NCBI RefSeq assembly: GCF_029909975.1
Contig: NZ_CP094516.1
Location: forward strand, 6,984,501-7,048,500
DNA length: 64,000 nt
Direction of reading: 5' to 3'
From: Bradyrhizobium sp. ISRA430
GTDB lineage: Bacteria; Pseudomonadota; Alphaproteobacteria; Rhizobiales; Xanthobacteraceae
In this document: positions 1 through 64,000 of the stretch, one piece after another
Numbering within the stretch: position 1 is the stretch's first letter
How the letters are laid out: every line of letters begins with the position of its first letter
Position numbers and translations under genes: made by a program
The notes under the pieces: generated by a model
What the model saw: only the letters and a program-made list of their open reading frames with translations
Told to the model about the DNA's origin: nothing
Databases searched by the model: none

Positions 1-949
1 GAAGCGCGCTCCCTCACCCAAACATTTTGGCCAGGGAGGTCGTACTGTTGCATTCCACTCGCCGAACTCGTCCCTCACGGCCATTGCGCCAGTCAACATG
101 TGGGCTGAAGCGTGTCACGACGAAGCTCACCGTAACGTCTGCAATAAAAATGCCTGTCTCCGCGCCACCATTTAGCCCTTGATCTGATGGTGGGCCTGGC
201 CGGCAGGACAAATATGCGGACTTGCTGCAGTTGTCGGGCGCCGCAGACATTGAGCGGCTGTGGCGAGTTTGCGACAAATTGGCGGGCGCCGAACACGAGT
301 CTCCACGACTCGAGCCATTTCAGCGTCGCCTGGTTGCGTCCACACCTTAAGGAGCAGTGGGCCACGCCCTTCACCGCCAGGCGCTTGCCCCCACTCAGGG
401 CGCCTGCGGCGGTTTCTCGCGCGCGTGCAACATCACCATTTATAGGTGCTTCACTTACGGCCGCTCACGGGTCGCTCGCATCTGGCGACAATAAAGACCC
501 AGACCGTCCGTCATCCGTGCGTTCGGCGCCGCTCGCCGTGCATCTCGGCTATCTCCGGCGCGAGGGGGACCCCGCGACGGGGACAAGGCGCGGCGTATTC
601 GGCCCCGTGCCGACGATGCCGATCTCATGTTGTTCGGTGAGCGCTGCAAAGTTTCAAGGTCGTACATCTTGGTCAGCCACTTGGGGAGCTGTTAACGCAA
701 ATCAGTGACGCCTCACGTAGGAGCTACCGTTCGTGTGCCCGGACGGGCGAGCACGAATGCGGTCTACGTTTCTTCGCCAACGGACCGTTGGAATGAGAAT
801 TCACTCGTGTCCTGAATAAGGAAATTATCGTAATTCGTACACGCGGTGTTGAAGTCGCCGCTGAAATGTCCGCTTCGTCTAAGCGCGCCCTGACACGGCC
901 GCCATCTGCATGACGCTGAGCGTCAATAGCAGCCGGGACAAGGTTGGCC
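1..949. other. No intact gene; one short orphan reading frame
   Basis: No open frame here looks like a complete protein. The only stretch with protein-like composition is a stop-to-stop frame at 183-350 on the plus strand, about 50 residues containing DKYADLLQLSGAADIERLWR. It has no start codon or Shine-Dalgarno site and looks like the tail of a lost gene. I do not recognise the family. The rest is probably decayed island DNA. Confidence 0.4.
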
Positions 950-952
950 GTT

Positions 953-1157
953 CGTATTGCCTCACCTGAGGATGTAACATTCCGCTTGACCGATGTAGCT
1001 CCGGCTGTCAGTCGGAGGTTGCATCATGGCGCGCAGGATCGGAGGCACTGGAGACGTCGCGGAGTGGCCATTACACGCAGTGGCAGCCGCAGCTCCGGGA
1101 TCAGCGGCACCGCCGCGCCTGAATGATCGTCTCGGCTGCTTTGCGTCTGAGCGATCG
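953..1157 (+). repeat. Long imperfect direct repeat, copy A
   Basis: This stretch of about 200 bp, beginning GTATTGCCTCACCTGAGGAT, recurs in the same orientation as copy B (2272-2300 continued at 5242-5415). Matching blocks include CGCTTGACCGATGTAGCTCC, GCAGGATCGGAGG and TCTCGGCTGCTTTGC. The two copies bracket the first tts-box effector gene. No coding frame is shared by both copies, so this looks like a non-coding or decayed mobile-element repeat. Confidence 0.75.
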
Positions 1158-1337
1158 TTCTTCATCCAATCAGGCGAGCAGTTCGCTCCGCGGTTGCCGG
1201 ACCCTCACGTAGGTCGCGCTCTCGTCTGTTTTCGCGCTGGCGCGGCTACGGTTCAGGCGGAACGAGATTTGGCTCGGAGATGATCGCAACAGACGTGGCA
1301 GATGCGGCCGCGGGTTTGTCTCCCTTCTTCGACCTTT

Positions 1338-1365
1338 GTCAGCTTCTCGAAAGCCAGCCTCTTTA
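1338..1365 (+). promoter_or_regulatory. tts box (TtsI-dependent type III secretion promoter)
   Basis: The sequence GTCAGCTTCTCGAAAGCC, followed by a pyrimidine-rich stretch ending TTTA, matches the rhizobial tts-box consensus (GTCAG-TT-TCGAAAGCT core) closely. It lies 121 bp upstream of the start codon of the 1487 gene in the correct orientation. tts boxes are bound by the flavonoid- and NodD-responsive activator TtsI and drive type III secretion and effector genes. Confidence 0.85.
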
Positions 1366-1486
1366 ACATTCGAACTTGGCCTCTCGATGACGAAGCCGCC
1401 CATGTCTGAATTCGTAACGAACTTCAGCTCACTCCCTGGGGAGATCTTCAAGAGGCCTTTGTTCTCATAATAGAAAGGAGAGCTTT

Positions 1487-2062
1487 ATGGATCCGAACCC
1501 GATCAACAATGCCCGTTCACCAGAATCACCAACGGCGCACGTCTGGACACAGGAAGATCATGATTTGTTCAGTCAGATCATGAATGAAGCTGGACCATCA
1601 TCATCTGCTGCACCTGAGGAAGCGGTAGATGTCTCATTCGCCGCTCCCCAGAGATTTTCACACGGTTCGCAAATCGCGCCTGACTTCATGGTCGAAAGGC
1701 TGTTCCACCAGGGTCTCTTGCCGGACTCGGACCAGCCGACGATGACCTATGAAATCCGAGGTCACCGCTACACGGCCGGTTTGGATGGGTCCAATCGCGT
1801 TCTTCTTTTTCATAACCCTGCGGAGGACCAAGTGGTTGGGGCCGGCCGGGCGGGGCTACCGGAATTCGGAGCTTTCTGGACGGAGCACCGGCGCTTCGGA
1901 ACGCCGCTACCACAGCAATGGGCCACACCTGCCCTGATGGACAAGCTGCGCGAAGAAGGTTTCATGCCGACCGAAAATAACCCGACAACAATCCAGCTTA
2001 ACGGACGGGCCTACAAAGCCGAATTAGCCGAAGGAGGGTTCGTTAAGCTTACGCGGGTATGA
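1487..2062 (+). CDS. Putative type III secreted effector with two tandem ~60-residue repeats
   Basis: The product is 191 aa. The start is an ATG behind AAAGGAGAG, and the gene lies downstream of a tts box, so it is probably a secreted nodulation outer protein acting in the plant cell. The N-terminal ~50 residues are polar and Ser/Pro-rich, as expected for a type III signal. Two divergent copies of one module follow: residues ~55-112 (F-SHG, GLLPD-QP, Y-IRG-RYTA) and ~130-191 (F-GTP, GFMPT-NP, LNGRAYKAEL). The same module ends the effector at 13684-14802. It resembles the internal repeats of large Bradyrhizobium effectors of the NopD/Bel2-5 type, but the SUMO-protease domain of those proteins is absent. 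Secretion is inferred; no enzymatic motif is visible. Confidence 0.75.
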   Translation: MDPNPINNARSPESPTAHVWTQEDHDLFSQIMNEAGPSSSAAPEEAVDVSFAAPQRFSHGSQIAPDFMVERLFHQGLLPDSDQPTMTYEIRGHRYTAGLDGSNRVLLFHNPAEDQVVGAGRAGLPEFGAFWTEHRRFGTPLPQQWATPALMDKLREEGFMPTENNPTTIQLNGRAYKAELAEGGFVKLTRV

Positions 2063-2826
2063 GACGAAATCCGACGGTGAAGCGATCGCGCCGCTGCGGT
2101 CACTTTGGTTGGCCTTACCCGGATAGACAATTCACCGCTTAGCAGTGGATTGCTCGCGCCGCCAGTGGGTACGCATCATCGGACCCGCTGGCAGCGCACG
2201 AGATGCACGGTCATCCTGGCCATTTCGTCTGGGTGGTGCGGGACCCGTCATCCGGGCTGCAATATTGCCCCCCGTATTGCCTCACCTGAGGATGTTACTT
2301 GATCGTGTCCCTAGGCGTGGTGTAACTGGCGGTGGGACACCGCGTTCGCCGGCGAGGGCCGGACAAGTCAGCTGGCGATTGCCGGGAAGCTGACGGCGGG
2401 ATCATCGCTCAACGGCGCGATGGTTTCCAGCGTCATGTAGCGGGCGCGCTGGACGGCCCATTCATCATTCTGCTCGAGCAGGATCGCACCGACGAGGCGA
2501 ACGATGGCGTCCTCATTGGGGAAGATGCCGACCACCTCGGTGCGGCGCTTGATCTCGCCGTTGAGGCGCTCGATCGGGTTGGTCGAGTGCAGCTTGGTCC
2601 GATGCTGGGGCGGGAAGGTCATGTAGGCGAGCACATCGGTCTCGGCCTCGTCGAGGAAGCCGGCGAGCTTGGGGAGCTTGGGGCGGAGCTGGTCGGCGAC
2701 CTTTCGCCATTGGGTCTTTGCGGCCTCGGCATCGTCCTGGGCAAACGCGGTGGCGATGAAGGCGGAGACGACACGCCGGCCGCTCTTGCCGGCATGCGCG
2801 AGCGCGTTGCGCATGAAGTGGACGCG

Positions 2827-4338
2827 GGGGTCGTTGAAGAAGTGGCCAATAGATTTCGCGCGATGCAGCGACCGGCCCCGTCGTGGCCCTCGCATCAAAA
2901 CCCGCTACGGGGCGATCTGAAGCCGCAAACGCACTATGAGGACAATCCAAGGCAGAATAAGCGCAAGCAGAGCGGCTGCCAGCCGCTTCAGATTGATGGC
3001 GGCGGCCGTCAGGTAGGCTTGGATCTTCATGTTCGGTAGACCGCGCCGTATGGCGCGCGCTAGTCCGTGCCAGGTTTTGGCTTCGCCGTGGAAGCCCTCT
3101 GAGCGCCAGCGATGGCGTTGATAGAGCCGTCGATCCTGCTTACTCCATCGCTCGCGACGGCGGCGGGCGCGGAGCAGTGCCGGATAATCGTCACCGACAA
3201 CGACCGCTTTGTTAACTCGCCCTTTGGATAGGCAATCGCCCTTGAGCGGACACCGGGCGCAATCCTTCGCCTTCGAGTAAAAGAAACGGCCGTGCTTGAT
3301 GGGCCGCGCGGGGCGCAAGATACGTCCTCGCGGGCACTTCAAGATGTCGTTCTTGGCGTCGTACCGGAAGCGTCTGAGCGGTACGCGACTCTTGATTGGT
3401 TCGGCTTTAGCTGGGATCAGGGCATCGATGCCGCGCCGCTCGAGCGCACCGTAGACTTTAGCGTAGGCATATCCCGCGTCGGCGGTGACCACCTTGATGT
3501 CGATGCCCGCAATCGCTTCAACCTCATCGACTTGCGGCTCGATCATCTCCCCTTCGTTCGTTTGTCCAGTCGTGACCGCGACGTCCAGAATAACGCCGAC
3601 CTTGTCATCGACGGCAGTGTGCTGCTTGTAAGCGGGCTCCAGCCGCCGGTTTCGGGCATTGGTGGCCATTGTCGCATCCGGATCGGTGGTGCAGATCTTC
3701 TTGTACTTGCCGCTTTGCCGGCCCTTCCTCTCAGCCTCGCTTTCATCTTCGCTTTGATTCTCGCTCAGCACATCCACCACATGCTGCTCGGTGAGGCTGT
3801 CCCAACTCACGTTGGCGCGGATCAGCGACGCATCGATGTGAACCACTTCGGCTGTTGCGATCTTGGCCTTCAGGCAGGCCTCGACCGTGCGTTTAAAGAT
3901 CCTACGGAATCGCTCTTCGCCCCAGCGCTGGCGGATGCGCGTCAGGCTGGAATGGTGCGGTAGCTGCTCGTGCAGGCCATAACCAGCAAACCAGCGAATG
4001 GCGATGTTGACCTGAGCCTCACGCATCAGCTTGCGATCGTGTACGATGCCGGTGAGCAGACCCGCGAGCATCAGGCGTACCGCGGCTTCTGGATCGATGC
4101 CTGGCCGACCGTCGTTCGCGCAATAGCAGTCGGAGACCTCTTCCCTTAGCCAAGATAGGTCGAGCACACGATCGACCCGCGCCAGCACGTGCTCATCTGG
4201 GACGAGCTGTTTGAGCGAGCCAGTGATGAAGAGCTCCAACTGATCCCGCTCCTTGCGCCCCAGCATCTCGTTTGCTCCGCCGATCGCGAATCGCCGACGA
4301 AAACGAAATCAGCCAATTGCAGCTTTTTCAACGACCCC
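2827..4338 (-). mobile_element. IS1182-family insertion sequence nested in the IS256 element
   Basis: The element is 1512 bp with inverted ends GGGGTCGTTGAAGAAG (left) and GGGGTCGTTGAAAAAG (right, reverse complement). A 5-bp duplication, ACGCG, flanks it at 2822-2826 and 4339-4343. It contains a single full-length transposase gene. Confidence 0.9.
2905..4266 (-). CDS. IS1182-family transposase, full length
   Basis: The product is 453 aa and apparently intact. Recognisable DDE-transposase blocks are [25 protein letters not shown] (first Asp), [39 protein letters not shown] (second Asp), a [10 protein letters not shown] cysteine cluster, and [26 protein letters not shown] (terminal Glu). Length and domain order fit the family. 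It lies wholly inside the element defined by the inverted repeats, so it is probably still functional. Confidence 0.93.
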
Positions 4339-5241
4339 ACGCGGCAACGCTGCCAGGAGGCGTTGAGCACCTTGGCGACGGTGGCCTTGATGCCCTCATG
4401 GGCATCAGACACGACCAGCTTGACGCCGCGTAGGCCGCGGCGCGCGAGCTTGCGCAGGAACGCGGTCCAGAACGTCTCGGCCTCGGACGGGCCAATATCC
4501 ATGCCGAGAACTTCGCGCCGGCCGTCACTGTTGACGCCGACCGCGACAATCACCGCGACCGAGACGATGCGGCCCTGCTGGCGCACCTTCACGTAGGTGG
4601 CGTCGATCCACAAATACGGCCAGTCGCCCTCGATCGGACGGGCGAGGAACGCCTTCACCTTATCGTCGATCTCGGCGCAGAGCCGGCTCACCTGGCTCTT
4701 GGAGATGCCGCTCATGCCCATGGCCTGCACGAGATCGTCGACCGAGCGGGTCGAGACGCCCTGCACGTAGGCTTCCTGCACCACCGCGGTAAGCGCCTTC
4801 TCGGCCATGCGACGGGGCTCCAGGAAGCCGGGGAAGTAGGAGCCCTTGCGCAGCTTGGGGATGCGCAGTTCGACCGCGCCGGCGCGGGTCTCCCAAATGC
4901 GGTCGCGGTAGCCGTTGCGCTGGGCCAGGCGCTCGGGGCTCTTCTCGCCATAGGCGGCTCCGGTCTGGCTTTCCACTTCCAGCTCCATCAGGCGCTGGGC
5001 GGCAAAGCCGATCATCTCGCGCAGCAGATCCGCATCAGGGGTCTTCTCCACGAGCGTCCGCAGGTTCATCATCTCGTCGGTCATCGGTGGTTCCTCGAAT
5101 CAGGTTGGTGTCAGCAACCCGACCCTACCGGCGAATCGCCGGTGACCACCGCAAAGCCGTCCGCCCGCTACGGCGCTATTGTAGGGCGCGCGTGCGGACG
5201 GCTTTGCTCTACCGAGCTACACCATCACTGGGGACACGACC

Positions 5242-5415
5242 TGTTACTTTCGCTTGACCGATGTAGCTCCGGCTGTCGGCCAGTCCGAGGTTGCACCATA
5301 GCACGCAGGATCGGAGGACTGGAGACGCCGCGGAATGCCTATTACACGCGGCCAGCGCCGCACATTTAGCCGCGCGCCGGATGATCCTCTCGGCTGCTTT
5401 GCCTCTGAGCGATCT
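5242..5415 (+). repeat. Long imperfect direct repeat, copy B (right part)
   Basis: This is the continuation of copy B, whose left 29 bp lie at 2272-2300 on the far side of the IS256 element. It matches copy A (953-1157) through GCTTGACCGATGTAGCTCCG, CGCAGGATCGGAGG and CTCGGCTGCTTTGC to TCTGAGCGATC. Copies A and B therefore bracket the 1487 effector gene as a cassette. Confidence 0.72.
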
Positions 5416-6796
5416 CAACAAGCGCTGCACGATGGTGTGCTTGCGGTGGGCCGAGCTGTCCGGTGTTGCTCAGCGAGGCGGAGACTTGCCAGCGCGCTCA
5501 GACGGGGCTACTCGGCCACCAACCAGCGCTCGATGTCGGCTGGGCTCGCGCAAATTGGGCAGCGAAACCGGTGACCGTGCAAGGCATACGCGGGAGCGGC
5601 GTAGGCGGTGCCGGTGCGAGCCTACATGGTCTTGGCGGGCGCGGAGGTATTCTCAAGGAGGTCGCAGCAAAGGTCACGTAGCTGCAACGATCGTCGCGAG
5701 TGGCGCAGTCGCTTTGCGTAGCAGTGAGATTGCGCGAGCGTATCGGATGGGAATCCTGTCAAATGGCACTACCAGATCTGGGCGTTTTGCAAGCACTGCC
5801 TCCTCCGTAGGATCACAGCAAAATCGCATGCACATAGGCGTGTGCAAACAGCTTCGAACCGCGGAAAAGAGCGCTATGACTAACATCAATCTCAGCTCCC
5901 CGTCTATTGCAGGTGCACGCGGCGGACAGCGAGCCATCACCGACCAAATAGTCCTTAAATGGAGAGCGCTGGCCCCGAGACATCGAGGTTTCCAGATGAT
6001 ACGAGGAATGAAGCCGATGGCGCGGATGGCTGTAGCAAGAAGGCGCGCGCTCGCCATGTACGATCTCGACCGGTGCTGCGCAATCTGGTGGCTCTATCGT
6101 CTCCATTTCGGGTTCACCCGCGACGTGATGTTGGGGCTCGTCGCGGTCACGGTTGCTCAGAAGAGATCCCGCTGCGGAATTTAGGAATCGTGGCGTCGAG
6201 CGCCTTCCATAAGGCTCGGCCACCGAACCTACCGCAGGTTACGCGTTTGGCTGGCGGACAAAAGCGTTGCTCAACGCTAATCGCCTCGAGTCTCTCCCCA
6301 GCCAACAAAGCGGCAAATCACATCGAGTACCGGCGGCCTGCGCAGGGGCGCTGATGGTGCCGGCAAACGCGACCAGCAGGCCGCGAAGTTCGAACCTGTG
6401 CTCGCACTTCACACCACAACTTGAAACCGGTCGACGGATGATCCTGCCCACAGCCGAGTTGTGAGTGGCCGAACGGTGGCGCAAGCGATCGTCGAGGATC
6501 TACGTACTGCGACGATGAGCAAGGCGGCCGCTGCGCAACATGCCGTCCTTACTAAGAACCGATTGTCAGGTTTGAGATTGTCAGGTTTGAGCCGGACGTC
6601 CAAAAGTCGACACTTACATGGGTCGGAAACGCCTGGAGAACCTTCAATTTTCAAGCGGCACGCTGCTTGCTCCATCGAAAGCCAGCGGACGCAATTCCCG
6701 CATGCCCGCGCTTTGAAGCCGAGTATGCATCTTCCGAATGCTTCCACTCACCTAGCAAGACGCTCAAGTCCGGCTGGCTAACTTCAGGACACTCCC
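5416..6796. other. 1.4 kb without a supportable gene
   Basis: All frames here are short, mutually overlapping and of low-complexity composition. None starts behind a convincing Shine-Dalgarno site or shows a motif I know. It is best read as decayed island DNA between the direct repeat and the peptidase gene. The end of the stretch must hold the promoter of the 6797 gene, but no clear -35/-10 pair was found. Confidence 0.5.
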
Positions 6797-8920
6797 ATGA
6801 AAAATTCGCTTTTTCTCGCCGCGTCACTATCCATGAGCTGTTTGATGGCCGCGGGACTGTCCCAGACGCTAGCGCCTGCGACAGGCGCTGAGGATCCTTT
6901 TCTTTGGCTTGAGGAGATCGAAGGGCCGCGCGCATTGGCTTGGGCTCACACCGAGAACGACAAGACACTCAGCGCGCTCCAATCCGATCCACGTTACCAG
7001 CGCTTTTACGGGGAGGCGCTCCACGTTCTTCAGGCCAAGGACCGGATTCCGTACGTCTCATTGGGACGGCGCGGTCTCGATAATTTCTGGCAGGACGAGA
7101 ACCAGGTGCGCGGCGTCTTGCGGCGCACGACGCTTGAAAGCTATCGCACCCAGAGCCCGCGATGGGAGACCATCCTCGACGTGGATGCTCTCGCTGACGC
7201 GGACAAGAAGAACTGGGTCCTTAAAGGGGTGAGCTGCCTTCCGCCCGAAGAGCGCCTATGCTTGCTCAACCTGTCCGAGGGCGGAAAAGACGCTGTGTTC
7301 GTCCGTGAGTTCGACGCAGTTGCCAAAACCTTCGTCACGAACGGCTTCGAACTTCCCGAAGGAAAACAGGAGGTCACTTGGGTAAACAGCGACACGGTCC
7401 TAATTGCACGAGATTGGGGCGAAGGGACCATGACACAAGCCGGTTACCCTTTCGTTGTGAAGGAGCTCAAGCGCGCTCAGTCGCTCGCGGAAGCGCGCGA
7501 GGTCTTCCGTGGCGAGGCGACCGATGTCGGGGCCACTCCATTCGTGCTGCGCGACAGTGAAGGCAGGATCCATGCGACCGGCGCCGTGCGCGACATCAGT
7601 TCGTTCGAGCATGAGTATGTGCTCTTTGGGCCCGAGCCGATTAAGCTCAATCTGCCAAAGAAGGCAGCCATCGGCGGCATCGCCAGTGGTCGCCTGCTGG
7701 TGACGCTCAACGAAGACTGGATGCCACCGTCCGGAGACACCCCCTTCTCAGCCGGCTCGATCATCTCGTATGACCTGGCCGAATGGAAGCAGGATCCGCT
7801 GCGCGCCAGACCCACGCTCGTTTTCAAGCCTGGGCCTCGACAAGCGCTCAGCAGATTCACCGCCACAAGAAACTTGTTGATCCTGACGATTCTCGACAAT
7901 GTTCAGAGTAAGGCGTTCGTCTACAAGTACCATCAGGGCGCTTGGCGGGCCACGCCGATCCCGCTTCCAGAGAATGCGAGTGTCGGTCTGGCTGCAGCAT
8001 CGCATGAAACGGACGAGGCGATGTTCACGGTCTCCAGCTTTCTTAGCCCGACGATGCTCTGGTACTTCGACGCTGCAACCGAACGCCTTGAGACACTGAA
8101 GGCGACACCTCCTAGGTTCGACGCCTCGAGACTTGTCGTCGAACAATTCGAGGCAATCTCGCGCGATGGCACCCGCATTCCTTACTTTCTGCTACGACCC
8201 AAGAGCGCAAGGTTTGACGGATCAACTCCAACGCTTCTCTATGGCTATGGTGGGTTTCAGACTCCGCTCGTCCCCTCTTACGTGGGCCTCACCGGACGAC
8301 TCTGGCTCGAGCAGGGCAACGCGTATGTTGTGGCGAACCTGCGCGGCGGGGGTGAGTTCGGGCCCCAATGGCACCAGACTGCCCAAGGAGCAACGAAGCA
8401 GCGCACATGGGATGATTTTATCGCCGTCGCGGAGGACTTGATCCGGCGCAAAATCACTTCTCCCCGCCGGCTGGGCGTAGTCGGCGGTAGCCAAGGAGGC
8501 CTCCTGGTAGGGACCGCAATCACCCAACGACCCGAGCTCTTCAATGCGGCCATCTTACAGGTTCCGCTGTTCGACATGGTTCGGTTCACCAAGCTGGGCG
8601 CCGGAGCCTCCTGGATCGGCGAGTATGGCGATCCCACCATTCCCGAACAGCGCAAGTGGCTCGAGGCCTACTCGCCCTATCAGAGGTTGGTGCCAGGCAA
8701 GACCTACCCGGCCCCCTTCATTCTCACGTCCACAAAGGACGACCGCGTGCATCCAGCGCATGGCCGCAAGGCAGCGGCGAGGCTCGCTGCGTTGGGCCAA
8801 CCGTACCTCTACTATGAGAATACCGACGGGGGGCATAGCGCCGCCGCCAACCTCATTGAACAGGCACGCCGGATCTCTTTAGAATATACTTATGCATCCC
8901 GGCGGCTTGTCGATGAGTGA
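6797..8920 (+). CDS. Secreted prolyl oligopeptidase family serine peptidase (S9A)
   Basis: The product is 707 aa and starts with a hydrophobic signal peptide (residues ~1-31, ending near ATGAED), so it is probably exported. The N-terminal half is the beta-propeller typical of S9A enzymes (DPFLWLEEI start, WAHTEN). The C-terminal alpha/beta-hydrolase domain has the nucleophile motif GGSQGG with Ser565, the acid in TKDDRVHP (Asp648 or Asp649) and the catalytic His680 in DGGHSAA. Family members cleave short proline-containing peptides. The gene stands alone, with no operon partner on either side, and is one of the few intact genes in the first 16 kb. A role in degrading plant or host peptides is conceivable but not shown. 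Confidence 0.93.
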   Translation: MKNSLFLAASLSMSCLMAAGLSQTLAPATGAEDPFLWLEEIEGPRALAWAHTENDKTLSALQSDPRYQRFYGEALHVLQAKDRIPYVSLGRRGLDNFWQDENQVRGVLRRTTLESYRTQSPRWETILDVDALADADKKNWVLKGVSCLPPEERLCLLNLSEGGKDAVFVREFDAVAKTFVTNGFELPEGKQEVTWVNSDTVLIARDWGEGTMTQAGYPFVVKELKRAQSLAEAREVFRGEATDVGATPFVLRDSEGRIHATGAVRDISSFEHEYVLFGPEPIKLNLPKKAAIGGIASGRLLVTLNEDWMPPSGDTPFSAGSIISYDLAEWKQDPLRARPTLVFKPGPRQALSRFTATRNLLILTILDNVQSKAFVYKYHQGAWRATPIPLPENASVGLAAASHETDEAMFTVSSFLSPTMLWYFDAATERLETLKATPPRFDASRLVVEQFEAISRDGTRIPYFLLRPKSARFDGSTPTLLYGYGGFQTPLVPSYVGLTGRLWLEQGNAYVVANLRGGGEFGPQWHQTAQGATKQRTWDDFIAVAEDLIRRKITSPRRLGVVGGSQGGLLVGTAITQRPELFNAAILQVPLFDMVRFTKLGAGASWIGEYGDPTIPEQRKWLEAYSPYQRLVPGKTYPAPFILTSTKDDRVHPAHGRKAAARLAALGQPYLYYENTDGGHSAAANLIEQARRISLEYTYASRRLVDE

Positions 8921-9639
8921 GGTCGAGGACTAAGATCTACTTCAATGATGACGATTGGCGGACGACGTTATCGGCAGCGGCGTCAGCAAGCCCGTCTTTG
9001 CTCATTCTCCGCAGACTATGGTATCGCCCTGGGGATGAATCCGAGCGATCAGCTACGCCCTCACTCTCGCCTATCAGTCCGGGTAGGTCACTCAAGGCCG
9101 ATTTCTCGTTAATACCCACGAGGCCTTCCGTGTGAACAGCCCTCAGGGGCAAAGCCGGTGCGTTAGCCTCTTGATTCCGAGGCTAACTTCATTGGCAGTG
9201 CGGATGCGGATAGGGATAGCGCCTTGACTGAGAGCATGTCTGAGTGGTTGCAGGAATTTCCGTGGCAGATTGAGCGGATATTGATAACCCACACGCACCA
9301 TTGACCGACTGCGCAAAGACCTGTCAGCTTGCGGTAAGCTATCACAGATACAGAGCCCTTTGGGGTTAGCGGGATGTGGCAGGGACAGCGCTATTGCTCC
9401 AGATCGATCAGCGCCGAGTCACCTTTCCGCTAGTCTCAACGGCAGTGCGGATGTGGTAGGGACTAGTTGGCCTGGCTTCAGCCCCGGGTGGGTTAGGACC
9501 GAGCCGCACCCGCACTGTTTTACATCTCGCTCCGACCGATCGCGGTGGCTATCTCGACAAGCTTCGCAGGTACTCTGGCGAAGGTCGGTACACCACCTGA
9601 AAAGCTGAGGGCCACGTGCTTCCATTTCTGCCGCGACGC
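8921..9639. other. Gap with decayed sequence and a short repeated block
   Basis: No gene is supported. A 13-bp block, GGCAGTGCGGATG, occurs at 9194-9206 and 9441-9453, each followed by a similar TAGGGA stretch. A degenerate tts-box-like sequence lies at 9323-9350 (listed separately). Confidence 0.45.
9323..9350 (+). promoter_or_regulatory. Degenerate tts-box-like sequence
   Basis: GTCAGCTTGCGGTAAGCT matches the tts-box core at 15 of 18 positions by eye and ends in TA at the expected distance. The three mismatches fall in the central TCGAA block. No effector-like gene follows: the next gene, at 9761, is a transposon passenger type. It may be a relic promoter of a lost effector or a chance match. 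Confidence 0.3.
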
Positions 9640-9756
9640 GCGCAATGAGTGGCGTTGGACACTACATACCGCCACGAGAGCCGCCTGAATCGCGAGTTCG
9701 GCCGCAAGCGCTTCGGCGATGAAGGCTATGCCATGGAAGAGTTGGTCCGAGGCTGG
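9640..9756 (+). pseudogene. ArdC-type antirestriction protein, C-terminal fragment
   Basis: The frame reads HESRLNREFGRKRFGDEGYA then MEELV. This is the region just after the zincin HELxH site of ArdC-like (DUF1738) proteins carried by conjugative elements. Everything before and after it is missing. About 35 residues survive, so it is a fragment marking former plasmid or ICE DNA. Confidence 0.6.
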
Positions 9757-9760
9757 CAGC

Positions 9761-10411
9761 ATGAGCCTGAACACGACCGCCGTCCGGATCAGGGTAACGC
9801 TCAAGGACGTGAAGCCGGAGGTGATGCGTTGCCTTGTCGTACCCGTCACCCTGCGCCTTGATCGACTGCATCTGACGCTTCAGGCGGCGATTGGCTGGAC
9901 GAACAGCCACCTCTTCGAGTTCCTAGCTGGCGAAGGGCGTTGGGGCATCCCTGATCCCGACGGTGATTTTGCCCCCCAGCCGATCGATGCCCGCAAGGCG
10001 CGGCTCTCCGATATCGTTCAAGAGGCAGGCGCCAAGACGATCCATTATCTCTATGACTTCGGCGACAGCTGGGACCATGTGATCAAGCTCGAAAAATGGT
10101 TCGACAACACGACGATAGAAAGACTTCCCCTCCTGCTCGAGGCCACCGGTCGTTGTCATCCGGAGGACGTCGGCGGTGCGCCAGGCTATGCCGACTACCT
10201 CGATGCCATCGGCGACCCTACTCATCCAGAACATGAAAATATGCGCCTCTGGGGGCCCGAACAGTTCGATCCCAACGTCGTCGACCGGAAGACGCTCGAG
10301 GCCGCCGTCGCGACGGCTTCTAGATTCACCCGCGTGTATTGCTTGTCAGTCATTTGGTCCTCAGTCCCCGTTATCTGGCGGCGCCGTGTAGGGCAGCCTC
10401 TCAACCGATAG
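9761..10411 (+). CDS. Plasmid pRiA4b ORF-3 family protein, C-terminus altered
   Basis: The product is 216 aa from the ATG at 9761 (MSLNTTAVRIRVTLKDV); a frame extension to 9719 overlaps the ArdC fragment and is unlikely. Family hallmarks include LHLTLQAAIGWTNSHLFEF, YDFGDSWDH and PEDVGGAPGYADYL. The family is named from an Agrobacterium rhizogenes plasmid and is often a passenger of transposons. Similarity fades after about residue 185 (VDRKTLEAAVATA), and the remaining tail reads into an antisense phage remnant. The original C-terminus was therefore probably lost. Function is unknown. Confidence 0.75.
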   Translation: MSLNTTAVRIRVTLKDVKPEVMRCLVVPVTLRLDRLHLTLQAAIGWTNSHLFEFLAGEGRWGIPDPDGDFAPQPIDARKARLSDIVQEAGAKTIHYLYDFGDSWDHVIKLEKWFDNTTIERLPLLLEATGRCHPEDVGGAPGYADYLDAIGDPTHPEHENMRLWGPEQFDPNVVDRKTLEAAVATASRFTRVYCLSVIWSSVPVIWRRRVGQPLNR

Positions 10412-10752
10412 CTGCTTCTGGATTTCTTGCGGCATGCGCTCGGCGAGTTGCTTCTCCGCCTCGGTCTGCCATGCCTTGCGTGCGGCAGCATCTGGTTGCG
10501 AAATGGCTGTGTTCGGCATTTCGGAATATAGCCCATGCCTGAGTATCGATCCTTGCTGCGACGGATAGCCACGAAGGTGCCCCGGTTTGCGTGCACCAAG
10601 AAAGCGTTCCGGACAGTGAGCTTCGTGCTCCCGCCTGGGGTGAGCCTAAACGTACTGGCCCGTAGTCCGGCTGCGTCAATACTTGCGCCGATTGTGTTCA
10701 AGATACCGATCCGCAGCTTTGATGCCGTGAACGAAGCGCTTAGGTCGGACTG
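10371..10752 (-). pseudogene. Phage structural-type protein remnant, frameshifted
   Basis: Reading the minus strand from 10752, one frame gives KLRIGILNTIGASIDAAGLR, STFRLTPGG and TVRNAFLVHANRGTFVAIRR. It then shifts near 10530 into a second frame giving EMPNTAISQPDAAARKAWQT, EAEKQLAERMPQEIQKQL and ERLPYTAPPDN. Together they look like one protein of the type found in prophages of this group, now split by a frameshift and without a start. The exact phage function is not identified. Confidence 0.5.
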
Positions 10753-10837
10753 TGTGGTCCGCCGCAACTTGGTTACGCCGGGCTTGATCCGAGCGACATG
10801 CACACCCGCTCGGCCGCGATTGTCTTCAGGGCAACCT

Positions 10838-11208
10838 GGTGATTCCGAGGGAAGTCGCCCCCGTTCCGAGATGATGTCGCCCCTTTGGTGAAGGATCCGG
10901 CGGGGCCGCTGGTAGCGCGTAGAGTGCCTCCTTTTGCCTGAAAGCAAGGGGGCTTCATGCCGGCGCAGAGGTAGCGATGCGGAAGGTGCGGGAGATTTTG
11001 CGGCTCAAGCTCGGCGTGGGGTTGTCGCACAAGGCGATCGCCCGGAGCCGGGGGATCGCACCTTCGACCGTGCGGCTGACATTGGAGCGCGTCGGCGCTG
11101 CCGGCTTCTCCTGGCCGCTGCCGGATAATGCGACTGATACGATCCTGGAGGAGAAGCTCTATGGCCGGGCCGGAACGAAGCAGGGCCATCGACGCCGCGC
11201 CGAACCCG
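10838..11208 (+). pseudogene. IS21-family left end with truncated istA
   Basis: The IS21-type terminus (GGTGATTCCGAGGGAAGTCG with a second CCGAGATGATGTCGCCC motif) lies at about 10838-10885. The istA start at 10977 follows, with its HTH (MRKVREILRLKLGVGLSHKA, then IARSRGIAPSTV) and LEEKLYGRAGTKQGHRR. After about 77 codons the frame runs into antisense IS5 sequence, so the transposase is truncated and the istB ATPase is missing. Confidence 0.75.
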
Positions 11209-11940
11209 GCCGGTCGGCACGAGACACGATCATGTGCAGCGCGGCCACCCGCTCGGCATGCCCGTCGGCCTGCGTCAGGCAGGCGTCGACCAACAGGCCG
11301 TGGCGGTTCTCCATCAGCCCATGCCCGATGAAGCACAGCTTCGTTTCCTTGCCCTTACTCTTGCGGTAGAGCCTGGCATCGGGATCGGTGGTCGAAGCAT
11401 GGGTGTCGTTCGAGCGGGTCTCACCATGGAAGTCCGCTTCGGCATTGCGCCCACCGCCTCGCGCCGGCGGCTCGCCAGAGCCGTCCTTCGGCTTGACACT
11501 CTTCATCGAGGCCCGGCCTCGATCAGCGTGCCATCGACCGAGAAGTGATCGCTCGACAGAAGCTTCGTCACCTTGGGCTGCGCCAGCACCGCCGCCAGGA
11601 ACTTGGCCGCGATGTCGCCTTCCAGCAGTCGGTCGCGGTTCTTCGAGAACACCGAATGGTCCCAGGCCGCGTCGTCGACGCCGATTCCTACGGACCAGCG
11701 GAACAGCAGGTCGTCTTCCAGCCGCTCCATCAGAAGCCGCTCCGAGCGGATCGAGTAAAACGCCTGCAACAGCATCGCCCGCAGCAGCTTCTCCGGCGGG
11801 ATCGACGGCCGCCCAATTGGCGAATAGAGCGCGGCAAACTCGCGCTCCAGCGCCGACAGCGCCTCGTTCACGATCGTCCGGATCGCTCGCAGCGGATGAT
11901 CACGCCGCACCCGCGCCTCCAGGTCCAGTTGCCGAAAAAC
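11209..11940 (-). pseudogene. IS5-family transposase remnant, frameshifted and truncated at both ends
   Basis: The N-terminal side (11937 down to ~11504) reads LDLEARVRRDHPLRAIRTIV, RPSIPPEKLLRAMLLQAFY and HFSVDGTLIEA. The next part continues in another frame (11506 to ~11215) with SVKPKDGSGEPPA, DTHASTTDPDARLYRK and GLLVDACLTQADGHAERVAA. It therefore carries a frameshift near 11505. The first residues are missing, and the C-terminal DDE region is cut off by the IS21 fragment. It is not functional. Confidence 0.85.
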
Positions 11941-12007
11941 TCTCCCTGCGTAAATTCGCCAACGGAATCGAAGTCGCAGACCCAACTCAATCTTGAATCC
12001 ATGCCGC

Positions 12008-12433
12008 CTAGCCCGCTCCGGCACCAACATTCGGCGATAGCACTTTAACCCACGATAAGTCGCACCTTGGATCGAAAGACAAGTAATCGCAAGTCAGTTC
12101 TTCACCCGGTTGAACGTCACGGGCTGTGAAAATTCGGCAATGATCGTCTTGGTACGTGTTTGGTTGACTGCTGTGATTCATGAAACGGGCGTTGTCAGCA
12201 TTGTACTCTAGAACACCATCATCAACGTCGAGGTCTCTCGGATAGGCATGCTTGTCGAGTAAAGCTTGAAATGTCCGAGGTAAACTTTCGTACTGTTCAG
12301 GTGTCACGGCAATGTCAACGAGTGGGTTGTGAACCCAAATTAGTGCACCTTTAGGCAAAAGAGTAGCAGCGAAAAGTCCAATACCGCCAAACTGGTCTGG
12401 CTTCAAAATAGTTTCAACAATCAACACTGACAT
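12008..12433 (-). CDS. Small SET-domain protein (putative protein-lysine methyltransferase)
   Basis: The product is 141 aa from the ATG at 12433, which follows GGGAG closely; an upstream ATG at 12556 in the same frame would add 41 hydrophobic-rich residues. SET motifs visible are GIGLFAATLLPKGALIW at the start, ARFMNHSSQPNT (the SAM-binding NHS block) and GEELTCDY near the end with its Tyr. Such proteins methylate lysines on proteins. The gene is clearly AT-richer than its surroundings and is wedged between transposase remnants, which suggests horizontal acquisition. SET-domain effectors are known in some intracellular pathogens, but no tts box was found here, so a secreted role is only a guess. 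Confidence 0.75.
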   Translation of the reverse strand: MSVLIVETILKPDQFGGIGLFAATLLPKGALIWVHNPLVDIAVTPEQYESLPRTFQALLDKHAYPRDLDVDDGVLEYNADNARFMNHSSQPNTYQDDHCRIFTARDVQPGEELTCDYLSFDPRCDLSWVKVLSPNVGAGAG

Positions 12434-12639
12434 ATCTCCCAAAGTCACTAACACCAGCAAGCTAACTAACGTGAGCCGTGCAATCTCCTGCAAAAATTGG
12501 TAGGATTGTTTAATCGTATCGCCGTCACAATCTCGGTTTTTCTTCGATCTCTGCATTCGTTTCGGCAGCGGCTGCTACGGATCAGGATCTCGGCTATCGC
12601 TCGATGAGGAGATGCTGCAGGACTGACCACGGTTCGCCT

Positions 12640-13081
12640 TCCGCGGCGCCGACGTCCTGGAGGTGCTGGAAAGAGCCGGCAAGAAAGTGGGTTTCCCGGT
12701 AACGTTCGGCGTCGATCACGGCAGCAAGTTCGTGTCGCGCGATCTTGATGGGTGGGCCTATGAGCGCGGCGTCACCTTGTCTCGCGTCCTGGCTAGCCGA
12801 CCGACAACGTGTTCATCGACGCCTTCAACGACCGCTTCCGGGCCGAATCCTTCGATGCCAACCGGATCCTGTCCCTTGCGGATGACCAGGAGAAACCGGA
12901 GACTTGGCGCAGATATTATAACGAAGAACGGCCCCATGGTGCGATCGGCGATCACCCCGGAATTTTGCTGCACAACCACGTCGGCGTCCAGCCCGCCAAC
13001 GTGATCGCGGCGCAAAACTCTAATTCTGGGTGGTCCAAAGTTCGGTATCGCTGCAAAAACCCCGAGGCCGTTGCCCGATGA
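12640..13081 (+). pseudogene. IS3-family transposase (orfB) C-terminal remnant, frameshifted
   Basis: The first frame gives VTFGVDHGSKFVSRDLDGWA then YERGVTL. The DDE-Asp block then shifts near 12800 to FIDAFNDRFRAESFDANRIL, ETWRRYYNEERPHGAIGDHP, ending at 13081. The catalytic-core N-terminal half is absent. This is a decayed IS3-group element. Confidence 0.8.
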
Positions 13082-13149
13082 AAGTTCAGTGGCAGGTACC
13101 GGGCAATTTGCCCAGGTATCCAAAAACGATGCGGCGACGCGTGACCGCC

Positions 13150-13450
13150 GCTGGCCGCGCGGCTCGTAGAGCTCCTGGTGATCGTCCACCGCTTTCGCCG
13201 CGACGCCGTCCTGTGCGGACGCCAGACCTTCACTGAGCGTTTCGCCGACGGGATATTGGCGTCATCCGCGCGGCGCACGGCGCGGCTGGACTCGACGGTC
13301 CAGCATCTCGTGTGGTGCTTAGCGGTCGACGGACAGGGGCTTTGCAAAACGGCTGATGCTGCCCGTAAGCAAGGACAGGCCTATGCGTTTTGTCCGACGC
13401 CACAACCGTTCGCAGACCGATTGTCTCAAGGTCATCGGCACTCACCAGGC
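13150..13450 (+). pseudogene. ISL3-family transposase fragment, frameshifted
   Basis: One frame reads VHRFRRDAVLCGRQTFTERF, ADGILASSARRTARLDSTV, typical of the zinc-binding N-terminal part of ISL3 transposases. A second frame from about 13356 continues with LPVSKDRPMRFVRRHNRSQT. The remainder is missing. No complete ends were identified. Confidence 0.6.
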
Positions 13451-13683
13451 TCGGCTGGGGCGGCGCATGAACGAAACGGCTATGTTCTCCGCGTCGAGAC
13501 CCCAGAGCGGAGCTGAACGCAAGGTAGACGTTCATTTCCCTGAATCGAAGGATCACCTCAAGGGATCATAGCCAACAGTTAATCGAGCCATCCACCAGTG
13601 CCTGCCTTACTTGTTCGGCCCGTTCCTTGGACAGCTTCTCGGCCAAGCTGTGATCCTTTAGCGTCGGGAGTGTTTCTCGGCAT

Positions 13684-14802
13684 CTACATTCGTGGATGAT
13701 GGATGAGCCGAACGTCGTTGGGCCCTCCCGGCCCCAAGAGGGCGGTGTAGCGCTCGCCGCGAATGTCGTAGTTCTTTTCCGGCTGCGCCGCGTCCGGCAA
13801 GAGGCCCCAGCGGCCGAGCTTCGAGATCATCGTGATTGGGGCGGGTTGGGTCCCGTGCGAAAAGCCCTCAGGAACGGCGAATGATGCGGCGTAAATCTCG
13901 CGGGCCGCGGGCGGCGTCGTCTCAGCTCTGGCGGACACCGGAGCGGCTTGCTCCATCGTCTGTGCAAGCAGTGCTGGCGAGGGCCGATTCGCCGGCTGTG
14001 CGCTCGGCTGCGAAACGCTTTCCGGTCGAGATCCGAAATGAATGGTTGCGCCTGACAGATTGAGTGGAGAGCTGCCCCTCATCGCCGCCGCGGGCACGAA
14101 CAGCGCCGTGAAGCGGTCGTTGTGAACTATGAAAGGAGCGGGTGGGGTGTCCTGGCTCGGCGGGACGCTGCTACCCTCATGCGCGCCTGACGTGCGCTGG
14201 TCGTCCTGCCGCGAGTTGAAGGAACGAACGGCCGCTCCTGAATCCACGGCGTGGTCATGACGCTCGGTGGTCTCGAGAGACGACGATGAGCCGGCGTTTT
14301 CCAGCATCGCCCACAGCAGATCCTGAGCGTAGTCTTCGGCAGGAAGGATCAACGGACCGCTGGCCCGAAACGGTGTGCCAGCCTCTTCAATCAGCTCGCG
14401 AGCGGCTGAATTGCTAGGCTCGCTGGGCTGGTGCCCAATGGCATCGGCTTGCGTCTGGCTTAGTGTCCTCTGCCTCTTCGCAGGCCTCAACTGGCCGGTG
14501 TAGTCCTCACCCATCAGGGCAGGGGCGTCCTCGCGTCCGGTGACTGCGTGTTCAGGGTGAGAACCGTCGGCCCTCTGGTGCTCAAGTCCCAAGATCTCGG
14601 CGAGTCTAAGGCCTTGTTCAGACAGATGAGGATAGTAGGGATTAGCAGAAACAGGATCCTCTGCGACCGCAGAGGTGCCAACTTGCGGCACTTCTTCCAA
14701 GTACGGTTCAAACTCCGCTTGCTGCTGTTGTGCTTGCGGCGCCGCGGCGTTGTAAGCAGCGAACTCTGGGTCGAATGGGTTGATGCTGTTAAAAGGGTCC
14801 AT
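13684..14802 (-). CDS. Putative type III secreted effector sharing the C-terminal repeat module
   Basis: The product is 372 aa. The frame is open back to 14913, but the ATG at 14802 is preferred because it follows GAGGGGGG and lies just downstream of a tts box that the longer version would overlap. The protein is hydrophilic and Gln/Ser/Ala/Pro-rich with no membrane segment, typical of rhizobial effectors. It contains a basic KRQR stretch that could act as a nuclear signal. The last ~65 residues (SFAVPEGFSHGTQPAP, GLLPDAAQP, YDIRGERYTALL, LIHHP) match the module in the 1487 product. No catalytic domain is recognisable, so it could be a truncated relative of a larger repeat-containing effector. 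Confidence 0.78.
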   Translation of the reverse strand: MDPFNSINPFDPEFAAYNAAAPQAQQQQAEFEPYLEEVPQVGTSAVAEDPVSANPYYPHLSEQGLRLAEILGLEHQRADGSHPEHAVTGREDAPALMGEDYTGQLRPAKRQRTLSQTQADAIGHQPSEPSNSAARELIEEAGTPFRASGPLILPAEDYAQDLLWAMLENAGSSSSLETTERHDHAVDSGAAVRSFNSRQDDQRTSGAHEGSSVPPSQDTPPAPFIVHNDRFTALFVPAAAMRGSSPLNLSGATIHFGSRPESVSQPSAQPANRPSPALLAQTMEQAAPVSARAETTPPAAREIYAASFAVPEGFSHGTQPAPITMISKLGRWGLLPDAAQPEKNYDIRGERYTALLGPGGPNDVRLIHHPRM

Positions 14803-14837
14803 GTCCCCCCCTCGGTTCGAGTGTGTCGCTCTCGCTC

Positions 14838-14865
14838 TATTAGGATCAGCTGTCGACAAGCTGAC
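14838..14865 (-). promoter_or_regulatory. tts box (TtsI-dependent promoter)
   Basis: The minus strand reads GTCAGCTTGTCGACAGCT followed by GATCCTAATA, matching the tts-box consensus at 17 of 18 core positions. It lies 35 bp upstream of the effector start at 14802, pointing toward it. Confidence 0.87.
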
Positions 14866-15498
14866 GCACTCAGAGAATTCGGTGAGCCAAATGAGCCTGC
14901 CCGATCGCCACACTTCGCTCGAAAAACGCGCAAGATGCCGGATTGCGCTTCAAGTGGCACGCCCTTGCGGCATTTCGCGGTGTCCTGATGGATCGAGGCC
15001 GACCTGAACTAAAAGCAGTTCAGACCTTTGCCGGCCATAGCAGTCAAGGACCGCAACTGCCATCTGTTCAAATCGGACGACCACAACACGGCGATGGATG
15101 TGATCGCGAAAAGACTCTTTCAATCAAAGGCATAAAGGTCTTGGGACCGCTCATCGACATGCCGCACTGGGTGGCGGCATTCAGCAGATGTCGGATTGCG
15201 TGGCCGAACGAACGCGCCCGCGCGATCCTGGTGAATATTTATCGAAACGCCGATTGTCGAGCGGACAGAGTGTTGTCTCGATCGAGCGGTGTCCCATAAA
15301 GGGCGCCATAAAATGATTGCAGACTGATCGCCTGTCTCTTGGGACCCATGCCTATTGTGAGGCAGAGACTTATGGTGGCCGCCTCGCGACTTAACGGAGG
15401 GAACCGAATTAGAGGCTTTCACCCGTACTGTCGACCTAAGATAATCTGGACTTCGGCTCGCGCTTTCCCAACTGCAAGCGCATCGAGATCAGATATGT
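14866..15498. other. Gap without a supportable gene
   Basis: Frames in this stretch are short and lack recognisable motifs or Shine-Dalgarno sites. It contains the region upstream of the effector tts box and the 3' flank of the small gene pair that follows. Nothing else is seen. Confidence 0.45.
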
Positions 15499-15732
15499 TC
15501 ACTCGATCTCGTGGTATTCGGCCCGGTCGAAATCCGAGCCGAACAGCGCTGCTGCGGCGTCGTAGAGCGCGACGGTATTGACGGTTGACTGCATGGCGTA
15601 CCAGGCGCGCAATGCCTCGATCGCCGATGCATGGGCTCGCAACTGTCGCGACGGGGGTTGGCAATCGAGCACCTCCAGCTTGGGCGGCTCCCGCTTCGCG
15701 CCGCTCTCGAGGATATTCCGATTGATTGTCAT
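15499..15732 (-). CDS. Small hypothetical protein
   Basis: The product is 77 aa, soluble and mildly acidic, with no known motif. The ATG overlaps the stop of the upstream membrane-protein gene by 4 bp, which is the main reason for believing it. The overlap suggests translational coupling and a two-gene operon. Function is unknown. Confidence 0.5.
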   Translation of the reverse strand: MTINRNILESGAKREPPKLEVLDCQPPSRQLRAHASAIEALRAWYAMQSTVNTVALYDAAAALFGSDFDRAEYHEIE

Positions 15733-15992
15733 TTCTCTGCCTTTACCGTCCTAGTTGGTCCGCCAGACGCTATGCGCTCGCGACCAGCCCGCGAGTCTGC
15801 GCCGTGTTGACGGATCATTTCGCGATGGGACCGTTTGATGAAGGCGCGCTCGACGCAAAAGCCGGCGGTGACTGAAGCGGCTACCGCTAGGCCGCAGGCG
15901 ACGTAGTCATCCAGCAAACTCCAAATTATGTTACTGCCGGCGACGACGACAAAAGTGAGTCCCATGGCGGTATTGCGAAATGTTTTAACCAT
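15729..15992 (-). CDS. Small putative membrane protein
   Basis: The product is 87 aa. The ATG is preceded by GGAGG at good spacing (GGAGGAACAAGC-ATG on the minus strand). Two hydrophobic stretches cover residues ~8-27 and ~29-46, followed by a basic cytoplasmic-type tail rich in Arg and Lys. It is the first gene of a pair with the 15499 gene. I do not recognise a family. Confidence 0.55.
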   Translation of the reverse strand: MVKTFRNTAMGLTFVVVAGSNIIWSLLDDYVACGLAVAASVTAGFCVERAFIKRSHREMIRQHGADSRAGRERIASGGPTRTVKAEK

Positions 15993-16214
15993 GCTTGTTC
16001 CTCCAGCCGATCCGCGAGGGATGTTAACATTGCAACCAGGACGTTCCGCGGCGTTTGACGGGCATGATCCGTCGTATTTCTGCTAGATCAGCTTGTGCTC
16101 GCGCGCGGCTACTCTCGAACATCAAGAGCGATGTGGATGACGAACCGGCAGAAGACGAGGAGACGGCTCCTGCTCAAGCTCCTCGAAATTCTTGATGTCT
16201 AGGCCCGAGCGGTC

Positions 16215-16574
16215 TTGACCTGTTGGCAAGCAGATCAGGCACTTCCCCGAGCTGCGGGTCCAACGCTAATCGCAGCGCCGTATGGCCAGTTGAGAGACCA
16301 GATCCTCGGCGCGATGAGAGATTGCGAAAGATTGCGACAATGTGTCGTTATTCTGGAGCGAGTTGTCGTCTGCCTTGAGGCAGCCACTCAAGAACAAGAT
16401 CGCCGCGTCTGTGACGCGGCGCGATCAATGGAGCATTTAAACCAGCTACTGATGCAAAAGCGCGAGCAGTTGGCCAGGTCGCCCCTTCTTTGCGGAGCTG
16501 GCTTCGCGGGGCCTGAACATGCGCCTGCATTGATCATCTCCCACTATGGCGCTCCTGTGATGCTGCTTTCTTGA
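16215..16574 (+). CDS. Doubtful hypothetical protein
   Basis: The frame is 119 aa, with an alpha-helical middle rich in Glu, Arg, Leu and Gln (about residues 25-90) that could form a coiled coil. There is no clear Shine-Dalgarno site and no recognised motif. It ends one base before the direct-repeat motif of the downstream operon. It may be a real short gene or a chance frame. Confidence 0.3.
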   Translation: MTCWQADQALPRAAGPTLIAAPYGQLRDQILGAMRDCERLRQCVVILERVVVCLEAATQEQDRRVCDAARSMEHLNQLLMQKREQLARSPLLCGAGFAGPEHAPALIISHYGAPVMLLS

Positions 16575-16594
16575 CTTACCCAATGTTACCCAAC
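16575..16594 (+). promoter_or_regulatory. Tandem TACCCAA direct repeat, site 1
   Basis: Two 10-bp units (CTTACCCAAT, GTTACCCAAC) stand head to tail, one helical turn apart, 116 bp before the start of the binding-protein gene. Closely similar pairs occur at 26068, 32833 and 37248, each in front of a catabolic or transport unit. It is probably a regulator-binding site; the regulator is not identified. Confidence 0.6.
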
Positions 16595-16710
16595 TTCGAT
16601 CTGAATGGGTGCATATGGGCGGAAAATGGCGGTTAGCGTTCCCAACACTCGCGGCCCTGGAAGAGGAGGGGCACGTGAATTGCGGGCCAATGAGCCCAGA
16701 GGAGGGACTA

Positions 16711-18096
16711 ATGCCAAGGACGCTAGCCGCTTTGCGCGGCCATTCGGCTCATTTTGTCAAAACCGCTCTGACATGCTCAACTCTCTTGGCGAGTGCGGCC
16801 GCATTTCCCGTCCAGACGAAAGCGGAGGATATCAACTGGCGCCAGTTCGAGGGCTCTTCGATCGTATGGGCTTACGACATCCATCCGTATGCTGACGCCG
16901 TTGCAGCACAGCTGCCTGAGTTCGAGAAGCTGACAGGCATCAAGGTGACACCCGAGCTTTATCCGGACGACGCCTACTGGAACAAGCTGACCATCCAGCT
17001 GAGCACAAAGTCGCCCTCGTGGGACGTCGTCGGCACGGGGATTCAGCCGGCTTGGGATCTCGCGCCCGGTCAACTGCTCGAGCCGCTCGACGGCTATCTG
17101 AACGACCCCAAGCTCACCTCGGCAAGCTATGACTACAAGGACTTCTTCCCCGCATTGCGGGACGCGCTGACTTGGCAAGTCAATGGCGGGCAAATCGAAG
17201 CAGGCCGGGGTCAAGTGTGGGCTATCCCGCACGGGTTCGAAAACATCCAATTGTTCTACCGGAAGGACATTCTGGACAAGCACGGTATCAAGGTTCCGAC
17301 AACCCCGCCGGAAATGTCCGCGGCTTGCGAGAAGCTGAAATCTGCGGATCCGGCGATCACACCTCTGGGCGTGCGGGGAGTTCGCTTTTGGAGCAGCATC
17401 CACACGGCCGCAATCTCGATCGCCAAGTCCTACGGTGTGCACGACTTCGTCGTCAAGGACGGCAAGTTAGAGACTGGTCTCGATTCGCCCGAGTCGGTCG
17501 CCTTCCACAAGGACTATGTGGAGATGATCAAGAAGTGCGCTGCTCCATCCTTTGCCAACGACAACTGGTATCAGGTGGTCGATGGCATCAGTTCGGGTCG
17601 GACGGCGATGGCGATCGATTCCAACATGTTCGGGTTCTGGAACGATGTCGCGGGCAAGCCCGCTTCGGGCAAAATTGCATTCGCTCCTCCTCTGCGCGCT
17701 CCGAACGGTCAGAATTTTGAATCGAACATCTGGATCTGGTCCCTGGCCATGAATGCAGCTTCTCAGAAAAAGAGCGCAGCCTGGCTGTTCATTCAGTGGG
17801 CGACGTCAAAGCAGGTCGAGCTCAACGGTGCCGTCGCCGGGAAGCTCGTCAATTCTCCGCGCGCCTCGACCTGGAGCGACAAGGTGTGGCTCGACTATGC
17901 GGCGAAACCGGAATTCACGAACTTCGTGGATACCTTCAAAAGCGTGCAGGGCAGGGCTGCATTGGCCTTTACGCCGCGCGCAGGATTTGCCGAGGCAATG
18001 AACGCCTGGGCAGTCGCCATGCAGAAAATGGTCAACGGCGCGGACGTGAAGGCGACTTTGACCGACCTCGCCTCCGAGATCCGCTCCTCCATGTAA
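16711..18096 (+). CDS. Sugar-type ABC transporter extracellular solute-binding protein
   Basis: The product is 461 aa from the ATG at 16711, chosen because GGAGGG precedes it at the right spacing; frame extensions upstream have no such site. A signal peptide spans residues ~1-37, with mature sequence from about AEDINW. Mature-protein features (EFEKLTGIKVTPELYPDDAY, TKSPSWDVVGTG, IPHGFENIQLFYRKDIL, AAWLFIQWATSKQ) are those of family 1 binding proteins for sugars or polyols. It is the first gene of an operon with two permeases, a PfkB kinase, an SDR, a HAD phosphatase and the ATPase. The substrate is unknown; the neighbours suggest a polyol or sugar that is oxidised and phosphorylated. Confidence 0.93.
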   Translation: MPRTLAALRGHSAHFVKTALTCSTLLASAAAFPVQTKAEDINWRQFEGSSIVWAYDIHPYADAVAAQLPEFEKLTGIKVTPELYPDDAYWNKLTIQLSTKSPSWDVVGTGIQPAWDLAPGQLLEPLDGYLNDPKLTSASYDYKDFFPALRDALTWQVNGGQIEAGRGQVWAIPHGFENIQLFYRKDILDKHGIKVPTTPPEMSAACEKLKSADPAITPLGVRGVRFWSSIHTAAISIAKSYGVHDFVVKDGKLETGLDSPESVAFHKDYVEMIKKCAAPSFANDNWYQVVDGISSGRTAMAIDSNMFGFWNDVAGKPASGKIAFAPPLRAPNGQNFESNIWIWSLAMNAASQKKSAAWLFIQWATSKQVELNGAVAGKLVNSPRASTWSDKVWLDYAAKPEFTNFVDTFKSVQGRAALAFTPRAGFAEAMNAWAVAMQKMVNGADVKATLTDLASEIRSSM

Positions 18097-18104
18097 GGCG
18101 GTTG

Positions 18105-18130
18105 GGGGCGGCATAAGGGTTTGCCGCCTC
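18105..18130 (+). other. Intercistronic hairpin after the binding-protein gene
   Basis: GGCGGCA (18107-18113) pairs with TGCCGCC (18122-18128), extendable by two more pairs, around an 8-nt loop and with no U-run. Hairpins at this position in ABC operons commonly protect the binding-protein mRNA or partly attenuate the permease genes, giving excess binding protein. That role is inferred from position only. Confidence 0.6.
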
Positions 18131-18163
18131 CACCACGCCCGAGTATCTTTTGAGAAGTGAGCG

Positions 18164-19126
18164 ATGGACCTTCAAGGCATCGACGCAATCGTGACGCTAC
18201 AATCATCGGCAGACCAGCTGGCCTCGTCCAAAAGCGAGCAGGTGCAAAAGGCCGAGCAGAATGCTCTTGATTGGTGGAGCCTTGCCGCGATTGCCCCCGC
18301 AATCATCATTCTGCTTGGATTTCTTTTTCTGTTTTTCTATGGGGTCTTTCAATCACTGACCGATCTCAAGTTTGGCCGTCCCGTGGTTCGCTTCATTGGA
18401 TTCACCAACTATGAAGTGGCAATCAAGACCCAAGATTTCTGGAATAGCGTGCGGGCGACTATGGCGTATGCCTGCTCCGCCGTGCTCGCCGAAGCGTTCT
18501 TTGGGCTTGCGCTCGCCAAATTGTTCGCAAGTGGGGTGTTCCTTGCCCGGCTGATGCGGCCCGTCATTCTCCTTCCCCTGGTCCTGCCGCCAATGAGCGT
18601 CGCCTTGATGTGGACCACAATGATGGATCCGCAGAATGGGATCCTGAACTATTTGCTTTCGCTCGTTGGGATCGGTCGGTTCGCATGGATTTCGGACGCC
18701 AGTACGGCGATGTTCTCGCTGGTTCTCATCGACATATGGACTTACACACCATTTTTTGCGCTCATCATCTTCGCCGGCTTGCAGGGCATCAACGATGAGG
18801 TCAGAGAAGCCGCGCGGGTCAATGGCGCGCGTGGTTGGGCAACGTTCCTCCATATCGAGCTTCCCCTCATCTCGCCGTACATTCTGATCGCCGCGGTATT
18901 TCGGCTGATCGAATCGCTCAACCAGTTTGATATCATCTTCGGAACGACCCAGGGCGGCCCGGGCGACAGTACTTCCGTGCTCTCGGTTCGCGCCTACATC
19001 ACGGCCTTTCAAAATCTCGCCTTCGGGCGTGGTGCCGCGCTCATGGTTGTCAATTGGATGATCGTGCTTCTTGGGGCCTTTGCCATGGTGAGATTGTGGC
19101 GGTTGGTCCGGCACCGCGTAAGCTAG
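18164..19126 (+). CDS. Sugar ABC transporter permease (MalF/UgpA type)
   Basis: The product is 320 aa with about six membrane helices, the first at residues ~42-66 (AIAPAIIILLGFLFLFFYGV). The cytoplasmic EAA loop, which docks to the ATPase, reads REAARVNGARGWATFLHIEL PLISP. An N-terminal hydrophilic extension of about 35 residues precedes the first helix. The gene is 67 bp behind the binding protein and 11 bp ahead of the second permease, so it lies in the same operon. Confidence 0.93.
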   Translation: MDLQGIDAIVTLQSSADQLASSKSEQVQKAEQNALDWWSLAAIAPAIIILLGFLFLFFYGVFQSLTDLKFGRPVVRFIGFTNYEVAIKTQDFWNSVRATMAYACSAVLAEAFFGLALAKLFASGVFLARLMRPVILLPLVLPPMSVALMWTTMMDPQNGILNYLLSLVGIGRFAWISDASTAMFSLVLIDIWTYTPFFALIIFAGLQGINDEVREAARVNGARGWATFLHIELPLISPYILIAAVFRLIESLNQFDIIFGTTQGGPGDSTSVLSVRAYITAFQNLAFGRGAALMVVNWMIVLLGAFAMVRLWRLVRHRVS

Positions 19127-19137
19127 AGGAGGCTGAC

Positions 19138-19998
19138 ATGCGTTTCAATCGCTCAACGCCTGCAAGCTTGTTCCTTAATCTGCTGATTGTTGCTTGTACG
19201 CTGATCCTGACATTTCCGTTGGTCTGGATCGTGATGATGTCGCTGAAGCAGCAAGCTGAGGTCATGACCTGGCCGCCTCGCTTTATCTTCACTCCAACAT
19301 TTGAGAACTTCCGCGTTTTGTTCGATGCCGCCCACGCCGGGGCAACAAGCTACGGCACCATCAAGGTTGATTTCCTGACCCCGGTCACCAATAGCGTCGT
19401 GATCTCGCTTGGTGCGGTGCTCGTATCGCTCGTCGCAGGGGTACCGGCAGGCTACGTCCTGGCGAGGCGTGATATCCCTATGAAGGAGGACATCGCATTC
19501 TTCATTCTGGGCTTCCGCTTCGCGCCGGCGCTCCTTGTCGTCATACCGCTGTTCAGCGTGTTCCAGACAGTCGGCCTTTATGACACCTATTTCGGTATGA
19601 TCTGGGTCTATCAGGTCGTCACGCTGCCAATGATCATTTGGCTGAGCCGTTCATATATCGAGGACATCCCAAAGGATATTGAGGAGGCGGCCGCTATGGA
19701 TGGCGCAAAGCCATTCCGGGTTGTTTGGCACATCGTTCTTCCGCTTCTAAAGCCCGGCTTGATAGGCGCTTCTTTGCTTATCTTCCTGCTTGCGTGGCAC
19801 AACTTCGCGCTCGGCCTAATCCTCAGTTCGACGAAAGCACCAGTCACGGTCGCCTTGCTCAAGCTGCTCAATCCGGGCGTTCAGTTCTATCCGGTCATGG
19901 CTGCGGGTCTGGTGGTGACCATGATTGTGCCGGTCATCCTGATCATCCTTGGCCAGCGTCATCTCGAACGTGGTCTTACCTTCGGGGCCGTGAAATGA
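19138..19998 (+). CDS. Sugar ABC transporter permease (MalG/UgpE type)
   Basis: The product is 286 aa. The start is at 19138 behind GAGGAGG; the longer frame from 19054 would overlap the upstream gene. It has six predicted helices, a PLVWIVMMSLK segment typical of MalG-type permeases, and the EAA loop EEAAAMDGAKPFRVVWHIVL PLLKPG. Its stop overlaps the next start (ATGA), showing translational coupling to the kinase gene. Confidence 0.93.
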   Translation: MRFNRSTPASLFLNLLIVACTLILTFPLVWIVMMSLKQQAEVMTWPPRFIFTPTFENFRVLFDAAHAGATSYGTIKVDFLTPVTNSVVISLGAVLVSLVAGVPAGYVLARRDIPMKEDIAFFILGFRFAPALLVVIPLFSVFQTVGLYDTYFGMIWVYQVVTLPMIIWLSRSYIEDIPKDIEEAAAMDGAKPFRVVWHIVLPLLKPGLIGASLLIFLLAWHNFALGLILSSTKAPVTVALLKLLNPGVQFYPVMAAGLVVTMIVPVILIILGQRHLERGLTFGAVK

Positions 19999-20936
19999 GC
20001 CCCAGACCATTGATGTTCTTCGGAACGACCAATCTCGACCTCTGCTTCAACGTCGAGCGGCTTCCAACGCCGGGTGAAAGCCTGATGGGAAGCTTGAAGC
20101 GGAATGCGGGAGGCAAGGGCGCCAATCAGGCGGTCGCCGCCGCTCGATTGGGCCTTCGGCCGAGCTTCTACACCCGACTTGGCGATGACGACGCCGGTCG
20201 ATCCTTGCTGCAAGCGCTGCGTGAGGCAGGTGTCCGTCTCGATGCCATTGCCCTGTGCCCAGGGGAGATATCGGGTTCTGCTCTCGTCCTGGTCGGCGAC
20301 GACGGCTCCAATATCATTGTCATAGACCCGGGAGCCAATGCAAATGTGACACCAAGCATGGTCGAAAAGGCGGCCGAATTCATTGAGCGGGACGCAATCG
20401 TCGTTGCCGAGATGGGCATGCCGGTCCCCGCGCTCAATCATCTCTTTGCAATGAAGAGCGGCAAAGGATTCGAGCTCATTTTCAATCCGGCCCCCGTGAG
20501 GGCAGGCCTGTCCGCGGCGGCGTGGAGGAGTGTCGATTTCGTCACTCCAAACCAGACGGAAGCTTTCGAGCTCACCGGTGTCGAGGTGCACGACTTCGAC
20601 AGCGCAGCTCATGCGGCCGGAAAGCTTCTCGATCTCGGGCCAAGAGCTGCCCTGATCACGCTTGGTGCGCAGGGGGCCTACTACGCCGATGCCAGCGCGT
20701 CTTTTGCGCTCAGGGCATTTCCTGTGAAGGTCGTTGATACGACCGCGGCGGGCGATGCTTTTAATGGAGCCTTCGCAGCGTCTCTTGCCCACCGGTTGCC
20801 GATACGAGAAGCGATCAAAAAGGCGCTCGCGGTTGCCGCCTTATGTGTGACGCGACGCGGCGCCCAAAGCTCGATGCCCAGCAGTGGAGCCGTCGAGGAA
20901 TTCTTAAATTCTCAAACGATCTTGGAGTTGGAATGA
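19995..20936 (+). CDS. PfkB-family carbohydrate kinase (ribokinase-like)
   Basis: The product is 313 aa, coupled by ATGA overlaps at both ends. The N-terminal GGKGANQAVAAARLG and C-terminal DTTAAGDAFNGAF motifs are the two PfkB signatures; the second carries the catalytic Asp (GD) and the anion hole. The usual DTxGAGD has Ala in place of Gly. It probably phosphorylates the imported sugar or its oxidation product using ATP in the cytoplasm. A ribokinase label would be only family-level. Confidence 0.92.
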   Translation: MSPRPLMFFGTTNLDLCFNVERLPTPGESLMGSLKRNAGGKGANQAVAAARLGLRPSFYTRLGDDDAGRSLLQALREAGVRLDAIALCPGEISGSALVLVGDDGSNIIVIDPGANANVTPSMVEKAAEFIERDAIVVAEMGMPVPALNHLFAMKSGKGFELIFNPAPVRAGLSAAAWRSVDFVTPNQTEAFELTGVEVHDFDSAAHAAGKLLDLGPRAALITLGAQGAYYADASASFALRAFPVKVVDTTAAGDAFNGAFAASLAHRLPIREAIKKALAVAALCVTRRGAQSSMPSSGAVEEFLNSQTILELE

Positions 20937-21703
20937 CCGAACAGTTCTCAGTTGCAGACAGGACCGTGCTCGTGACCGGTGCGGGTGGGGGCATTGGCTC
21001 AGCCATTGCCAATGCTTTCCGTCAAGGCGGTGCGAACGTCCTGGCAACCGACGTAAATGTGGAAAACCTCCGGGACATTCTGACGCGCTTGCCGCACGGC
21101 AATGGCATCCTGCCTATGAGCATGGACGTCTCACAAGAAGATGATGTCGGCAGGGTGCTTGATGAGATCGCCAAGCGCTTCGGCAGGCTCGATGTCCTGA
21201 TCAACAACGCCGGAATAAAATCGGCTCAGGCGCTTCTAACCGGCAATGCCGATAGAATCGAAAAAACCATACAGATCAACTCCGTCGCGGTGCTTCGCTG
21301 TGCCAAGCAAACGATCGAGCGCTTCATGAAGAGCAAGGGCGGCCGCATCGTCAATGTCGGGTCCTCGTTGTCATCTCAAGGCGCGGTTTTCAACTACCAG
21401 GCTGGCGGCGCTGATTATTGCTTGTCAAAGGCCATCGTGCACGACGTGACGAAGCTGCTCGCTTATGAATGTGCTCCGCTCAAGATCAACGTCAACGCGA
21501 TTGCACCCGGGATCATTGATACACCCATGCACGGGCGTCCGCGGGAGGAGACCGAAGCGCGTCACAGTGGCCGAATTCCGCTGGGCCGGGTCGGATTGCC
21601 GGAGGATATCGCAGGCCTCGCGGTGTTCCTGGCCAGCCCCGCGGCCTCCTACATGACCGGGCAGATCGTCCATGTGAATGGCGGGATGCTGATGAATGGT
21701 TAG
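20933..21703 (+). CDS. Short-chain dehydrogenase/reductase (SDR)
   Basis: The product is 256 aa, a classical SDR. It has the nucleotide-binding TGAGGGIGSAIA, the NNAGI motif, a catalytic Ser in VGSSLSSQG and the YxxxK pair in DYCLSKAIV, with a typical PG-IDTPMHGR segment and VNGGMLM C-terminus. It is likely NAD(P)-dependent oxidation of a sugar or polyol hydroxyl. It overlaps the PfkB gene by 4 bp and the HAD gene by 8 bp. Confidence 0.93.
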   Translation: MTEQFSVADRTVLVTGAGGGIGSAIANAFRQGGANVLATDVNVENLRDILTRLPHGNGILPMSMDVSQEDDVGRVLDEIAKRFGRLDVLINNAGIKSAQALLTGNADRIEKTIQINSVAVLRCAKQTIERFMKSKGGRIVNVGSSLSSQGAVFNYQAGGADYCLSKAIVHDVTKLLAYECAPLKINVNAIAPGIIDTPMHGRPREETEARHSGRIPLGRVGLPEDIAGLAVFLASPAASYMTGQIVHVNGGMLMNG

Positions 21704-22523
21704 CACCGGCTCAAACGTGAACTGGCCGCCAATAGAAGGGATCATCTCGGACCTGGATGGCGTCGTCTATCGTGGCAGCACCGCAATCGCGGATGCGATA
21801 GAAGCATTTACGCGATGGCGGGAAGCCGGCGTGCCGTTCTGTTTTGTGACGAACAATTCCACGCATACCCCTGAGGACGTCGTCCGCAAGCTGAGAGGAT
21901 TTGGTCTTCCGATCGCACCGTCAGAGGTCGTTACAAGTGCTATCACCGCCGCAGAACTCATTCGAGCGAATTATCCGCAGTTGACGCGAATCTATGTCAT
22001 CGGCGCTCCCTCGCTTGTCACAGCCATGCGCGATGTTGGGCTGGAGGTCACTGACCGAACGCCCGAAGCCGTTGTGATGGGGCTTGACCGGGATATCACG
22101 CACGAGAAGATGCGAATTGCCGTTGAGGCGATCCTCAATGGCGCTGTCTTCATCGGAACCAATCCCGATCTTCTGCTGCCGACGGCCAGCGGCTTCGAGC
22201 CTGGGGCTGGTGCGACGATTGCAGCTGTGGCTGCCGCTACGCAAGTGCAGCCTTCGATCGTCGGAAAGCCGCAAGTGCCGATGATCGAGACGGCGCTCTC
22301 ACGCCTTGGTACGAACCGCGGTTCGACCATTATGATCGGAGACCAAGTTTCTACGGATATTCAAGCCGGAAAGAGGGCGGGTCTTGCCACGGTGCTTGTT
22401 ACAACCGGCGTCCCGACGCGTCAGGATCCGTCCTTGATGGCCCCCGACTTCATCGTATCGAGCTTGCGCGAAATCGAGGTAAGTGCTGCTCGCGCGGCCG
22501 AGGTGCGACAGAGGAGGGCATAA
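21696..22523 (+). CDS. HAD-superfamily IIA sugar phosphatase (NagD-like)
   Basis: The product is 275 aa. HAD motifs are in order: ISDLDGVVYRG (nucleophile and acid Asp), VTNNST (motif II), a Lys in VGKPQ (motif III) and GDQVSTDIQAG (motif IV). The C2B-type cap between motifs II and III is typical of NagD and glycerol- or nitrophenyl-phosphatase relatives. Paired with a kinase in the same operon, it may remove phosphate from a dead-end or by-product metabolite. It abuts the ATPase gene by one shared base. Confidence 0.92.
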   Translation: MVSTGSNVNWPPIEGIISDLDGVVYRGSTAIADAIEAFTRWREAGVPFCFVTNNSTHTPEDVVRKLRGFGLPIAPSEVVTSAITAAELIRANYPQLTRIYVIGAPSLVTAMRDVGLEVTDRTPEAVVMGLDRDITHEKMRIAVEAILNGAVFIGTNPDLLLPTASGFEPGAGATIAAVAAATQVQPSIVGKPQVPMIETALSRLGTNRGSTIMIGDQVSTDIQAGKRAGLATVLVTTGVPTRQDPSLMAPDFIVSSLREIEVSAARAAEVRQRRA

Positions 22524-23635
22524 TGGCCAATGTTCGCCTGGAGGGCCTGAAGAAGGCCTATGGGACTATCGAGATCTTGCGAAATCTCGACCTGACCATC
22601 GATCACGGCGAATTTGTCGTCTTCGTTGGTCCGTCCGGGTCAGGCAAATCCACGCTTCTGCGCATGATTGGCGGGCTCGAGCCCATCAGCGGTGGGCGGC
22701 TCCTCATCGACAATGAGCTCGTCAACGACATCGATGCGGCCGATCGCAACCTCGGCATGGTCTTTCAGAGTTACGCTCTCTATCCGCATATGACGGTGAG
22801 AGAGAACCTGGCCTTTCCCCTGCGCATGGCCAAAGCCTCGAAAGCCGAGATCGCCGCCAAGATAGCCAAAACAGCGTCGCTATTGCAGATCGACCATCTA
22901 TTGGATCGCAAGCCTCGACAACTTTCAGGCGGGCAACGCCAGCGCGTCGCAATCGGGCGCGCCATCACGCGAGAACCAAAAGTGTTCCTGTTCGATGAAC
23001 CCCTGTCCAACCTCGACACCGAGTTGCGCGTGCAAATGCGGGTTCAGATCGCCAAGCTCCACAAGCAGCTCGGAAATACCATGATCTATGTGACGCATGA
23101 CCAGGTCGAGGCGATGACCATGGCCGATAAGATCGTCGTCCTCAAGGACGGCAAAATCGAACAGGTCGGCAGCCCCCACGATCTATATCACAATCCGGCC
23201 TCGCGTTTTGTGGCAGGATTCATCGGCTCGCCGAAGATGAACTTCCTGGGCGGCAAGGTCGAGGCAGCTCACGAGCATGGCCTGGACGTCCGACTGGAGG
23301 CCGGTTCTACAATCTCCGTTCCGGTCCAGCCGGACCAAATGCTAGTTGGCAAGCCGGTCACTGTCGGAATCCGCCCGGATGACTTCTCCTCGCCGGCACC
23401 CAACCAGCAGGAGATCTCCATTGGACTCGAGGTGGATTTCGTTGAGCATCTCGGTAGCGTCACGTACATCTACGGTTTTGCTGGAGACGAAACGGTCGTC
23501 GCCAGGGCGCCAAAATCCGGCTCGCGCAAAGGCGCCGGAAAGCTCACCCTGACCGCCGCTCCAGCCGATTGCCACTTGTTCATGAGCAATGGAAAGGCGC
23601 TTCGGCGGTTGCAAGCGCCTGCGACTTGGAGCTAG
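22523..23635 (+). CDS. ABC transporter ATP-binding protein (MalK/UgpC family)
   Basis: The product is 370 aa. Walker A is GPSGSGKSTLL, the signature is LSGGQRQRVAIGRAI, Walker B is VFLFDEPLSNLD and the switch His is in VTHDQVEAM. The C-terminal TOBE-type regulatory domain (residues ~240-370) marks it as a MalK-type energiser for sugar importers. It completes the transporter begun at 16711. Confidence 0.95.
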   Translation: MANVRLEGLKKAYGTIEILRNLDLTIDHGEFVVFVGPSGSGKSTLLRMIGGLEPISGGRLLIDNELVNDIDAADRNLGMVFQSYALYPHMTVRENLAFPLRMAKASKAEIAAKIAKTASLLQIDHLLDRKPRQLSGGQRQRVAIGRAITREPKVFLFDEPLSNLDTELRVQMRVQIAKLHKQLGNTMIYVTHDQVEAMTMADKIVVLKDGKIEQVGSPHDLYHNPASRFVAGFIGSPKMNFLGGKVEAAHEHGLDVRLEAGSTISVPVQPDQMLVGKPVTVGIRPDDFSSPAPNQQEISIGLEVDFVEHLGSVTYIYGFAGDETVVARAPKSGSRKGAGKLTLTAAPADCHLFMSNGKALRRLQAPATWS

Positions 23636-23692
23636 TCTTGACGTCGAGCCGTGCGATGACGCCGGCTCTGGATCGACACGCGGACCACTGAG

Positions 23693-25447
23693 GTGAAGGG
23701 AGCCGGCATCAGGCAGTTCTTCCGGAATTCCCGTTCGTTTGTCCTTGGTGCGGGGATCGGATCGGGCATGACGGCCAGGGCCGCGGAGCGGGCGGGCGCC
23801 GATTTCGTGCTCGCACTCAATGCTGGCCGTTTTCGTGCCATGGGCGGGGCCTCGCCCGCCTCCATTCTTCCAATCCGCAATAGTAACGAGTTCGTAGCGG
23901 GGTTCGGACGGACCGAGATCCTGCCAAATACGAAACTGCCGGTCTTCTTCGGCACCTGTACATTTGACCCCGAGCTTGATCTGGATCGATGGCTCGACCG
24001 GATCATCAAATGGGGATTTGCTGGCGTGACCAACTTCCCGTCGGTCATACACATCGATGATGACCGCAGGTCGTTGCTCGAGAAGTCTGGCCTTGGCTAT
24101 TCCCGGGAGATCGAGCTCCTTGTTAAGGCTGCAAAACGCGGCCTGATGACGATTGCCTATACTCGCAGTCAATCTGAAGCGCGTCGAATGGTCGAAGCCG
24201 GCGCCGAGGCCATTTGCATCAACTTCAATCTAAACCGCGCGGTTGAAAGCGGGTCCGATCCGTCGATCAGCCTGTCTGAACTTGCAGCGCGTACGAATGC
24301 CGTTGCGCGCGTTGCTCAAACCGTCAACAAGAGCACCATCTGCTTGCTTGGGGGCGGCCCGATCACAAAGCCGGACGAGCTCCTGGACATCTGCCGCGAA
24401 ACCGGAATCCAGGGGTTCATCGGAGGCTCTTCGCTGGACCGCGTGCCTCTGGAGATGTCGGTCCTCGAGGTGACGTCGGGCTTCAAGACCATCCACCTGT
24501 TGCGCGAGAAGGTGGATCTGCTCGAAAGGAAGCTGCAGTTGAGTGGCTTCAGGCACGGCGTGATCGCGCAATCCTCGGCAATGAAGCGCGTCCTCGAGAT
24601 GACCAAACGCGTTGCGGCAACCCCAAGCCCAGTCCTCATCTGGGGAGAGGCCGGCTCCGGCAAGCGTAGAATAGCAAGCCTGGTTCACGCGTTCAGCGAC
24701 CGCAGGCACGCCAAGGCGACGCTGTTTCATTGCCGACCCGGTCCGGCGATGGATACACTCGGCCCTTTTTTCGGCGCCGAGCGCCTTGAGAGTGGCAGAC
24801 GCCAATTGTCGCTCCTGGAGGCGTCGAGCGACGGCGCTGTCTTGCTGCTGCATGTTGATCAGCTTTCGCGCGAAGGCCAGGAGCGCCTCGCCGATTACCT
24901 GGAGACAGGCGGGTTTACCCCTCTGAACGGGGTAACTGTCATGCGTTCCCACGCCCGGATCATTGCGACCGCGACGGTGGCCCGAGGCGCCGGCCTTGAA
25001 ACGGTTCTGTGCCCGCGGCTTCTCGACCTTTTTACCGGGCTGGATGTCCAGCTACCTTCGCTACCCGACAGGCTTGAAGATCTGCCGCAACTCGTTCAAC
25101 ACTTTACCGTCGAAGCCAAAGGAGATTCCAGCGCCCAGACGCTCACGATAGAAAACTCTGCATTCCTTGCGCTCGCCGGGCACGATTGGCCAGGCAATTT
25201 GCGCGAGTTGCGGCAGGTCGTGAACCAGCTCGTGACCCTGCCATCAAGTCACATCACCGGTGAGGTGCTAAAGCCGTTGTTGCAGCCACCTTCAGGCGCA
25301 CGGCCCGCGGCCTCGCTGTCGGAGCGAGACTGGATTATCGAGGGCCTAAAGAGAAACCGGCTTCACCGCGGCAAGACTGCTCGCTCTCTCGGGCTTTCGC
25401 GCAAAACCCTCTACAACAAAATCAAGAAACTGCGGATCCTCGAATAA
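23693..25447 (+). CDS. PEP-hydrolase-like TIM barrel fused to a degenerate AAA+ domain and Fis-type HTH
   Basis: The product is 584 aa with a GTG start. Residues ~8-265 are a phosphoenolpyruvate-hydrolase-like TIM barrel (PF09370 type; GAGIGSGMTARAAERAGADF, GVTNFPS at ~111, GFIGGSSLDR). A coiled linker (~266-285) leads to an AAA+ domain resembling sigma-54 activators: Walker A GEAGSGKR (318-325). The GAFTGA loop is missing (LGPFFGAERLE stands there) and Walker B reads VLLLHVDQL with His and Val for the expected Asp and Glu. A Fis-type HTH ends it (GKTARSLGLSRKTLYNKIKK). I infer a ligand-sensing transcription factor that no longer works with sigma-54. It is last in the transporter operon and is a good candidate regulator for the TACCCAA repeats. 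Confidence 0.85.
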   Translation: MKGAGIRQFFRNSRSFVLGAGIGSGMTARAAERAGADFVLALNAGRFRAMGGASPASILPIRNSNEFVAGFGRTEILPNTKLPVFFGTCTFDPELDLDRWLDRIIKWGFAGVTNFPSVIHIDDDRRSLLEKSGLGYSREIELLVKAAKRGLMTIAYTRSQSEARRMVEAGAEAICINFNLNRAVESGSDPSISLSELAARTNAVARVAQTVNKSTICLLGGGPITKPDELLDICRETGIQGFIGGSSLDRVPLEMSVLEVTSGFKTIHLLREKVDLLERKLQLSGFRHGVIAQSSAMKRVLEMTKRVAATPSPVLIWGEAGSGKRRIASLVHAFSDRRHAKATLFHCRPGPAMDTLGPFFGAERLESGRRQLSLLEASSDGAVLLLHVDQLSREGQERLADYLETGGFTPLNGVTVMRSHARIIATATVARGAGLETVLCPRLLDLFTGLDVQLPSLPDRLEDLPQLVQHFTVEAKGDSSAQTLTIENSAFLALAGHDWPGNLRELRQVVNQLVTLPSSHITGEVLKPLLQPPSGARPAASLSERDWIIEGLKRNRLHRGKTARSLGLSRKTLYNKIKKLRILE

Positions 25448-25451
25448 GGCC

Positions 25452-26003
25452 TCATGCCCGTCGGAGGGGCTGCTTGGCCGTGGCGGCATGCTCCAGGGAG
25501 AACTTCGGTACCGACGACGATCCATGAGAGCCAAGGCTTACGAGCCCGATGTCCGATCCAATCGGCAGCGCAAGCGCCTCGGGTCGCAGATAGACGGACC
25601 CATCCAGCTGCGAACCTAGCCGTTGCTCCGCTGCTGTCATCTTTGCCTCGTCCGCCGCGACAAACAGGACTTTGAACCCTCGGCTTGCAAACCACTCCAT
25701 ACGGCGAAGCTCGAGCTCCTGACCGCGATCGAGCGGCACTCCTGCCGGTGTCCGTTCAATCATGGAGGCAGGCGGAAAGTTCGTCACTCCGGTCATCCTT
25801 GCATCTTCCAACAAATCACCAAGATCTTCCCAGCATGCAAACGGGTCGATCATGACGATCGCCGCATAGCAGGAAGGGGGCACTTTGGGGCCCGCTTGCA
25901 AGTCCCGCAGGAGACAGTCGTTCCAGTCGATGACGGGAAGCGTGGCCATGACCAGCATGGCGTTCTGTGGAAGGGTCCGCAGTGACGGCGCATAGATCGT
26001 CAT
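25452..26003 (-). CDS. Shortened PEP-hydrolase-like TIM-barrel homologue
   Basis: The product is 183 aa from the ATG at 26003; a GTG at 26063 would add 20 residues but would begin almost inside the direct-repeat motif. The central TGVTNFPPASMIERT and GQELELRRMEWFASRGFKVL segments align with GVTNFPS and SREIELLVKAAKRGLMTI of the 23693 barrel and with GVINYPT of the 34169 barrel. The N- and C-terminal barrel strands are reduced, so it is probably not an enzyme. It converges on the 23693 gene with a 4-bp gap and has its own copy of the operator-like repeat upstream. A ligand-binding or regulatory role is guessed. Confidence 0.65.
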   Translation of the reverse strand: MTIYAPSLRTLPQNAMLVMATLPVIDWNDCLLRDLQAGPKVPPSCYAAIVMIDPFACWEDLGDLLEDARMTGVTNFPPASMIERTPAGVPLDRGQELELRRMEWFASRGFKVLFVAADEAKMTAAEQRLGSQLDGSVYLRPEALALPIGSDIGLVSLGSHGSSSVPKFSLEHAATAKQPLRRA

Positions 26004-26067
26004 CTGATCACCGCGAGACGAGGAGAGGCTTGCGGCAAGGCGACCTAAGACATTGGCTCTCACGGTT

Positions 26068-26087
26068 TCTACCCAACCCTACCCAAT
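26068..26087 (-). promoter_or_regulatory. Tandem TACCCAA direct repeat, site 2
   Basis: TCTACCCAAC and CCTACCCAAT are in tandem at 10-bp spacing, 65 bp upstream of the 26003 start. Relative to its gene the motif points the other way from sites 1, 3 and 4. A perfect palindrome, GGTCTAGACC, follows at about 26110-26119. Confidence 0.55.
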
Positions 26088-26119
26088 TGATGCTTCCGCC
26101 GATCTTACACGCCGCTTCA

Positions 26120-27035
26120 TCCAGGTCTAGACCACGACGTCGATCGTTACCGGAGCAACGTCCTGTCCTTCTTTGGCGCAGGAGCCAGGTTCGGCTAGGC
26201 AGGGATGGTCGTCGGCGCCGTTTCCTCCTGGCTGCTTAACTGGGCTCTCGCCGTCCTGAGTGTCGGATGCGATTTGCTGCAGGGTACTGAGCGAGCTCCG
26301 CTCGCTCAGAAAGAGGGCCCGTAAAGCGTCTCGGGTAAAAAAATTCGGGCGAGCTATCTGCGCCCTACGGATCCGCTAGCAGACCGACTCGTCTGCTTCC
26401 TCCCTGACTGGCGCCGCTGCTGGAAACTCCGGCAGCGGCATCTTTTTGACTCGGAGCGCGCCTCGCCGCGCGCTCGGGAACTGGTGTCGCGGAATTGGAC
26501 GTCCTTGCGATCATGCGGGCGGCTTAATCCATCAAAGATCCGCCAGTTACGCTTGCCCCGGTCGGTTCATGGGAAGCGGCTTCCAATCCACACGGTGGCG
26601 CTCAATCACCTCGTTTCGGAACTGCTGTACCTCATCGGGCGCCTTCATCGAAACGCAGAGGGCCCCGTCAGGTCGCTCCATCGCGAGGGATCCTTTCGAT
26701 GATGCGGCAGGCCCCGGCACGCTCTTGGCTGGCTAAGGACCTCGGACGCTAATATCCCCCAATGAGCCTACCATGTGTGTTAGTTCAATGGGTTAACCGA
26801 CCTTCGCCGTGCAATCGAATCCTTGCGCACCCGACAAAAAACCATCGCCATAGGATTCGTCGCATCGCATCTAGCTTGCGCAAGCGCAATCATTTATACG
26901 GCACATATACTAATCTGCTACAAGCTCCGCGCTCGATTTTCCGTGGCGCACCCTTAGATAGCACGAATCAGCGAGCGACGCGCGGCAGCGGCAGCGGCAG
27001 CGGCCGCGACGGTACGGCGGACGGGAAGGACATAG
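26120..27035. other. 0.9 kb gap, no gene supported
   Basis: No frame here has a recognisable motif. The last 150 bp (26880-27030) are AT-richer and may hold the promoter of the 27036 gene. The rest appears to be decayed sequence. Confidence 0.45.
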
Positions 27036-27239
27036 ATGGCTGCTCAGAGTGACCCGCCCTTTTCGTCGACGGTCTCGTCCGTGATCGACGCTTTCATGAA
27101 AAGGCTTGAGGACCATAAGACTTTGCCGTCGGCATCGCTCACCGCGTTGCGACAGGCGCTCACGGAACACAAGCTTGACGCAGACAGCCTGCGGGAGGCG
27201 ATCTTCACCCCTGCGGAGCAGAACGATGATCCAGATTGA
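27036..27239 (+). CDS. Small helical protein upstream of a truncated ATPase
   Basis: The product is 67 aa, predicted mostly helical and acidic at its end. It overlaps the start of the AAA ATPase gene by 14 bp, the arrangement of a small partner translated ahead of an SMC-like ATPase. I do not recognise the family. Because the ATPase is truncated, this gene is probably a leftover of a two-gene system. Confidence 0.5.
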   Translation: MAAQSDPPFSSTVSSVIDAFMKRLEDHKTLPSASLTALRQALTEHKLDADSLREAIFTPAEQNDDPD

Positions 27240-27489
27240 GGAAATCGAGATCGTCGAATTCCGCGGCATCCGTCATCTGAAGCGTTCGCTCGGGCGCAGG
27301 AGCCTCGGCGTCGCGGGACCGAACGGTACCGGCAAGAGCGGCATCGTGGATGCCATCGAGTTCGCCCTCACCGGAAACATCACCCGGCTCGGTGGCACGG
27401 GTACGGCTGAACTGAGCGTCAAGGCGCACGCCCCGCACGTAGATTCGAGCAAGAAGCCCGAGAACGCGCTGGTTCGCCTCAAGGTCTAG
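27226..27489 (+). pseudogene. AAA family (SMC/RecF-like) ATPase, N-terminal fragment
   Basis: The first ~75 residues are a typical ABC-type ATPase N-terminus: IEEIEIVEFRGIRHLKRSL and the Walker A GPNGTGKSGIVDAIEFALTG. The frame stops at residue 87, and the signature, coiled coil and Walker B are all missing. Helicase sequence in another frame begins immediately, so the gene was cut by a rearrangement near 27490. Confidence 0.7.
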
Positions 27490-27490
27490 C

Positions 27491-28068
27491 CTAGTCGTTT
27501 TTGCCGGGCAGCGATGGATCGTTCAAGATCTGGACGAAAAGACCAACACGCTTTTCGTCGCGCCTCACCCCGGGGGCGTCGTGCCACGGTTTGAGCGAGC
27601 GGATGGAGAACGACTGCACGATCGCTTGGCTGCGGAAATGAGGGCTGTCTATCTCGCATCGGACGAACCGGCTTATCTTGACGAACGGGCGCGGGTTCTA
27701 CTGGCAGAGGGACGGGAGGCTTTTCGGAGCCTCGAGCTTGAGAAGACGAACGTGCTTCAGGAGGAGAAGGACGTCCACGTCTTCCTGTGGCGCGGATCGC
27801 AAGTCACGGCTGTATTTGGAGCTGCAGCCGCCATGGTGGGCCTTCCGGGCCATGTGCATGACTTGGGCCTGACCCTTTCCGAAACAACCGTTGAGACGGC
27901 GCGATCCACGCTCGCGAGTTTAGCGGACGTCGCTTCGGACGCTGCCCGCGTAGCCGGGGCAGTCCAAAACATCGCCGCGGGGAAATTCAAAGATCAGGTG
28001 CCGGGCGAATTGGCGAAAAGCCTGTGGGTTCGGCAGAATGTCGCGGATATTGATGCGATCCCGAAGAT
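27491..28068 (+). pseudogene. Helicase C-terminal fragment
   Basis: From 27491 the frame reads FAGQRWIVQDLDEKTNTLFV then VPRFERADGERLHDRLAAEM, LLAEGREAFRSLELEKTNVL and VFLWRGSQVTAVFGAAAAMV. I associate this with the C-terminal accessory region of large DEAD/DEAH-box helicases of defence-type loci. The motor domains are absent and the end is replaced by antisense IS630-like sequence. Identification is by general resemblance. Confidence 0.5.
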
Positions 28069-28126
28069 CAATCTTACTCAGAAGCTCTTGTTCTTCGGGT
28101 GTTAAAGCAATGTGGTACCTGTTCAT
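28063..28126 (-). pseudogene. IS630-type transposase N-terminal scrap
   Basis: The first ~20 codons on the minus strand (MNRYHIALTPEEQELLSKI) look like the start of an IS630-family transposase. It then runs into the helicase remnant. Only this scrap is left. Confidence 0.45.
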
Positions 28127-28192
28127 GCGGTTGTTTTGGGGCACGCCCAACTCTCCGTTCGACTAAGGCGAATGGCGGGAATCGATATGCGC

Positions 28193-29506
28193 TTATCCTA
28201 CTTTCCAGTCACGTTCGCCTGCGGCTTCCAACATTGGGACCTCTAGACTGGGAATCTCCGGCATCGCCTTGCCGGCAATCGCTTGCAGGTCACCAACCAT
28301 GCCGACGGTCGATTCGATCACGGCCAATATTTGCGTTTCGCGCTTGGCCCACTGCCTTCCCAAAAATTTGCGCTCCTTATCCAAATCCTCGCGCATTTCG
28401 TTAAACTTCTCGACCACGGCATCCACCCGTTGGCGGAATTTTGTGCCGGTCAGGTATTGGTAGACCTGCTCCATCTTGGTCTGCTGTCCCTGTTGAACCA
28501 TGCGCGAACTGTTGACGTCGATAAGTCCCTGGCGGAGAGCCACTGCAACCGGGAGCGCACATCGCGGATGAGCAACCCAGATGCCGTCGATGAGATCGAA
28601 ATGCTCTACATGCTTTGGTAGAGCCAGTGAGACGATAAGCGCCACGTCCGCGCCACAGCGGCGTTGATCATCGCGAAGTTTTGCAAGCCAGCCGTCGCTC
28701 CATGCCTTAGTCCGCTTCGACTCCCATAGGATGATGCCGGCGGGTTGACTGATCGAGCCGTTCACCTGCTGCATCACGTCGGCACCGAGCTCACCCTTGC
28801 CGACAGGCTCAATCAGATCTGTGGGAAACCTTCCCCGGAGCAACTCCTCCAGCTCAAGTTCGAGAACCTCACCTTGCGACTGTTGCGAACCTTGCTCGGC
28901 CTTGCGCTTCAACTCTTCGATCGTGCGGGCCATGGATTCGATTGTTTGGTCCTTTTCCGCAACGCGCAAGCGCGCGGCTTCGTCGGCATCCTGCCTTGCC
29001 TTAGTCTGGATTTCCCCGATGGATGCGTGCACGCGTTTTTCTATGGTTAAGTCGAGCTCCCGCTTTTCCTCTTCGAGCGCTCGTTGTTGTCGCATCAACT
29101 CGGCTTGTTGCTTCTGGGCCTCGGCCAGCTTGAGGTTGTTGTTGGCCAAGCTGGCCCTTAGCTCTGCAGCCTCCGCTTCCTTCGCTTGTAGCTCAGCGGC
29201 AGCCGCCTCGCGCGCCTTCCTTCCCTCGCTAGAGGCAAGTTGCGCCCTCTCTATCGCCAATCGTTGTGCGACCCGGTCTTCAAGTTGCTCGCGTTCCCTC
29301 GTAAGTTGCTCGCGTTCCAGCCGCAGCGCCTCGACTTTTCGAGCCAACTCGGCGTCCTTGCTCGCCAGCTGTTCCTGAAAGCGCTGACGCGTTTCCGCGA
29401 GCAGCGGAGCAGCCAATGATTCCGTCAGGTGGATCTCGTGATTGCAGTTGGGGCATTGCAAGGTCGGTTCAGTTGAAGCGCCGGCTGCGATTGCTTTAAA
29501 GTTCAT
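28193..29506 (-). CDS. DUF2130 protein: zinc ribbon, long coiled coil, nuclease-like C-terminus
   Basis: The product is 437 aa from the ATG at 29506, which follows GGGGAAG; a start at 29548 would add 14 residues. An N-terminal CPNCNHEIHL half zinc ribbon is followed by a coiled coil of about 190 residues. The C-terminal DUF2130 domain (GELGADVMQQV, GIILWESKRTKAWSDGWLAK, LRDDQR) has the Asp-Glu-Lys pattern of PD-(D/E)XK nuclease-like folds. Function is uncharacterised; DNA processing or defence is inferred from the fold. The gene appears intact and stands between remnants and hipBA. Confidence 0.85.
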   Translation of the reverse strand: MNFKAIAAGASTEPTLQCPNCNHEIHLTESLAAPLLAETRQRFQEQLASKDAELARKVEALRLEREQLTREREQLEDRVAQRLAIERAQLASSEGRKAREAAAAELQAKEAEAAELRASLANNNLKLAEAQKQQAELMRQQRALEEEKRELDLTIEKRVHASIGEIQTKARQDADEAARLRVAEKDQTIESMARTIEELKRKAEQGSQQSQGEVLELELEELLRGRFPTDLIEPVGKGELGADVMQQVNGSISQPAGIILWESKRTKAWSDGWLAKLRDDQRRCGADVALIVSLALPKHVEHFDLIDGIWVAHPRCALPVAVALRQGLIDVNSSRMVQQGQQTKMEQVYQYLTGTKFRQRVDAVVEKFNEMREDLDKERKFLGRQWAKRETQILAVIESTVGMVGDLQAIAGKAMPEIPSLEVPMLEAAGERDWKVG

Positions 29507-29845
29507 GAACTTCCCCATTCCGACCGGTCCCGATTGAAAATCATCCAAGTGCGATTGGGCCGTCTGCGGCGGCGATGTCTACATGCTGTTTGCCGGTCGC
29601 CGCCCTTTTCCACGCAATCTGCACTTTTGAGCCGGGCAGAAATCGCCCGCTCTTTGGCAAAGAACTGGCTTTGCCGCATTGAGCGAGGTTGAAAGGGCAG
29701 TCTTCGATGTTCCTGTTATGTACTCGCGAGGCCGCCGTCAATTGGTTTCCCATCTGATGCATGTCGGGATCGGATGAGCGGGCCCATGTTGAGGCGCAAG
29801 GTGCACACGGGTAATTCTCAGCCTTTTTAGGGAAGTCTTGGCGTG

Positions 29846-29973
29846 TTAAGGCGCCAATATGCGACTTTGCGGTAGCTTAAGGCGCCAAGTAGTTGACATA
29901 GCCGAGAGGAGTGTTATATTTCTCGGTGCCATAAGGCGCCAATAAGCCTTTTAAGGGAGCCTTAAGACGCCAT
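29846..29973 (+). promoter_or_regulatory. hipBA promoter with four HipB-type operators
   Basis: The palindromic motif TTAAGGCGCCAA occurs at 29846-29857 and 29877-29888, as ATAAGGCGCCAA at 29931-29942, and as a weaker TTAAGACGCCAT at 29962-29973 overlapping the hipB start. A promoter (TTGACA at 29893-29898, TATATT at 29915-29920, 16-bp spacer) lies between the second and third copies. HipB bound there would cover RNA polymerase, giving the autorepression usual for type II toxin-antitoxin loci. Confidence 0.82.
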
Positions 29974-30313
29974 GCCTCCTCGCAGTCAGTTTATCAGCGC
30001 ACCACCCTCTGCCGTTCAGGAAGCGATCAAGCGCTTGGGCAACAATCTCCGGACCGCGCGCCTGCGCCGCAACCTGAGCCATACAGAGCTGGCAACTAAG
30101 CTGGGCGTAGATCGGCACGTCATCGCCGATGCTGAGAACGGGAAATTGAGCACCAGTGCCGGCGTGTATCTCGGCATGCTGTGGGCAATGAATCTTCTCC
30201 CGTCTCTTGCCGACGTTGCCAACCCGAAGAACGATGAGGAGGGGCTCGCTCTAAGCGGCCTCGATGAGCGCGAGCGTGCGCGACAGGGGGGGGGACCAAG
30301 CAATGCCTTCTGA
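29972..30313 (+). CDS. HipB-type antitoxin, XRE-family DNA-binding protein
   Basis: The product is 113 aa. The XRE helix-turn-helix lies at residues ~20-75 (LGNNLRTARLRRNLSHTELA, KLGVDRHVIADAENG). It neutralises the HipA-like kinase and represses the operon through the upstream palindromes. Its end overlaps hipA by 11 bp, which fits coupled synthesis of antitoxin then toxin. Confidence 0.92.
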   Translation: MPPRSQFISAPPSAVQEAIKRLGNNLRTARLRRNLSHTELATKLGVDRHVIADAENGKLSTSAGVYLGMLWAMNLLPSLADVANPKNDEEGLALSGLDERERARQGGGPSNAF

Positions 30314-31646
30314 GGAATGTTTCGTCTATATCACGCTGCCAGGCCAGACAGAACCGGTTACGGCCGGGCGGTATCAGCTCGACACGACACGCCAAGGTGC
30401 CGCCGTTGGACAATTCGTCTATGGCCGCAGCTACCTCGAGCGAAAGGATCGCGTCGAGTTCGATCCGGTCGAGCTCAAGATTCAAGTTCCGCCATTCCGG
30501 ACAACGAAGCTGCGGGGCAATTTTGGCGCGTTGCGCGACAGCTCTCCGGACGCCTGGGGACGCAAGCTGATCGAAACTCGTCTGGGCAATCCGTCGCCGA
30601 GCGAAATTCAATATCTGCTCAATTCACCCGACGATCGCGCCGGCGCTTTGGGTTTTGGTCTCAACGTGCAACCGCCGGCACCTGTTCGTACGTTCAACAA
30701 GACGCTGGACTTGGCGCGTTTAATCGAAGTAGCCGACCAGATCGTTGCCGCCGAGAAGGATCCAGCAGCAGCAGCACCAGCAGGTGCTGACGCTGAACAG
30801 GCAGAGGCGTTGATGCGCGCGGGCACTTCGATGGGGGGCGCGCGGCCGAAGGCTACTGTCGAGGACGAGGATGCGCTTTGGCTCGCGAAATTCCCCCACC
30901 GCGACGATCGATGGAATAACCCTCGGGTCGAGCACGCCATGCTGACCCTTGCTCGCGGGTGCGGGATCTCGTGCGCAGAGAGCCAGATGACCACGATCGG
31001 CGATAAAGATGTCGTCCTGATTAAACGGTTCGATCGGAATAAGGCGGAGAAGGGTTACCACCGCAGCAGGATGGTGAGCGCCTTGACGCTGCTCGATGCC
31101 GATGACACGCCTGATACTGTCGATAAGCGTCGAAGATGGTCATATCTCCTGCTGGCTGACGAAATTCGGCGAGCCGCATCCGGAACTCAGTCGAAAGATC
31201 TGCCAGAGCTGTTTCGGCGGGTGTGCTTTAACGCTCTCATCTCCAATACCGACGATCATCCACGTAACCACGCCATCTTGGCAAAGGACCAAGCGTGGTC
31301 TCTATCACCGGCATACGACCTCACCCCGAACCCGATGATTGCCTTGGAGCGCCGGGACCTGGCGATGGCGTTTGGCAACTGGGGGCGTTACGCCAACCGG
31401 CTCAATTTGCTCTCGCAGAGCGAACGTTTCCTCTTATCAAAAGAAGAGGCAACGGCAATCGTAGACGGCATGAAAGCGACCATTGGGGAGTCCTGGTATA
31501 GGGTCTGCCGACAGGTTGGCGTCAGCGAGCGTGACTGCGAATTGATCCGTAGCGCGTTCGTTTACGAAGGCTTCGGTTACGATTTGGCGGATCCGACGAT
31601 CGCAACCGACGACGCCGAAGAGCTGCCAACGACCCGTCCGCGTTAA
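30303..31646 (+). CDS. HipA-type serine/threonine kinase toxin
   Basis: The product is 447 aa from the ATG at 30303, inside the hipB end. The N-terminal subdomain (AGRYQLDTTRQGAAVGQFVY, LRDSSPDAWGRKLIE) and the HipA-C kinase domain (LWLAKFPHRDD, ISNTDDHPRNHAIL with the catalytic Asp and Asn, SPAYDLTPNP as the metal-binding DFG equivalent) are complete. E. coli HipA phosphorylates glutamyl-tRNA synthetase; targets of other HipA proteins vary, so the substrate here is unknown. The whole module appears functional. Confidence 0.93.
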   Translation: MPSEECFVYITLPGQTEPVTAGRYQLDTTRQGAAVGQFVYGRSYLERKDRVEFDPVELKIQVPPFRTTKLRGNFGALRDSSPDAWGRKLIETRLGNPSPSEIQYLLNSPDDRAGALGFGLNVQPPAPVRTFNKTLDLARLIEVADQIVAAEKDPAAAAPAGADAEQAEALMRAGTSMGGARPKATVEDEDALWLAKFPHRDDRWNNPRVEHAMLTLARGCGISCAESQMTTIGDKDVVLIKRFDRNKAEKGYHRSRMVSALTLLDADDTPDTVDKRRRWSYLLLADEIRRAASGTQSKDLPELFRRVCFNALISNTDDHPRNHAILAKDQAWSLSPAYDLTPNPMIALERRDLAMAFGNWGRYANRLNLLSQSERFLLSKEEATAIVDGMKATIGESWYRVCRQVGVSERDCELIRSAFVYEGFGYDLADPTIATDDAEELPTTRPR

Positions 31647-31879
31647 AACGAACGGGAAATCTGCCGAAGCGCGATGATCGCGCGCTCACAGGCGGCCGCC
31701 ACAAGGCGCCAACCGACGGTGGACAAGACATCTAGGTCGCTAGTCCTGAGCGTGGCCGGAGGAACGCCGCAGATGCCCGATAATATCTGAATAGCGGCCA
31801 GCTTTTTCGACGCGTCGGACTAACTGCGCCAGGATCGGTAGCTTGCTTCTGGCTGTTCGAAACGCCTCATAGTCGTCCG

Positions 31880-32829
31880 TTAAGAATCTGGTTTGAGCGC
31901 AGGTGTAAGAGGGAGCAGCTGCATCAAAGCGTTCAAGATTAGGTGCAGCAGAAGCTTCAGCCAGGCGAGGACGAGGCGAAGATTGTGGCCGACGGCGGTC
32001 AGGACGACATTGGCCGCATCGCCGTCGCGGCCCTTGAGATGGCAGCGGCCGAGGTGTCCGTCGGTCTTCATATGACAGATCACGGGCTCGATGGCGGAGC
32101 GGCGCCTGAGTTCGCGTTTGATCACCCCGAAGACGCCACGCTTCTGGCAGGAGATGAAGACGCGGCGCGGGTTTTCCGTTTCGTGACCGCGATAGCCCTT
32201 GTCGACATAGGCGCGCTCGATTCCGCAGCCAGTGAGCGTCTCGGTGCTGTTGATGACCTCGCCGAGCGTGTGCCCGTCATAGGGGTTACCCGGCAGCGCC
32301 TTGGCGTGCAGCACGAACTGGCCGCCCGGGGCGCGGGCATTGCTGATGACGATCGAAGCCTTGACGCCGAACTCATAAGGCGCTGAGGCCTTGCCCTTAC
32401 CGATGCATTCGACCTCGGGTGCGTGGAAGGAGTAAAGCTTGTATCCGCGCTGCCGCTGCTCCTGGGAGCGGATCTGGCCTGCGCGCGAAAGCGGTTGCTC
32501 GAACGCAGCTTCGAGTTCTGGCTGGCCGGCGATCTTGCGGCGGATGTCTCGGATCAGGCGGCCGAGCCGCGACCGCAGCAGGCGCAATTGCCGACGATGG
32601 CGCTTGAACTGTTTGGCATGGGCATAACGACCCGCCATCATCGCCGCCTGCTTGGCGATGCGCCGATAGGATTGCCGCAGCTCAAGGCCATGCGCGCGGG
32701 CCAGCCGGTTGAACCCCCTGATCGCCGCATGGACCAGCTTGGCATCGGTCGGGAAGGTGATGGCCTTGGGCTGCACGGTAGTGTCCACCGTCACCCGCTT
32801 GAGATCGCGCGTCCGCAACGCGCCGGTTG
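31880..32829 (-). pseudogene. IS5-family transposase, N-terminally truncated
   Basis: The frame covers the C-terminal two thirds of an IS5-group transposase: VTVDTTVQPKAITFPTDAKL, GYKLYSFHAPEVECIGKGKA, AYVDKGYRGH (Asp block) and SAIEPVICHMKTDGHLGRCH (terminal Glu block). The N-terminus is missing: similarity begins exactly at the edge of the TACCCA repeat at 32833. A deletion or recombination therefore joined the IS to the Tm-1-like operon's control region. Confidence 0.88.
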
Positions 32830-32832
32830 GCA

Positions 32833-32852
32833 CCTACCCAATTTTACCCAGT
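32833..32852 (+). promoter_or_regulatory. Tandem TACCCAA direct repeat, site 3
   Basis: CCTACCCAAT and TTTACCCAGT are in tandem at 10-bp spacing, 79 bp upstream of the UPF0261 gene. The truncated IS5 transposase ends directly at its left edge. Confidence 0.6.
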
Positions 32853-32931
32853 CGCGCTCGTATCCGGCCTTATGAGCCATTTTACTTCGATCTAGACCTC
32901 CAAATGTCCAGAAACGTCCAGGAGGAAGATC

Positions 32932-34182
32932 GTGTCTCACCATTGCGCGGGCGACCAGAGGTCGGTCCGGGATGGTCACGCCTCCGATCTTGCGGGCAAG
33001 GTCGCGATTATCGCAACCTTGGACACAAAGGGCCGCGAAAGCACTTATCTCGCGCGCGTCATCGAACAGTGGGGCCGCAAGACTCTTACGATCGATGTAG
33101 GCACATCAAACAGAAGGTGCAGAAGCGAGGCGGATAGCAGCGATGCACGGGTGGCTGCACCCGCCGAGCTCTTACGGGAAATAGCTGCAAGCGCGCGTGA
33201 AGAAGTCAAGGAGCTCCTGCGATCAGGTGCGATCGACGCAGTCGTCGGAGTGGCGGGCGGCAAAGGCAGCGCAGTCTTCGGTGAAGTTGTATCGGATTTG
33301 CCATATGGATTCCCAAAGCTGCTGGTGAGCAGCGCGAGGCCAGCCCTCCTGGCCGAACTCGCCCTCCACAATGACATCATCCTCTATCCGACCCTGGTCG
33401 ATCTCTTCGGAATCAACGCGTTCACCGAGCGCGTTCTCGACAACGCAGGGCGGGCCATTGCGGCGATGCGCTATGTGCCTGCTCGAGAGCGGCGGAAGAC
33501 AAAGACTGTAGCGATCACGGCCTTTGGCGTGACGACCCCGGCGGCAAATCGCTGTGTAGCGCGGCTGGCAGAGGCAGGCGTCGACGCGATTGTCTTTCCG
33601 GCCAATGGCGCCGGGGGCCGCAAGATGGAGCAGCTCGTGTCCGCCGGTGAGTTCGATGCGGTGATCGATTTGACCACAACCGAGCTCGCTGACGAGCTCG
33701 TCGGCGGCACCGCCAGTGCAGGTCCCGATCGGCTCAAAGCAGCTTCTCACCGGTTGATACCTCAGCTTATCGCGCCGGGAGCTGTCGACATGGTGAATTT
33801 TGGCCCTCCCTCGAGCGTGCCTGCCGAGTTCAAGGGGCGCCAATTCTATTCGCATACTCCCTTCACGACGCTCATGCGCACGACCGTCTCGGAGAACGAG
33901 CGCATAGGCAGGCTCACAGCGGAGCGCCTTTCGCAAGCAAAGGCGCCTGCCCTCGTGTTGTGGCCGGCCAAGGGGGTGTCTGACTATGACCGAGACGGTG
34001 GAATCTTTCGAAACCCTGAAGCCGATAGAGCCTGGTTCGACGCTGTCAGGCAAAACCTACCGCCCTCGATTATCGCCCGCGAGCTGGATTGTCACATCAA
34101 CGATCCGGAATTTGCAGACGCGGCCGCATCGTGGATCGTCGAACGATTGACACCAGGAGGGTCCTCGCGTGCGGATGTTTGA
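32932..34182 (+). CDS. Tm-1-like ATP-binding protein (UPF0261)
   Basis: The product is 416 aa from a GTG behind GGAGGAAGATC. Family features are the N-terminal VAIIATLDTKGRESTYLARV, the glycine-rich VVGVAGGKGSAVFGEV, FPANGAGGRKMEQLV, and PAEFKGRQFYSHTPFTTLMR with LWPAKGVSDYD near the end. This is the domain that in tomato Tm-1 binds ATP and the viral replicase helicase domain. In bacteria its reaction is not established. It is the first gene of a three-gene operon, overlapping the TIM-barrel gene by 14 bp. Confidence 0.93.
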   Translation: MSHHCAGDQRSVRDGHASDLAGKVAIIATLDTKGRESTYLARVIEQWGRKTLTIDVGTSNRRCRSEADSSDARVAAPAELLREIAASAREEVKELLRSGAIDAVVGVAGGKGSAVFGEVVSDLPYGFPKLLVSSARPALLAELALHNDIILYPTLVDLFGINAFTERVLDNAGRAIAAMRYVPARERRKTKTVAITAFGVTTPAANRCVARLAEAGVDAIVFPANGAGGRKMEQLVSAGEFDAVIDLTTTELADELVGGTASAGPDRLKAASHRLIPQLIAPGAVDMVNFGPPSSVPAEFKGRQFYSHTPFTTLMRTTVSENERIGRLTAERLSQAKAPALVLWPAKGVSDYDRDGGIFRNPEADRAWFDAVRQNLPPSIIARELDCHINDPEFADAAASWIVERLTPGGSSRADV

Positions 34183-35038
34183 TCGGGCCGAAATACTCGC
34201 AAAGATCACGGTTCAAGTTGCGGCGGGAAAGGCAGTGCTTGCCGCGGCGAGCAGTTGCGGGCTCGTCGCAAAATGCGCAGCTCTCGGCGGGGCTGATATG
34301 CTCGTGGTCTACAGTACTGGGTTATCGCGGCTGATGGGGCTGCCGACGAGCCGGATCGGCGATTCCAATGCGCGGACGCTTGAGCTAGCGGCGGAGATCC
34401 GCAATGTCGTCTCCTCCGTTCCTGTTATAGGCGGTGTCGAGGCCTGGGATCCCCTCCGGCTCGACCTGGATGACCTTCTGGACAAGTTCTGGGCTGCCGG
34501 CTTCTCCGGCGTGATCAACTACCCGACCATTTCAACAATGGGTGAGAAATGGCGTGAGCGTCGAGACCGCGTCGGGCTCGGCTTTGAGCGTGAAGTTGAG
34601 ATGATCGCGGCGGCCCGCAAGAAGAACATCTTCTCGCTCGCCTATGTCGCAAGCCCGCACGACGCCAAAGCGATGGTAACGGCGGGAGCCGACTGCATCG
34701 TCCCACATGTCGGCGCAACCCGCGGCGGGCTTGTGGGGCATGAGGAGGGACAGTCGATTGAAGAGGCCATCAGGCGCATCAACGACATCAATGCTGCAGC
34801 TCAGGCCGTCCGCCCGGACGTCACCCTTCTCTGCCACGGCGGCGCAATCGCTGAGCCCCAGGATACCTCGGAAGTCTACCGATCGACCGGATGTGTCGGC
34901 TTCGTTGGCGCCTCCTCCATCGAACGGATCCCGATCGAGCGGGCGGTGAAGGCTGCAGCCGAAGAATTCAAAGCCGTTCCGCTCCCGCGAGAGCGTCAGC
35001 ATTCACTGCAGACTCCGCACCGAGGCACGAATGAATAG
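34169..35038 (+). CDS. Phosphoenolpyruvate-hydrolase-family TIM barrel protein
   Basis: The product is 289 aa from a GTG 7 nt behind AGGAGGG (an ATG at 34175 is the alternative). It is a full-length barrel of the PF09370 type: GGADMLVVYSTGLSRLMGLP, VPVIGGVEAWDP, GFSGVINYPTIS, VTAGADCIVPHVGATRGG, CHGGAIAEPQD and FVGASSIERIPIE. The UPF0261 and barrel domains are fused in plant Tm-1 and are often adjacent in bacteria, so the two products probably act together. The barrel class resembles PEP mutase and hydrolase enzymes, but the substrate is unknown. Confidence 0.9.
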   Translation: MRMFDRAEILAKITVQVAAGKAVLAAASSCGLVAKCAALGGADMLVVYSTGLSRLMGLPTSRIGDSNARTLELAAEIRNVVSSVPVIGGVEAWDPLRLDLDDLLDKFWAAGFSGVINYPTISTMGEKWRERRDRVGLGFEREVEMIAAARKKNIFSLAYVASPHDAKAMVTAGADCIVPHVGATRGGLVGHEEGQSIEEAIRRINDINAAAQAVRPDVTLLCHGGAIAEPQDTSEVYRSTGCVGFVGASSIERIPIERAVKAAAEEFKAVPLPRERQHSLQTPHRGTNE

Positions 35039-36803
35039 CCCGATCACCGAATTGAACAATGCAGCTTCCTTCTCCAAAGCGAGCAAGCCAACGCACGATT
35101 CGCAGACGGACGTGCTCGTGATCGGCAGCGGCGCCGCCGGACTGTCCGCAGCGCTCTATGCGGCAAAGGCCGGACTTCGCGTCACGGTTTGCGAGAAGTC
35201 TAACCGGCTTGGCGGCACGACCGCGCTCTCGAACGGCATGATCTGGGTTCCATGCTCAATGCAGGCCCGAGCCGCGAAAATCGATGATTCGATTACGAAA
35301 GCGAAGACCTATCTGCAACACGAACTTGGCAACTACTATCGCCCGGAGTTCGTGAACGCCTATCTTGAAGACGGCCCAACGGCGCTCGCCAGCTTGGAGA
35401 ATGGGAGTGAAGTCAAGTTCACACTGGCCTCCGCTCCGGATTATCATTCGAGCCAAATCGGCGGGGTCGACAAGGGCCGGGCGCTGAGCCCAGTACCTTA
35501 CGACGGACGGCTTCTTGGCAAGGATTTCGACCTGATAGGTGATCCGATTCGCGTCGTGCTCGGCGGTATGATGATTTCGTCCGGCGAGGTCAGAAGCTTC
35601 CTCAACCCCTTCCAGTCGGTTGCCTCGTTCAAACACGTCCTCGGCCGGGTGAGCCGCTACGCAGGCGACCGGCTGCGCTACAGGAGGGGCACTGAACTCA
35701 GTGGCGGCAATGCGCTGATCGCGCGGTTATTGGTAAGCCTTCGTAGATATGGCGTTGAAATCTGGCCACGTTGCCCGGCGATCGAACTCACGAGGGAAGG
35801 CGGGAGAGTTACTGGCGCAATCGTCAAGCGGGATGGCGCCGATCTCCCGGTCCGCGCCTCGCACGGAGTGATCCTGGCAACCGGCGGCTTTGCGCGCAAC
35901 GGAAAATTGCGAGCCCAGCTCAGCGGAGCCCACCAGCACAATGATACGCTCGCCCACAGCGATGTCACTGGCGATGGCATTGCGCTCGCAGGCAAGCTCG
36001 GAGCTGCGATCGATAATGACGTGGCATCGAGCGGCTTCTGGACGCCCGTCTCGATCCTCAGGAACGGCCGCTCCTTGCAAGTGGTCCCGTACGGCTGGCT
36101 TGATCGTGGCCGTCCAGGCGTCATCGCGGTGGGGCCAAATGCCAAGCGCTTCGCCAATGAATCCAATTCGTATCATGATATCTGCCTTGCCATGTTCAAC
36201 AACGGTTATCCGGCGGACAAGCGGTTCTATTTCATCTGCGACAAGGAATTCGTCCGCCTCAGGGGCATGGGATACCTGCTCCCCTGGCCATGGACATTGA
36301 GCATCAAGAAGTATGCTCGGTTGGGCTACGTCGAGATTGGCCGGACTATTGCGGAGCTTGCGGCGGAATTGGGCCTCGACCCCAACGAGCTCGAAAAAAC
36401 CGTTGAAGAACACAATGCCCACGCAGCTGAAGGACGCGATCCGCTCTTCAACCGCGGTGAATCGGCTTTCAACCGTACGCTGGGAGATCCGGCGGTCGGA
36501 AAGAAAAACCCGAACCTTGGGGCTATCAAAACCGGCCCATTCATCGCACTCCCAATTGTCCCGGCAACCCTTGGAACGGCCACCGGCCTCTCAACCGATG
36601 CAGAGGGACAGGTCCTGAATGGAAATGGCGCGCCGATCGCAGGTCTTTATGCCTGCGGCAATGACATGACCTCGCCGATGCGTGGAATCTACCCAGGGGC
36701 AGGCATTACGATCGGCCCGGCGATTGTGTTCGCCTACCGCGCAGTCGACAGCATCGTGCGGTCGGCGCGACAGGAGCAGCTCGCGGCGGCATCGGGAGCG
36801 TAA
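35031..36803 (+). CDS. FAD-dependent oxidoreductase (fumarate reductase / 3-ketosteroid dehydrogenase type)
   Basis: The product is 590 aa. The Rossmann FAD motif is VLVIGSGAAGLSAALYAAKA at residues ~25-44. It is followed by LGGTTALSNGMIWVP, GVILATGGFARN, and the C-terminal YACGNDMTSPMRGIYPGAGI, which closes the FAD site as in ketosteroid dehydrogenase-like flavoproteins. It overlaps the TIM-barrel gene by 8 bp, so all three are one operon. It likely introduces or removes a C=C bond in the pathway's substrate; the actual compound is not inferable. Confidence 0.9.
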   Translation: MNSPITELNNAASFSKASKPTHDSQTDVLVIGSGAAGLSAALYAAKAGLRVTVCEKSNRLGGTTALSNGMIWVPCSMQARAAKIDDSITKAKTYLQHELGNYYRPEFVNAYLEDGPTALASLENGSEVKFTLASAPDYHSSQIGGVDKGRALSPVPYDGRLLGKDFDLIGDPIRVVLGGMMISSGEVRSFLNPFQSVASFKHVLGRVSRYAGDRLRYRRGTELSGGNALIARLLVSLRRYGVEIWPRCPAIELTREGGRVTGAIVKRDGADLPVRASHGVILATGGFARNGKLRAQLSGAHQHNDTLAHSDVTGDGIALAGKLGAAIDNDVASSGFWTPVSILRNGRSLQVVPYGWLDRGRPGVIAVGPNAKRFANESNSYHDICLAMFNNGYPADKRFYFICDKEFVRLRGMGYLLPWPWTLSIKKYARLGYVEIGRTIAELAAELGLDPNELEKTVEEHNAHAAEGRDPLFNRGESAFNRTLGDPAVGKKNPNLGAIKTGPFIALPIVPATLGTATGLSTDAEGQVLNGNGAPIAGLYACGNDMTSPMRGIYPGAGITIGPAIVFAYRAVDSIVRSARQEQLAAASGA

Positions 36804-36950
36804 GCCGAATGTTCTCTCCTGTTCCCCTGCGACGACGGACCGGGGGTAAAGTCAAGGGTGTGGATGGTCCAACCAGCACCGCTTTGAACATCTTATGAAC
36901 AGCCCTGCCGGGTTTCATGCAACTATGATCTCATGATTTGGAGGGGCACG

Positions 36951-37157
36951 ATGCGCCGCTCACGCAACGCCAAGATCGTCGCAACCGTCGGCCCGCATCA
37001 AAGCTCACCGGGAGGCAGTTGCGAGCCTCCGGTGATGCTGAACTGGTCGGTGAAGGAGTTCGCCGACCGAAGCGGGTTGTCATGCGCCGTCATCAGGCGG
37101 CTAGAAGAGTATAATGACACGCCTCCGGCGTCCGACGAGTTGCTTCAAACCTTGTAA
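36951..37157 (+). pseudogene. Mosaic remnant: pyruvate-kinase-like start plus XRE-like helix
   Basis: From the ATG at 36951 the frame reads MRRSRNAKIVATVGPH, the N-terminal signature of pyruvate kinase. After about 25 residues it changes to LNWSVKEFADRSGLSCAVIR, which looks like an XRE-type HTH, and stops at 37157. It appears to be two gene scraps fused in frame and is not expected to be functional. Confidence 0.4.
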
Positions 37158-37247
37158 AACACGTGTGCAAGGGAATTGAATCTACATTTCCGCTGATTGG
37201 CAAGGCAGGTGTTCGGCCGCGGGCGCAATGTCGGTTGCCCAGCGAAC

Positions 37248-37267
37248 ATTACTCAACATTACTCAGA
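37248..37267 (+). promoter_or_regulatory. Tandem TACTCA direct repeat, site 4
   Basis: ATTACTCAAC and ATTACTCAGA are in tandem at 10-bp spacing, 228 bp before the first gene of the branched-chain-type ABC operon. It differs from sites 1-3 by C to T at the same position of both units. It is probably the same operator class. Confidence 0.5.
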
Positions 37268-37495
37268 TCTCCCCTACGTTTCTCTAGGAAATCTCGCGCT
37301 GGGTGTCGTGAATGAAGTGTCGACAGGCGAGCCGCCCAAGAAGCTCACGTTCGCCTGCAACTCCCATTGCCGGGATGACCTTCTAGGAGCGCTCTCGTGG
37401 CAGAAGCCCTTCGCATTCCAACGAGTAGCCCACGCCGTCAAGCGGTCGGCGTGAAGAGGATGTGCTCGCAATCGCCGGGAATGTGACGCAGCAGC

Positions 37496-38359
37496 ATGGA
37501 CACGCTACCTATCGCCATCTTCGAAATCTTGAGCTTCGGCGCGATCGTTGTGCTGGTCGTGCTCGGCCTCGGGATCATTGCCAGCATGATGGGTATCTTC
37601 AACTTCGCCCAGGGCGAGTTTGTCCTGCTTGGCGCCTACGTCACTTATCTCGTGCACAGCGTCGGTTTTCCGGTCCCGCTCGGGATGCTTGCCGCGCCCG
37701 TCGTCGTCGGCGCGCTTGGTTTCATCCTGGAAAAGCTCGTGGTGCGACGGTTCTATGCCGCTCCAATCGTCGCGATGCTTGGCACCTATGCGCTCGGGCT
37801 GATCATTCGCGAAGTCGTGCGCGGCCTGATCGGCGGACTCTATCTCTCGGTGCCGGAGCCAATCGGTGGCTCCATCACGATCGGAAGTCTGCACTTCGCC
37901 ACCTGGCGCGGCGTCATCGTCATCGTCACTTTGCTGGTGATGGCCGCGAGCCATGTACTGCTTGCCTACACCTCGTTCGGGCTGCGAGTCCGCGCCTCGC
38001 TGGAGAACCCGTCGCTGGCGCGTGCCTCGGGCATCTCCACGGGCATGATCTACAGCCTCACCTTTGCGTTTGGTGCGGCGCTCGCGGGCCTCGCGGGCGC
38101 GCTGATCGTGCCAGTCTTTTCACTGTTCGCCGATCTCGGCATCCGCTTTCTTATCCAGGGTTTTGTTGCCGTGATGGTCGGCGGCGTCGGGTCCTTTGCG
38201 GGCCCGGTCGCTGGCGCCAGCGTCATCGGCACGTTCAGTGCCTCGCTGCCTTGGCTGATGTCACCGGTCATCGCCGACGTTCTGGTGTTCGTGCTCGCCA
38301 TCATTTTTATCAAGTTCCGGCCGGAAGGCCTAGTTTCGGGAAGAGGGGTCAACCGATGA
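37496..38359 (+). CDS. Branched-chain amino acid-type ABC permease (LivH family)
   Basis: The product is 287 aa with about eight membrane helices. Family landmarks are LGLGIIASMMGIFNFAQGEF near the start, the GLRVRASLENPSLARASGIS cytoplasmic loop that contacts the ATPase, and FVAVMVGGVGSFAGPVAGAS. It is the first gene of a five-gene transporter operon and overlaps the next start as ATGA. The substrate is unknown; this class also imports amides, urea and aromatic acids. Confidence 0.93.
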   Translation: MDTLPIAIFEILSFGAIVVLVVLGLGIIASMMGIFNFAQGEFVLLGAYVTYLVHSVGFPVPLGMLAAPVVVGALGFILEKLVVRRFYAAPIVAMLGTYALGLIIREVVRGLIGGLYLSVPEPIGGSITIGSLHFATWRGVIVIVTLLVMAASHVLLAYTSFGLRVRASLENPSLARASGISTGMIYSLTFAFGAALAGLAGALIVPVFSLFADLGIRFLIQGFVAVMVGGVGSFAGPVAGASVIGTFSASLPWLMSPVIADVLVFVLAIIFIKFRPEGLVSGRGVNR

Positions 38360-39576
38360 TCAACGCCAGCCGTCAACCAAGCCGCCGCCGCTTTCTTGGT
38401 AATTTTGCCCTCGCTTCGGCAGCAATCGCGACGGGCCCGGGCAGCTGGCTGATCCGCCCGGACTGGGCAAATGCTGCAGAAGGCCCGATCAGGCTCGGCA
38501 TTGCTACCGATCTTACGGGGTCGCTCGGCTTCGCCGGCAACACCGACGCCAATGTCGCTCGCATGCTGGTCAAGGAAATCAACGATTCCGGCGGCCTGTT
38601 GGGACGCCCCATCGAACTCCTGATTGAGGATACTGCCTCAGACGAATCCGTCGCCGTGGGAAATGTGCGCAAGCTGATTCAGCGAGACAAGGTCGACTTG
38701 GTGCTCGGCGGTATCTCGAGCTCGATGCGCAATGCGATCAAGGACGTCATTATCTCTCGCGGCAAGACGCTCTATATCTATCCGGAAGGTTACGAAGGTA
38801 AAGAGTGCACTCCTTATCTGTTCTGCACCGGGCCGGTACCGGCTCAGAATTGCGATCAGTTCATTCCCTGGTTGATCAAAAATGGTGGCAAACGCTTCGC
38901 GCTGCCTGGCTCCAATTATGTTTGGCCGCAAACAATCAACGCCTATGCGCGCAAGGTGATCGAGAGCAGCGGTGGTGAGGTCATATTTGAAGAATACTAC
39001 CCGCTCGATCAGATCGACTTTTCCTCTACGGTAAACCGCATCATATCCAACAAAGTAGACGTGGTTTTCAACGCCATTGTCCCGCCCGGCGTTAGCCCGT
39101 TCTTCAAGCAGCTCTACCAAGCCGGCTTCTCCAAAAACGGCGGGCGGCTAGGCTGCGTCTATTACGACGAAAACTTCCTGGAAATGAACGAGGCTCACGA
39201 GATTGAAGGGCTTGCGAGCAGCCTCGACTACTACAAGGTGCTCGCGGTGGAGGATCCAGTGAGCGCCAGGATTCAATCGGCTTACGACAAACAATTCCCT
39301 GCCAAGTTCCGGTTCTCGGCAGGCAGCGCCGCGACCGGCACCTATCGTGGACTGAGACTGTGGGAGGCTGCAGTAAAGGAGGCCGGTACAATTGACCGCG
39401 ACGCCGTAGCCGCCGCCCTCGACCACGCGAAGATTGCGGAAGGGCCGGGCGGGCCTGCCGAGATGGCGCCCGGCAAGCGCCACTGCAGGATGAACATGTA
39501 CATTGGAGTGGCGAAAGGCGGCCAGTACGAGATTGTCTCGCGTAGCGCCGGCCTGGTCGATCCGAAGGAGTGCTGA
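38356..39576 (+). CDS. ABC substrate-binding protein (branched-chain amino acid/amide type, Tat signal)
   Basis: The product is 406 aa from the ATG overlapping the permease stop. The N-terminus has a twin-arginine signal (SRRRFLGNFALASAAIATG). The mature protein is of the periplasmic-binding type 1 family: IRLGIATDLTGSLGFAGNTD, GGLLGRPIELLIEDTASDES, GGISSSMRNAIKDVI, FALPGSNYVWPQTINAYARK. The pattern is closer to amide- or urea-type receptors than to LivJ. A 95-residue duplicate of its C-terminus lies at 55468-55754. Confidence 0.93.
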   Translation: MINASRQPSRRRFLGNFALASAAIATGPGSWLIRPDWANAAEGPIRLGIATDLTGSLGFAGNTDANVARMLVKEINDSGGLLGRPIELLIEDTASDESVAVGNVRKLIQRDKVDLVLGGISSSMRNAIKDVIISRGKTLYIYPEGYEGKECTPYLFCTGPVPAQNCDQFIPWLIKNGGKRFALPGSNYVWPQTINAYARKVIESSGGEVIFEEYYPLDQIDFSSTVNRIISNKVDVVFNAIVPPGVSPFFKQLYQAGFSKNGGRLGCVYYDENFLEMNEAHEIEGLASSLDYYKVLAVEDPVSARIQSAYDKQFPAKFRFSAGSAATGTYRGLRLWEAAVKEAGTIDRDAVAAALDHAKIAEGPGGPAEMAPGKRHCRMNMYIGVAKGGQYEIVSRSAGLVDPKEC

Positions 39577-40652
39577 TGTCATCGACCGGCACTGGCATAC
39601 AGCCCCCGCCACGGGTCATTGAAGCTGCTCATTCGCCCGTCCTGGCATCTGCCTTCGCAGGGCGAAAGAAGGTGCTTCCGATTCTCGAGCTAGCGTTGCT
39701 GATTGCCGCTTCGATCGCACCTCTCGTGCTGCGGGATTACATCACCGTCTATGCGACACGAGTGCTCATTCTGTGCCTCTTCGCGTTGTCGTTCGACCTG
39801 GTGTGGGGCTATGCGGGCATCTTGAGCTTGGGGCAGTCGTTGTTCTTCGGCATGGCTGGCTACGGTGTGGCGCTGCTTTCACGCGATTTCGGTGTCGGAT
39901 CGATTTTTGCCGTTCTTCCGGCCGGAACCCTGATAGGCTTTGTGGCGGCATTGTTGCTGGCAGGCTTCCTGCTGCTCGGCCGTCACCCCTCCAGTGTGGT
40001 CTTCGTTTCGCTTGGTACTATGACCGGAGCTTACGCAGCTGACCGGCTGGCGAGAGGTTCACATTATCTTGGCGGTCAGAACGGTATCCCTTCGATCCAA
40101 CCGATGACAATCGGCTCGCACGAATTGAGCGAGGGACCAGGTTTTTACTACCTGGTGCTCGCCATTCTAGTTCTGATCTATCTTCTGTCGCGGTTTCTGT
40201 TGCGATCCCAGTTCGGCCTGGCGCTGGCGGGATTGCGAGAGAACGAACAGCGGATCGCCTTCTTCGGGTACAAAGTGCAACATTTGAAGGCGATCATATT
40301 CGCAATCAGCGGCGCGATTGCAGGTACTGCCGGTAGCCTTTATGCGTTTCACGAGGGGTTCGTCTGGACGAACATGCTGGGCGTGGTCATGTCGACCCAG
40401 GTCGTGCTCTACGTCTTGTTCGGCGGCTCCGGGACATTGATCGGTGCGGTCATCGGCACCGCGATTGTCGAGGGACTCAGCTTCTGGCTCTCCGACAACT
40501 ATCGCGATATCTGGCCGATCCTTCTCGGCGTTCTGCTGTTGCTCGTCATTCTGTTCCGGCCCCTCGGCTTGATCAGCCTCGTGCTGGGCGAGCGGGAACG
40601 TGTCGGTAGTTTCGGCCCGAGCTTGACGGAGAAGCGCAATGCCGCTCCTTGA
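39576..40652 (+). CDS. Branched-chain amino acid-type ABC permease (LivM family)
   Basis: The product is 358 aa from the ATG at 39576, overlapping the previous stop by one base; a GTG two codons upstream is the alternative. It contains LCLFALSFDLVWGYAGILSL, GQSLFFGMAGYGVALL and the conserved ALAGLRENEQRIAFFGYKVQ loop. It overlaps the following ATPase gene by 14 bp. It forms the channel with the LivH-type protein. Confidence 0.93.
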   Translation: MSSTGTGIQPPPRVIEAAHSPVLASAFAGRKKVLPILELALLIAASIAPLVLRDYITVYATRVLILCLFALSFDLVWGYAGILSLGQSLFFGMAGYGVALLSRDFGVGSIFAVLPAGTLIGFVAALLLAGFLLLGRHPSSVVFVSLGTMTGAYAADRLARGSHYLGGQNGIPSIQPMTIGSHELSEGPGFYYLVLAILVLIYLLSRFLLRSQFGLALAGLRENEQRIAFFGYKVQHLKAIIFAISGAIAGTAGSLYAFHEGFVWTNMLGVVMSTQVVLYVLFGGSGTLIGAVIGTAIVEGLSFWLSDNYRDIWPILLGVLLLLVILFRPLGLISLVLGERERVGSFGPSLTEKRNAAP

Positions 40653-41373
40653 AGCCGCCGGCATCTCCAAGGTCTTTGGCAAGCTCACCGCGCTGGACGG
40701 AGCGGCGCTCACGGTCGGCGAGAGAGAGTTTCATGGCCTGATCGGGCCGAACGGCTCGGGCAAGAGCACGCTGATGAAGTGTCTTGCAGGTGCGCTCGTG
40801 CCGACGCGAGGCAAGGTGATGTTCATCAATACTGACGTCACCTCGTTTACGCCGCCAGAGCGTGCGCGAGCCGGCATGAGCCTGAAATTCCAGATCACCG
40901 CCGTGCTACCGACCCTCACGCTTTACGACAACATCCTGCTCGCGCTGCAGGCCCGGTCCTCACTGCTGGACCTGGCGTTCTCGCGCACTCGAGGACGACT
41001 GCACGAGGAGGTCATGACGATGCTGCTCCAGTTCCGGCTCGCCGATCGCGCCTTTGATGCTGCGGCGACCCTATCTCACGGGCAGCAGCAATGGTTGGAG
41101 ATCGCGATGGCTCTCGCATGCCGACCGCGCCTGCTGCTGTTGGACGAGCCCACCGGCGGCATGAGCCTGGAAGAGCGCCGCGTCACCGGCGAATTGCTGC
41201 AGCCGATCAAACAGCATTGCTCGCTCGTCATCGTGGAGCACGACCTGGATTTCATCCGCGACATTTGCGACCGCCTGACCGTGCTCGATCAGGGCAAGGT
41301 GCTGGCGTCAGGAACGGTTGCCGAGATCCAGGCCAACAAAAGCGTCCAGGAGATTTATCTGCGCCGTGCCTGA
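40639..41373 (+). CDS. ABC ATP-binding protein (LivG family)
   Basis: The product is 244 aa. Walker A is GPNGSGKSTLMKCLAG, the signature region LSHGQQQWLEIAMALA, Walker B LLLLDEPTGGMS and the switch His in IVEHDLDFIRDI. The Q-loop segment MSLKFQITAVLPTLTLYDN and the tail IQANKSVQEIYL are LivG-like. It overlaps the LivF gene by 8 bp. Confidence 0.94.
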   Translation: MPLLEAAGISKVFGKLTALDGAALTVGEREFHGLIGPNGSGKSTLMKCLAGALVPTRGKVMFINTDVTSFTPPERARAGMSLKFQITAVLPTLTLYDNILLALQARSSLLDLAFSRTRGRLHEEVMTMLLQFRLADRAFDAAATLSHGQQQWLEIAMALACRPRLLLLDEPTGGMSLEERRVTGELLQPIKQHCSLVIVEHDLDFIRDICDRLTVLDQGKVLASGTVAEIQANKSVQEIYLRRA

Positions 41374-42061
41374 ATTCCTCAATATCAAGCATCTCGATGC
41401 CGGCTATGGACGCAGCCAGGTCTTGTTCGGTGTCAACATGGCCATCCCGCCGCATGGCGGTGTGGCCGTCCTCGGCCGCAACGGCGCCGGAAAGAGCACG
41501 CTCATGAAAGCGATTGTGGGCGAACTGCCGGCATGGAAGGGCGGCCTGCAGTTCAACGGCCAAGACATCGATCGCCGCCGGACCGAAGTGCGGGTGCGGG
41601 CCGGCATTGGATATGTGCCGCAAGAGCATTCAGTGTTCGCGCGCCTCTCCGTGCGTGACAATCTCGCCGTCGGATCGCTTTTGCACCCAGATGGATCGGC
41701 AGTGGACCGGGTGATGAGGATGTTTCCAAAACTCGGCCAGCGCCTGGATCAGCCGGCCGGAACGCTCTCCGGTGGCGAGCGCAAGATGCTCGCAATCGGG
41801 CGCGCTATCCTCGGAAACCCCAAACTCCTCCTGCTGGATGAGCCGACCGAGGGCGTCTGGATCGGCGTCATCGAGGAGATCACCGAGCGCTTGGTCGAGC
41901 TAGCCAGAGAGATTGCCATCATCATCGTCGAGCAACATCTCGACCTCGCAATGCGTGTAGCGGAGCACGCCTATGTGCTCGATCGCGGCCGTGTCGCGCT
42001 TTCGGGCCCGTCGCAGCAGCTGCGCAACGACCCGCGGCTGTTGACGTATCTAGCGCCGTAG
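41366..42061 (+). CDS. ABC ATP-binding protein (LivF family)
   Basis: The product is 231 aa from a GTG at 41366 overlapping the LivG stop; earlier starts lie deep inside LivG. Walker A is GRNGAGKSTLMKAIVG, the signature LSGGERKMLAIGRAIL, Walker B LLLLDEPTEG and the switch IVEQHLDLA. After Walker B it reads VWIGVIEEI where LivF proteins usually have LAPVIVE, a minor oddity. It completes the importer. Confidence 0.93.
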   Translation: MPEFLNIKHLDAGYGRSQVLFGVNMAIPPHGGVAVLGRNGAGKSTLMKAIVGELPAWKGGLQFNGQDIDRRRTEVRVRAGIGYVPQEHSVFARLSVRDNLAVGSLLHPDGSAVDRVMRMFPKLGQRLDQPAGTLSGGERKMLAIGRAILGNPKLLLLDEPTEGVWIGVIEEITERLVELAREIAIIIVEQHLDLAMRVAEHAYVLDRGRVALSGPSQQLRNDPRLLTYLAP

Positions 42062-42076
42062 AGGCGTTCGCGGGCG

Positions 42077-42099
42077 GCCACCTCCTGGCCGTAGGTGGC
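42077..42099 (+). other. Hairpin between the LivF and amidohydrolase genes
   Basis: GCCACCT (42077-42083) pairs with AGGTGGC (42093-42099) around a 9-nt loop, with no U-run. It could attenuate transcription into the amidohydrolase gene or merely stabilise the transporter mRNA. Confidence 0.4.
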
Positions 42100-42138
42100 G
42101 CATTCGAGTTCCTTGCGATGGCTGAACAGAGAGGGGCT

Positions 42139-43395
42139 ATGTCCGAAAGTATGAGCGATTTTGTGAATGCGTGCCAAGTCGTCGATGTCCATGAACATCA
42201 CATGCCCGAGGTCGCACACAGCTCGGACGTAAATCTGTTGAAACTGTTCCAACAGAGCTATGCGGCTTGGACGAGCCACGTGCTGCCATCCGAGCCCAAG
42301 GCAACGATCGAAATGATATCTAGCCCTACCGAGCCGACCACCTGGGAGGCCCTTGCTCCGTTCCTCGAGAGGAGCGGATCGAACGCATTCGTCCGTAACC
42401 TTGTCCGCGGAGTCGCCGAGCTTTACGGCGTCGCCGACACTGGAATCACGCGCGACAACTGGGAGGCGGTAGACGCTTCAGTGCGCTTGCGCCACAAGGA
42501 GGCGACATGGCCAAGTGAAGTGATTGGGCGCGCCGCCATCGGAAGGATCGTAACGGACCCTTTTCTCGATCCGTTGATGGATCCGCGGCCGGTCCTTGGG
42601 CAAAGTTACGATGCGGTCCTGCGGATTAACGCATTCGCCCTCGGCTGGCACCCCGAATCCCGCGATCATAATGGAAATTGCGGCCATACGTTGCTGCGGC
42701 GCCTCGGCATGGAGGTGAAAACCTTCGATGATTATTGCGACGCAATCCGCGAGCTCGTAGCCGGCTGCTCCCGGCGCAATCACATTGCGCTCAAGAACGC
42801 ACTCGCCTATGACCGGGATCTAAGCTTTGACGAACCGAACGAAGAACTGGCTCGGCAGGCCTGGGGACAAAGTTCGCCATCGCCGGCAGCGCGCAAGGCT
42901 TTCTGCGACTTTGTCGTCGACTTGTTTTGTCAACTCGCAGGCGAGGCCGACCTGCCAGTCCAAACTCACCTTGGAACGGCAATCATAAGCGGCTCCCACC
43001 CGCTACGTATGACCGGGTTGATTGAGCGTCATCCTCGGACCCGCTTTCTGCTGATGCATTTGGCCTATCCCTGGAGCCGGGACTTGTTGGGAATGGCCTT
43101 TGTGTATCGAAATGTCTGGCTTGATCTGTGCTGGTCTTTTCTGTTGAGCCCGTCACATTTCAAGCTCGCCCTGCACGAGGCCATTGAAGTATTGCCAGAT
43201 GACTCGCGAATGATGATCGGAGGAGATTGTCTTCACGTTGAGGAGACGTTTGCTGCGATACAGGGCGCGCGCCGGTTAATCGGCGAAGTTCTGAACGAAA
43301 AAGTCGCGAACGGTTACTTTCGGTCGCGCGACGCAAAGCGCTTGGCGATCAGAATCCTTGGCGAGAACGCGAAGCAGTTCTTCAGACTATCCTGA
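42139..43395 (+). CDS. Amidohydrolase-family metal-dependent hydrolase
   Basis: The product is 418 aa from the ATG at 42139, preferred because GAGAGGGG precedes it; an ATG at 42118 in the same frame has no such site. The first metal motif is VVDVHEHHMPE. LPVQTHLGTA supplies a further His near strand 5, LMHLAYPWS near strand 6, and MIGGDCLHVEE the terminal Asp. This is the layout of the uronate-isomerase-like and decarboxylase-like branch of the superfamily. It probably acts on the compound taken up by the preceding transporter. The substrate is not known. Confidence 0.85.
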   Translation: MSESMSDFVNACQVVDVHEHHMPEVAHSSDVNLLKLFQQSYAAWTSHVLPSEPKATIEMISSPTEPTTWEALAPFLERSGSNAFVRNLVRGVAELYGVADTGITRDNWEAVDASVRLRHKEATWPSEVIGRAAIGRIVTDPFLDPLMDPRPVLGQSYDAVLRINAFALGWHPESRDHNGNCGHTLLRRLGMEVKTFDDYCDAIRELVAGCSRRNHIALKNALAYDRDLSFDEPNEELARQAWGQSSPSPAARKAFCDFVVDLFCQLAGEADLPVQTHLGTAIISGSHPLRMTGLIERHPRTRFLLMHLAYPWSRDLLGMAFVYRNVWLDLCWSFLLSPSHFKLALHEAIEVLPDDSRMMIGGDCLHVEETFAAIQGARRLIGEVLNEKVANGYFRSRDAKRLAIRILGENAKQFFRLS

Positions 43396-43449
43396 ATGCT
43401 GCACTTCGTTACGCGAGTTTAGGTGGTCTCTATTTGTCGACGTCTGAAA

Positions 43450-43629
43450 ACACGGATCGTTTGCGGGTATCCCCTCTCTGTAAACTTGAACGGGCCCTCC
43501 CAGCACCCCCTCGCAGACTTGCGAACAGAGATCCTGAAAAGCCTTCCAGCCGATCGTCTCAAGCGCGAGCGTCGACCAAGGTCCTTCGGCTTTCGCTTCG
43601 ATCGCACTGCTCCCTTGGATTTCGTCCAT
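43450..43629 (-). pseudogene. N-terminal fragment of a restriction-endonuclease-like protein
   Basis: From the ATG at 43629 the minus strand reads IEAKAEGPWSTLALETIGWK then AFQDLCSQVCEGVLGGPVQV. I associate this opening with the nuclease-like N-terminal domain of large defence-type ATPases. The sequence degenerates after about 60 residues. Identification is by resemblance only. Confidence 0.35.
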
Positions 43630-43639
43630 TGCGTCCTGC

Positions 43640-44051
43640 GACGGCAAGCCGATGCTCGGTCCAGGCTTTGCAGACAAGCGATCGAACTGGCTCTGGGTTA
43701 GAGGATTCTCTAGCAGTGGGCGGCGCGACTCGCTACCCTGAGTGGGTGAAGCACAGATGCTGATCGCAGTCGCCGCGATATGGTGGGCCCTTAATCGCTC
43801 GCCCGTAGCACTCGTAATCGGAACGACAGGCCGGGCGCCTTCGCCTCTGGGGTACTTCTGAGTGACGTTGAACAGATCGCAGTGACGGTCCACCACCAAC
43901 GGCTTGACCGCGCGCAGATGTTCTTGATATGTTCTATGGCGGGTTATTTCCGCGCCCTTTTCTGAAATGCCCCCAACCGGGCGTTAACCATCGCGTTGCT
44001 ATCACTGGGTTCGGCACGCCGCGACGCTTGCGGTGATATGCGGAGGCGGTC
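43640..44051. other. Gap before the nucleotide/DNA island
   Basis: No gene is supported between the nuclease-like fragment and the DUF5131 gene. The last ~100 bp presumably hold the promoter of the island's first gene. Confidence 0.4.
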
Positions 44052-44831
44052 ATGGCCGAGACACAGATCGAATGGACCGATGCCACCTGGAATCCCGTGG
44101 CAGGGTGTTCAATAGTCAGCGCCGGCTGCACCAACTGCTATGCCATGGAGATGGCGAGGCGCCTGCAGGCGATGAGCGTCCCTAAATACAAGGGGCTGAC
44201 TCGTCGAAGCGGCAAAAGAACCGTTTGGAACGGTGTCGTCCGTGAAGATGCGACGGCACTCGAGATTCCCCTGCGCTGGCGGAAGCCGCGGAAGATATTC
44301 GTCAATTCGATGTCGGATCTCTTCCATGATCGCGTTTCAGAGGCTTTCATCCTGAAGGTCTGGGACGTAATGGCTCGCACGCCGCACCACCACTATCAGA
44401 TCCTCAGCAAGCGCCCCGAGCGCATGGGAAAGTTCGTCGGATCGAAAATCCGGAAGGTGTTGCCGAACGTTTGGCTGGGGACCAGCGTTGAAAACGCTGA
44501 CGTGGTTCACCGCATAGACCACCTGCGATCCGCTCCTGCAGCGATCCGGTTCATATCGTTTGAACCTCTGATCGGCTTCGTCGGTCCGGTGAACCTCAGG
44601 GGTATCGATTGGGCTATCGTCGGGGGAGAAAGCGGTAAGTCGGCACGCCCGATCCGAGAGGAGTGGATCGACGAAATCTTCGACCGTTGCGCTGTGCATA
44701 ATACAGCGTTCTTTTTCAAGCAGTGGGGGACTTGGGGGAAGGACAACAAGCGCCGTTCTAAGAAAGCCAACGGGCGTATCTACCGCGACCAAGTTTGGGA
44801 TCAGATGCCCCTTGCGGCGCCCTTGTCCTGA
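44052..44831 (+). CDS. DUF5131 / phage Gp37-Gp68 family three-Cys-motif protein
   Basis: The product is 259 aa from an ATG behind GGAGGCGG. The N-terminus IEWTDATWNPVAGC with CSIVSAGCTNCYA forms the three-Cys cluster (C-x7-C-x2-C), which resembles a metal- or iron-sulphur-binding radical-SAM-like site. Further blocks are FVNSMSDLFHD, YQILSKRPERM, LGTSVEN, FEPLIG, WAIVGGESGKSARP and FFFKQWGTWG. Members occur in phages and mobile DNA, usually next to a three-Cys-motif partner protein, as here. The activity is not established; nucleic-acid or nucleotide modification is suspected. Confidence 0.92.
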   Translation: MAETQIEWTDATWNPVAGCSIVSAGCTNCYAMEMARRLQAMSVPKYKGLTRRSGKRTVWNGVVREDATALEIPLRWRKPRKIFVNSMSDLFHDRVSEAFILKVWDVMARTPHHHYQILSKRPERMGKFVGSKIRKVLPNVWLGTSVENADVVHRIDHLRSAPAAIRFISFEPLIGFVGPVNLRGIDWAIVGGESGKSARPIREEWIDEIFDRCAVHNTAFFFKQWGTWGKDNKRRSKKANGRIYRDQVWDQMPLAAPLS

Positions 44832-45019
44832 CTTCCTATGCAATTGCCGCCCGGCGGTAGGGGTTCGAACGGATCGGTTTCAGGCAGGCGGCGGATGAAC
44901 TGTGGTTGTGCCGCAGGGCGTCTGTGGAAAGTCGGTATGTCCTGAGTCGGGGCTCGGCACGCTAGACGCGAATCGACTAGGTTGGTCTTCCGAAAATCCC
45001 CGAGAAGAACGTCGACGAT

Positions 45020-46279
45020 ATGAGTGGACAGTACGCCTGGAAGCTTGGTCGGCGTCCCCCCGTTCTGGGAGAGCATAGCCTCGCCAAGCACGAAATCTTC
45101 GAACACTACGTAAAGATCTACATCGATCGCGTCACGCGAAGCCCGGCTCAGACGATGCTCAACCTGACCATCGTCGACGGCTTTTGCGGCGGTGGGCTCT
45201 ACCGGTCGGGATCGAAAGAAGTAGACGGATCTCCCCTCCGGCTTTTGAAAGCCGTCGAGGCCGTGGACGAGGCGCTCTGCGCCGCCCGCTCGAAAGGGTT
45301 CGATCTGAGGGTCGACTTCTTTTTCATCGACGAGAAGCGTCACCATATCGAGTTTCTCAACGACGTGCTTCAAAAGCGCGGATACGGATCGAGACTTGGG
45401 CGGGATATCTTTGTTCGCAAGGCCCTCTTTCAGGAGGCGCTTCCCGATATCGTGGCTCACATCCGCAAGAAGGGCACGGCGCAGCGCTCGTTGTTTTTTC
45501 TGGACCAATACGGTTGGAGCGATGTCGCTTTGGGGACAATGCGCGAGGTCATGAGCTCGATCGAAAAGCCGGAAATCTTACTGACGTTCGCGGTCGATGC
45601 CCTGATCGATTTCCTTTCGGAAAAGACAGGCGAGACGCAGGCGCTCCTCAACGTCGAACTCGAGCGGGAAGATGTCCGCGAGTTGACAGGCATGCGCGAT
45701 GCCGATGGTTGGCGCTATCTAATTCAAAATGGTCTCTATCGCCACATTCGCGATCGGGCCGGAGCCCGTTTCTACACGCCCTTCTTTATTCGCTCGGTCG
45801 AGGCTCACCGATCATATTGGCTATTGCACCTGTCCAACCACCGGCAGGCGAGGGATGAAATGGGAAAGCTGCACTGGCGGCTGAACAACCATTTCCAACA
45901 TCATGGCGGGGCCGGTTTCCATGCTCTCGGTTTCGATCCGTCGAAGGATTTGCGCCAGGGCATGCTCACGTTCATGTTCGACGATGACGCTAGAAGGCGT
46001 TCGGAAGCTGCAGTCCTGGAACAGCTGCCACCCATGATTCATTCAGCCAGTAGGGCGGGACGCGGCCTCCTTGTGGAGGAGCTATTCGCCGGGAACTGCA
46101 ATGATACGCCTGTAACTTCGGAAATCCTCCAGAAGCAGCTCGTGCTCCTGCGGGACGAAGGAGAGCTGTCGATTATCGCCCCCGACGGCTCCAGAAAGCC
46201 GAGAGCAAAAACGATCGGATGGAGGGATCGCTTGTTCTTGCCTGAAGAGCGATCGTTATTCAGCAGGCTGGGTTTCTGA
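45020..46279 (+). CDS. Three-Cys-motif partner protein TcmP
   Basis: The product is 419 aa. It begins LGEHSLAKHEIFEHYVKIYI, followed by the glycine-rich TIVDGFCGGGLYRSG, which resembles motif I of SAM-dependent methyltransferases (compare VVDTHAGSGLYDL in the RlmJ at 51801). SLFFLDQYGWSD sits at the catalytic-loop position. The C-terminal ~120 residues include FHALGFDPSKD and LVEELFAG. TcmP is named for its constant pairing with DUF5131 proteins. A joint nucleic-acid modifying role is inferred, not shown. Confidence 0.9.
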   Translation: MSGQYAWKLGRRPPVLGEHSLAKHEIFEHYVKIYIDRVTRSPAQTMLNLTIVDGFCGGGLYRSGSKEVDGSPLRLLKAVEAVDEALCAARSKGFDLRVDFFFIDEKRHHIEFLNDVLQKRGYGSRLGRDIFVRKALFQEALPDIVAHIRKKGTAQRSLFFLDQYGWSDVALGTMREVMSSIEKPEILLTFAVDALIDFLSEKTGETQALLNVELEREDVRELTGMRDADGWRYLIQNGLYRHIRDRAGARFYTPFFIRSVEAHRSYWLLHLSNHRQARDEMGKLHWRLNNHFQHHGGAGFHALGFDPSKDLRQGMLTFMFDDDARRRSEAAVLEQLPPMIHSASRAGRGLLVEELFAGNCNDTPVTSEILQKQLVLLRDEGELSIIAPDGSRKPRAKTIGWRDRLFLPEERSLFSRLGF

Positions 46280-46583
46280 AAAGTTGCGGATTTGAAAAAT
46301 GCAAGTAATATCAATGCGTTGTTCTCGCCGGCGCGCTTTAGTCTATATTTCCTGCGAATTGCGCCGATCAGGGCTCGCGGCGCGCGCAAATCCCGGTTAG
46401 GAAGCGCGAACGCGACGACATATGAGAGGATCGTATCGGAGGCATTTCCGAAGCAATCTCAAACTTCTGTGGAGCTCTTAGGAGTTCCGGGAGTGGGATC
46501 AGGAAAGCGACTATCGGCGCAGAACGTTTGGGGATAACTTCGACGAAGTCGCGCTGCGGCGCGCGTGAGGGCGGAGCGACATC
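46280..46583. other. Intergenic gap upstream of the exonuclease/kinase fusion
   Basis: Three hundred bases without a gene. The first part is AT-rich (46290-46350) and could hold a promoter for the fusion and PurZ-like pair: TTGTTC at about 46320 and TATATT about 21 bp further are poor matches. Confidence 0.35.
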
Positions 46584-48494
46584 TTGTTTTCACTATTCGA
46601 TGCGGAGGGGGGCAATCCGCCGACCTCGCGGACGCGAGCGGTCCAACCCGTCCGCAAAAGTGCCGCGCCCGACCTCAATCTGTCGCCTATCCTCTCGCGG
46701 GACGCTCGAGTCCTATTTCTGGACGTCGAGACCACGGGCCTTAGTTGGTTCTACGACGAGATCACGATCATCGGCTGGGCCATCGACGGCACCTACAAGG
46801 TCCTGGTGAAGGGCGAGGACCCGGCCCCCTTGCTCAAGGATCTCGCCTCGGCTACCGTTCTGGTGACTTTTAACGGCACTCTGTTCGATCTTCGATTCCT
46901 TCAGAAGACGTTCGGCGATCTGGTGCTGCCGGGGATCCATGTCGACCTGCGTTACCTTTCACGCCGGATCGGACTCGCTGGTGGGCAGAAGAGGATCGAG
47001 AGGGAGCTCAAGATCGACTTCCGAAACGATCTCGATGACGTCGATGGCGCTGCAGCCGTGCTTCTGTGGCACGATTACCTGCGCGGAAGCCTGCCGGCGT
47101 TGCAGAAGCTCGTCCTGTACAATCGAAGCGACGTCCTTGGTATGGCAGCCATCTTGGACATCGTGATGGCTCGCCTCAATCTGCAGCGTGATTTCTGGCT
47201 TCAGCCTCAGGCGTTCGAGGAGATCGCCCGGCGCATCTTCGGTCAACCGGCCCCGATCATCTCGGACCGTGCGCTCCAACCCAGTGTCGTGTTCCGCAGC
47301 TTCGCGTCGATCTTCTCTGCTACTCCGGCCGAGCAGGCCCGGATCGTCGGCATCGATTTGACCGGTTCGGAGAAGCGCGGCTCCGGATGGTGTGTTCTAA
47401 ACGGTGCGGTCGCCGAGACGCTTACGGTGCATACCGATGAGGAGATGGTCGGTCGGATAATCGATCTCAAGCCGGATCTGGTCTCCATCGACTCCCCACT
47501 CTCGCTTCCGTTCGGACGCACCGTGGTCACCGACGATGATCCAGGTCGACAGCAGTACGGCATCATGCGCAAGTGCGAACGCGAGTTGAAGCGGCGCGGC
47601 GTCAACGTGTATCCGGCGCTGCTGCCGAGCATGCAGGGACTGACAAGGCGCGGCATGTTGCTGGCGGCCAGGATCCGAAGCGAAGGAGTCGCGGTCATCG
47701 AAAGCTATCCTGGCGCGGCCCAGGATATCATGGCGATCCCGCGCAAGGGAGCTGGGATCGAATATCTGAAGCGCGGCCTCTCCGATTTCGGTATCGAAGG
47801 ACGATATTTTTCGGAAGACGTCACGCATGATGAGCTCGACGCAATTACTGCCGCGTTGGTCGGCTCTTTCTTCCTCGCCGGCAAGTACGAAGCACTCTGC
47901 GGCCCGACCGAAGGCGCCTTGATCGTGCCGAAGCTGACCGACAGGATCGATGCTCCTCTCGTCGTGGGGATCAGCGGACGCATCTGCTCCGGAAAGACTA
48001 CCGCCGCCAGGATGCTGGAAGAACAGGGCTTCGCGTACACGCGATTTAGCCTGGTCATAGACGACGAGATCAGGGAAGCGGGACAGACTCCCGATCGCGC
48101 GACACGTCAGCAGTTCGGCGAGCGGATCCATAGCGAGAAGGGCCAGAGGTGGCTATGCGAGCGTGTCCTTCAACGCGTGGGAGGCCATAACCTGATCGTG
48201 ATTGATGGGCTTCGTTTCCCCGAGGACCGGGCGTATTTCGTGGAGACCTTCGGAGCCCGTTTCATCCATCTCCATATTTCCGCATCGGATGAGGTCCGCC
48301 GCGACAGATATGCAGAAGATGCATCCGTTTCGTTCGAGTCGGCCGACGATCAGCCGGTCGAGGCCGGTATCGGGCCGCTCGCGAAGTTGGCTCAGATCCA
48401 TTTGACGAATGAGGGAAGCTTGTCCGAGTTGAAACAGTCGCTAGATCAGGTCATCTCGGAGATCTCGAAGAGCGGCAAATGCCTGTCTCAGTAA
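46584..48494 (+). CDS. Fusion: RNase H-like exonuclease + DUF429 + nucleotide-kinase-like P-loop domain
   Basis: The product is 636 aa with a TTG start behind GGAG. Residues ~35-215 are a DnaQ/YprB-like exonuclease: VLFLDVETTGLSW supplies D-x-E, VTFNGTLFDLRFLQ the second Asp block, and YNRSDVLGM the last. Residues ~250-440 match DUF429, another RNase H-fold family (VGIDLTGSEKRGSGWCVL, VSIDSPLSLPFG, HDELDAITAALVG). Residues ~455-630 are a P-loop kinase like dNMP or dephospho-CoA kinases (VVGISGRICSGKTTAARMLE, IDGLRFPEDR). The stop overlaps the PurZ-like start by 16 bp, so the two are translated together. I know of no characterised protein with this order; nucleotide turnover or phage-DNA processing is inferred. 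Confidence 0.85.
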   Translation: MFSLFDAEGGNPPTSRTRAVQPVRKSAAPDLNLSPILSRDARVLFLDVETTGLSWFYDEITIIGWAIDGTYKVLVKGEDPAPLLKDLASATVLVTFNGTLFDLRFLQKTFGDLVLPGIHVDLRYLSRRIGLAGGQKRIERELKIDFRNDLDDVDGAAAVLLWHDYLRGSLPALQKLVLYNRSDVLGMAAILDIVMARLNLQRDFWLQPQAFEEIARRIFGQPAPIISDRALQPSVVFRSFASIFSATPAEQARIVGIDLTGSEKRGSGWCVLNGAVAETLTVHTDEEMVGRIIDLKPDLVSIDSPLSLPFGRTVVTDDDPGRQQYGIMRKCERELKRRGVNVYPALLPSMQGLTRRGMLLAARIRSEGVAVIESYPGAAQDIMAIPRKGAGIEYLKRGLSDFGIEGRYFSEDVTHDELDAITAALVGSFFLAGKYEALCGPTEGALIVPKLTDRIDAPLVVGISGRICSGKTTAARMLEEQGFAYTRFSLVIDDEIREAGQTPDRATRQQFGERIHSEKGQRWLCERVLQRVGGHNLIVIDGLRFPEDRAYFVETFGARFIHLHISASDEVRRDRYAEDASVSFESADDQPVEAGIGPLAKLAQIHLTNEGSLSELKQSLDQVISEISKSGKCLSQ

Positions 48495-49549
48495 TCGTTG
48501 GTGGCCAGTACGGTTCGGAAGGGAAAGGCAAGGTCGCGCTCGCGATTGCCCGCGGGAAGGGGGCTCGCTGCGTCATCCGCGTGGGCGGAACCAACTCAGG
48601 GCATACGATCGTCGACGAGTGCGGCAAGCCGCGTCCCTTCCGTCAGTTGCCAGCGTCCGTCTTCGCAAAGGATACGATCGCGGTACTCCCGCCTGGGGCC
48701 CTCATCGACGCCGAGATATTCGAGAGGGAAGTCGCCGAGCTCGGGTTGGGGCCGGACCGCGTCAAGGTCAGCCCATTTGCGAGCCTGATCTCCGCGGAGG
48801 ATCGTGAGGCGGAAAGATTGAGCGGGCTCGTCGATCGGATCGGGTCGACCGGATCGGGAACGGGTGCCGCGCTGGTACGCCGGATCGGCCGGGCCTCAAC
48901 GGTTCGTCTGGCGGGGGATGAACCGAGGTTGGGGCCTTATCTCGATGATACCGCTCAGCTGATGCGTGACGTTCTGGCCAAGGGGCAACGCATCGTCATC
49001 GAAGGATCGCAGGGATTCGGGCTTTCCGTGCTCCATGGAGGCTTCTACCCGCATGCAACCAGTCGGGACACAACAGCCGCCGCGTTCGTCTCGGAGGCTG
49101 GTCTGAGCCCGTTAGATGTCGACGAGATCGTGCTCGTCTTGCGCGCTCACCCGATCCGGGTAGCAGGTAATTCTGGCCAGCTCGAGGATGAGATGAGCTG
49201 GAAGGAACTCGCGATCGAAGCGGGCCTTGCCGAGGACTATAGAGAGCTTACCACCGCTACGAAAAAAGTCCGTCGTATCGGCCGTTTCGAGGTCGACGTC
49301 GTACGAAGGGCCATCGCCGCAAATCAGCCCACCTTGATCGTTCTGAACCATCTCGACTATGTCGATCCTGCCCTCGCCAAAGGCAAGCGAAGCAGCCTTG
49401 CGCGCGATTTTGTTGCGCGCGTGGAATCGCGAATTGGAGCAGCGGTGACGATGGTCGGATTCGGACCCGATTCGCTGGAACCGAGATCCGTTCTCGAAAA
49501 GGATGGCCGAACTCAACCCACCTCGAGGCAGTCCCTCAAAGCCGTCTGA
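48479..49549 (+). CDS. PurZ-like adenylosuccinate synthetase homologue (Asp to Ser at the catalytic position)
   Basis: The product is 356 aa, much shorter than housekeeping PurA (about 430). The P-loop reads GGQYGSEGKGK, where PurA has GDEGKGK: Ser13 replaces the catalytic Asp13. That exchange is the hallmark of PurZ, the phage enzyme that joins aspartate to dGMP on the way to 2-aminoadenine (Z). The second catalytic residue is kept (SGHTIV, His42), as are IEGSQGFGLSVLHGGFYPH and TSRDTTAAAFVSEAGL. Coupling to a kinase and exonuclease fusion fits deoxynucleotide metabolism better than de novo AMP synthesis. Whether the host makes dZTP, or uses the enzyme for signalling or defence, is unknown. 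It overlaps the 3' end of the opposite gene by 37 bp. Confidence 0.88.
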   Translation: MPVSVIVGGQYGSEGKGKVALAIARGKGARCVIRVGGTNSGHTIVDECGKPRPFRQLPASVFAKDTIAVLPPGALIDAEIFEREVAELGLGPDRVKVSPFASLISAEDREAERLSGLVDRIGSTGSGTGAALVRRIGRASTVRLAGDEPRLGPYLDDTAQLMRDVLAKGQRIVIEGSQGFGLSVLHGGFYPHATSRDTTAAAFVSEAGLSPLDVDEIVLVLRAHPIRVAGNSGQLEDEMSWKELAIEAGLAEDYRELTTATKKVRRIGRFEVDVVRRAIAANQPTLIVLNHLDYVDPALAKGKRSSLARDFVARVESRIGAAVTMVGFGPDSLEPRSVLEKDGRTQPTSRQSLKAV

Positions 49550-50262
49550 GAAATCCGTTCGATCGAAGCGGCCAGGACCTTCGCGTGCTCGTTCTGAGCC
49601 ACAATCCAAAAATGTCGACAGGATCCGCGACGCGCCAAGAAATGTCGAAGGAGCGGAGCATCGGGAAATCGCTCGCGGAATTTCGCCTTCAGTATGTCGG
49701 CTTGACGCGCGACCGTCGCCGTCCGGTTGAGGTGGTGATAGATGATCAGCGAATGTCCGGCATCCCAGAAATCGGCAACTTCGTTCCAGAAAACATATTT
49801 TCCGCTCTTTGGAGAGTGCCGGTGGACCGATGCCGTCTCTAGTCCGTTGTCCGGATCGAGAAAGACGAGCTGATGATCCTTCGCACTGTCCAACGCCTTC
49901 CTGAGCCAACTTGCACGCTGTCGGGCCCTTGCCGCACGAGGAAGTTTAATCTCGCTCTTCCGGTCAGAAATGATCTTGTCGAAGAAGGTCGTGTCCGGGG
50001 GCAGAATTCGCGATCTGGCGATTGCCCGAACGTTCCTTCGGTTGTTACTCACGATCTTCCCAAGCGCGGCGTGCAGGTCGGGATCCAGCCTGGCGAGACT
50101 TGGATCCTTGAGATAACTCACGTGGCGACCATCTGAATTGTGATCCTCGTCCGAGAACAGATACCAGATCACGGCCATTCGGAGCCTGGTGTGTTCAGCG
50201 ATCGCGCGAAGCAAGGCGAATTTCGCGAAGTCTCCAACGTCTCCGACGTATCGATTTTGCAC
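49513..50262 (-). CDS. Uncharacterised protein with QNRYVGDxGDF and FLDPDNG motifs
   Basis: The product is 249 aa with a GTG start. Its opening, MQNRYVGDVGDFAKFALLRA, and the central LVFLDPDNGLE are strongly patterned. FLDPDNG sits where methyltransferases have DPPY-type loops (compare VFLDPPFE in RlmJ), and IIYHHLNRTA follows. I do not recognise a named family; a Rossmann-like fold is guessed. It lies 27 bp behind the membrane dCTP-deaminase-fold gene in the same direction, so the two are an operon. Its end overlaps the PurZ-like gene antisense. Confidence 0.7.
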   Translation of the reverse strand: MQNRYVGDVGDFAKFALLRAIAEHTRLRMAVIWYLFSDEDHNSDGRHVSYLKDPSLARLDPDLHAALGKIVSNNRRNVRAIARSRILPPDTTFFDKIISDRKSEIKLPRAARARQRASWLRKALDSAKDHQLVFLDPDNGLETASVHRHSPKSGKYVFWNEVADFWDAGHSLIIYHHLNRTATVARQADILKAKFRERFPDAPLLRHFLARRGSCRHFWIVAQNEHAKVLAASIERISQTALRDCLEVG

Positions 50263-50289
50263 GGGTGTGTCTCTAGCAAATCGACCGGA

Positions 50290-51453
50290 CTACGGTCTGC
50301 CCGCAGGAACGGTCCCGAGTTGCTTCTTCAAGACGTCGTTCTCCTTCTCCAAAGCCGTGACCCGCTGCTCCAGCGATTTGGCGATCGAAATCGCATCTGA
50401 TACATCTTTTCCCACTCCGGTCACCTTCGCGACACGCTCGTCCAGGGTCTTGAAGGAGGGCGGCACTATCCACTGCACGGCGACTGCCGCAAGCAGAGCG
50501 AAGCCGAGGCAGAAGGCTAGACTGCCATACCAATAGTTCCTCAAGAAGCGTCGAACCTCGCGAGCCGTCTGTGCGAGGACCGTAGGATAGCGATCGAGAT
50601 GTAGCCGGGCCAGGCGAAATTGAAGATGCGCGAAATAAGCCATCAGAAACGCCGCGACGGCGAGGCCCAGCGTTATAGGGCCCAACAGTGTCGCATACTC
50701 GTCGAGTGCGTTCGCTCCGGCTTTCGAGTAGATCGCCAAAAGAGTTAGTGCCATGGCGAACACCGCAAAGGATATTTGAGTGAATTGAATGAACCGCCCC
50801 TCCAACGTCTTCACAGACTCCTCGAATTCCTCGATCTTTCTACCGGCGCGCGTGAACAAGGCGCTTTGGAAGTCGATGATCTCGAATTCCTCAAGGATCA
50901 CGCGTTTGGGCGGCTGAGGATATCGGACGAGTTCGTCCTTTGGCTTGCCCGGGTCGAAATGCGTCGTCCGGGAAAAGTCCATGAGCGCCAGCTCTTGACC
51001 CTTGTACAAGGTGACGGGCTTGTCCGAGAGATTGTAGATGGGGCAGAAGAGGTACCCGGCGTAGCCCGGATCGACCTGTGGTCCTCCGACCCACAGCAGC
51101 CCGGCATAGGCATGTTTCACTCGGATGTTCCACCGCGCGATCATGAAGCGCGGTAGCCGCACCCTTTCTCCGGTCTTGATGACCGCTACCTCGAACGGCT
51201 GGATCGTGATGTGGCTCTCCAGCGGCAGGTACCGGCCCGACATGAAGTATTCCTCGCCCACCGTGAGCTCGTAGCCGGCGGGCTTGAGCAGCTCTTTCTT
51301 GAACGGCTCGATCATGTGGTGGTTTTGGGCGAAATAAGTGATCTGGTCACTCAGAAGGATGCCAGGCGAGCCCTGGATGGGATCCACCTCCAAGACGGGA
51401 TACTTCGTGATTTCGGCAAGCTCGTCAGCCCGCTTTTTAGCCAAATCTGCCAC
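50290..51453 (-). CDS. Membrane-anchored dCTP-deaminase/dUTPase-fold protein with C-terminal coiled coil
   Basis: The product is 387 aa. The start is GTG at 51453 because GGGAGG precedes it at 4 nt; longer frames have no ribosome site. Residues ~20-190 follow the Dcd pattern: ILLSDQI, MIEPF, KPAGYELTVGEEY, and PQVDPGYAGYLFCPIYNLSD aligned with the Dcd core IDPGxxGxLxLELxN. The deaminase Glu is replaced by Pro (CPIYN) while the Asp of VDPGY is kept. Three membrane helices follow (~235-257, ~268-293, ~320-345), then a coiled coil. Loss of the Glu argues for nucleotide binding or sensing, not deamination. It is paralogous to the 53303 gene. Confidence 0.8.
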   Translation of the reverse strand: MADLAKKRADELAEITKYPVLEVDPIQGSPGILLSDQITYFAQNHHMIEPFKKELLKPAGYELTVGEEYFMSGRYLPLESHITIQPFEVAVIKTGERVRLPRFMIARWNIRVKHAYAGLLWVGGPQVDPGYAGYLFCPIYNLSDKPVTLYKGQELALMDFSRTTHFDPGKPKDELVRYPQPPKRVILEEFEIIDFQSALFTRAGRKIEEFEESVKTLEGRFIQFTQISFAVFAMALTLLAIYSKAGANALDEYATLLGPITLGLAVAAFLMAYFAHLQFRLARLHLDRYPTVLAQTAREVRRFLRNYWYGSLAFCLGFALLAAVAVQWIVPPSFKTLDERVAKVTGVGKDVSDAISIAKSLEQRVTALEKENDVLKKQLGTVPAGRP

Positions 51454-51550
51454 TAAACCTCCCGTTTGATCGGAATCGCGGGACCGGTATACTACGGAGA
51501 TGGTTATCAGGAGAATATTGACCACCATAATCGGTCGGACCACCATCGCG

Positions 51551-51799
51551 ATGGACACGATCGAGGAAAATGCTCCGCCCGACCAAGGCGTCTATCATCA
51601 ACTGCCCCCGAGGACGTGGCGGAGAGCCGCCAGGTTGATCGAGCGTTTTGGCGCGGATGAAGCTCTGGCGGAGCTCGATCGGCGCGCGGAAAGTTGCGTG
51701 GATCGACGGGACGTGCCCTCCGCGATACGCTGGCGCAACGTGATGGCGGCCATTCATGCGATAAGTTCGGATGAGGGCGTCAAGAGCCGGATGAACTAG
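51551..51799 (+). CDS. Small conserved-looking hypothetical protein
   Basis: The product is 82 aa from the ATG at 51551 (MDTIEENAPP); an earlier start at 51500 is possible. A compact helical protein, with WRRAARLIERFGADEALAEL and IRWRNVMAAIHAIS, it resembles short proteins common in Bradyrhizobium genomes. It is divergent from the membrane Dcd-like gene and converges on rlmJ. Function is unknown. Confidence 0.55.
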   Translation: MDTIEENAPPDQGVYHQLPPRTWRRAARLIERFGADEALAELDRRAESCVDRRDVPSAIRWRNVMAAIHAISSDEGVKSRMN

Positions 51800-51800
51800 C

Positions 51801-52622
51801 CTAGCGCGGCCTGACCCACCATTCGGTGGAGTATCCGGATCCGCATTCCTCGAAGACCGGCACGAGAGCCTTGCAGATTGCGTGAACGTTCTTCTCGAAT
51901 TGCCAAGGTGGATTGCAGATCACTAAGCCGCTTCCGATCAGTCCTTCCCGACTCTTCGCATATGCGAGGAATTCGACGCAAAACGTCGGGACCGCCTCGA
52001 TGAGAAGTTTCTTGAACTTGGCGATCTGACTGCGTCCTGTGATCGGGTACCAGAGGGCGTAAGTACCAGTCGGCCATTTACGGAAGGCCGCATTGAGCGC
52101 CGCGGCTGCAAGCGAGAGTTCATCCGGTTTCTCGAACGGAGGATCCAGGAAGACCAGCCCGCGCCTTTCCTTGGGTGGAACGAACGTGTGCACCGCAGCG
52201 AATCCTTCTCGCTGGTGGACCCCGACGCGGCCGTCGCCTTCCATGGCTTCCTTGAGCCGCGCGGCTGCTCTGGCTTCCAACTCGCAGGCGACCAAGCGAT
52301 CTTCGCTCCGAAGCAGATGACGTATGATTGCCGGCGAACCCGGATAAACCTTTAGCCCGTCTGGATTGAAGTGCTCGATGACGCCGAGATATCGTTGCAG
52401 GGCTCGCGTCCGTTTTGGATAAACCAGTCGGATTCCACGATCAGCCTCGCCCGTTCGCATAGCTTCGGGTGATTCTAGGTCATAGAGACCAGACCCCGCG
52501 TGGGTGTCGACGACACAGATCGGCTTCGGCTTCAACTGAAGGTGATCGATCAGCGCGCAGAGCAAGGCATGTTTGAAGACCTCTGAATGATTGCCTGCAT
52601 GAAAGTCGTGACGATAGTTCAT
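51801..52622 (-). CDS. 23S rRNA (adenine-N6)-methyltransferase RlmJ
   Basis: The product is 273 aa, close to the usual length. The N-terminus MNYRHDFHAGNHSEVFKHAL, the SAM motif VVDTHAGSGLYDL, and the catalytic VFLDPPFEKPDEL are diagnostic of RlmJ, which methylates A2030 of 23S rRNA in E. coli. It stands alone on the minus strand. It may be the single housekeeping copy or an island-borne extra; the window cannot say. Confidence 0.92.
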   Translation of the reverse strand: MNYRHDFHAGNHSEVFKHALLCALIDHLQLKPKPICVVDTHAGSGLYDLESPEAMRTGEADRGIRLVYPKRTRALQRYLGVIEHFNPDGLKVYPGSPAIIRHLLRSEDRLVACELEARAAARLKEAMEGDGRVGVHQREGFAAVHTFVPPKERRGLVFLDPPFEKPDELSLAAAALNAAFRKWPTGTYALWYPITGRSQIAKFKKLLIEAVPTFCVEFLAYAKSREGLIGSGLVICNPPWQFEKNVHAICKALVPVFEECGSGYSTEWWVRPR

Positions 52623-52970
52623 GACGTTGCTAACTCTGCCTTTGGATACCCGGGACTCGGGTCGACCGCGCCATCAATTCGACCCTCGGCCTCGCCCTTA
52701 CCTCGCCAGAAACCGCTCCGCCCGGCAAGACTCTCTTGCGCGACGCTGATGGCAACTTGAGCGACCATCACCAGAGGTCGGACAATGCAGCCCGGGCCGG
52801 AGTCGAAACCGATGGAGGGGACAGAAGGGACCAGCTTCCGGCCGGACGCCGCTTGTCTCATCGGCGTCATCGGGCGAGATAGCCGAGCCAGGGACGATGC
52901 GCGTAAGCTCCGCGGGCGAGCCTCTCATCGTGGCGCGAATGCCGTCAGCTACGTGGAGCCCCCATTCAGA

Positions 52971-53291
52971 TCAGGGAGACGCCCGCAGAACGGCCGACGC
53001 GATGTCGAGCACCCGGGATGAAAGCGAGCAGAGAAGGAAGAAGCCAAAAAGCGCGAGTATCGCTCCGGGGGCGCTCCGGACCAAGAGCAAATGAATAAGC
53101 TCGGTCCTCGCTCTCGATCTGCTTTCTTCACGTGCCTCGGCCTTTTCTTCGGCCGCTCGCGTTGGCAAAATCCGCAACATGGCTTCGACGTCATCCCGCA
53201 CGTTGCGCAGAAGGGTGGCGCCGACGTATGACACCACCGTAGCGCCGATGACGCCGATCGACATCGCCAGAAATAGTGTTGCTTCCTGCAT
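52971..53291 (-). CDS. Small two-helix membrane protein divergent from the second Dcd-like gene
   Basis: The product is 106 aa from the ATG at 53291; the frame extends to a TTG at 53303 that would coincide with the start of the opposite gene. Hydrophobic segments lie at residues ~6-27 and ~80-100, separated by a charged helix rich in Glu and Arg (EEKAEAREESRSRARTEL). Only 11 bp separate its start from the divergent Dcd-like start, so the two probably share control. I do not recognise the family. Confidence 0.55.
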   Translation of the reverse strand: MQEATLFLAMSIGVIGATVVSYVGATLLRNVRDDVEAMLRILPTRAAEEKAEAREESRSRARTELIHLLLVRSAPGAILALFGFFLLCSLSSRVLDIASAVLRASP

Positions 53292-53302
53292 GAGGACCTT
53301 CA

Positions 53303-54448
53303 ATGCCGCCTCCTAGCCATAACCCGCCTCCTGCGCCGGACCAGACCGACACGCTGACTTTCATTGCGGAGGTCGAGTTTGCTGATACGGAAGCTGTAGC
53401 CGAAATTCGCGCGGCTCGTTACCGGAAGAAGGACGTGGACATCGATCCATTTCCAGATATCCCGCCGGCGCTTTTGTCGTCCGAGCACGTCAAGGCCTAT
53501 GTCCGCCAGACCGGGATGATACACCCGTTCTCCGAAGGCCACCTCAAGTCTGCCTCGTACGAGGTCAAGCCAGGCGGACGCTTCATCTATTGGGATGAAA
53601 GCGGAAACAAGATATCCACGCTTGTGGCGAAGGACGGCACCATCACGCTGCCGCCAAATTCCATTAGTTTCGTTCAGATCGACACTACATTCCGCCTCCC
53701 TCAGTACATCGCAGTACGTTTCAACCTGCGCATAACGCATGTGCATAGAGGTCTTCTGCTCGGGACGGGCCCGCTGGTCGATCCTGGCTTTCACGGAAAA
53801 CTGCTTATCCCGCTTCACAACCTAACGTCGGATGAGTACACCATCCGAGGCGACGAGGGACTGATATGGATGGAATTCACGAAAACCTCGCACGAGGCGC
53901 AGCGTGGTTTCGTCAAGGACTTCGTTCCCGAGGAGTTCGAGAAGACCGATCCGACCAAGAACTTCCAGCCTCCAGAGTACTACTTTGACCGCGCGAGCAA
54001 GAACCGGCCGATCAGAAGCTCGATCCCCGGCGTAGTCGCGGAGGCTCGTTCTCAGGCAAAGGAGGCGGTGGACGCGGCGAGGAGAGCTGAGCGATCGAAC
54101 ACAATCTTCGTAGGAGGCGGGTTGCTGGCTGTCGCTGGTCTAGTCGTGGGCTTGTTCTCCTTTTTCGAATCCGTCAAGGCGAATGCCATAGCTGCCTACA
54201 CTCTCGCGACGACCGTCTCTACCGCCGCGATGCAGGCCGGTACCGACGCGAAAAAAGCGCAAGACGATGTGAAGGACATTCGTAACACCGTCGACGCCAA
54301 CAGCGCTAGGATTTCCGCTGATGAAGTACGACGCTTGCGCGAGCAGCTCGATGACACCCGGGTAGAAGTCCAGGTTCTGCGCCGTGAAATGGATTCCATA
54401 ATTGAACGGAGCGGGGCCAAGACGAAGGGCGTGGACGAAGCCAAGTAA
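53303..54448 (+). CDS. Second membrane-anchored dCTP-deaminase/dUTPase-fold protein
   Basis: The product is 381 aa. Residues ~55-215 align with the 50290 product and with Dcd: LLSSEHV, MIHPFSEGHLKSASYEVKPG, GPLVDPGFHGKLLIPLHNLT. The deaminase Glu is again replaced by Pro (LIPLHN) and the VDPG Asp kept. One membrane helix (~270-292) follows a helical linker, then a long coiled coil to the end (AQDDVKDIRNTVDANSARIS, LREQLDDTRVEVQVLRREMD). The shared substitution in both paralogues points to a conserved non-deaminase function. There is no signal peptide, so the nucleotide-fold domain is probably cytoplasmic. Confidence 0.8.
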   Translation: MPPPSHNPPPAPDQTDTLTFIAEVEFADTEAVAEIRAARYRKKDVDIDPFPDIPPALLSSEHVKAYVRQTGMIHPFSEGHLKSASYEVKPGGRFIYWDESGNKISTLVAKDGTITLPPNSISFVQIDTTFRLPQYIAVRFNLRITHVHRGLLLGTGPLVDPGFHGKLLIPLHNLTSDEYTIRGDEGLIWMEFTKTSHEAQRGFVKDFVPEEFEKTDPTKNFQPPEYYFDRASKNRPIRSSIPGVVAEARSQAKEAVDAARRAERSNTIFVGGGLLAVAGLVVGLFSFFESVKANAIAAYTLATTVSTAAMQAGTDAKKAQDDVKDIRNTVDANSARISADEVRRLREQLDDTRVEVQVLRREMDSIIERSGAKTKGVDEAK

Positions 54449-54608
54449 TTGTTGAGAACTTGGCGCCGCTCCGAATCGAGGCCACAGCGGAAGACCTTGG
54501 TCATGCAACTTCGAGGCAGGCGGTAGTACCCCAGACGCAAGCCGAACCATGACGGGATTGCTCTGCGCACGGCTGCGGCGGGATAAGCTCCCGCCGTGAT
54601 CATGTAGC

Positions 54609-55465
54609 TTGACGCAGTCTTCCGGAACCGCATTTGGAGATAATAATCGCGCCTTCAAGCGATCCATTGCGACTCAGATGGCTGCCATGGCATTGGCGGA
54701 GAGGCAAACTAGGGCGGTTCTGATAGCTGGGCGAGTTTCGATGGCAGATGGTAGCGAAACGACGACCGAAGATTTTGCAGGCAACGAACAAAATACCATC
54801 TTCACGATCTCGATCCCGGACCTTCGCGAAGCATCCGAGGAGACGATAGCCCAATTCGCGCGTGATCGCGATGGGCGTTGGAGCGCCCCGACCAAGGACT
54901 TGCTGCTCCAGTTTCAAACGACGCGACTCGATTTGAATAGCTCGTGGGCCTGCACCTGGGCGGGGTGGCCTGGCCGGGTTTTGGTTCGTCCATTGGGAGG
55001 GCGGTCAACTTTTCCATCTGAGGCTGCGCGGCGGCGGTCCCAATGTCGAAGGGGTCGCCCGAAAGCTGTCGGTTGCAGACCAACCGCGTCTTTTCCGGGC
55101 GCGTAACGACGACGCTATGGACGACGTCTTTGCGCAATACCAGCCGATCCGGCGGCGGCCCTTTACAACCGTCGAACTCCAACGTGGCCCTGGGGATCTT
55201 CGTCGGCGTCGGCATGCACTACGGCATCGACGCACCCCTGGCACACCTAACCAGCGCGGGTGTCGATCTGACAGGGATGATTATGGTGAGGCGTTCGCCC
55301 GCCAAAGGTCAGCGCAGATTGGCTGCTCGGATCTCCCGATTCTCTGGGACCGAGGTCCATCTGTCGGAAACGGACGACGACCGGGTTGTCGCCGCCGAGG
55401 ACGTCAAGCTGGAGGGCCTCGAAGGAAAATTTCACCCGCTGCCTGACGACGCTCCTTGGTCCGGA
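54609..55465 (+). pseudogene. Frameshifted remnant, possibly of a prokaryotic Argonaute
   Basis: Several frames must be joined. From ~55180 one reads LGIFVGVGMHYGIDAPLAHL, MIMVRRSPAKGQRRLAARIS, TEVHLSETDDDRVVAAEDVK. It then shifts near 55410 to ASKENFTRCLTTLLG. This pattern resembles the region around the PAZ domain of long prokaryotic Argonautes. Upstream, 54609-54945 encodes about 110 plausible residues in another frame. No MID or PIWI domain remains: the sequence is cut by a duplicated binding-protein fragment at 55468. The Argonaute identity is tentative. Confidence 0.35.
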
Positions 55466-55467
55466 AA

Positions 55468-55754
55468 AGCAGTTTCCTGGCAAGTTCCGGTTCTCGGCAG
55501 GCAGCGCCGCGACCGGCACTTATCGAGGAGTGAAGCTGTGGGAAGCCGCAGTAAAGGAAGCCGGTACAATTGACCGCGAGGCCATCGCCGCCGCGCTCGA
55601 CCACGCAAAGCTTGCGCAAGGGCCTGGCGGGCCGGCGGAGATGGTGCCGGGCAAGCGCCACTGCAGGATGAACATGTACGTTGGTGTGGCAAAGGCCGGC
55701 CAATACGAGATCGTCGCCCGTAGCGCCGGCCTGGTCGAGCCGAAGGAGTGTTGA
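55468..55754 (+). pseudogene. Duplicated C-terminal fragment of the 38356 binding-protein gene
   Basis: About 95 codons (QFPGKFRFSAGSAATGTYRG through AGLVEPKEC and the stop) are near-identical at the protein level to residues ~312-406 of the solute-binding protein at 38356-39576, with scattered silent and conservative changes. There is no start, signal peptide or rest of the gene. Similarity begins abruptly at 55468, so it is a recombination or duplication scar. Confidence 0.92.
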
Positions 55755-55812
55755 ATGCCCCATGTTACGCGGGCCAGCTTCGCTGGCGGCGCATGCGAGC
55801 AGATCGCGCTAG

Positions 55813-56595
55813 CTAGTTCCCGCGATAGTTCGGCGGCCTCTTCTCAAAGAAGGCGCTCATGCCTTCCTGCTGGTCAGCTGTGCTGAAGGCAAATCGGATC
55901 GCTTGGCGCTCAAACTCGAGCCCGGCGTCCAGCGTGGTCTGAAACGCGGCGAGAACGGCCGCTTTGGCAAGTTCAGCCGAACGGGGAGGCTTTTGCGCAA
56001 TCAGATCGGCTACTTCGAGCGCACGAATCTGCGCCCTGCCGCTTTCGACAACTTCCGCCACAAGGCCGGCCTGCATCGCAATCCGCGCCGTGATGGATTG
56101 GCCGCTCAGGATCATCATCATGGCCAGCGATTTGCCAGCCACGCGTGTCAGCCTTTGCGTTGCGCCGTCGCCCGGCAATATCCCGATGTTAATCTCAGGC
56201 TGCCCAAATACCGCCCCTTCGCCTGCTATCACGATATCAGCGAGCAGTGCCAATTCGTGGCCGCCGCCGAAGCAAATGCCCTCGACTGCGGCAATGAGAG
56301 GCTTGGGGAAACTGGCGACATCCCTCCAGGCAGAACGTCGTGCGGAATTGTCGATTGCCTCAAAGCCGCGCTCTCGCATTTCCTTGATGTCGGCTCCGGC
56401 AGAGAAGAACGCATCGCTGCCACACAGCACGACACAGCGGACATCTTCGTCGATTGCGGCATCGCGCAAGGTGGCGCCTAGATCCAAGATCATGTCGTTG
56501 CTCAAGGCGTTTCGTTTCGATTTCCTGTTCAGCGTCAAAAGGCGCACGTGGGGCGCGACAGATGTCGACAGGATGAGATCGGACGTCTTGGTCAT
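55813..56595 (-). CDS. Enoyl-CoA hydratase/isomerase family protein
   Basis: The product is 260 aa from the ATG at 56595 behind AGGAG; the open frame to 56715 has no such site and crosses an operator-like palindrome. Crotonase motifs are NRKSKRNALSNDM, FFSAGADIKEM (oxyanion hole) and EGICFGGGHELALLADIVIA. The next block, FGQPEINIGILPGDGATQRL, keeps Glu at the second acid position, and Glu also stands in GGHELAL. It therefore fits a true hydratase. It probably acts on the acyl-CoA made by the CoA-transferase at 62979. Confidence 0.92.
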   Translation of the reverse strand: MTKTSDLILSTSVAPHVRLLTLNRKSKRNALSNDMILDLGATLRDAAIDEDVRCVVLCGSDAFFSAGADIKEMRERGFEAIDNSARRSAWRDVASFPKPLIAAVEGICFGGGHELALLADIVIAGEGAVFGQPEINIGILPGDGATQRLTRVAGKSLAMMMILSGQSITARIAMQAGLVAEVVESGRAQIRALEVADLIAQKPPRSAELAKAAVLAAFQTTLDAGLEFERQAIRFAFSTADQQEGMSAFFEKRPPNYRGN

Positions 56596-56637
56596 GGAGC
56601 GGTTCTCCTGAAGGAATACGAGAACCAGCCCCTTAGA

Positions 56638-56655
56638 CTGAAATCGATTTCGTAG
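56638..56655 (-). promoter_or_regulatory. LacI-type operator, half-conserved copy
   Basis: CTGAAATCGATTTCGTAG shares the CTGAAATCGATTTC core with the perfect palindromes at 56799 and 62910. It lies 43 bp upstream of the enoyl-CoA hydratase start. It would let the LacI regulator repress that gene directly. Confidence 0.65.
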
Positions 56656-56798
56656 CAACGAGCGATGTTGAAGCCGGTTTTTGACTGAACCAGCCACAGC
56701 GGCGCTGGCGCCCATGGCTCAACGCTGTCCGCGGTGACCCGTGATGTCAGCTCCATCCTTGAAAAACAGCTTGACTCCCAGTTACCAATTCTTATTAG

Positions 56799-56818
56799 TT
56801 CTGAAATCGATTTCAGAA
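56799..56818. promoter_or_regulatory. LacI-type palindromic operator
   Basis: TTCTGAAATCGATTTCAGAA is a perfect 20-bp palindrome in the space between the divergent enoyl-CoA hydratase and MFS genes. An identical copy is at 62910. It has the form of a LacI/GalR-family operator (even palindrome centred on CG), and a LacI-family gene lies in the cluster. Confidence 0.82.
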
Positions 56819-57305
56819 ATCGATGGCAGAGCTGCCCGATACTGCGGGAAACCGGAAGCATGCGGCCGGCAAGAGTGGGCCGCATCTGAGCGATCTCATT
56901 GACGCTGCGACGTCTTTTGACGCCGCGCCGTCCAACAAGAACATCGGCTTCTTCAGAAGCGCGCTTAGAGCAACAGGAGGAAGGCTAGCCATGGGAATGG
57001 CACGGAATCTCGCGCGCGCTTTATGCGAGCCGCCGCGCAAGTCGGAGGCAACGATGGAGGCGTCCTGCGCCATTAGGGTCGTGCAATGGCCCCTCCTGAG
57101 GCGAGGCCCGCAAATACGTGAAGCGAGGCGCGCTTTCCGCCGGCATCCCGGGCACCTTTTGCGCCTGGCTTCCGCGGGTCCGGCCTGCTCAAGGCCGCCG
57201 CTCTCGTAGACCCCGCTGCGGCGGGCGCAGTTGAGCCGACGAGCGGCTGCTCGTTCTCGCGCGACCCGCAACATCATTAACGTCATCAATGGAGCCCGAG
57301 GACCC
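56819..57305. other. Long leader of the transporter gene
   Basis: Nearly 490 bp between the operator and the MFS start contain no frame with recognisable sequence. It may be a long untranslated leader or may hold a small decayed gene. Confidence 0.4.
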
Positions 57306-58631
57306 ATGAACATCATTGCTCAGCCCAGCGCTGTACCCATCCAGCTTGACAAGCAAACCGTCAACAAGCGGATGACCGCCGGCCTTGGAGGAGGGGTGGC
57401 GCTGGAGTGGTACGACTGGAATGTCTACGGCGTAATGGCAGCGTTTCTCTCGCCGCACTTCTTCCCTTCCGATGATCCCACCACCTCGCTGTTGGCAGGG
57501 CTGGCCGTGTACGGGGCGGGTTTTTGCGCTCGGCCGCTGGGCGCGGCTTTGCTGGGCCCGATCGCAGATCGCATCAGCCACAAGCGCGTGATGTTGATCT
57601 CGGTTACGGCCATGGCGGTTTGCTCGCTTTTCATATCCTTGTTGCCCACCTACAAGGACCTCGGCGTCGCGGCGGCCGTAGCGCTGCTGATCATGCGGCT
57701 GATTCAGGGGCTTGCCACAGGCGCTGAGGCTGGTGTCGCCAACGCCATTGCAATTGAATTGGCGCCACCTGGAAAGGAGGGACACTACCTCGGTCTGATT
57801 GGTGGCACATTCATCCAGTTGGGAAACCTTGGATCCAGCCTGGTTGCCTTCCTGGTAAGCGCCTCGGTCGCACCTGAAGCCATGCGCGAGTGGGCCTGGC
57901 GTATACCCTTTGCGGTCGGTGGCGTGCTCGGCCTTTTGATCATCTATCTGCGCACGACGGTGCCGGAAACCTTGATCAATCGAGCCATGCATCGGCAAGA
58001 CGAGTCTTCGCGCATTCAGCAAACGACTGGCGGCGTGTGGAAAACGCTGTGGAGCGTCCGCCTTTCGCTGCTCGCCGTCATCCTGGTGATCGGGTCGGTG
58101 CAGATCGCCAACTATGCCTGGAACACCGGTCTGCCCAACATGGCCAACACGGTCTTCAAGGAGAACAGCACGTATGTGTACGGGATCATGACGCTGATGG
58201 TCCTGATCTGGATGTCAACGGCGCCTCTTGTCGGCGCTTTCGCGGACAAGGTGCGACCCTCGCGCGCGTTCACGCTGCTGCGCCTGTCGCTCATCCCATG
58301 CTTCTTCCTGACACTGCTCTATTCGGAAAAAGGCATCGTCACATTCTTCCTTGTCACGGTGTTCGGCGGCGCGATCGTGGGCTTCAACATGGCCCTCTAT
58401 AACTTCATCGCCACCACGCTGATGCCGCGCGCCGTGCGGACCACCGGAGTGGCTCTCGGCTATGCGCTCGGCGTCTCTCTGTTTGGCGGGACGTCACCCT
58501 ATCTGCTGGTCTGGTTGCAACGCGAGCACATCGGTTGGATGTTTCCCGTCTACGGATCGTTGATCGCGCTGCTGAGCGTGCTGGTCTACCAGATCGCCAA
58601 GAAGCGCGGCCGCCTCTACATCGGTGAATGA
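57306..58631 (+). CDS. MFS transporter (metabolite:H+ symporter type)
   Basis: The product is 441 aa with about 12 membrane helices. It opens with GLGGGVALEWYDWNVYGVMA, the conserved start of metabolite:H+ symporters. It has the loop 2-3 motif GPIADRISHKRVML and IQGLATGAEAGVANAIAIEL. These importers take up organic acids and aromatic compounds. It stands upstream of the CehA/McbA-type hydrolase and is likely its substrate or product transporter. Confidence 0.9.
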   Translation: MNIIAQPSAVPIQLDKQTVNKRMTAGLGGGVALEWYDWNVYGVMAAFLSPHFFPSDDPTTSLLAGLAVYGAGFCARPLGAALLGPIADRISHKRVMLISVTAMAVCSLFISLLPTYKDLGVAAAVALLIMRLIQGLATGAEAGVANAIAIELAPPGKEGHYLGLIGGTFIQLGNLGSSLVAFLVSASVAPEAMREWAWRIPFAVGGVLGLLIIYLRTTVPETLINRAMHRQDESSRIQQTTGGVWKTLWSVRLSLLAVILVIGSVQIANYAWNTGLPNMANTVFKENSTYVYGIMTLMVLIWMSTAPLVGAFADKVRPSRAFTLLRLSLIPCFFLTLLYSEKGIVTFFLVTVFGGAIVGFNMALYNFIATTLMPRAVRTTGVALGYALGVSLFGGTSPYLLVWLQREHIGWMFPVYGSLIALLSVLVYQIAKKRGRLYIGE

Positions 58632-58830
58632 ACACGCTCTGCCCCTGCGCTTCGCACGTCCGCGACAGACGCAAAGCGTCCACGTCAGGTGCAAAACATA
58701 CGGGCTCGCGCGTAGCTCTTCATGCTGGGCATGAGCATGGGAGTGGCGCAAGCGTCCTGGCGCGAGCAGCCGTTCACAAGACAAAGACTGCTTGCGAGGC
58801 ACTTAAGTTGCTGAAACTGGAGTCCGAAGC

Positions 58831-61467
58831 ATGAAAACACCTTCATCGCCGCACTTCACGCCTGTGGACTTGAAGCGATATTTCAACGCCAGGCGCGCAA
58901 ATGCCGGTGAAGGTTTCGCCGACCGCCCGGGTGACGCCGGCTGGATCGATTCGCTTCGCGGGCTCCAGACCCATCGCGGCATGCCCTTTCTCTTCGGCAG
59001 CGAAACAGGGCCGGATGTGCTGGAGCTGCGCCCCGGTGCCCCTCCTGCCGTAATTGCGTTGCCGCGGGCAATGGCGAGCTATGTGTTATTCGTGCAAGTG
59101 GCGGCAGACCGCCCCAGTACAAGCCCCGCGGGTTTCGGAGAGATCGGCCCGGCTACGCTGCCTGTTGAAGGTAATCCACTCGGCGAGCGGGTCGCGACAT
59201 ACGGGCTCCGCTACGCCGACGGCAGCGAGACCGACGTGCCGGTGCTGCGCCGCTTCGCGATCCAGCAGAACCACATCTCCTGGAGTGCGAGTGCGTTCGC
59301 CGCCCTGCCGCTACGCGCGCCCATCGTGCATGCAAGCACCGGCGAGGATTTTGTACTCGGCAGAGCGCCCGGGGCGAGCTTCTTCCAGGGCGAGGCCCGC
59401 ACCCAATCGGGACGCATGGATCGACAAGGTGAGAACCTGTGGCTTTACGCGCTCCCGAATCCTTATCCAGACAAGGAGCTTTCGGCGCTAAGCTTGCGCG
59501 CGGAACAGGAAATCTCGCTTGTCTTCGCGGTGACCACGACAGCGCTCACCCAGCACCCACTGCGCCTCCAGGGCCGTCGCAAGCTGAAGGTGAGGCTCCC
59601 GCCCGGGGGCCATCTCAACAAGCTTGGCGAGCTCGATGTCGACGATCGAGGCGAGCAGATCGGCATGGATCTCGGCACGGTCATCTCGGCCCGCGCTGTG
59701 CTCGAGTACTCCAGAGCGGATTGGCTGGGCGCCAAAGTTGATGTGCAGCCCGTGCGCTCCGCGAACGAAGTTATCGTCGAGTACTCCGCGCATCCGGACG
59801 CAAGGCTCTATTTGCGCGCCGATGATGGCCGCTTGCACATGTTCGAGCTTCGATCGTTGGAAGGCGGCGGTAACGCAGGCGGCGCCTCGCTCAATGTGGC
59901 GGCAGTCGAACCGGCCACAAGGCCCGTCAAGATCCGCATTGTGGAGAAGGGCAGTGGCGTGCGTGTTGCCGCGCGGCTGCATGTCCATGGTGCGCACGGA
60001 GAGTATCTGCCACCCAAGGGACATCACCGCAAGGTCAATACCGGCAGGTTCGAGGACTTCTCGGGCGAATTTGCCAATGGGCTGAACCAGTACGCCTACG
60101 TGGACGGCAGTTGCGAGGCGGACCTGCCGCTCGGGCCCGTGTTCGTAGAGATCTGCAGGGGTTTTGAGGTGCGCCCGCTGCGCACCATCGTCGAAATCAC
60201 TGCAACGACGGACAATCTCACTTTTGAGCTCGATCGTGTGCTGCGCTGGCGCGAACAGGGATGGGTTAGCTCTGATACGCACGTCCATTTCCTGAGCCCG
60301 CAGACAGCGCTGCTTGAGGGCAAGGCGGAGGGTGTCAACGTCGTCAACTTGCTCGCCGCACAGTGGGGCGAGCTTTTCACCAACGTCGCCGACTTCGACG
60401 GACGCACGACTATCGGGGCAAAGGATTTCGGCGGGGACGGAGAATTCCTGGTTCGGGTCGGCACGGAGAACCGGATGCAGGTTCTGGGGCACATATCGCT
60501 GCTCGGCTACGAAGGTGAGATGATCAATCCGCTCTCTTGCGGCGGGTCCAACGAAGCTGCGATCGGCCATGTTCTGGAAGCGACCATGGCCGACTGGGCG
60601 GAGCGCTGCCGTCAGCAAGGGGGGCTGGTCGTAATGCCGCACGCGCCGAACCCGCAGGCGGAGCGGGCGGCCGACATTGTGCTCGGCCTTGTCGACGCCA
60701 TCGAAATGATGTCGTTCAACCCGCGGACCGCGCAGATCAGCGCATTTGGTCTCGCCGATTGGTATCGCTACCTCAACATAGGGTACCATCTGCCGCTGGT
60801 AGCCGGCTCCGACAAGATGGACGCGGCCGCACTCCTCGGGGGCTCGCGGACCTATGTGCGGCTGGGCGAACGCGACTTCACCTATCGCGACTGGATGGAT
60901 GCCGTACGCAGCGGGGACACGTTCATCACGGTCGGGCCTCTGGTTGAGATGACCGTTGAAGGACGTCGCCCTGGAGGCACGGTGGCGCTTCCCCGTTCAG
61001 GCGGCACCCTCACGATCGAGTGGCGGATCGAATCGGTCAGCGTTTCGCCGGCCCGGGTGGAGCTCATCTGTAACGGCACGGTCCTCGAGGAGGTTCGATG
61101 CGGGGGCTTGTCGTGCAAGGGGCAGCTCTCCCTGCCCATCAGCGAGTCATCTTGGATCGCGCTGCGCGTTCGGGGCAGTGTCGCCGGACGCGAGGCCGAC
61201 ATTGCGGCGCACACCAGTGCGGTATATGTCAAAGTAGGCGGAATGCCCATCTTTGCCACCGCGGATGCAGTGTCGGTCCTTGCACAAATCGAGGGATCGA
61301 TCGCCTATATGGACACGCTCGCTCCCAAGTCCGACGAAGCGCGACACGCGCGGTTGCGAGCTGCCCTGGAACTTGCGCATCATCGCCTGCATCATAGATT
61401 GCACGAACTGGGCGCCAGCCACCACCATGCGCCCGTTCACTCCGTTCACGTTGAACGCGAGCACTGA
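58831..61467 (+). CDS. CehA/McbA family metallohydrolase
   Basis: The product is 878 aa. The C-terminal half is a PHP-like metal-dependent hydrolase: SSDTHVHFLSPQTALLEGKA (His484 and His486 metal ligands), VNLLAAQWGELFTN, GHISLLGYEG, VVMPHAPNPQAE and VAGSDKMDAA. This is the signature of CehA and McbA, the hydrolases that cleave the carbamate carbaryl in soil bacteria. The N-terminal ~400 residues are beta-rich, without a signal peptide. The C-terminus is unusually His-rich (HHRLHHRLHELGASHHHAP). The natural substrate here is an ester, amide or carbamate to be determined. The gene lies 199 bp behind the MFS gene. Confidence 0.87.
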   Translation: MKTPSSPHFTPVDLKRYFNARRANAGEGFADRPGDAGWIDSLRGLQTHRGMPFLFGSETGPDVLELRPGAPPAVIALPRAMASYVLFVQVAADRPSTSPAGFGEIGPATLPVEGNPLGERVATYGLRYADGSETDVPVLRRFAIQQNHISWSASAFAALPLRAPIVHASTGEDFVLGRAPGASFFQGEARTQSGRMDRQGENLWLYALPNPYPDKELSALSLRAEQEISLVFAVTTTALTQHPLRLQGRRKLKVRLPPGGHLNKLGELDVDDRGEQIGMDLGTVISARAVLEYSRADWLGAKVDVQPVRSANEVIVEYSAHPDARLYLRADDGRLHMFELRSLEGGGNAGGASLNVAAVEPATRPVKIRIVEKGSGVRVAARLHVHGAHGEYLPPKGHHRKVNTGRFEDFSGEFANGLNQYAYVDGSCEADLPLGPVFVEICRGFEVRPLRTIVEITATTDNLTFELDRVLRWREQGWVSSDTHVHFLSPQTALLEGKAEGVNVVNLLAAQWGELFTNVADFDGRTTIGAKDFGGDGEFLVRVGTENRMQVLGHISLLGYEGEMINPLSCGGSNEAAIGHVLEATMADWAERCRQQGGLVVMPHAPNPQAERAADIVLGLVDAIEMMSFNPRTAQISAFGLADWYRYLNIGYHLPLVAGSDKMDAAALLGGSRTYVRLGERDFTYRDWMDAVRSGDTFITVGPLVEMTVEGRRPGGTVALPRSGGTLTIEWRIESVSVSPARVELICNGTVLEEVRCGGLSCKGQLSLPISESSWIALRVRGSVAGREADIAAHTSAVYVKVGGMPIFATADAVSVLAQIEGSIAYMDTLAPKSDEARHARLRAALELAHHRLHHRLHELGASHHHAPVHSVHVEREH

Positions 61468-61631
61468 GAAATCTTTTGTGCCATTGATGATCGCGCAGGC
61501 AGCGCCTCGCAAGCGCAGCCACCTCTACTTACGGGCGATTAGTGAAATGGGGCGAGCTGCTTGCATCACTGGATCCTGGGACGCAAAGGCCAGGCTACGG
61601 TTCTGAAATAGTTATCAGGACCGTGACCCGA

Positions 61632-62714
61632 TCAATGATCTCGACTGCGCCCGCGACGGGCGGGAGACCGCGGCGGGGCGCTCGATGAGCGCATGACGAG
61701 CCGGTACGGCAACACGACACTTCTCGGAACAGGAATTCCGGCAATGGCATTGATGAGATAATCGGCGGCTCCCCGGCCGATTTCCGCAGCCGGAACACTG
61801 ACTGTTGTGAGCGGCGGGTCCATTTGCGCCGCCAGCTCCACATCGTCAAATCCTGTGATGGAAAGCGTGGCCGGTACGGCCAGACCCATCTTGCGAGCCT
61901 CTGCCATTGCACCGATGGCAAGCGTGTCGGTGGTGCAGATGACTGCTGTCGTGTCCGGGTGATCGGTGAGGAGTTGACGAAGGGCACTACGGCCTTGGGC
62001 AAGCGAATAATCGGCCTTGACGATCTGGGTTGGCTTGAGCGGGAGGCCGGCGTCCGAGAGCGCGCGCTGAATTCCCTCGAGCCTGGCGCGGGATCTGTCA
62101 TTGGACGCGGCAACAACGTTGGCAATCGCGCCGAAACGGACGTGTCCAAGCCTTAGCAGATACTCCGTCATCTCGCGGGTGGCGCTTTCGTTGTCGATGC
62201 CGATCGCGGGGATGCCGCCGCCGGCCTTGGCAACATAGGTGGTGATGACGGGTACGCCTGCCTGTTCGATCAGGCTCCTCAGCTCCCGTCCGTGGGAAGC
62301 TCCGACCAGCACGATTCCATCGATGCCGCGTTCAATGAGACTTTGCAGTTCCTGAAGTTCACGCCGCTGGTCATATTGCGAATTCGCAATGAACAGCGTG
62401 TAGCCGCTTTCGCTGAGGCGGTTCTGGAGTGCTTCGACCCCTTCTGCAAAGATGCCGAGCGCCAGCGTCGGAACGATGACGCCGACGGTCCGCATGCGTC
62501 CCGATTTCAATGCTCTGGCTGCGCTATCGCGCGTGTAGGCCAGGTCATTGATATGCCGCATGACTCTGTCGCGAAGCTCTGGCCGTACGATATCGGGGTG
62601 ATTGAGAACCCGCGACACCGTCGCCGGCGACACATTCGCCTTCCGGGCAACGTCCTCGATCTTCACGCGTGGCTGCTGGCGGCCTTTTGGCGCGATTACA
62701 GGTTTCTTGTCCAT
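61632..62714 (-). CDS. LacI-family transcriptional regulator
   Basis: The product is 360 aa. The N-terminal HTH is VKIEDVARKANVSPATVSRV then LNHPDIVR with the hinge helix AARALKSGRMRTVGVIVPT. The sugar-binding-protein-like core includes GIDGIVLVGASHGRELRSLI and VICTTDTLAIGAMAEA. It is divergent from the CoA-transferase, with an operator between them. It is the obvious candidate to bind the palindromes at 56638, 56799 and 62910 and to derepress the cluster on binding a catabolite. Confidence 0.93.
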   Translation of the reverse strand: MDKKPVIAPKGRQQPRVKIEDVARKANVSPATVSRVLNHPDIVRPELRDRVMRHINDLAYTRDSAARALKSGRMRTVGVIVPTLALGIFAEGVEALQNRLSESGYTLFIANSQYDQRRELQELQSLIERGIDGIVLVGASHGRELRSLIEQAGVPVITTYVAKAGGGIPAIGIDNESATREMTEYLLRLGHVRFGAIANVVAASNDRSRARLEGIQRALSDAGLPLKPTQIVKADYSLAQGRSALRQLLTDHPDTTAVICTTDTLAIGAMAEARKMGLAVPATLSITGFDDVELAAQMDPPLTTVSVPAAEIGRGAADYLINAIAGIPVPRSVVLPYRLVMRSSSAPPRSPARRGRSRDH

Positions 62715-62909
62715 TTGCGTTGGTCAACCAGGAGAAGGAGAGGGTCTCCGCTCAAAGAGTTAAACCATCACGACCGCCACCTTCTCAAGTCCTGTATACG
62801 AGCCATCGGCGCTATTTTCTGGCCCTCTCATGCGCAGATGGAGCGGGACGAAGTGAATCTCATTCGAAAGGTGGTTGATTCGCTTGACTCCGGTTCTTGC
62901 ACGGCCTAA

Positions 62910-62929
62910 TTCTGAAATCGATTTCAGAA
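62910..62929. promoter_or_regulatory. LacI-type palindromic operator
   Basis: TTCTGAAATCGATTTCAGAA is identical to the copy at 56799. It lies 49 bp upstream of the CoA-transferase start and about 195 bp from the lacI-type start. It probably serves repression of the transferase and possibly autoregulation. Confidence 0.85.
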
Positions 62930-62978
62930 ATCGAGAGCCAAGCAGCTCGATTTCAGGTAAAACCGAAAGCAAGGATGC

Positions 62979-64000
62979 ATGGTCGATCTCTTGAAGGGCA
63001 TTCGTGTCCTCAGCCTCAATCACTTTCTGATGGGTCCGGTCGGCGTGCAGTTTCTCGCCGACCTCGGTGCGGACGTGATCGCCGTGGAACCGCCCGGAGG
63101 GGCCTTTCAGCGGAAATGGGGCGGGGCGGACAAGCGGGTTGATGGCCAGTCGATGTTGCTTCTCACGGGAAACCGCAACAAGCGAAGCCTCACGCTCGAT
63201 CTGAAAAAGCCCGAAGCCGTGGCCATCGCCAGACAACTGATCGCGAAATCGGATGTGATCGCAGAGAACTTCCGCCCGGGTGTGCTCGACAAGCTTGGTC
63301 TCGGCTACGAGGATGCAAAGAAGATCAATCCGCAGATCGTCTATGCCGCTGCCTCCGGCTACGGTCCTGACGGGCCCTACGTCGATCGCCCAGGCCAGGA
63401 TCTCTTGATCCAGGCGCTATCAGGACTTGCGATGATCACCGGAAGTCGCGAGCAAGGGCCGCGGGCTGTCGGCGTTTCCGCCATCGATCATCACGGCGCT
63501 GCCTTGTTTGCGGCGGGGATCCTAGCTGCCCTGGTGAGGAAAGCGCGCACGGGGCAGGGCTGCCGCGTCGATGTTAGCCTACTGTCGGCTGCGCTCGACC
63601 TGCAGATGGAATCCTTTACCTGCTACCTGAACGGCCAAAGGCCTGAGGACGTCCGTCAGCCGGGACCGGTGGCCGGCTGGTACTATGGCGCGCCTTACGG
63701 CATCTATGCGACACGCGATGGACACATTGCGATCTCTTTGGGATCGCTGGAGGCGCTCTCAGACGCGCTTGGCCTTCCGGCCGACCAGCGAATTCCTGAC
63801 GAGGAGGCGTATCGCCGGCGGGACGAGGCCTCAGCCATGATTGCGGCCAGTGTCGCCAAACGCACAACCACCGAATGCATCGTCTTGTTCGAAGCGCGCG
63901 GAATTTGGCACGCCGCGGTGAACGATTATGCCGACGTCGTTGCGGATCCGCAGATCGCGCACAACAGGAATTTTCAGGTCGTGACCGGCGCGACCGGAAC
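62979..64000 (+). CDS. Class III CoA-transferase (CaiB/BaiF family), partial at window end
   Basis: At least 340 aa; the frame is still open at the last base. The start ATG at 62979 (MVDLLKGIRVLSLNHFLMGP) follows AAGGA. Family blocks are FLADLGADVIAVEPPGGAFQ, NRNKRSLTLDLKKPEAVAIA, AENFRPGVLDKLGLGYED, ASGYGPDGPYVDRPGQDLLI (with the catalytic Asp in GQDLL) and GAALFAAGILAALVRKARTG. It transfers CoA between carboxylic acids and probably activates the acid released or imported by the CehA-type pathway, feeding the hydratase at 55813. Confidence 0.92.
   Translation, partial: MVDLLKGIRVLSLNHFLMGPVGVQFLADLGADVIAVEPPGGAFQRKWGGADKRVDGQSMLLLTGNRNKRSLTLDLKKPEAVAIARQLIAKSDVIAENFRPGVLDKLGLGYEDAKKINPQIVYAAASGYGPDGPYVDRPGQDLLIQALSGLAMITGSREQGPRAVGVSAIDHHGAALFAAGILAALVRKARTGQGCRVDVSLLSAALDLQMESFTCYLNGQRPEDVRQPGPVAGWYYGAPYGIYATRDGHIAISLGSLEALSDALGLPADQRIPDEEAYRRRDEASAMIAASVAKRTTTECIVLFEARGIWHAAVNDYADVVADPQIAHNRNFQVVTGATG

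Follow-up and report, generated by a model that had tools for sequence, protein, structure and literature searches.

A Ser-type PurZ-like enzyme in a conserved but patchy bacterial operon of DNA-precursor genes, with a possible role in defence

Several of the closest described relatives of the system presented here belong to phages. PurZ of the phages phiVC8 and S-2L is a deoxyguanylosuccinate synthase, and the phage Z-cluster consists of datZ, mazZ and purZ. Reportedly, an archaeal origin of this alternative pathway was put forward by Tong et al. in 2023. The phages with PurZ0 carry dutZ and often dmtZ, according to the accessible part of PMC12884076. The accessible parts of PMC12884076 and PMC8342488 present the synthesis of Z-nucleotides as a property of phages that a few archaeal relatives share; the PurZ group of the 2026 tree holds 147 phage and 4 archaeal sequences (PMC12884076), and some sequences with bacterial names are suspected in an earlier paper to be viral (PMC8342488). 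No description of the operon presented here was found in the open-access literature searched.

The window, a stretch of 64,000 nucleotides from Bradyrhizobium sp. ISRA430, contains no tRNA, and its GC content reveals no clear island. At 48479..49549 (+ strand, ATG start, 356 aa) it encodes a PurZ-like (Ser-type) paralogue of adenylosuccinate synthetase (Pfam PF00709, 3e-44), with the N-terminus MPVSVIVGGQYGSEGKGK. As the original prediction had proposed, the gene is chromosomal, GSEGKGK stands where PurA enzymes have GDEGKGK, and His42, which sits within TNSGHT, is retained. The protein scored 225.9 bits against the NCBIfam PurZ model NF038379, below the cut-off of 300 bits, and 256.3 bits against the archaeal PurA model NF003295 (PRK04293), below the cut-off of 368 bits; the latter was its best NCBIfam score. 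Its best structural match was also an archaeal PurA, in a ranking that cannot separate PurA from PurZ0, and none of the PADLOC 2023 families matched it at E 0.01. A second, full-length PurA is encoded in the same genome (C1:4419369-4420622, 581 bits), so that the PurZ-like protein is not the only PurA of this host, and a full PurA was also found in 20 of 20 other tested genomes. The protein is therefore non-housekeeping, and its identification as the housekeeping PurA was rejected, since the full PurA is encoded elsewhere; its Ser13 also replaces the catalytic Asp13.

The exchange is shared by the relatives of the protein. The pattern GGQ[FY]GSEGKGK fits 119 of the 120 homologues listed (query included), and the remaining one has GSEGKGK after a variant first part; this conservation indicates that the Ser at the Asp position is not an accident. 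Additionally, G[SG]E.KG was present in all of the best 80 of 405 genomic loci (73 Ser, 7 Gly) and GDE in none, in a scan based on two patterns, one holding the Ser and the other, EG[ST]QGFGLS, free of it. Among the 31 aligned rows of the mainly bacterial clade, the Asp13 position of PurA is occupied by 29 Ser, as in the query, and 2 Gly. In S-2L numbering, position 235 is Arg in 31/31 of these rows (Arg222 in the query), in 6/6 PurZ and in 3/3 PurZ0 rows, and Lys in 6/6 archaeal PurA and in the genome's own PurA. Position 273, in the aspartate loop, is Thr in 28 and Ser in 3 of the 31 rows (T258 in the query), Thr in 9/9 phage rows and Gly in PurA, and position 305 is Asn in all 31 rows (Asn290 in the query) and in 6/6 PurZ. 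Phage PurZ is thus matched in the Ser for the catalytic Asp, with His52 kept, and in the Arg, Thr and Asn at positions 235, 273 and 305. At position 308 (adenine donor), in contrast, where phage PurZ has Gln or Asn, all 31 rows have Asp, and Asp293 of the query at this purine-donor site is shared with PurA and PurZ0. A likeness to PurZ0 is also found in the loop near the ribose, where PIRV.G.SG was detected by pattern in 73 of the 80 loci (PIRVAGNSG in the query). With the functional roles of the PurZ residues taken from the accessible part of PMC8342488, the active site is a mix of PurZ-side traits and a PurA/PurZ0-like Asp293.

In the phylogenetic trees, which omit L183 for its long branch and L089 for its many gaps, the PurZ-like protein and its relatives from 15 named phyla form a clade of their own (100/99). 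Phage PurZ with BpsS-140 forms a separate clade (100/97), and so do the PurZ0 rows (100/100), with no rows of the bacterial clade inside, so that the PurZ-like protein falls within neither; AustinPowers and Galactica were called PurZ0 from their clade and neighbour genes, and Ghobes and PDB 7vf6 also belong to the PurZ0 set. A 100/100 split places the bacterial clade on the Ser/Gly side and the Asp-type archaeal PurA on the other. From the archaeal-type short PurA (PRK04293, P. horikoshii 5k7x) the protein thus differs in its score below the cut-off, in the replaced Asp13 and in its side of this branch. When eight Asp rows named by hand were set against the Ser/Gly rows, a 100/99 branch with one change separated the two types, the genome's own PurA included. 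In the trees the protein therefore lies outside ordinary PurA, as anticipated. The original description of it as phage-type stands for the Ser switch, and is inexact in that the protein is neither phage PurZ nor PurZ0, belongs to a separate, mainly bacterial clade, stays at 226 against the 300 bits of the NCBIfam PurZ model and has Asp, not Asn or Gln, at the donor-base position. It also differs from phage PurZ in residing on a bacterial chromosome with other partner genes.

The kinase-like fusion that had been noticed beside the gene was confirmed at 46584..48494 (+), where a 636-aa protein joins RNase_H_2 (3'-5' exonuclease-like), DUF429 and a dNMP kinase-like domain (Pfam, PHROG); its last 16 nt are shared with the start of the PurZ-like gene. 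The nuclease part has a PHROG DNA polymerase match, the DUF429 part a weak match (21.5 bits, cut-off 23), and the kinase part matches both a PHROG dNMP kinase and the PADLOC dCTPase model (4.2e-8 over 137 residues). Downstream, at 53303..54448 (+), lies DCD2 (381 aa), a DCD/dUTPase-fold protein with a long C-terminal helix and a hydrophobic helix that, read by eye, is putatively membrane-spanning; this partner is probably membrane-anchored. DCD1 (422 aa, PF22769), encoded at 50290..51558 (-), is another protein of DCD fold and has C-terminal segments that are hydrophobic; of the two, DCD1 is the nearer to the DCD of the operon in L056, L065 and L066. The DCD/dUTPase fold of the partner was confirmed. 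E138 of the E. coli dCTP deaminase is presumably the catalytic Glu; in this column (vs 4xjc) the partner has Pro, Pro170 being invariant in 31 sequences of A2, and RFN stands where an RSS motif is expected. Deaminase activity of the partner was therefore rejected, and the PADLOC dCTP deaminase model matched neither DCD protein of the window. A convergent gene at 49513..50262 (-; 249 aa, YVGDVGD motif) has no Pfam match and recurs in 19 of the 80 loci; the by-eye idea that it is an RlmJ relative was abandoned after a profile comparison (2.2% probability). On the other side, TcmP, a three-Cys-motif partner (45020..46279, +; TIGR04474 1.8e-59; PADLOC PDC-M30A 8.9e-26), and, next to it, a DUF5131 protein (44052..44831, +; PF07505 2.9e-98; PADLOC PDC-M41B/M30B) are neighbouring candidate defence genes, TcmP being outside the core operon.

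The same arrangement recurs in the best 80 neighbourhoods of the 405 genomic relatives. The nuclease-DUF429-kinase fusion was found in 73, directly upstream in 67 of 72 same-strand cases, a dCTP-deaminase/dUTPase-fold protein in 78, usually downstream of the PurZ-like gene, and a deoxynucleoside kinase in 27. Two different nuclease families, RNase_H_2 or HHH_8+PHP, precede the same DUF429-kinase part, and in a second Ser-type clade kinase-like and PurZ-like domains are joined in one ORF, both of which speak for the reading favoured below. Of 146 Bradyrhizobium genomes, the same 4 contain all three core genes; this co-occurrence and the additional full PurA speak for that reading as well. The operon of DNA-precursor genes is conserved, but patchy, across many bacterial phyla. 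Like the phage Z-cluster, it packages a PurZ-type enzyme with deoxynucleotide-pool genes. Unlike that cluster, it has other partners and its own kinases; neither datZ nor mazZ was recognised among the gene clusters recurring in at least 4 of the 80 loci, and an HD/YfbR-like protein lies beside it in some loci only (L023, L026 and L172, with sub-cut-off scores, and also L173, a locus from the second clade). Compared with the PurZ0 phages, nuclease, DUF429, kinase and a DCD-fold membrane protein take the place of dutZ and dmtZ.

The surroundings are rich in defence genes: 188 PADLOC families were matched in the genes flanking the operon and 9 in same-contig controls, in a comparison of ORFs of up to 1100 aa from a simple caller. 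Among the genes found repeatedly next to the operon are those of type I RM. As in nucleotide-depleting defence (dCTP deaminase, dCTPase), a DCD-fold protein recurs and the fused kinase matches a dCTPase model; the operon's DCD departs from the defensive dCTP deaminase in its Pro for Glu, its RFN for RSS and its probable membrane anchor. Of the nucleotide-based defence suggested in the original prediction, the link to defence genes is supported by the matched comparison, and the defensive role itself is putative.

Tentatively, and with somewhat less than even confidence, we favour a bacterial non-housekeeping PurZ-type enzyme in an accessory DNA-precursor operon, with dGMP chemistry and a role against phages or mobile elements. 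The Ser/Gly at the catalytic Asp position and the other PurZ-side residues point to dGMP-type chemistry, the partner families, all related to DNA or deoxynucleotides (dNMP kinase, RNase_H_2 or HHH_8+PHP, DCD/dUTPase, dNK), suggest a deoxynucleotide-modifying module, probably acting on dGMP, and the PADLOC comparison suggests that it is probably defensive. Beyond the gene content and order, co-occurrence, clade, active-site residues and surroundings seen directly, we infer its substrate, product, trigger and defence role. The PurZ-like enzyme would ligate aspartate onto a deoxynucleotide with a 2-amino purine base, dGMP being the most likely one, and would probably take its phosphate from GTP. 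The product would be N6-succino-2-amino-dAMP, to be cleaved to dZMP by PurB of the host. Feeding the enzyme and phosphorylating its products would be the task of the fused kinase, joined in some loci by the deoxynucleoside kinase, while the nuclease/DUF429 part may supply or control dNMPs during infection. The synthesis of phage DNA would then be disturbed by the 2-aminoadenine nucleotides made from dGMP, and the DCD-fold protein, tethered to the membrane, may sense or trim the nucleotide pool.

The same partners, being precursor or DNA-processing families, would also suit pool repair or salvage, in which the substrate of the enzyme is some other unusual purine deoxynucleotide (e.g. deaminated or oxidised) and the partners recycle damaged precursors, with neither 2-aminoadenine nor defence. 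The deoxynucleoside kinase suggests salvage, and the nuclease domains are proofreading-like, judging by the PHROG DNA polymerase match and by weak DNA_pol_B_exo1 matches or HHH_8+PHP; however, the patchy occurrence among defence genes is unusual for housekeeping repair, and the Ser/Gly together with the PurZ0-like ribose loop points to a guanine deoxynucleotide, so that we consider this reading unlikely. Quite unlikely, in our view, is self-modification, in which dZTP would be made and some 2-aminoadenine would enter host or plasmid DNA, altering its restriction sensitivity in conjunction with the neighbouring type I systems. It would agree with the recurrence of those systems and with one relative on a conjugative plasmid; according to the accessible parts of the sources, 2-aminoadenine DNA is partially resistant to restriction enzymes (PMC12884076), and genes of the phage Z-cluster caused Z to be built into the DNA of E. 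coli, but with toxicity and only 3.9% chromosomal replacement (PMC8342488). Moreover, no gene for a Z-selective polymerase was recognised, and this reading accounts for neither the nuclease nor the DCD protein with its membrane anchor.

Another possibility is that the gene belongs to a phage or integrated element, with no bacterial system behind it. When viral sequences were searched, the single protein gave no hits, but the alignment gave IMG/VR relatives, seven of whose loci fall within the bacterial clade, and a relative of 51.5% identity was found on plasmids. In 80 IMG/VR loci, however, the fusion was matched in none, and the sole partner matches, in seven of these loci, were to DCD and scored 41 to 52 bits, on which ground a phage-only origin was rejected. 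Pfam gave four clear or fair matches (RtcB, 5'-3' exonuclease, methyltransferase, thymidylate synthase) among 10 neighbours from eight IMG/VR loci, the other six having no match or one below cut-off. With at least seven bacterial copies, that of the window included, carried by contigs 2 to 8.6 Mb long, and no apparent phage structural genes among the 14 clusters recurring in at least 4 of the 80 loci (some judged by eye), we regard this origin as improbable. Equally little credence is given to an ordinary PurA paralogue that still uses IMP and has merely drifted away from the Asp, since the shared fold, the top archaeal PurA matches and Asp293 are outweighed by Ser/Gly in 80/80 loci, where the remaining catalytic residues are retained, by the 100/99 branch and by a separate full PurA in every tested genome.

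The 2026 set, as given in the accessible part of PMC12884076, does not report this branch, a Ser-type clade whose conserved operon is present in bacterial genomes from 15 named phyla. The clade makes it testable whether, and for what purpose, bacteria produce 2-aminoadenine nucleotides. In its most far-reaching form, which we consider doubtful, the favoured reading would be a mobile immune operon of many phyla that converts dGMP into 2-aminoadenine deoxynucleotides when needed and employs these, along with a dedicated nuclease, kinases and a membrane-bound, nucleotide-binding DCD-fold protein, to poison or mark invading DNA. If true, the chemistry of phage Z-genomes would serve in bacteria as well, as a form of immunity.

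The PurZ-like protein of the window (48479-49549, + strand) has the N-terminus MPVSVIVGGQYGSEGKGK, and the features on which the original prediction was based, namely Ser in place of the PurA Asp, a retained His42 (within TNSGHT) and a length of 356 aa, can be read directly in this ORF. The protein matched Pfam PF00709 (3e-44) and PHROG 1211, 2-aminooxy adenylosuccinate synthetase (1e-67). Its scores against three NCBIfam models were all under the cut-offs: 256 bits for archaeal-type PurA (cut-off 368), 226 bits for phage PurZ (cut-off 300) and 165 bits for bacterial PurA (cut-off 396). It is not covered by any PADLOC model. The identity of a housekeeping PurA, which the protein might have had in a host with no other PurA, is ruled out by a separate full-length PurA (C1:4419369-4420622, 581 bits) on the same 8.56-Mb chromosome. 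A full PurA (565 to 621 bits) was also detected elsewhere in all of the 20 other genomes carrying a PurZ-like relative that were picked, among the 80 loci described below, for their long contigs.

The placement of the protein was analyzed in a tree of 83 rows, seven Asp-type and 76 Ser/Gly. The Asp-type rows (six archaeal PurA and one antibiotic-cluster enzyme) were separated from all 76 Ser/Gly rows (100/100), and the window protein was located in a 38-row clade (100/99), here called A, in which 31 rows are bacterial and seven are IMG/VR loci. Phage PurZ and Bacillus phage BpsS-140 formed a separate group (100/97), as did PurZ0 (100/100) and a second bacterial family, B (100/100), the latter being the sister of phage PurZ at 91/88; further IMG/VR lineages exist. 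When the PurA of the window genome was added, the eight Asp-type rows stayed together (100/99), and a single change from Asp to Ser/Gly was enough. The protein thus lies outside ordinary PurA, and in neither the phage PurZ nor the PurZ0 clade. Because phage PurZ, PurZ0 and B all group apart from its clade, it represents a separate Ser-type lineage rather than a characterised phage gene that strayed into the chromosome. PurZ-like genes within the bacterial clade can also be observed in the viral contigs L095 (312-kb), L096 (250-kb) and L102, without the bacterial partner genes; RtcB is located two genes further on in L095, and thymidylate synthase adjoins the gene in L102.

A search with the PurZ-like protein matched 4517 of 8000 scored proteins at 1e-10, a number that may include Asp-type enzymes; among the matches listed, Ser was present in all 120 homologues, query included (119 fit the full motif pattern, and the remaining one departs from it in the first part). 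When 84,980 species genomes were scanned, 405 relatives were obtained, some possibly outside the A clade, and the best 80 of these loci were used for all counts on genomic loci. They cover 15 named phyla (Pseudomonadota 49, Bacillota 7, Thermodesulfobacteriota 6, Cyanobacteriota 3, with 12 loci spread over eleven further phyla and 3 without phylum), and the Asp position is occupied by Ser in 73 of the 80 and by Gly in the other 7, in a scan biased toward Ser, as one of its two patterns holds the Ser and the other does not. Within the genus, 8 of 146 genomes matched at 1e-40, four with the A family (including the window genome) and four with a second Ser-type family; in the phylum sample, 5 of 398 genomes matched at 1e-25, the window genome counted. 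The relative in L012 (B. ivorense) showed 97% identity.

ORF clustering over the best 80 of 405 loci identified the PurZ-like gene in 79, a DCD/dUTPase-fold (DCD) protein in 78 and the RNase_H_2-DUF429-kinase fusion (46584-48494, + strand, in the window) in 73. Where the fusion and the PurZ-like gene share a strand (72 cases), the fusion ends between -40 and +60 nt from the PurZ-like start in 67 (median 0). For the DCD gene, 62 of 76 same-strand cases have no more than 150 nt between the PurZ-like stop and the DCD start. A deoxynucleoside kinase of 202 aa was found in 27 of the 80 loci, with PF01712 in both members scanned, and one more lies in L036. Among the 146 genomes of the genus, precisely the same four contain the A-family PurZ-like gene together with the fusion and the DCD protein; the three move together as a block.

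The window contains two diverged DCD-fold proteins (50290-51558 and 53303-54448), both farther from the PurZ-like gene than in typical loci; the operon DCD of L056, L065 and L066 is of the first type, and most other loci are closer to the second. A convergent protein (49513-50262, - strand) with the motifs YVGDVGD and FLDPDNGLE had no Pfam match and accompanies the PurZ-like gene in 19 of 80 loci. In L027 (6224-8983) and L088 (2405-5158), the N-terminal nuclease of the fusion is HHH_8 + PHP instead of RNase_H_2, with the kinase retained, and L053, L078, L079, L080 and L089 share the length and motif pattern of these two. An RlmJ-family gene (51801-52622, PF04378) is present in the window, and RlmJ-family matches lie near the operon in 8 of 80 loci (L012, L013, L016, L018, L020, L021, L070 and L074).

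The second clade ties kinase and PurZ directly to each other: in L008-L011, L173, L174, L188 and L189, a single ORF (7449-9062 in both L173 and L174) encodes a P-loop kinase-like domain as well as a Ser-type PurZ; these ORFs are found on chromosomes and rhizobial plasmids. The kinase-like part of L173 gave an AAA_18 match under the cut-off, and its ORF is followed by genes for a DUF7002 protein and an HD/YfbR-like protein. In L023, L026 and L172, HD/YfbR-like proteins are also neighbours of the A-type gene. All four bacterial HD matches are under the Pfam cut-offs, and the phage DatZ proteins of L176 and L181 are above the cut-off for the same family; a DatZ-like role of the bacterial proteins is possible. 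As a separate observation, a Rhizobium leguminosarum plasmid (L175, 7375-15715) carries Asp-type PurA-like and PurB-like genes with folE, queC, queE and genes for 6-carboxytetrahydropterin synthase, nitrile hydratase, an IMP dehydrogenase-like protein and a phosphoribosyltransferase. This looks like a 7-deazapurine nucleoside cluster, presumably resembling a toyocamycin-type gene set.

TcmP and DUF5131 genes, both matching PADLOC candidate systems, adjoin the window operon. For 20 loci, the seven closest flanking genes of the operon (140 in total, operon-like genes excluded) were compared with 138 control genes located elsewhere on the same contigs, away from the operon (140 were picked, and two were removed because of total size). 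At 1e-15, matches to 188 PADLOC families were obtained for the flanks vs 9 for the controls, counted as families of redundant models and not as genes with any match. Among the 25 of 188 flank families listed, the top ones (type I specificity and methyltransferase subunits, mad5) each matched 6 of 140 genes; the top control family (mad3) matched 3 of 138, and no type I RM model was among the 9 control families. Several loci with HsdR and HsdS are from related Sphingomonadales. Because of this kinship, the model redundancy and the counting by family, we regard the result as an enrichment of defence genes beside the operon, not as proof.

In the literature searched, mainly open-access and at abstract level, no report linking an adenylosuccinate synthetase to a defence system was found, the one anti-phage match concerning Acinetobacter phages. 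Likewise, titles and abstract starts of the mainly open-access PurZ, 2-aminoadenine and DUF429/dCTP-deaminase literature gave no description of a bacterial PurZ operon. In this literature we found no counterpart of the operon as a system, and we rate the PurZ-like enzyme itself as a variant of an already known enzyme kind.

Phage PurZ is reported to convert dGMP to N6-succino-2-amino-dAMP, with the remaining steps to dZTP carried out by host enzymes (PMC12884076, PMC8342488). The Z-cluster is described as toxic in E. coli, with a mean replacement of A of 12.1% in plasmid and 3.9% in chromosome (PMC8342488), and PurZ0 phages as pairing the synthetase with dUTPase-like enzymes that turn dATP and dGTP into monophosphates (PMC12884076). 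The bacterial operon holds a comparable set, namely a PurZ-type synthetase, a dUTPase/DCD-fold protein, kinases and nucleases. DNA self-modification and precursor repair are rival explanations for such a set. Since the gene content is comparable to that of the PurZ0 phages, we favour the reading that the operon would make 2-amino-dA nucleotides on demand, as a defence.
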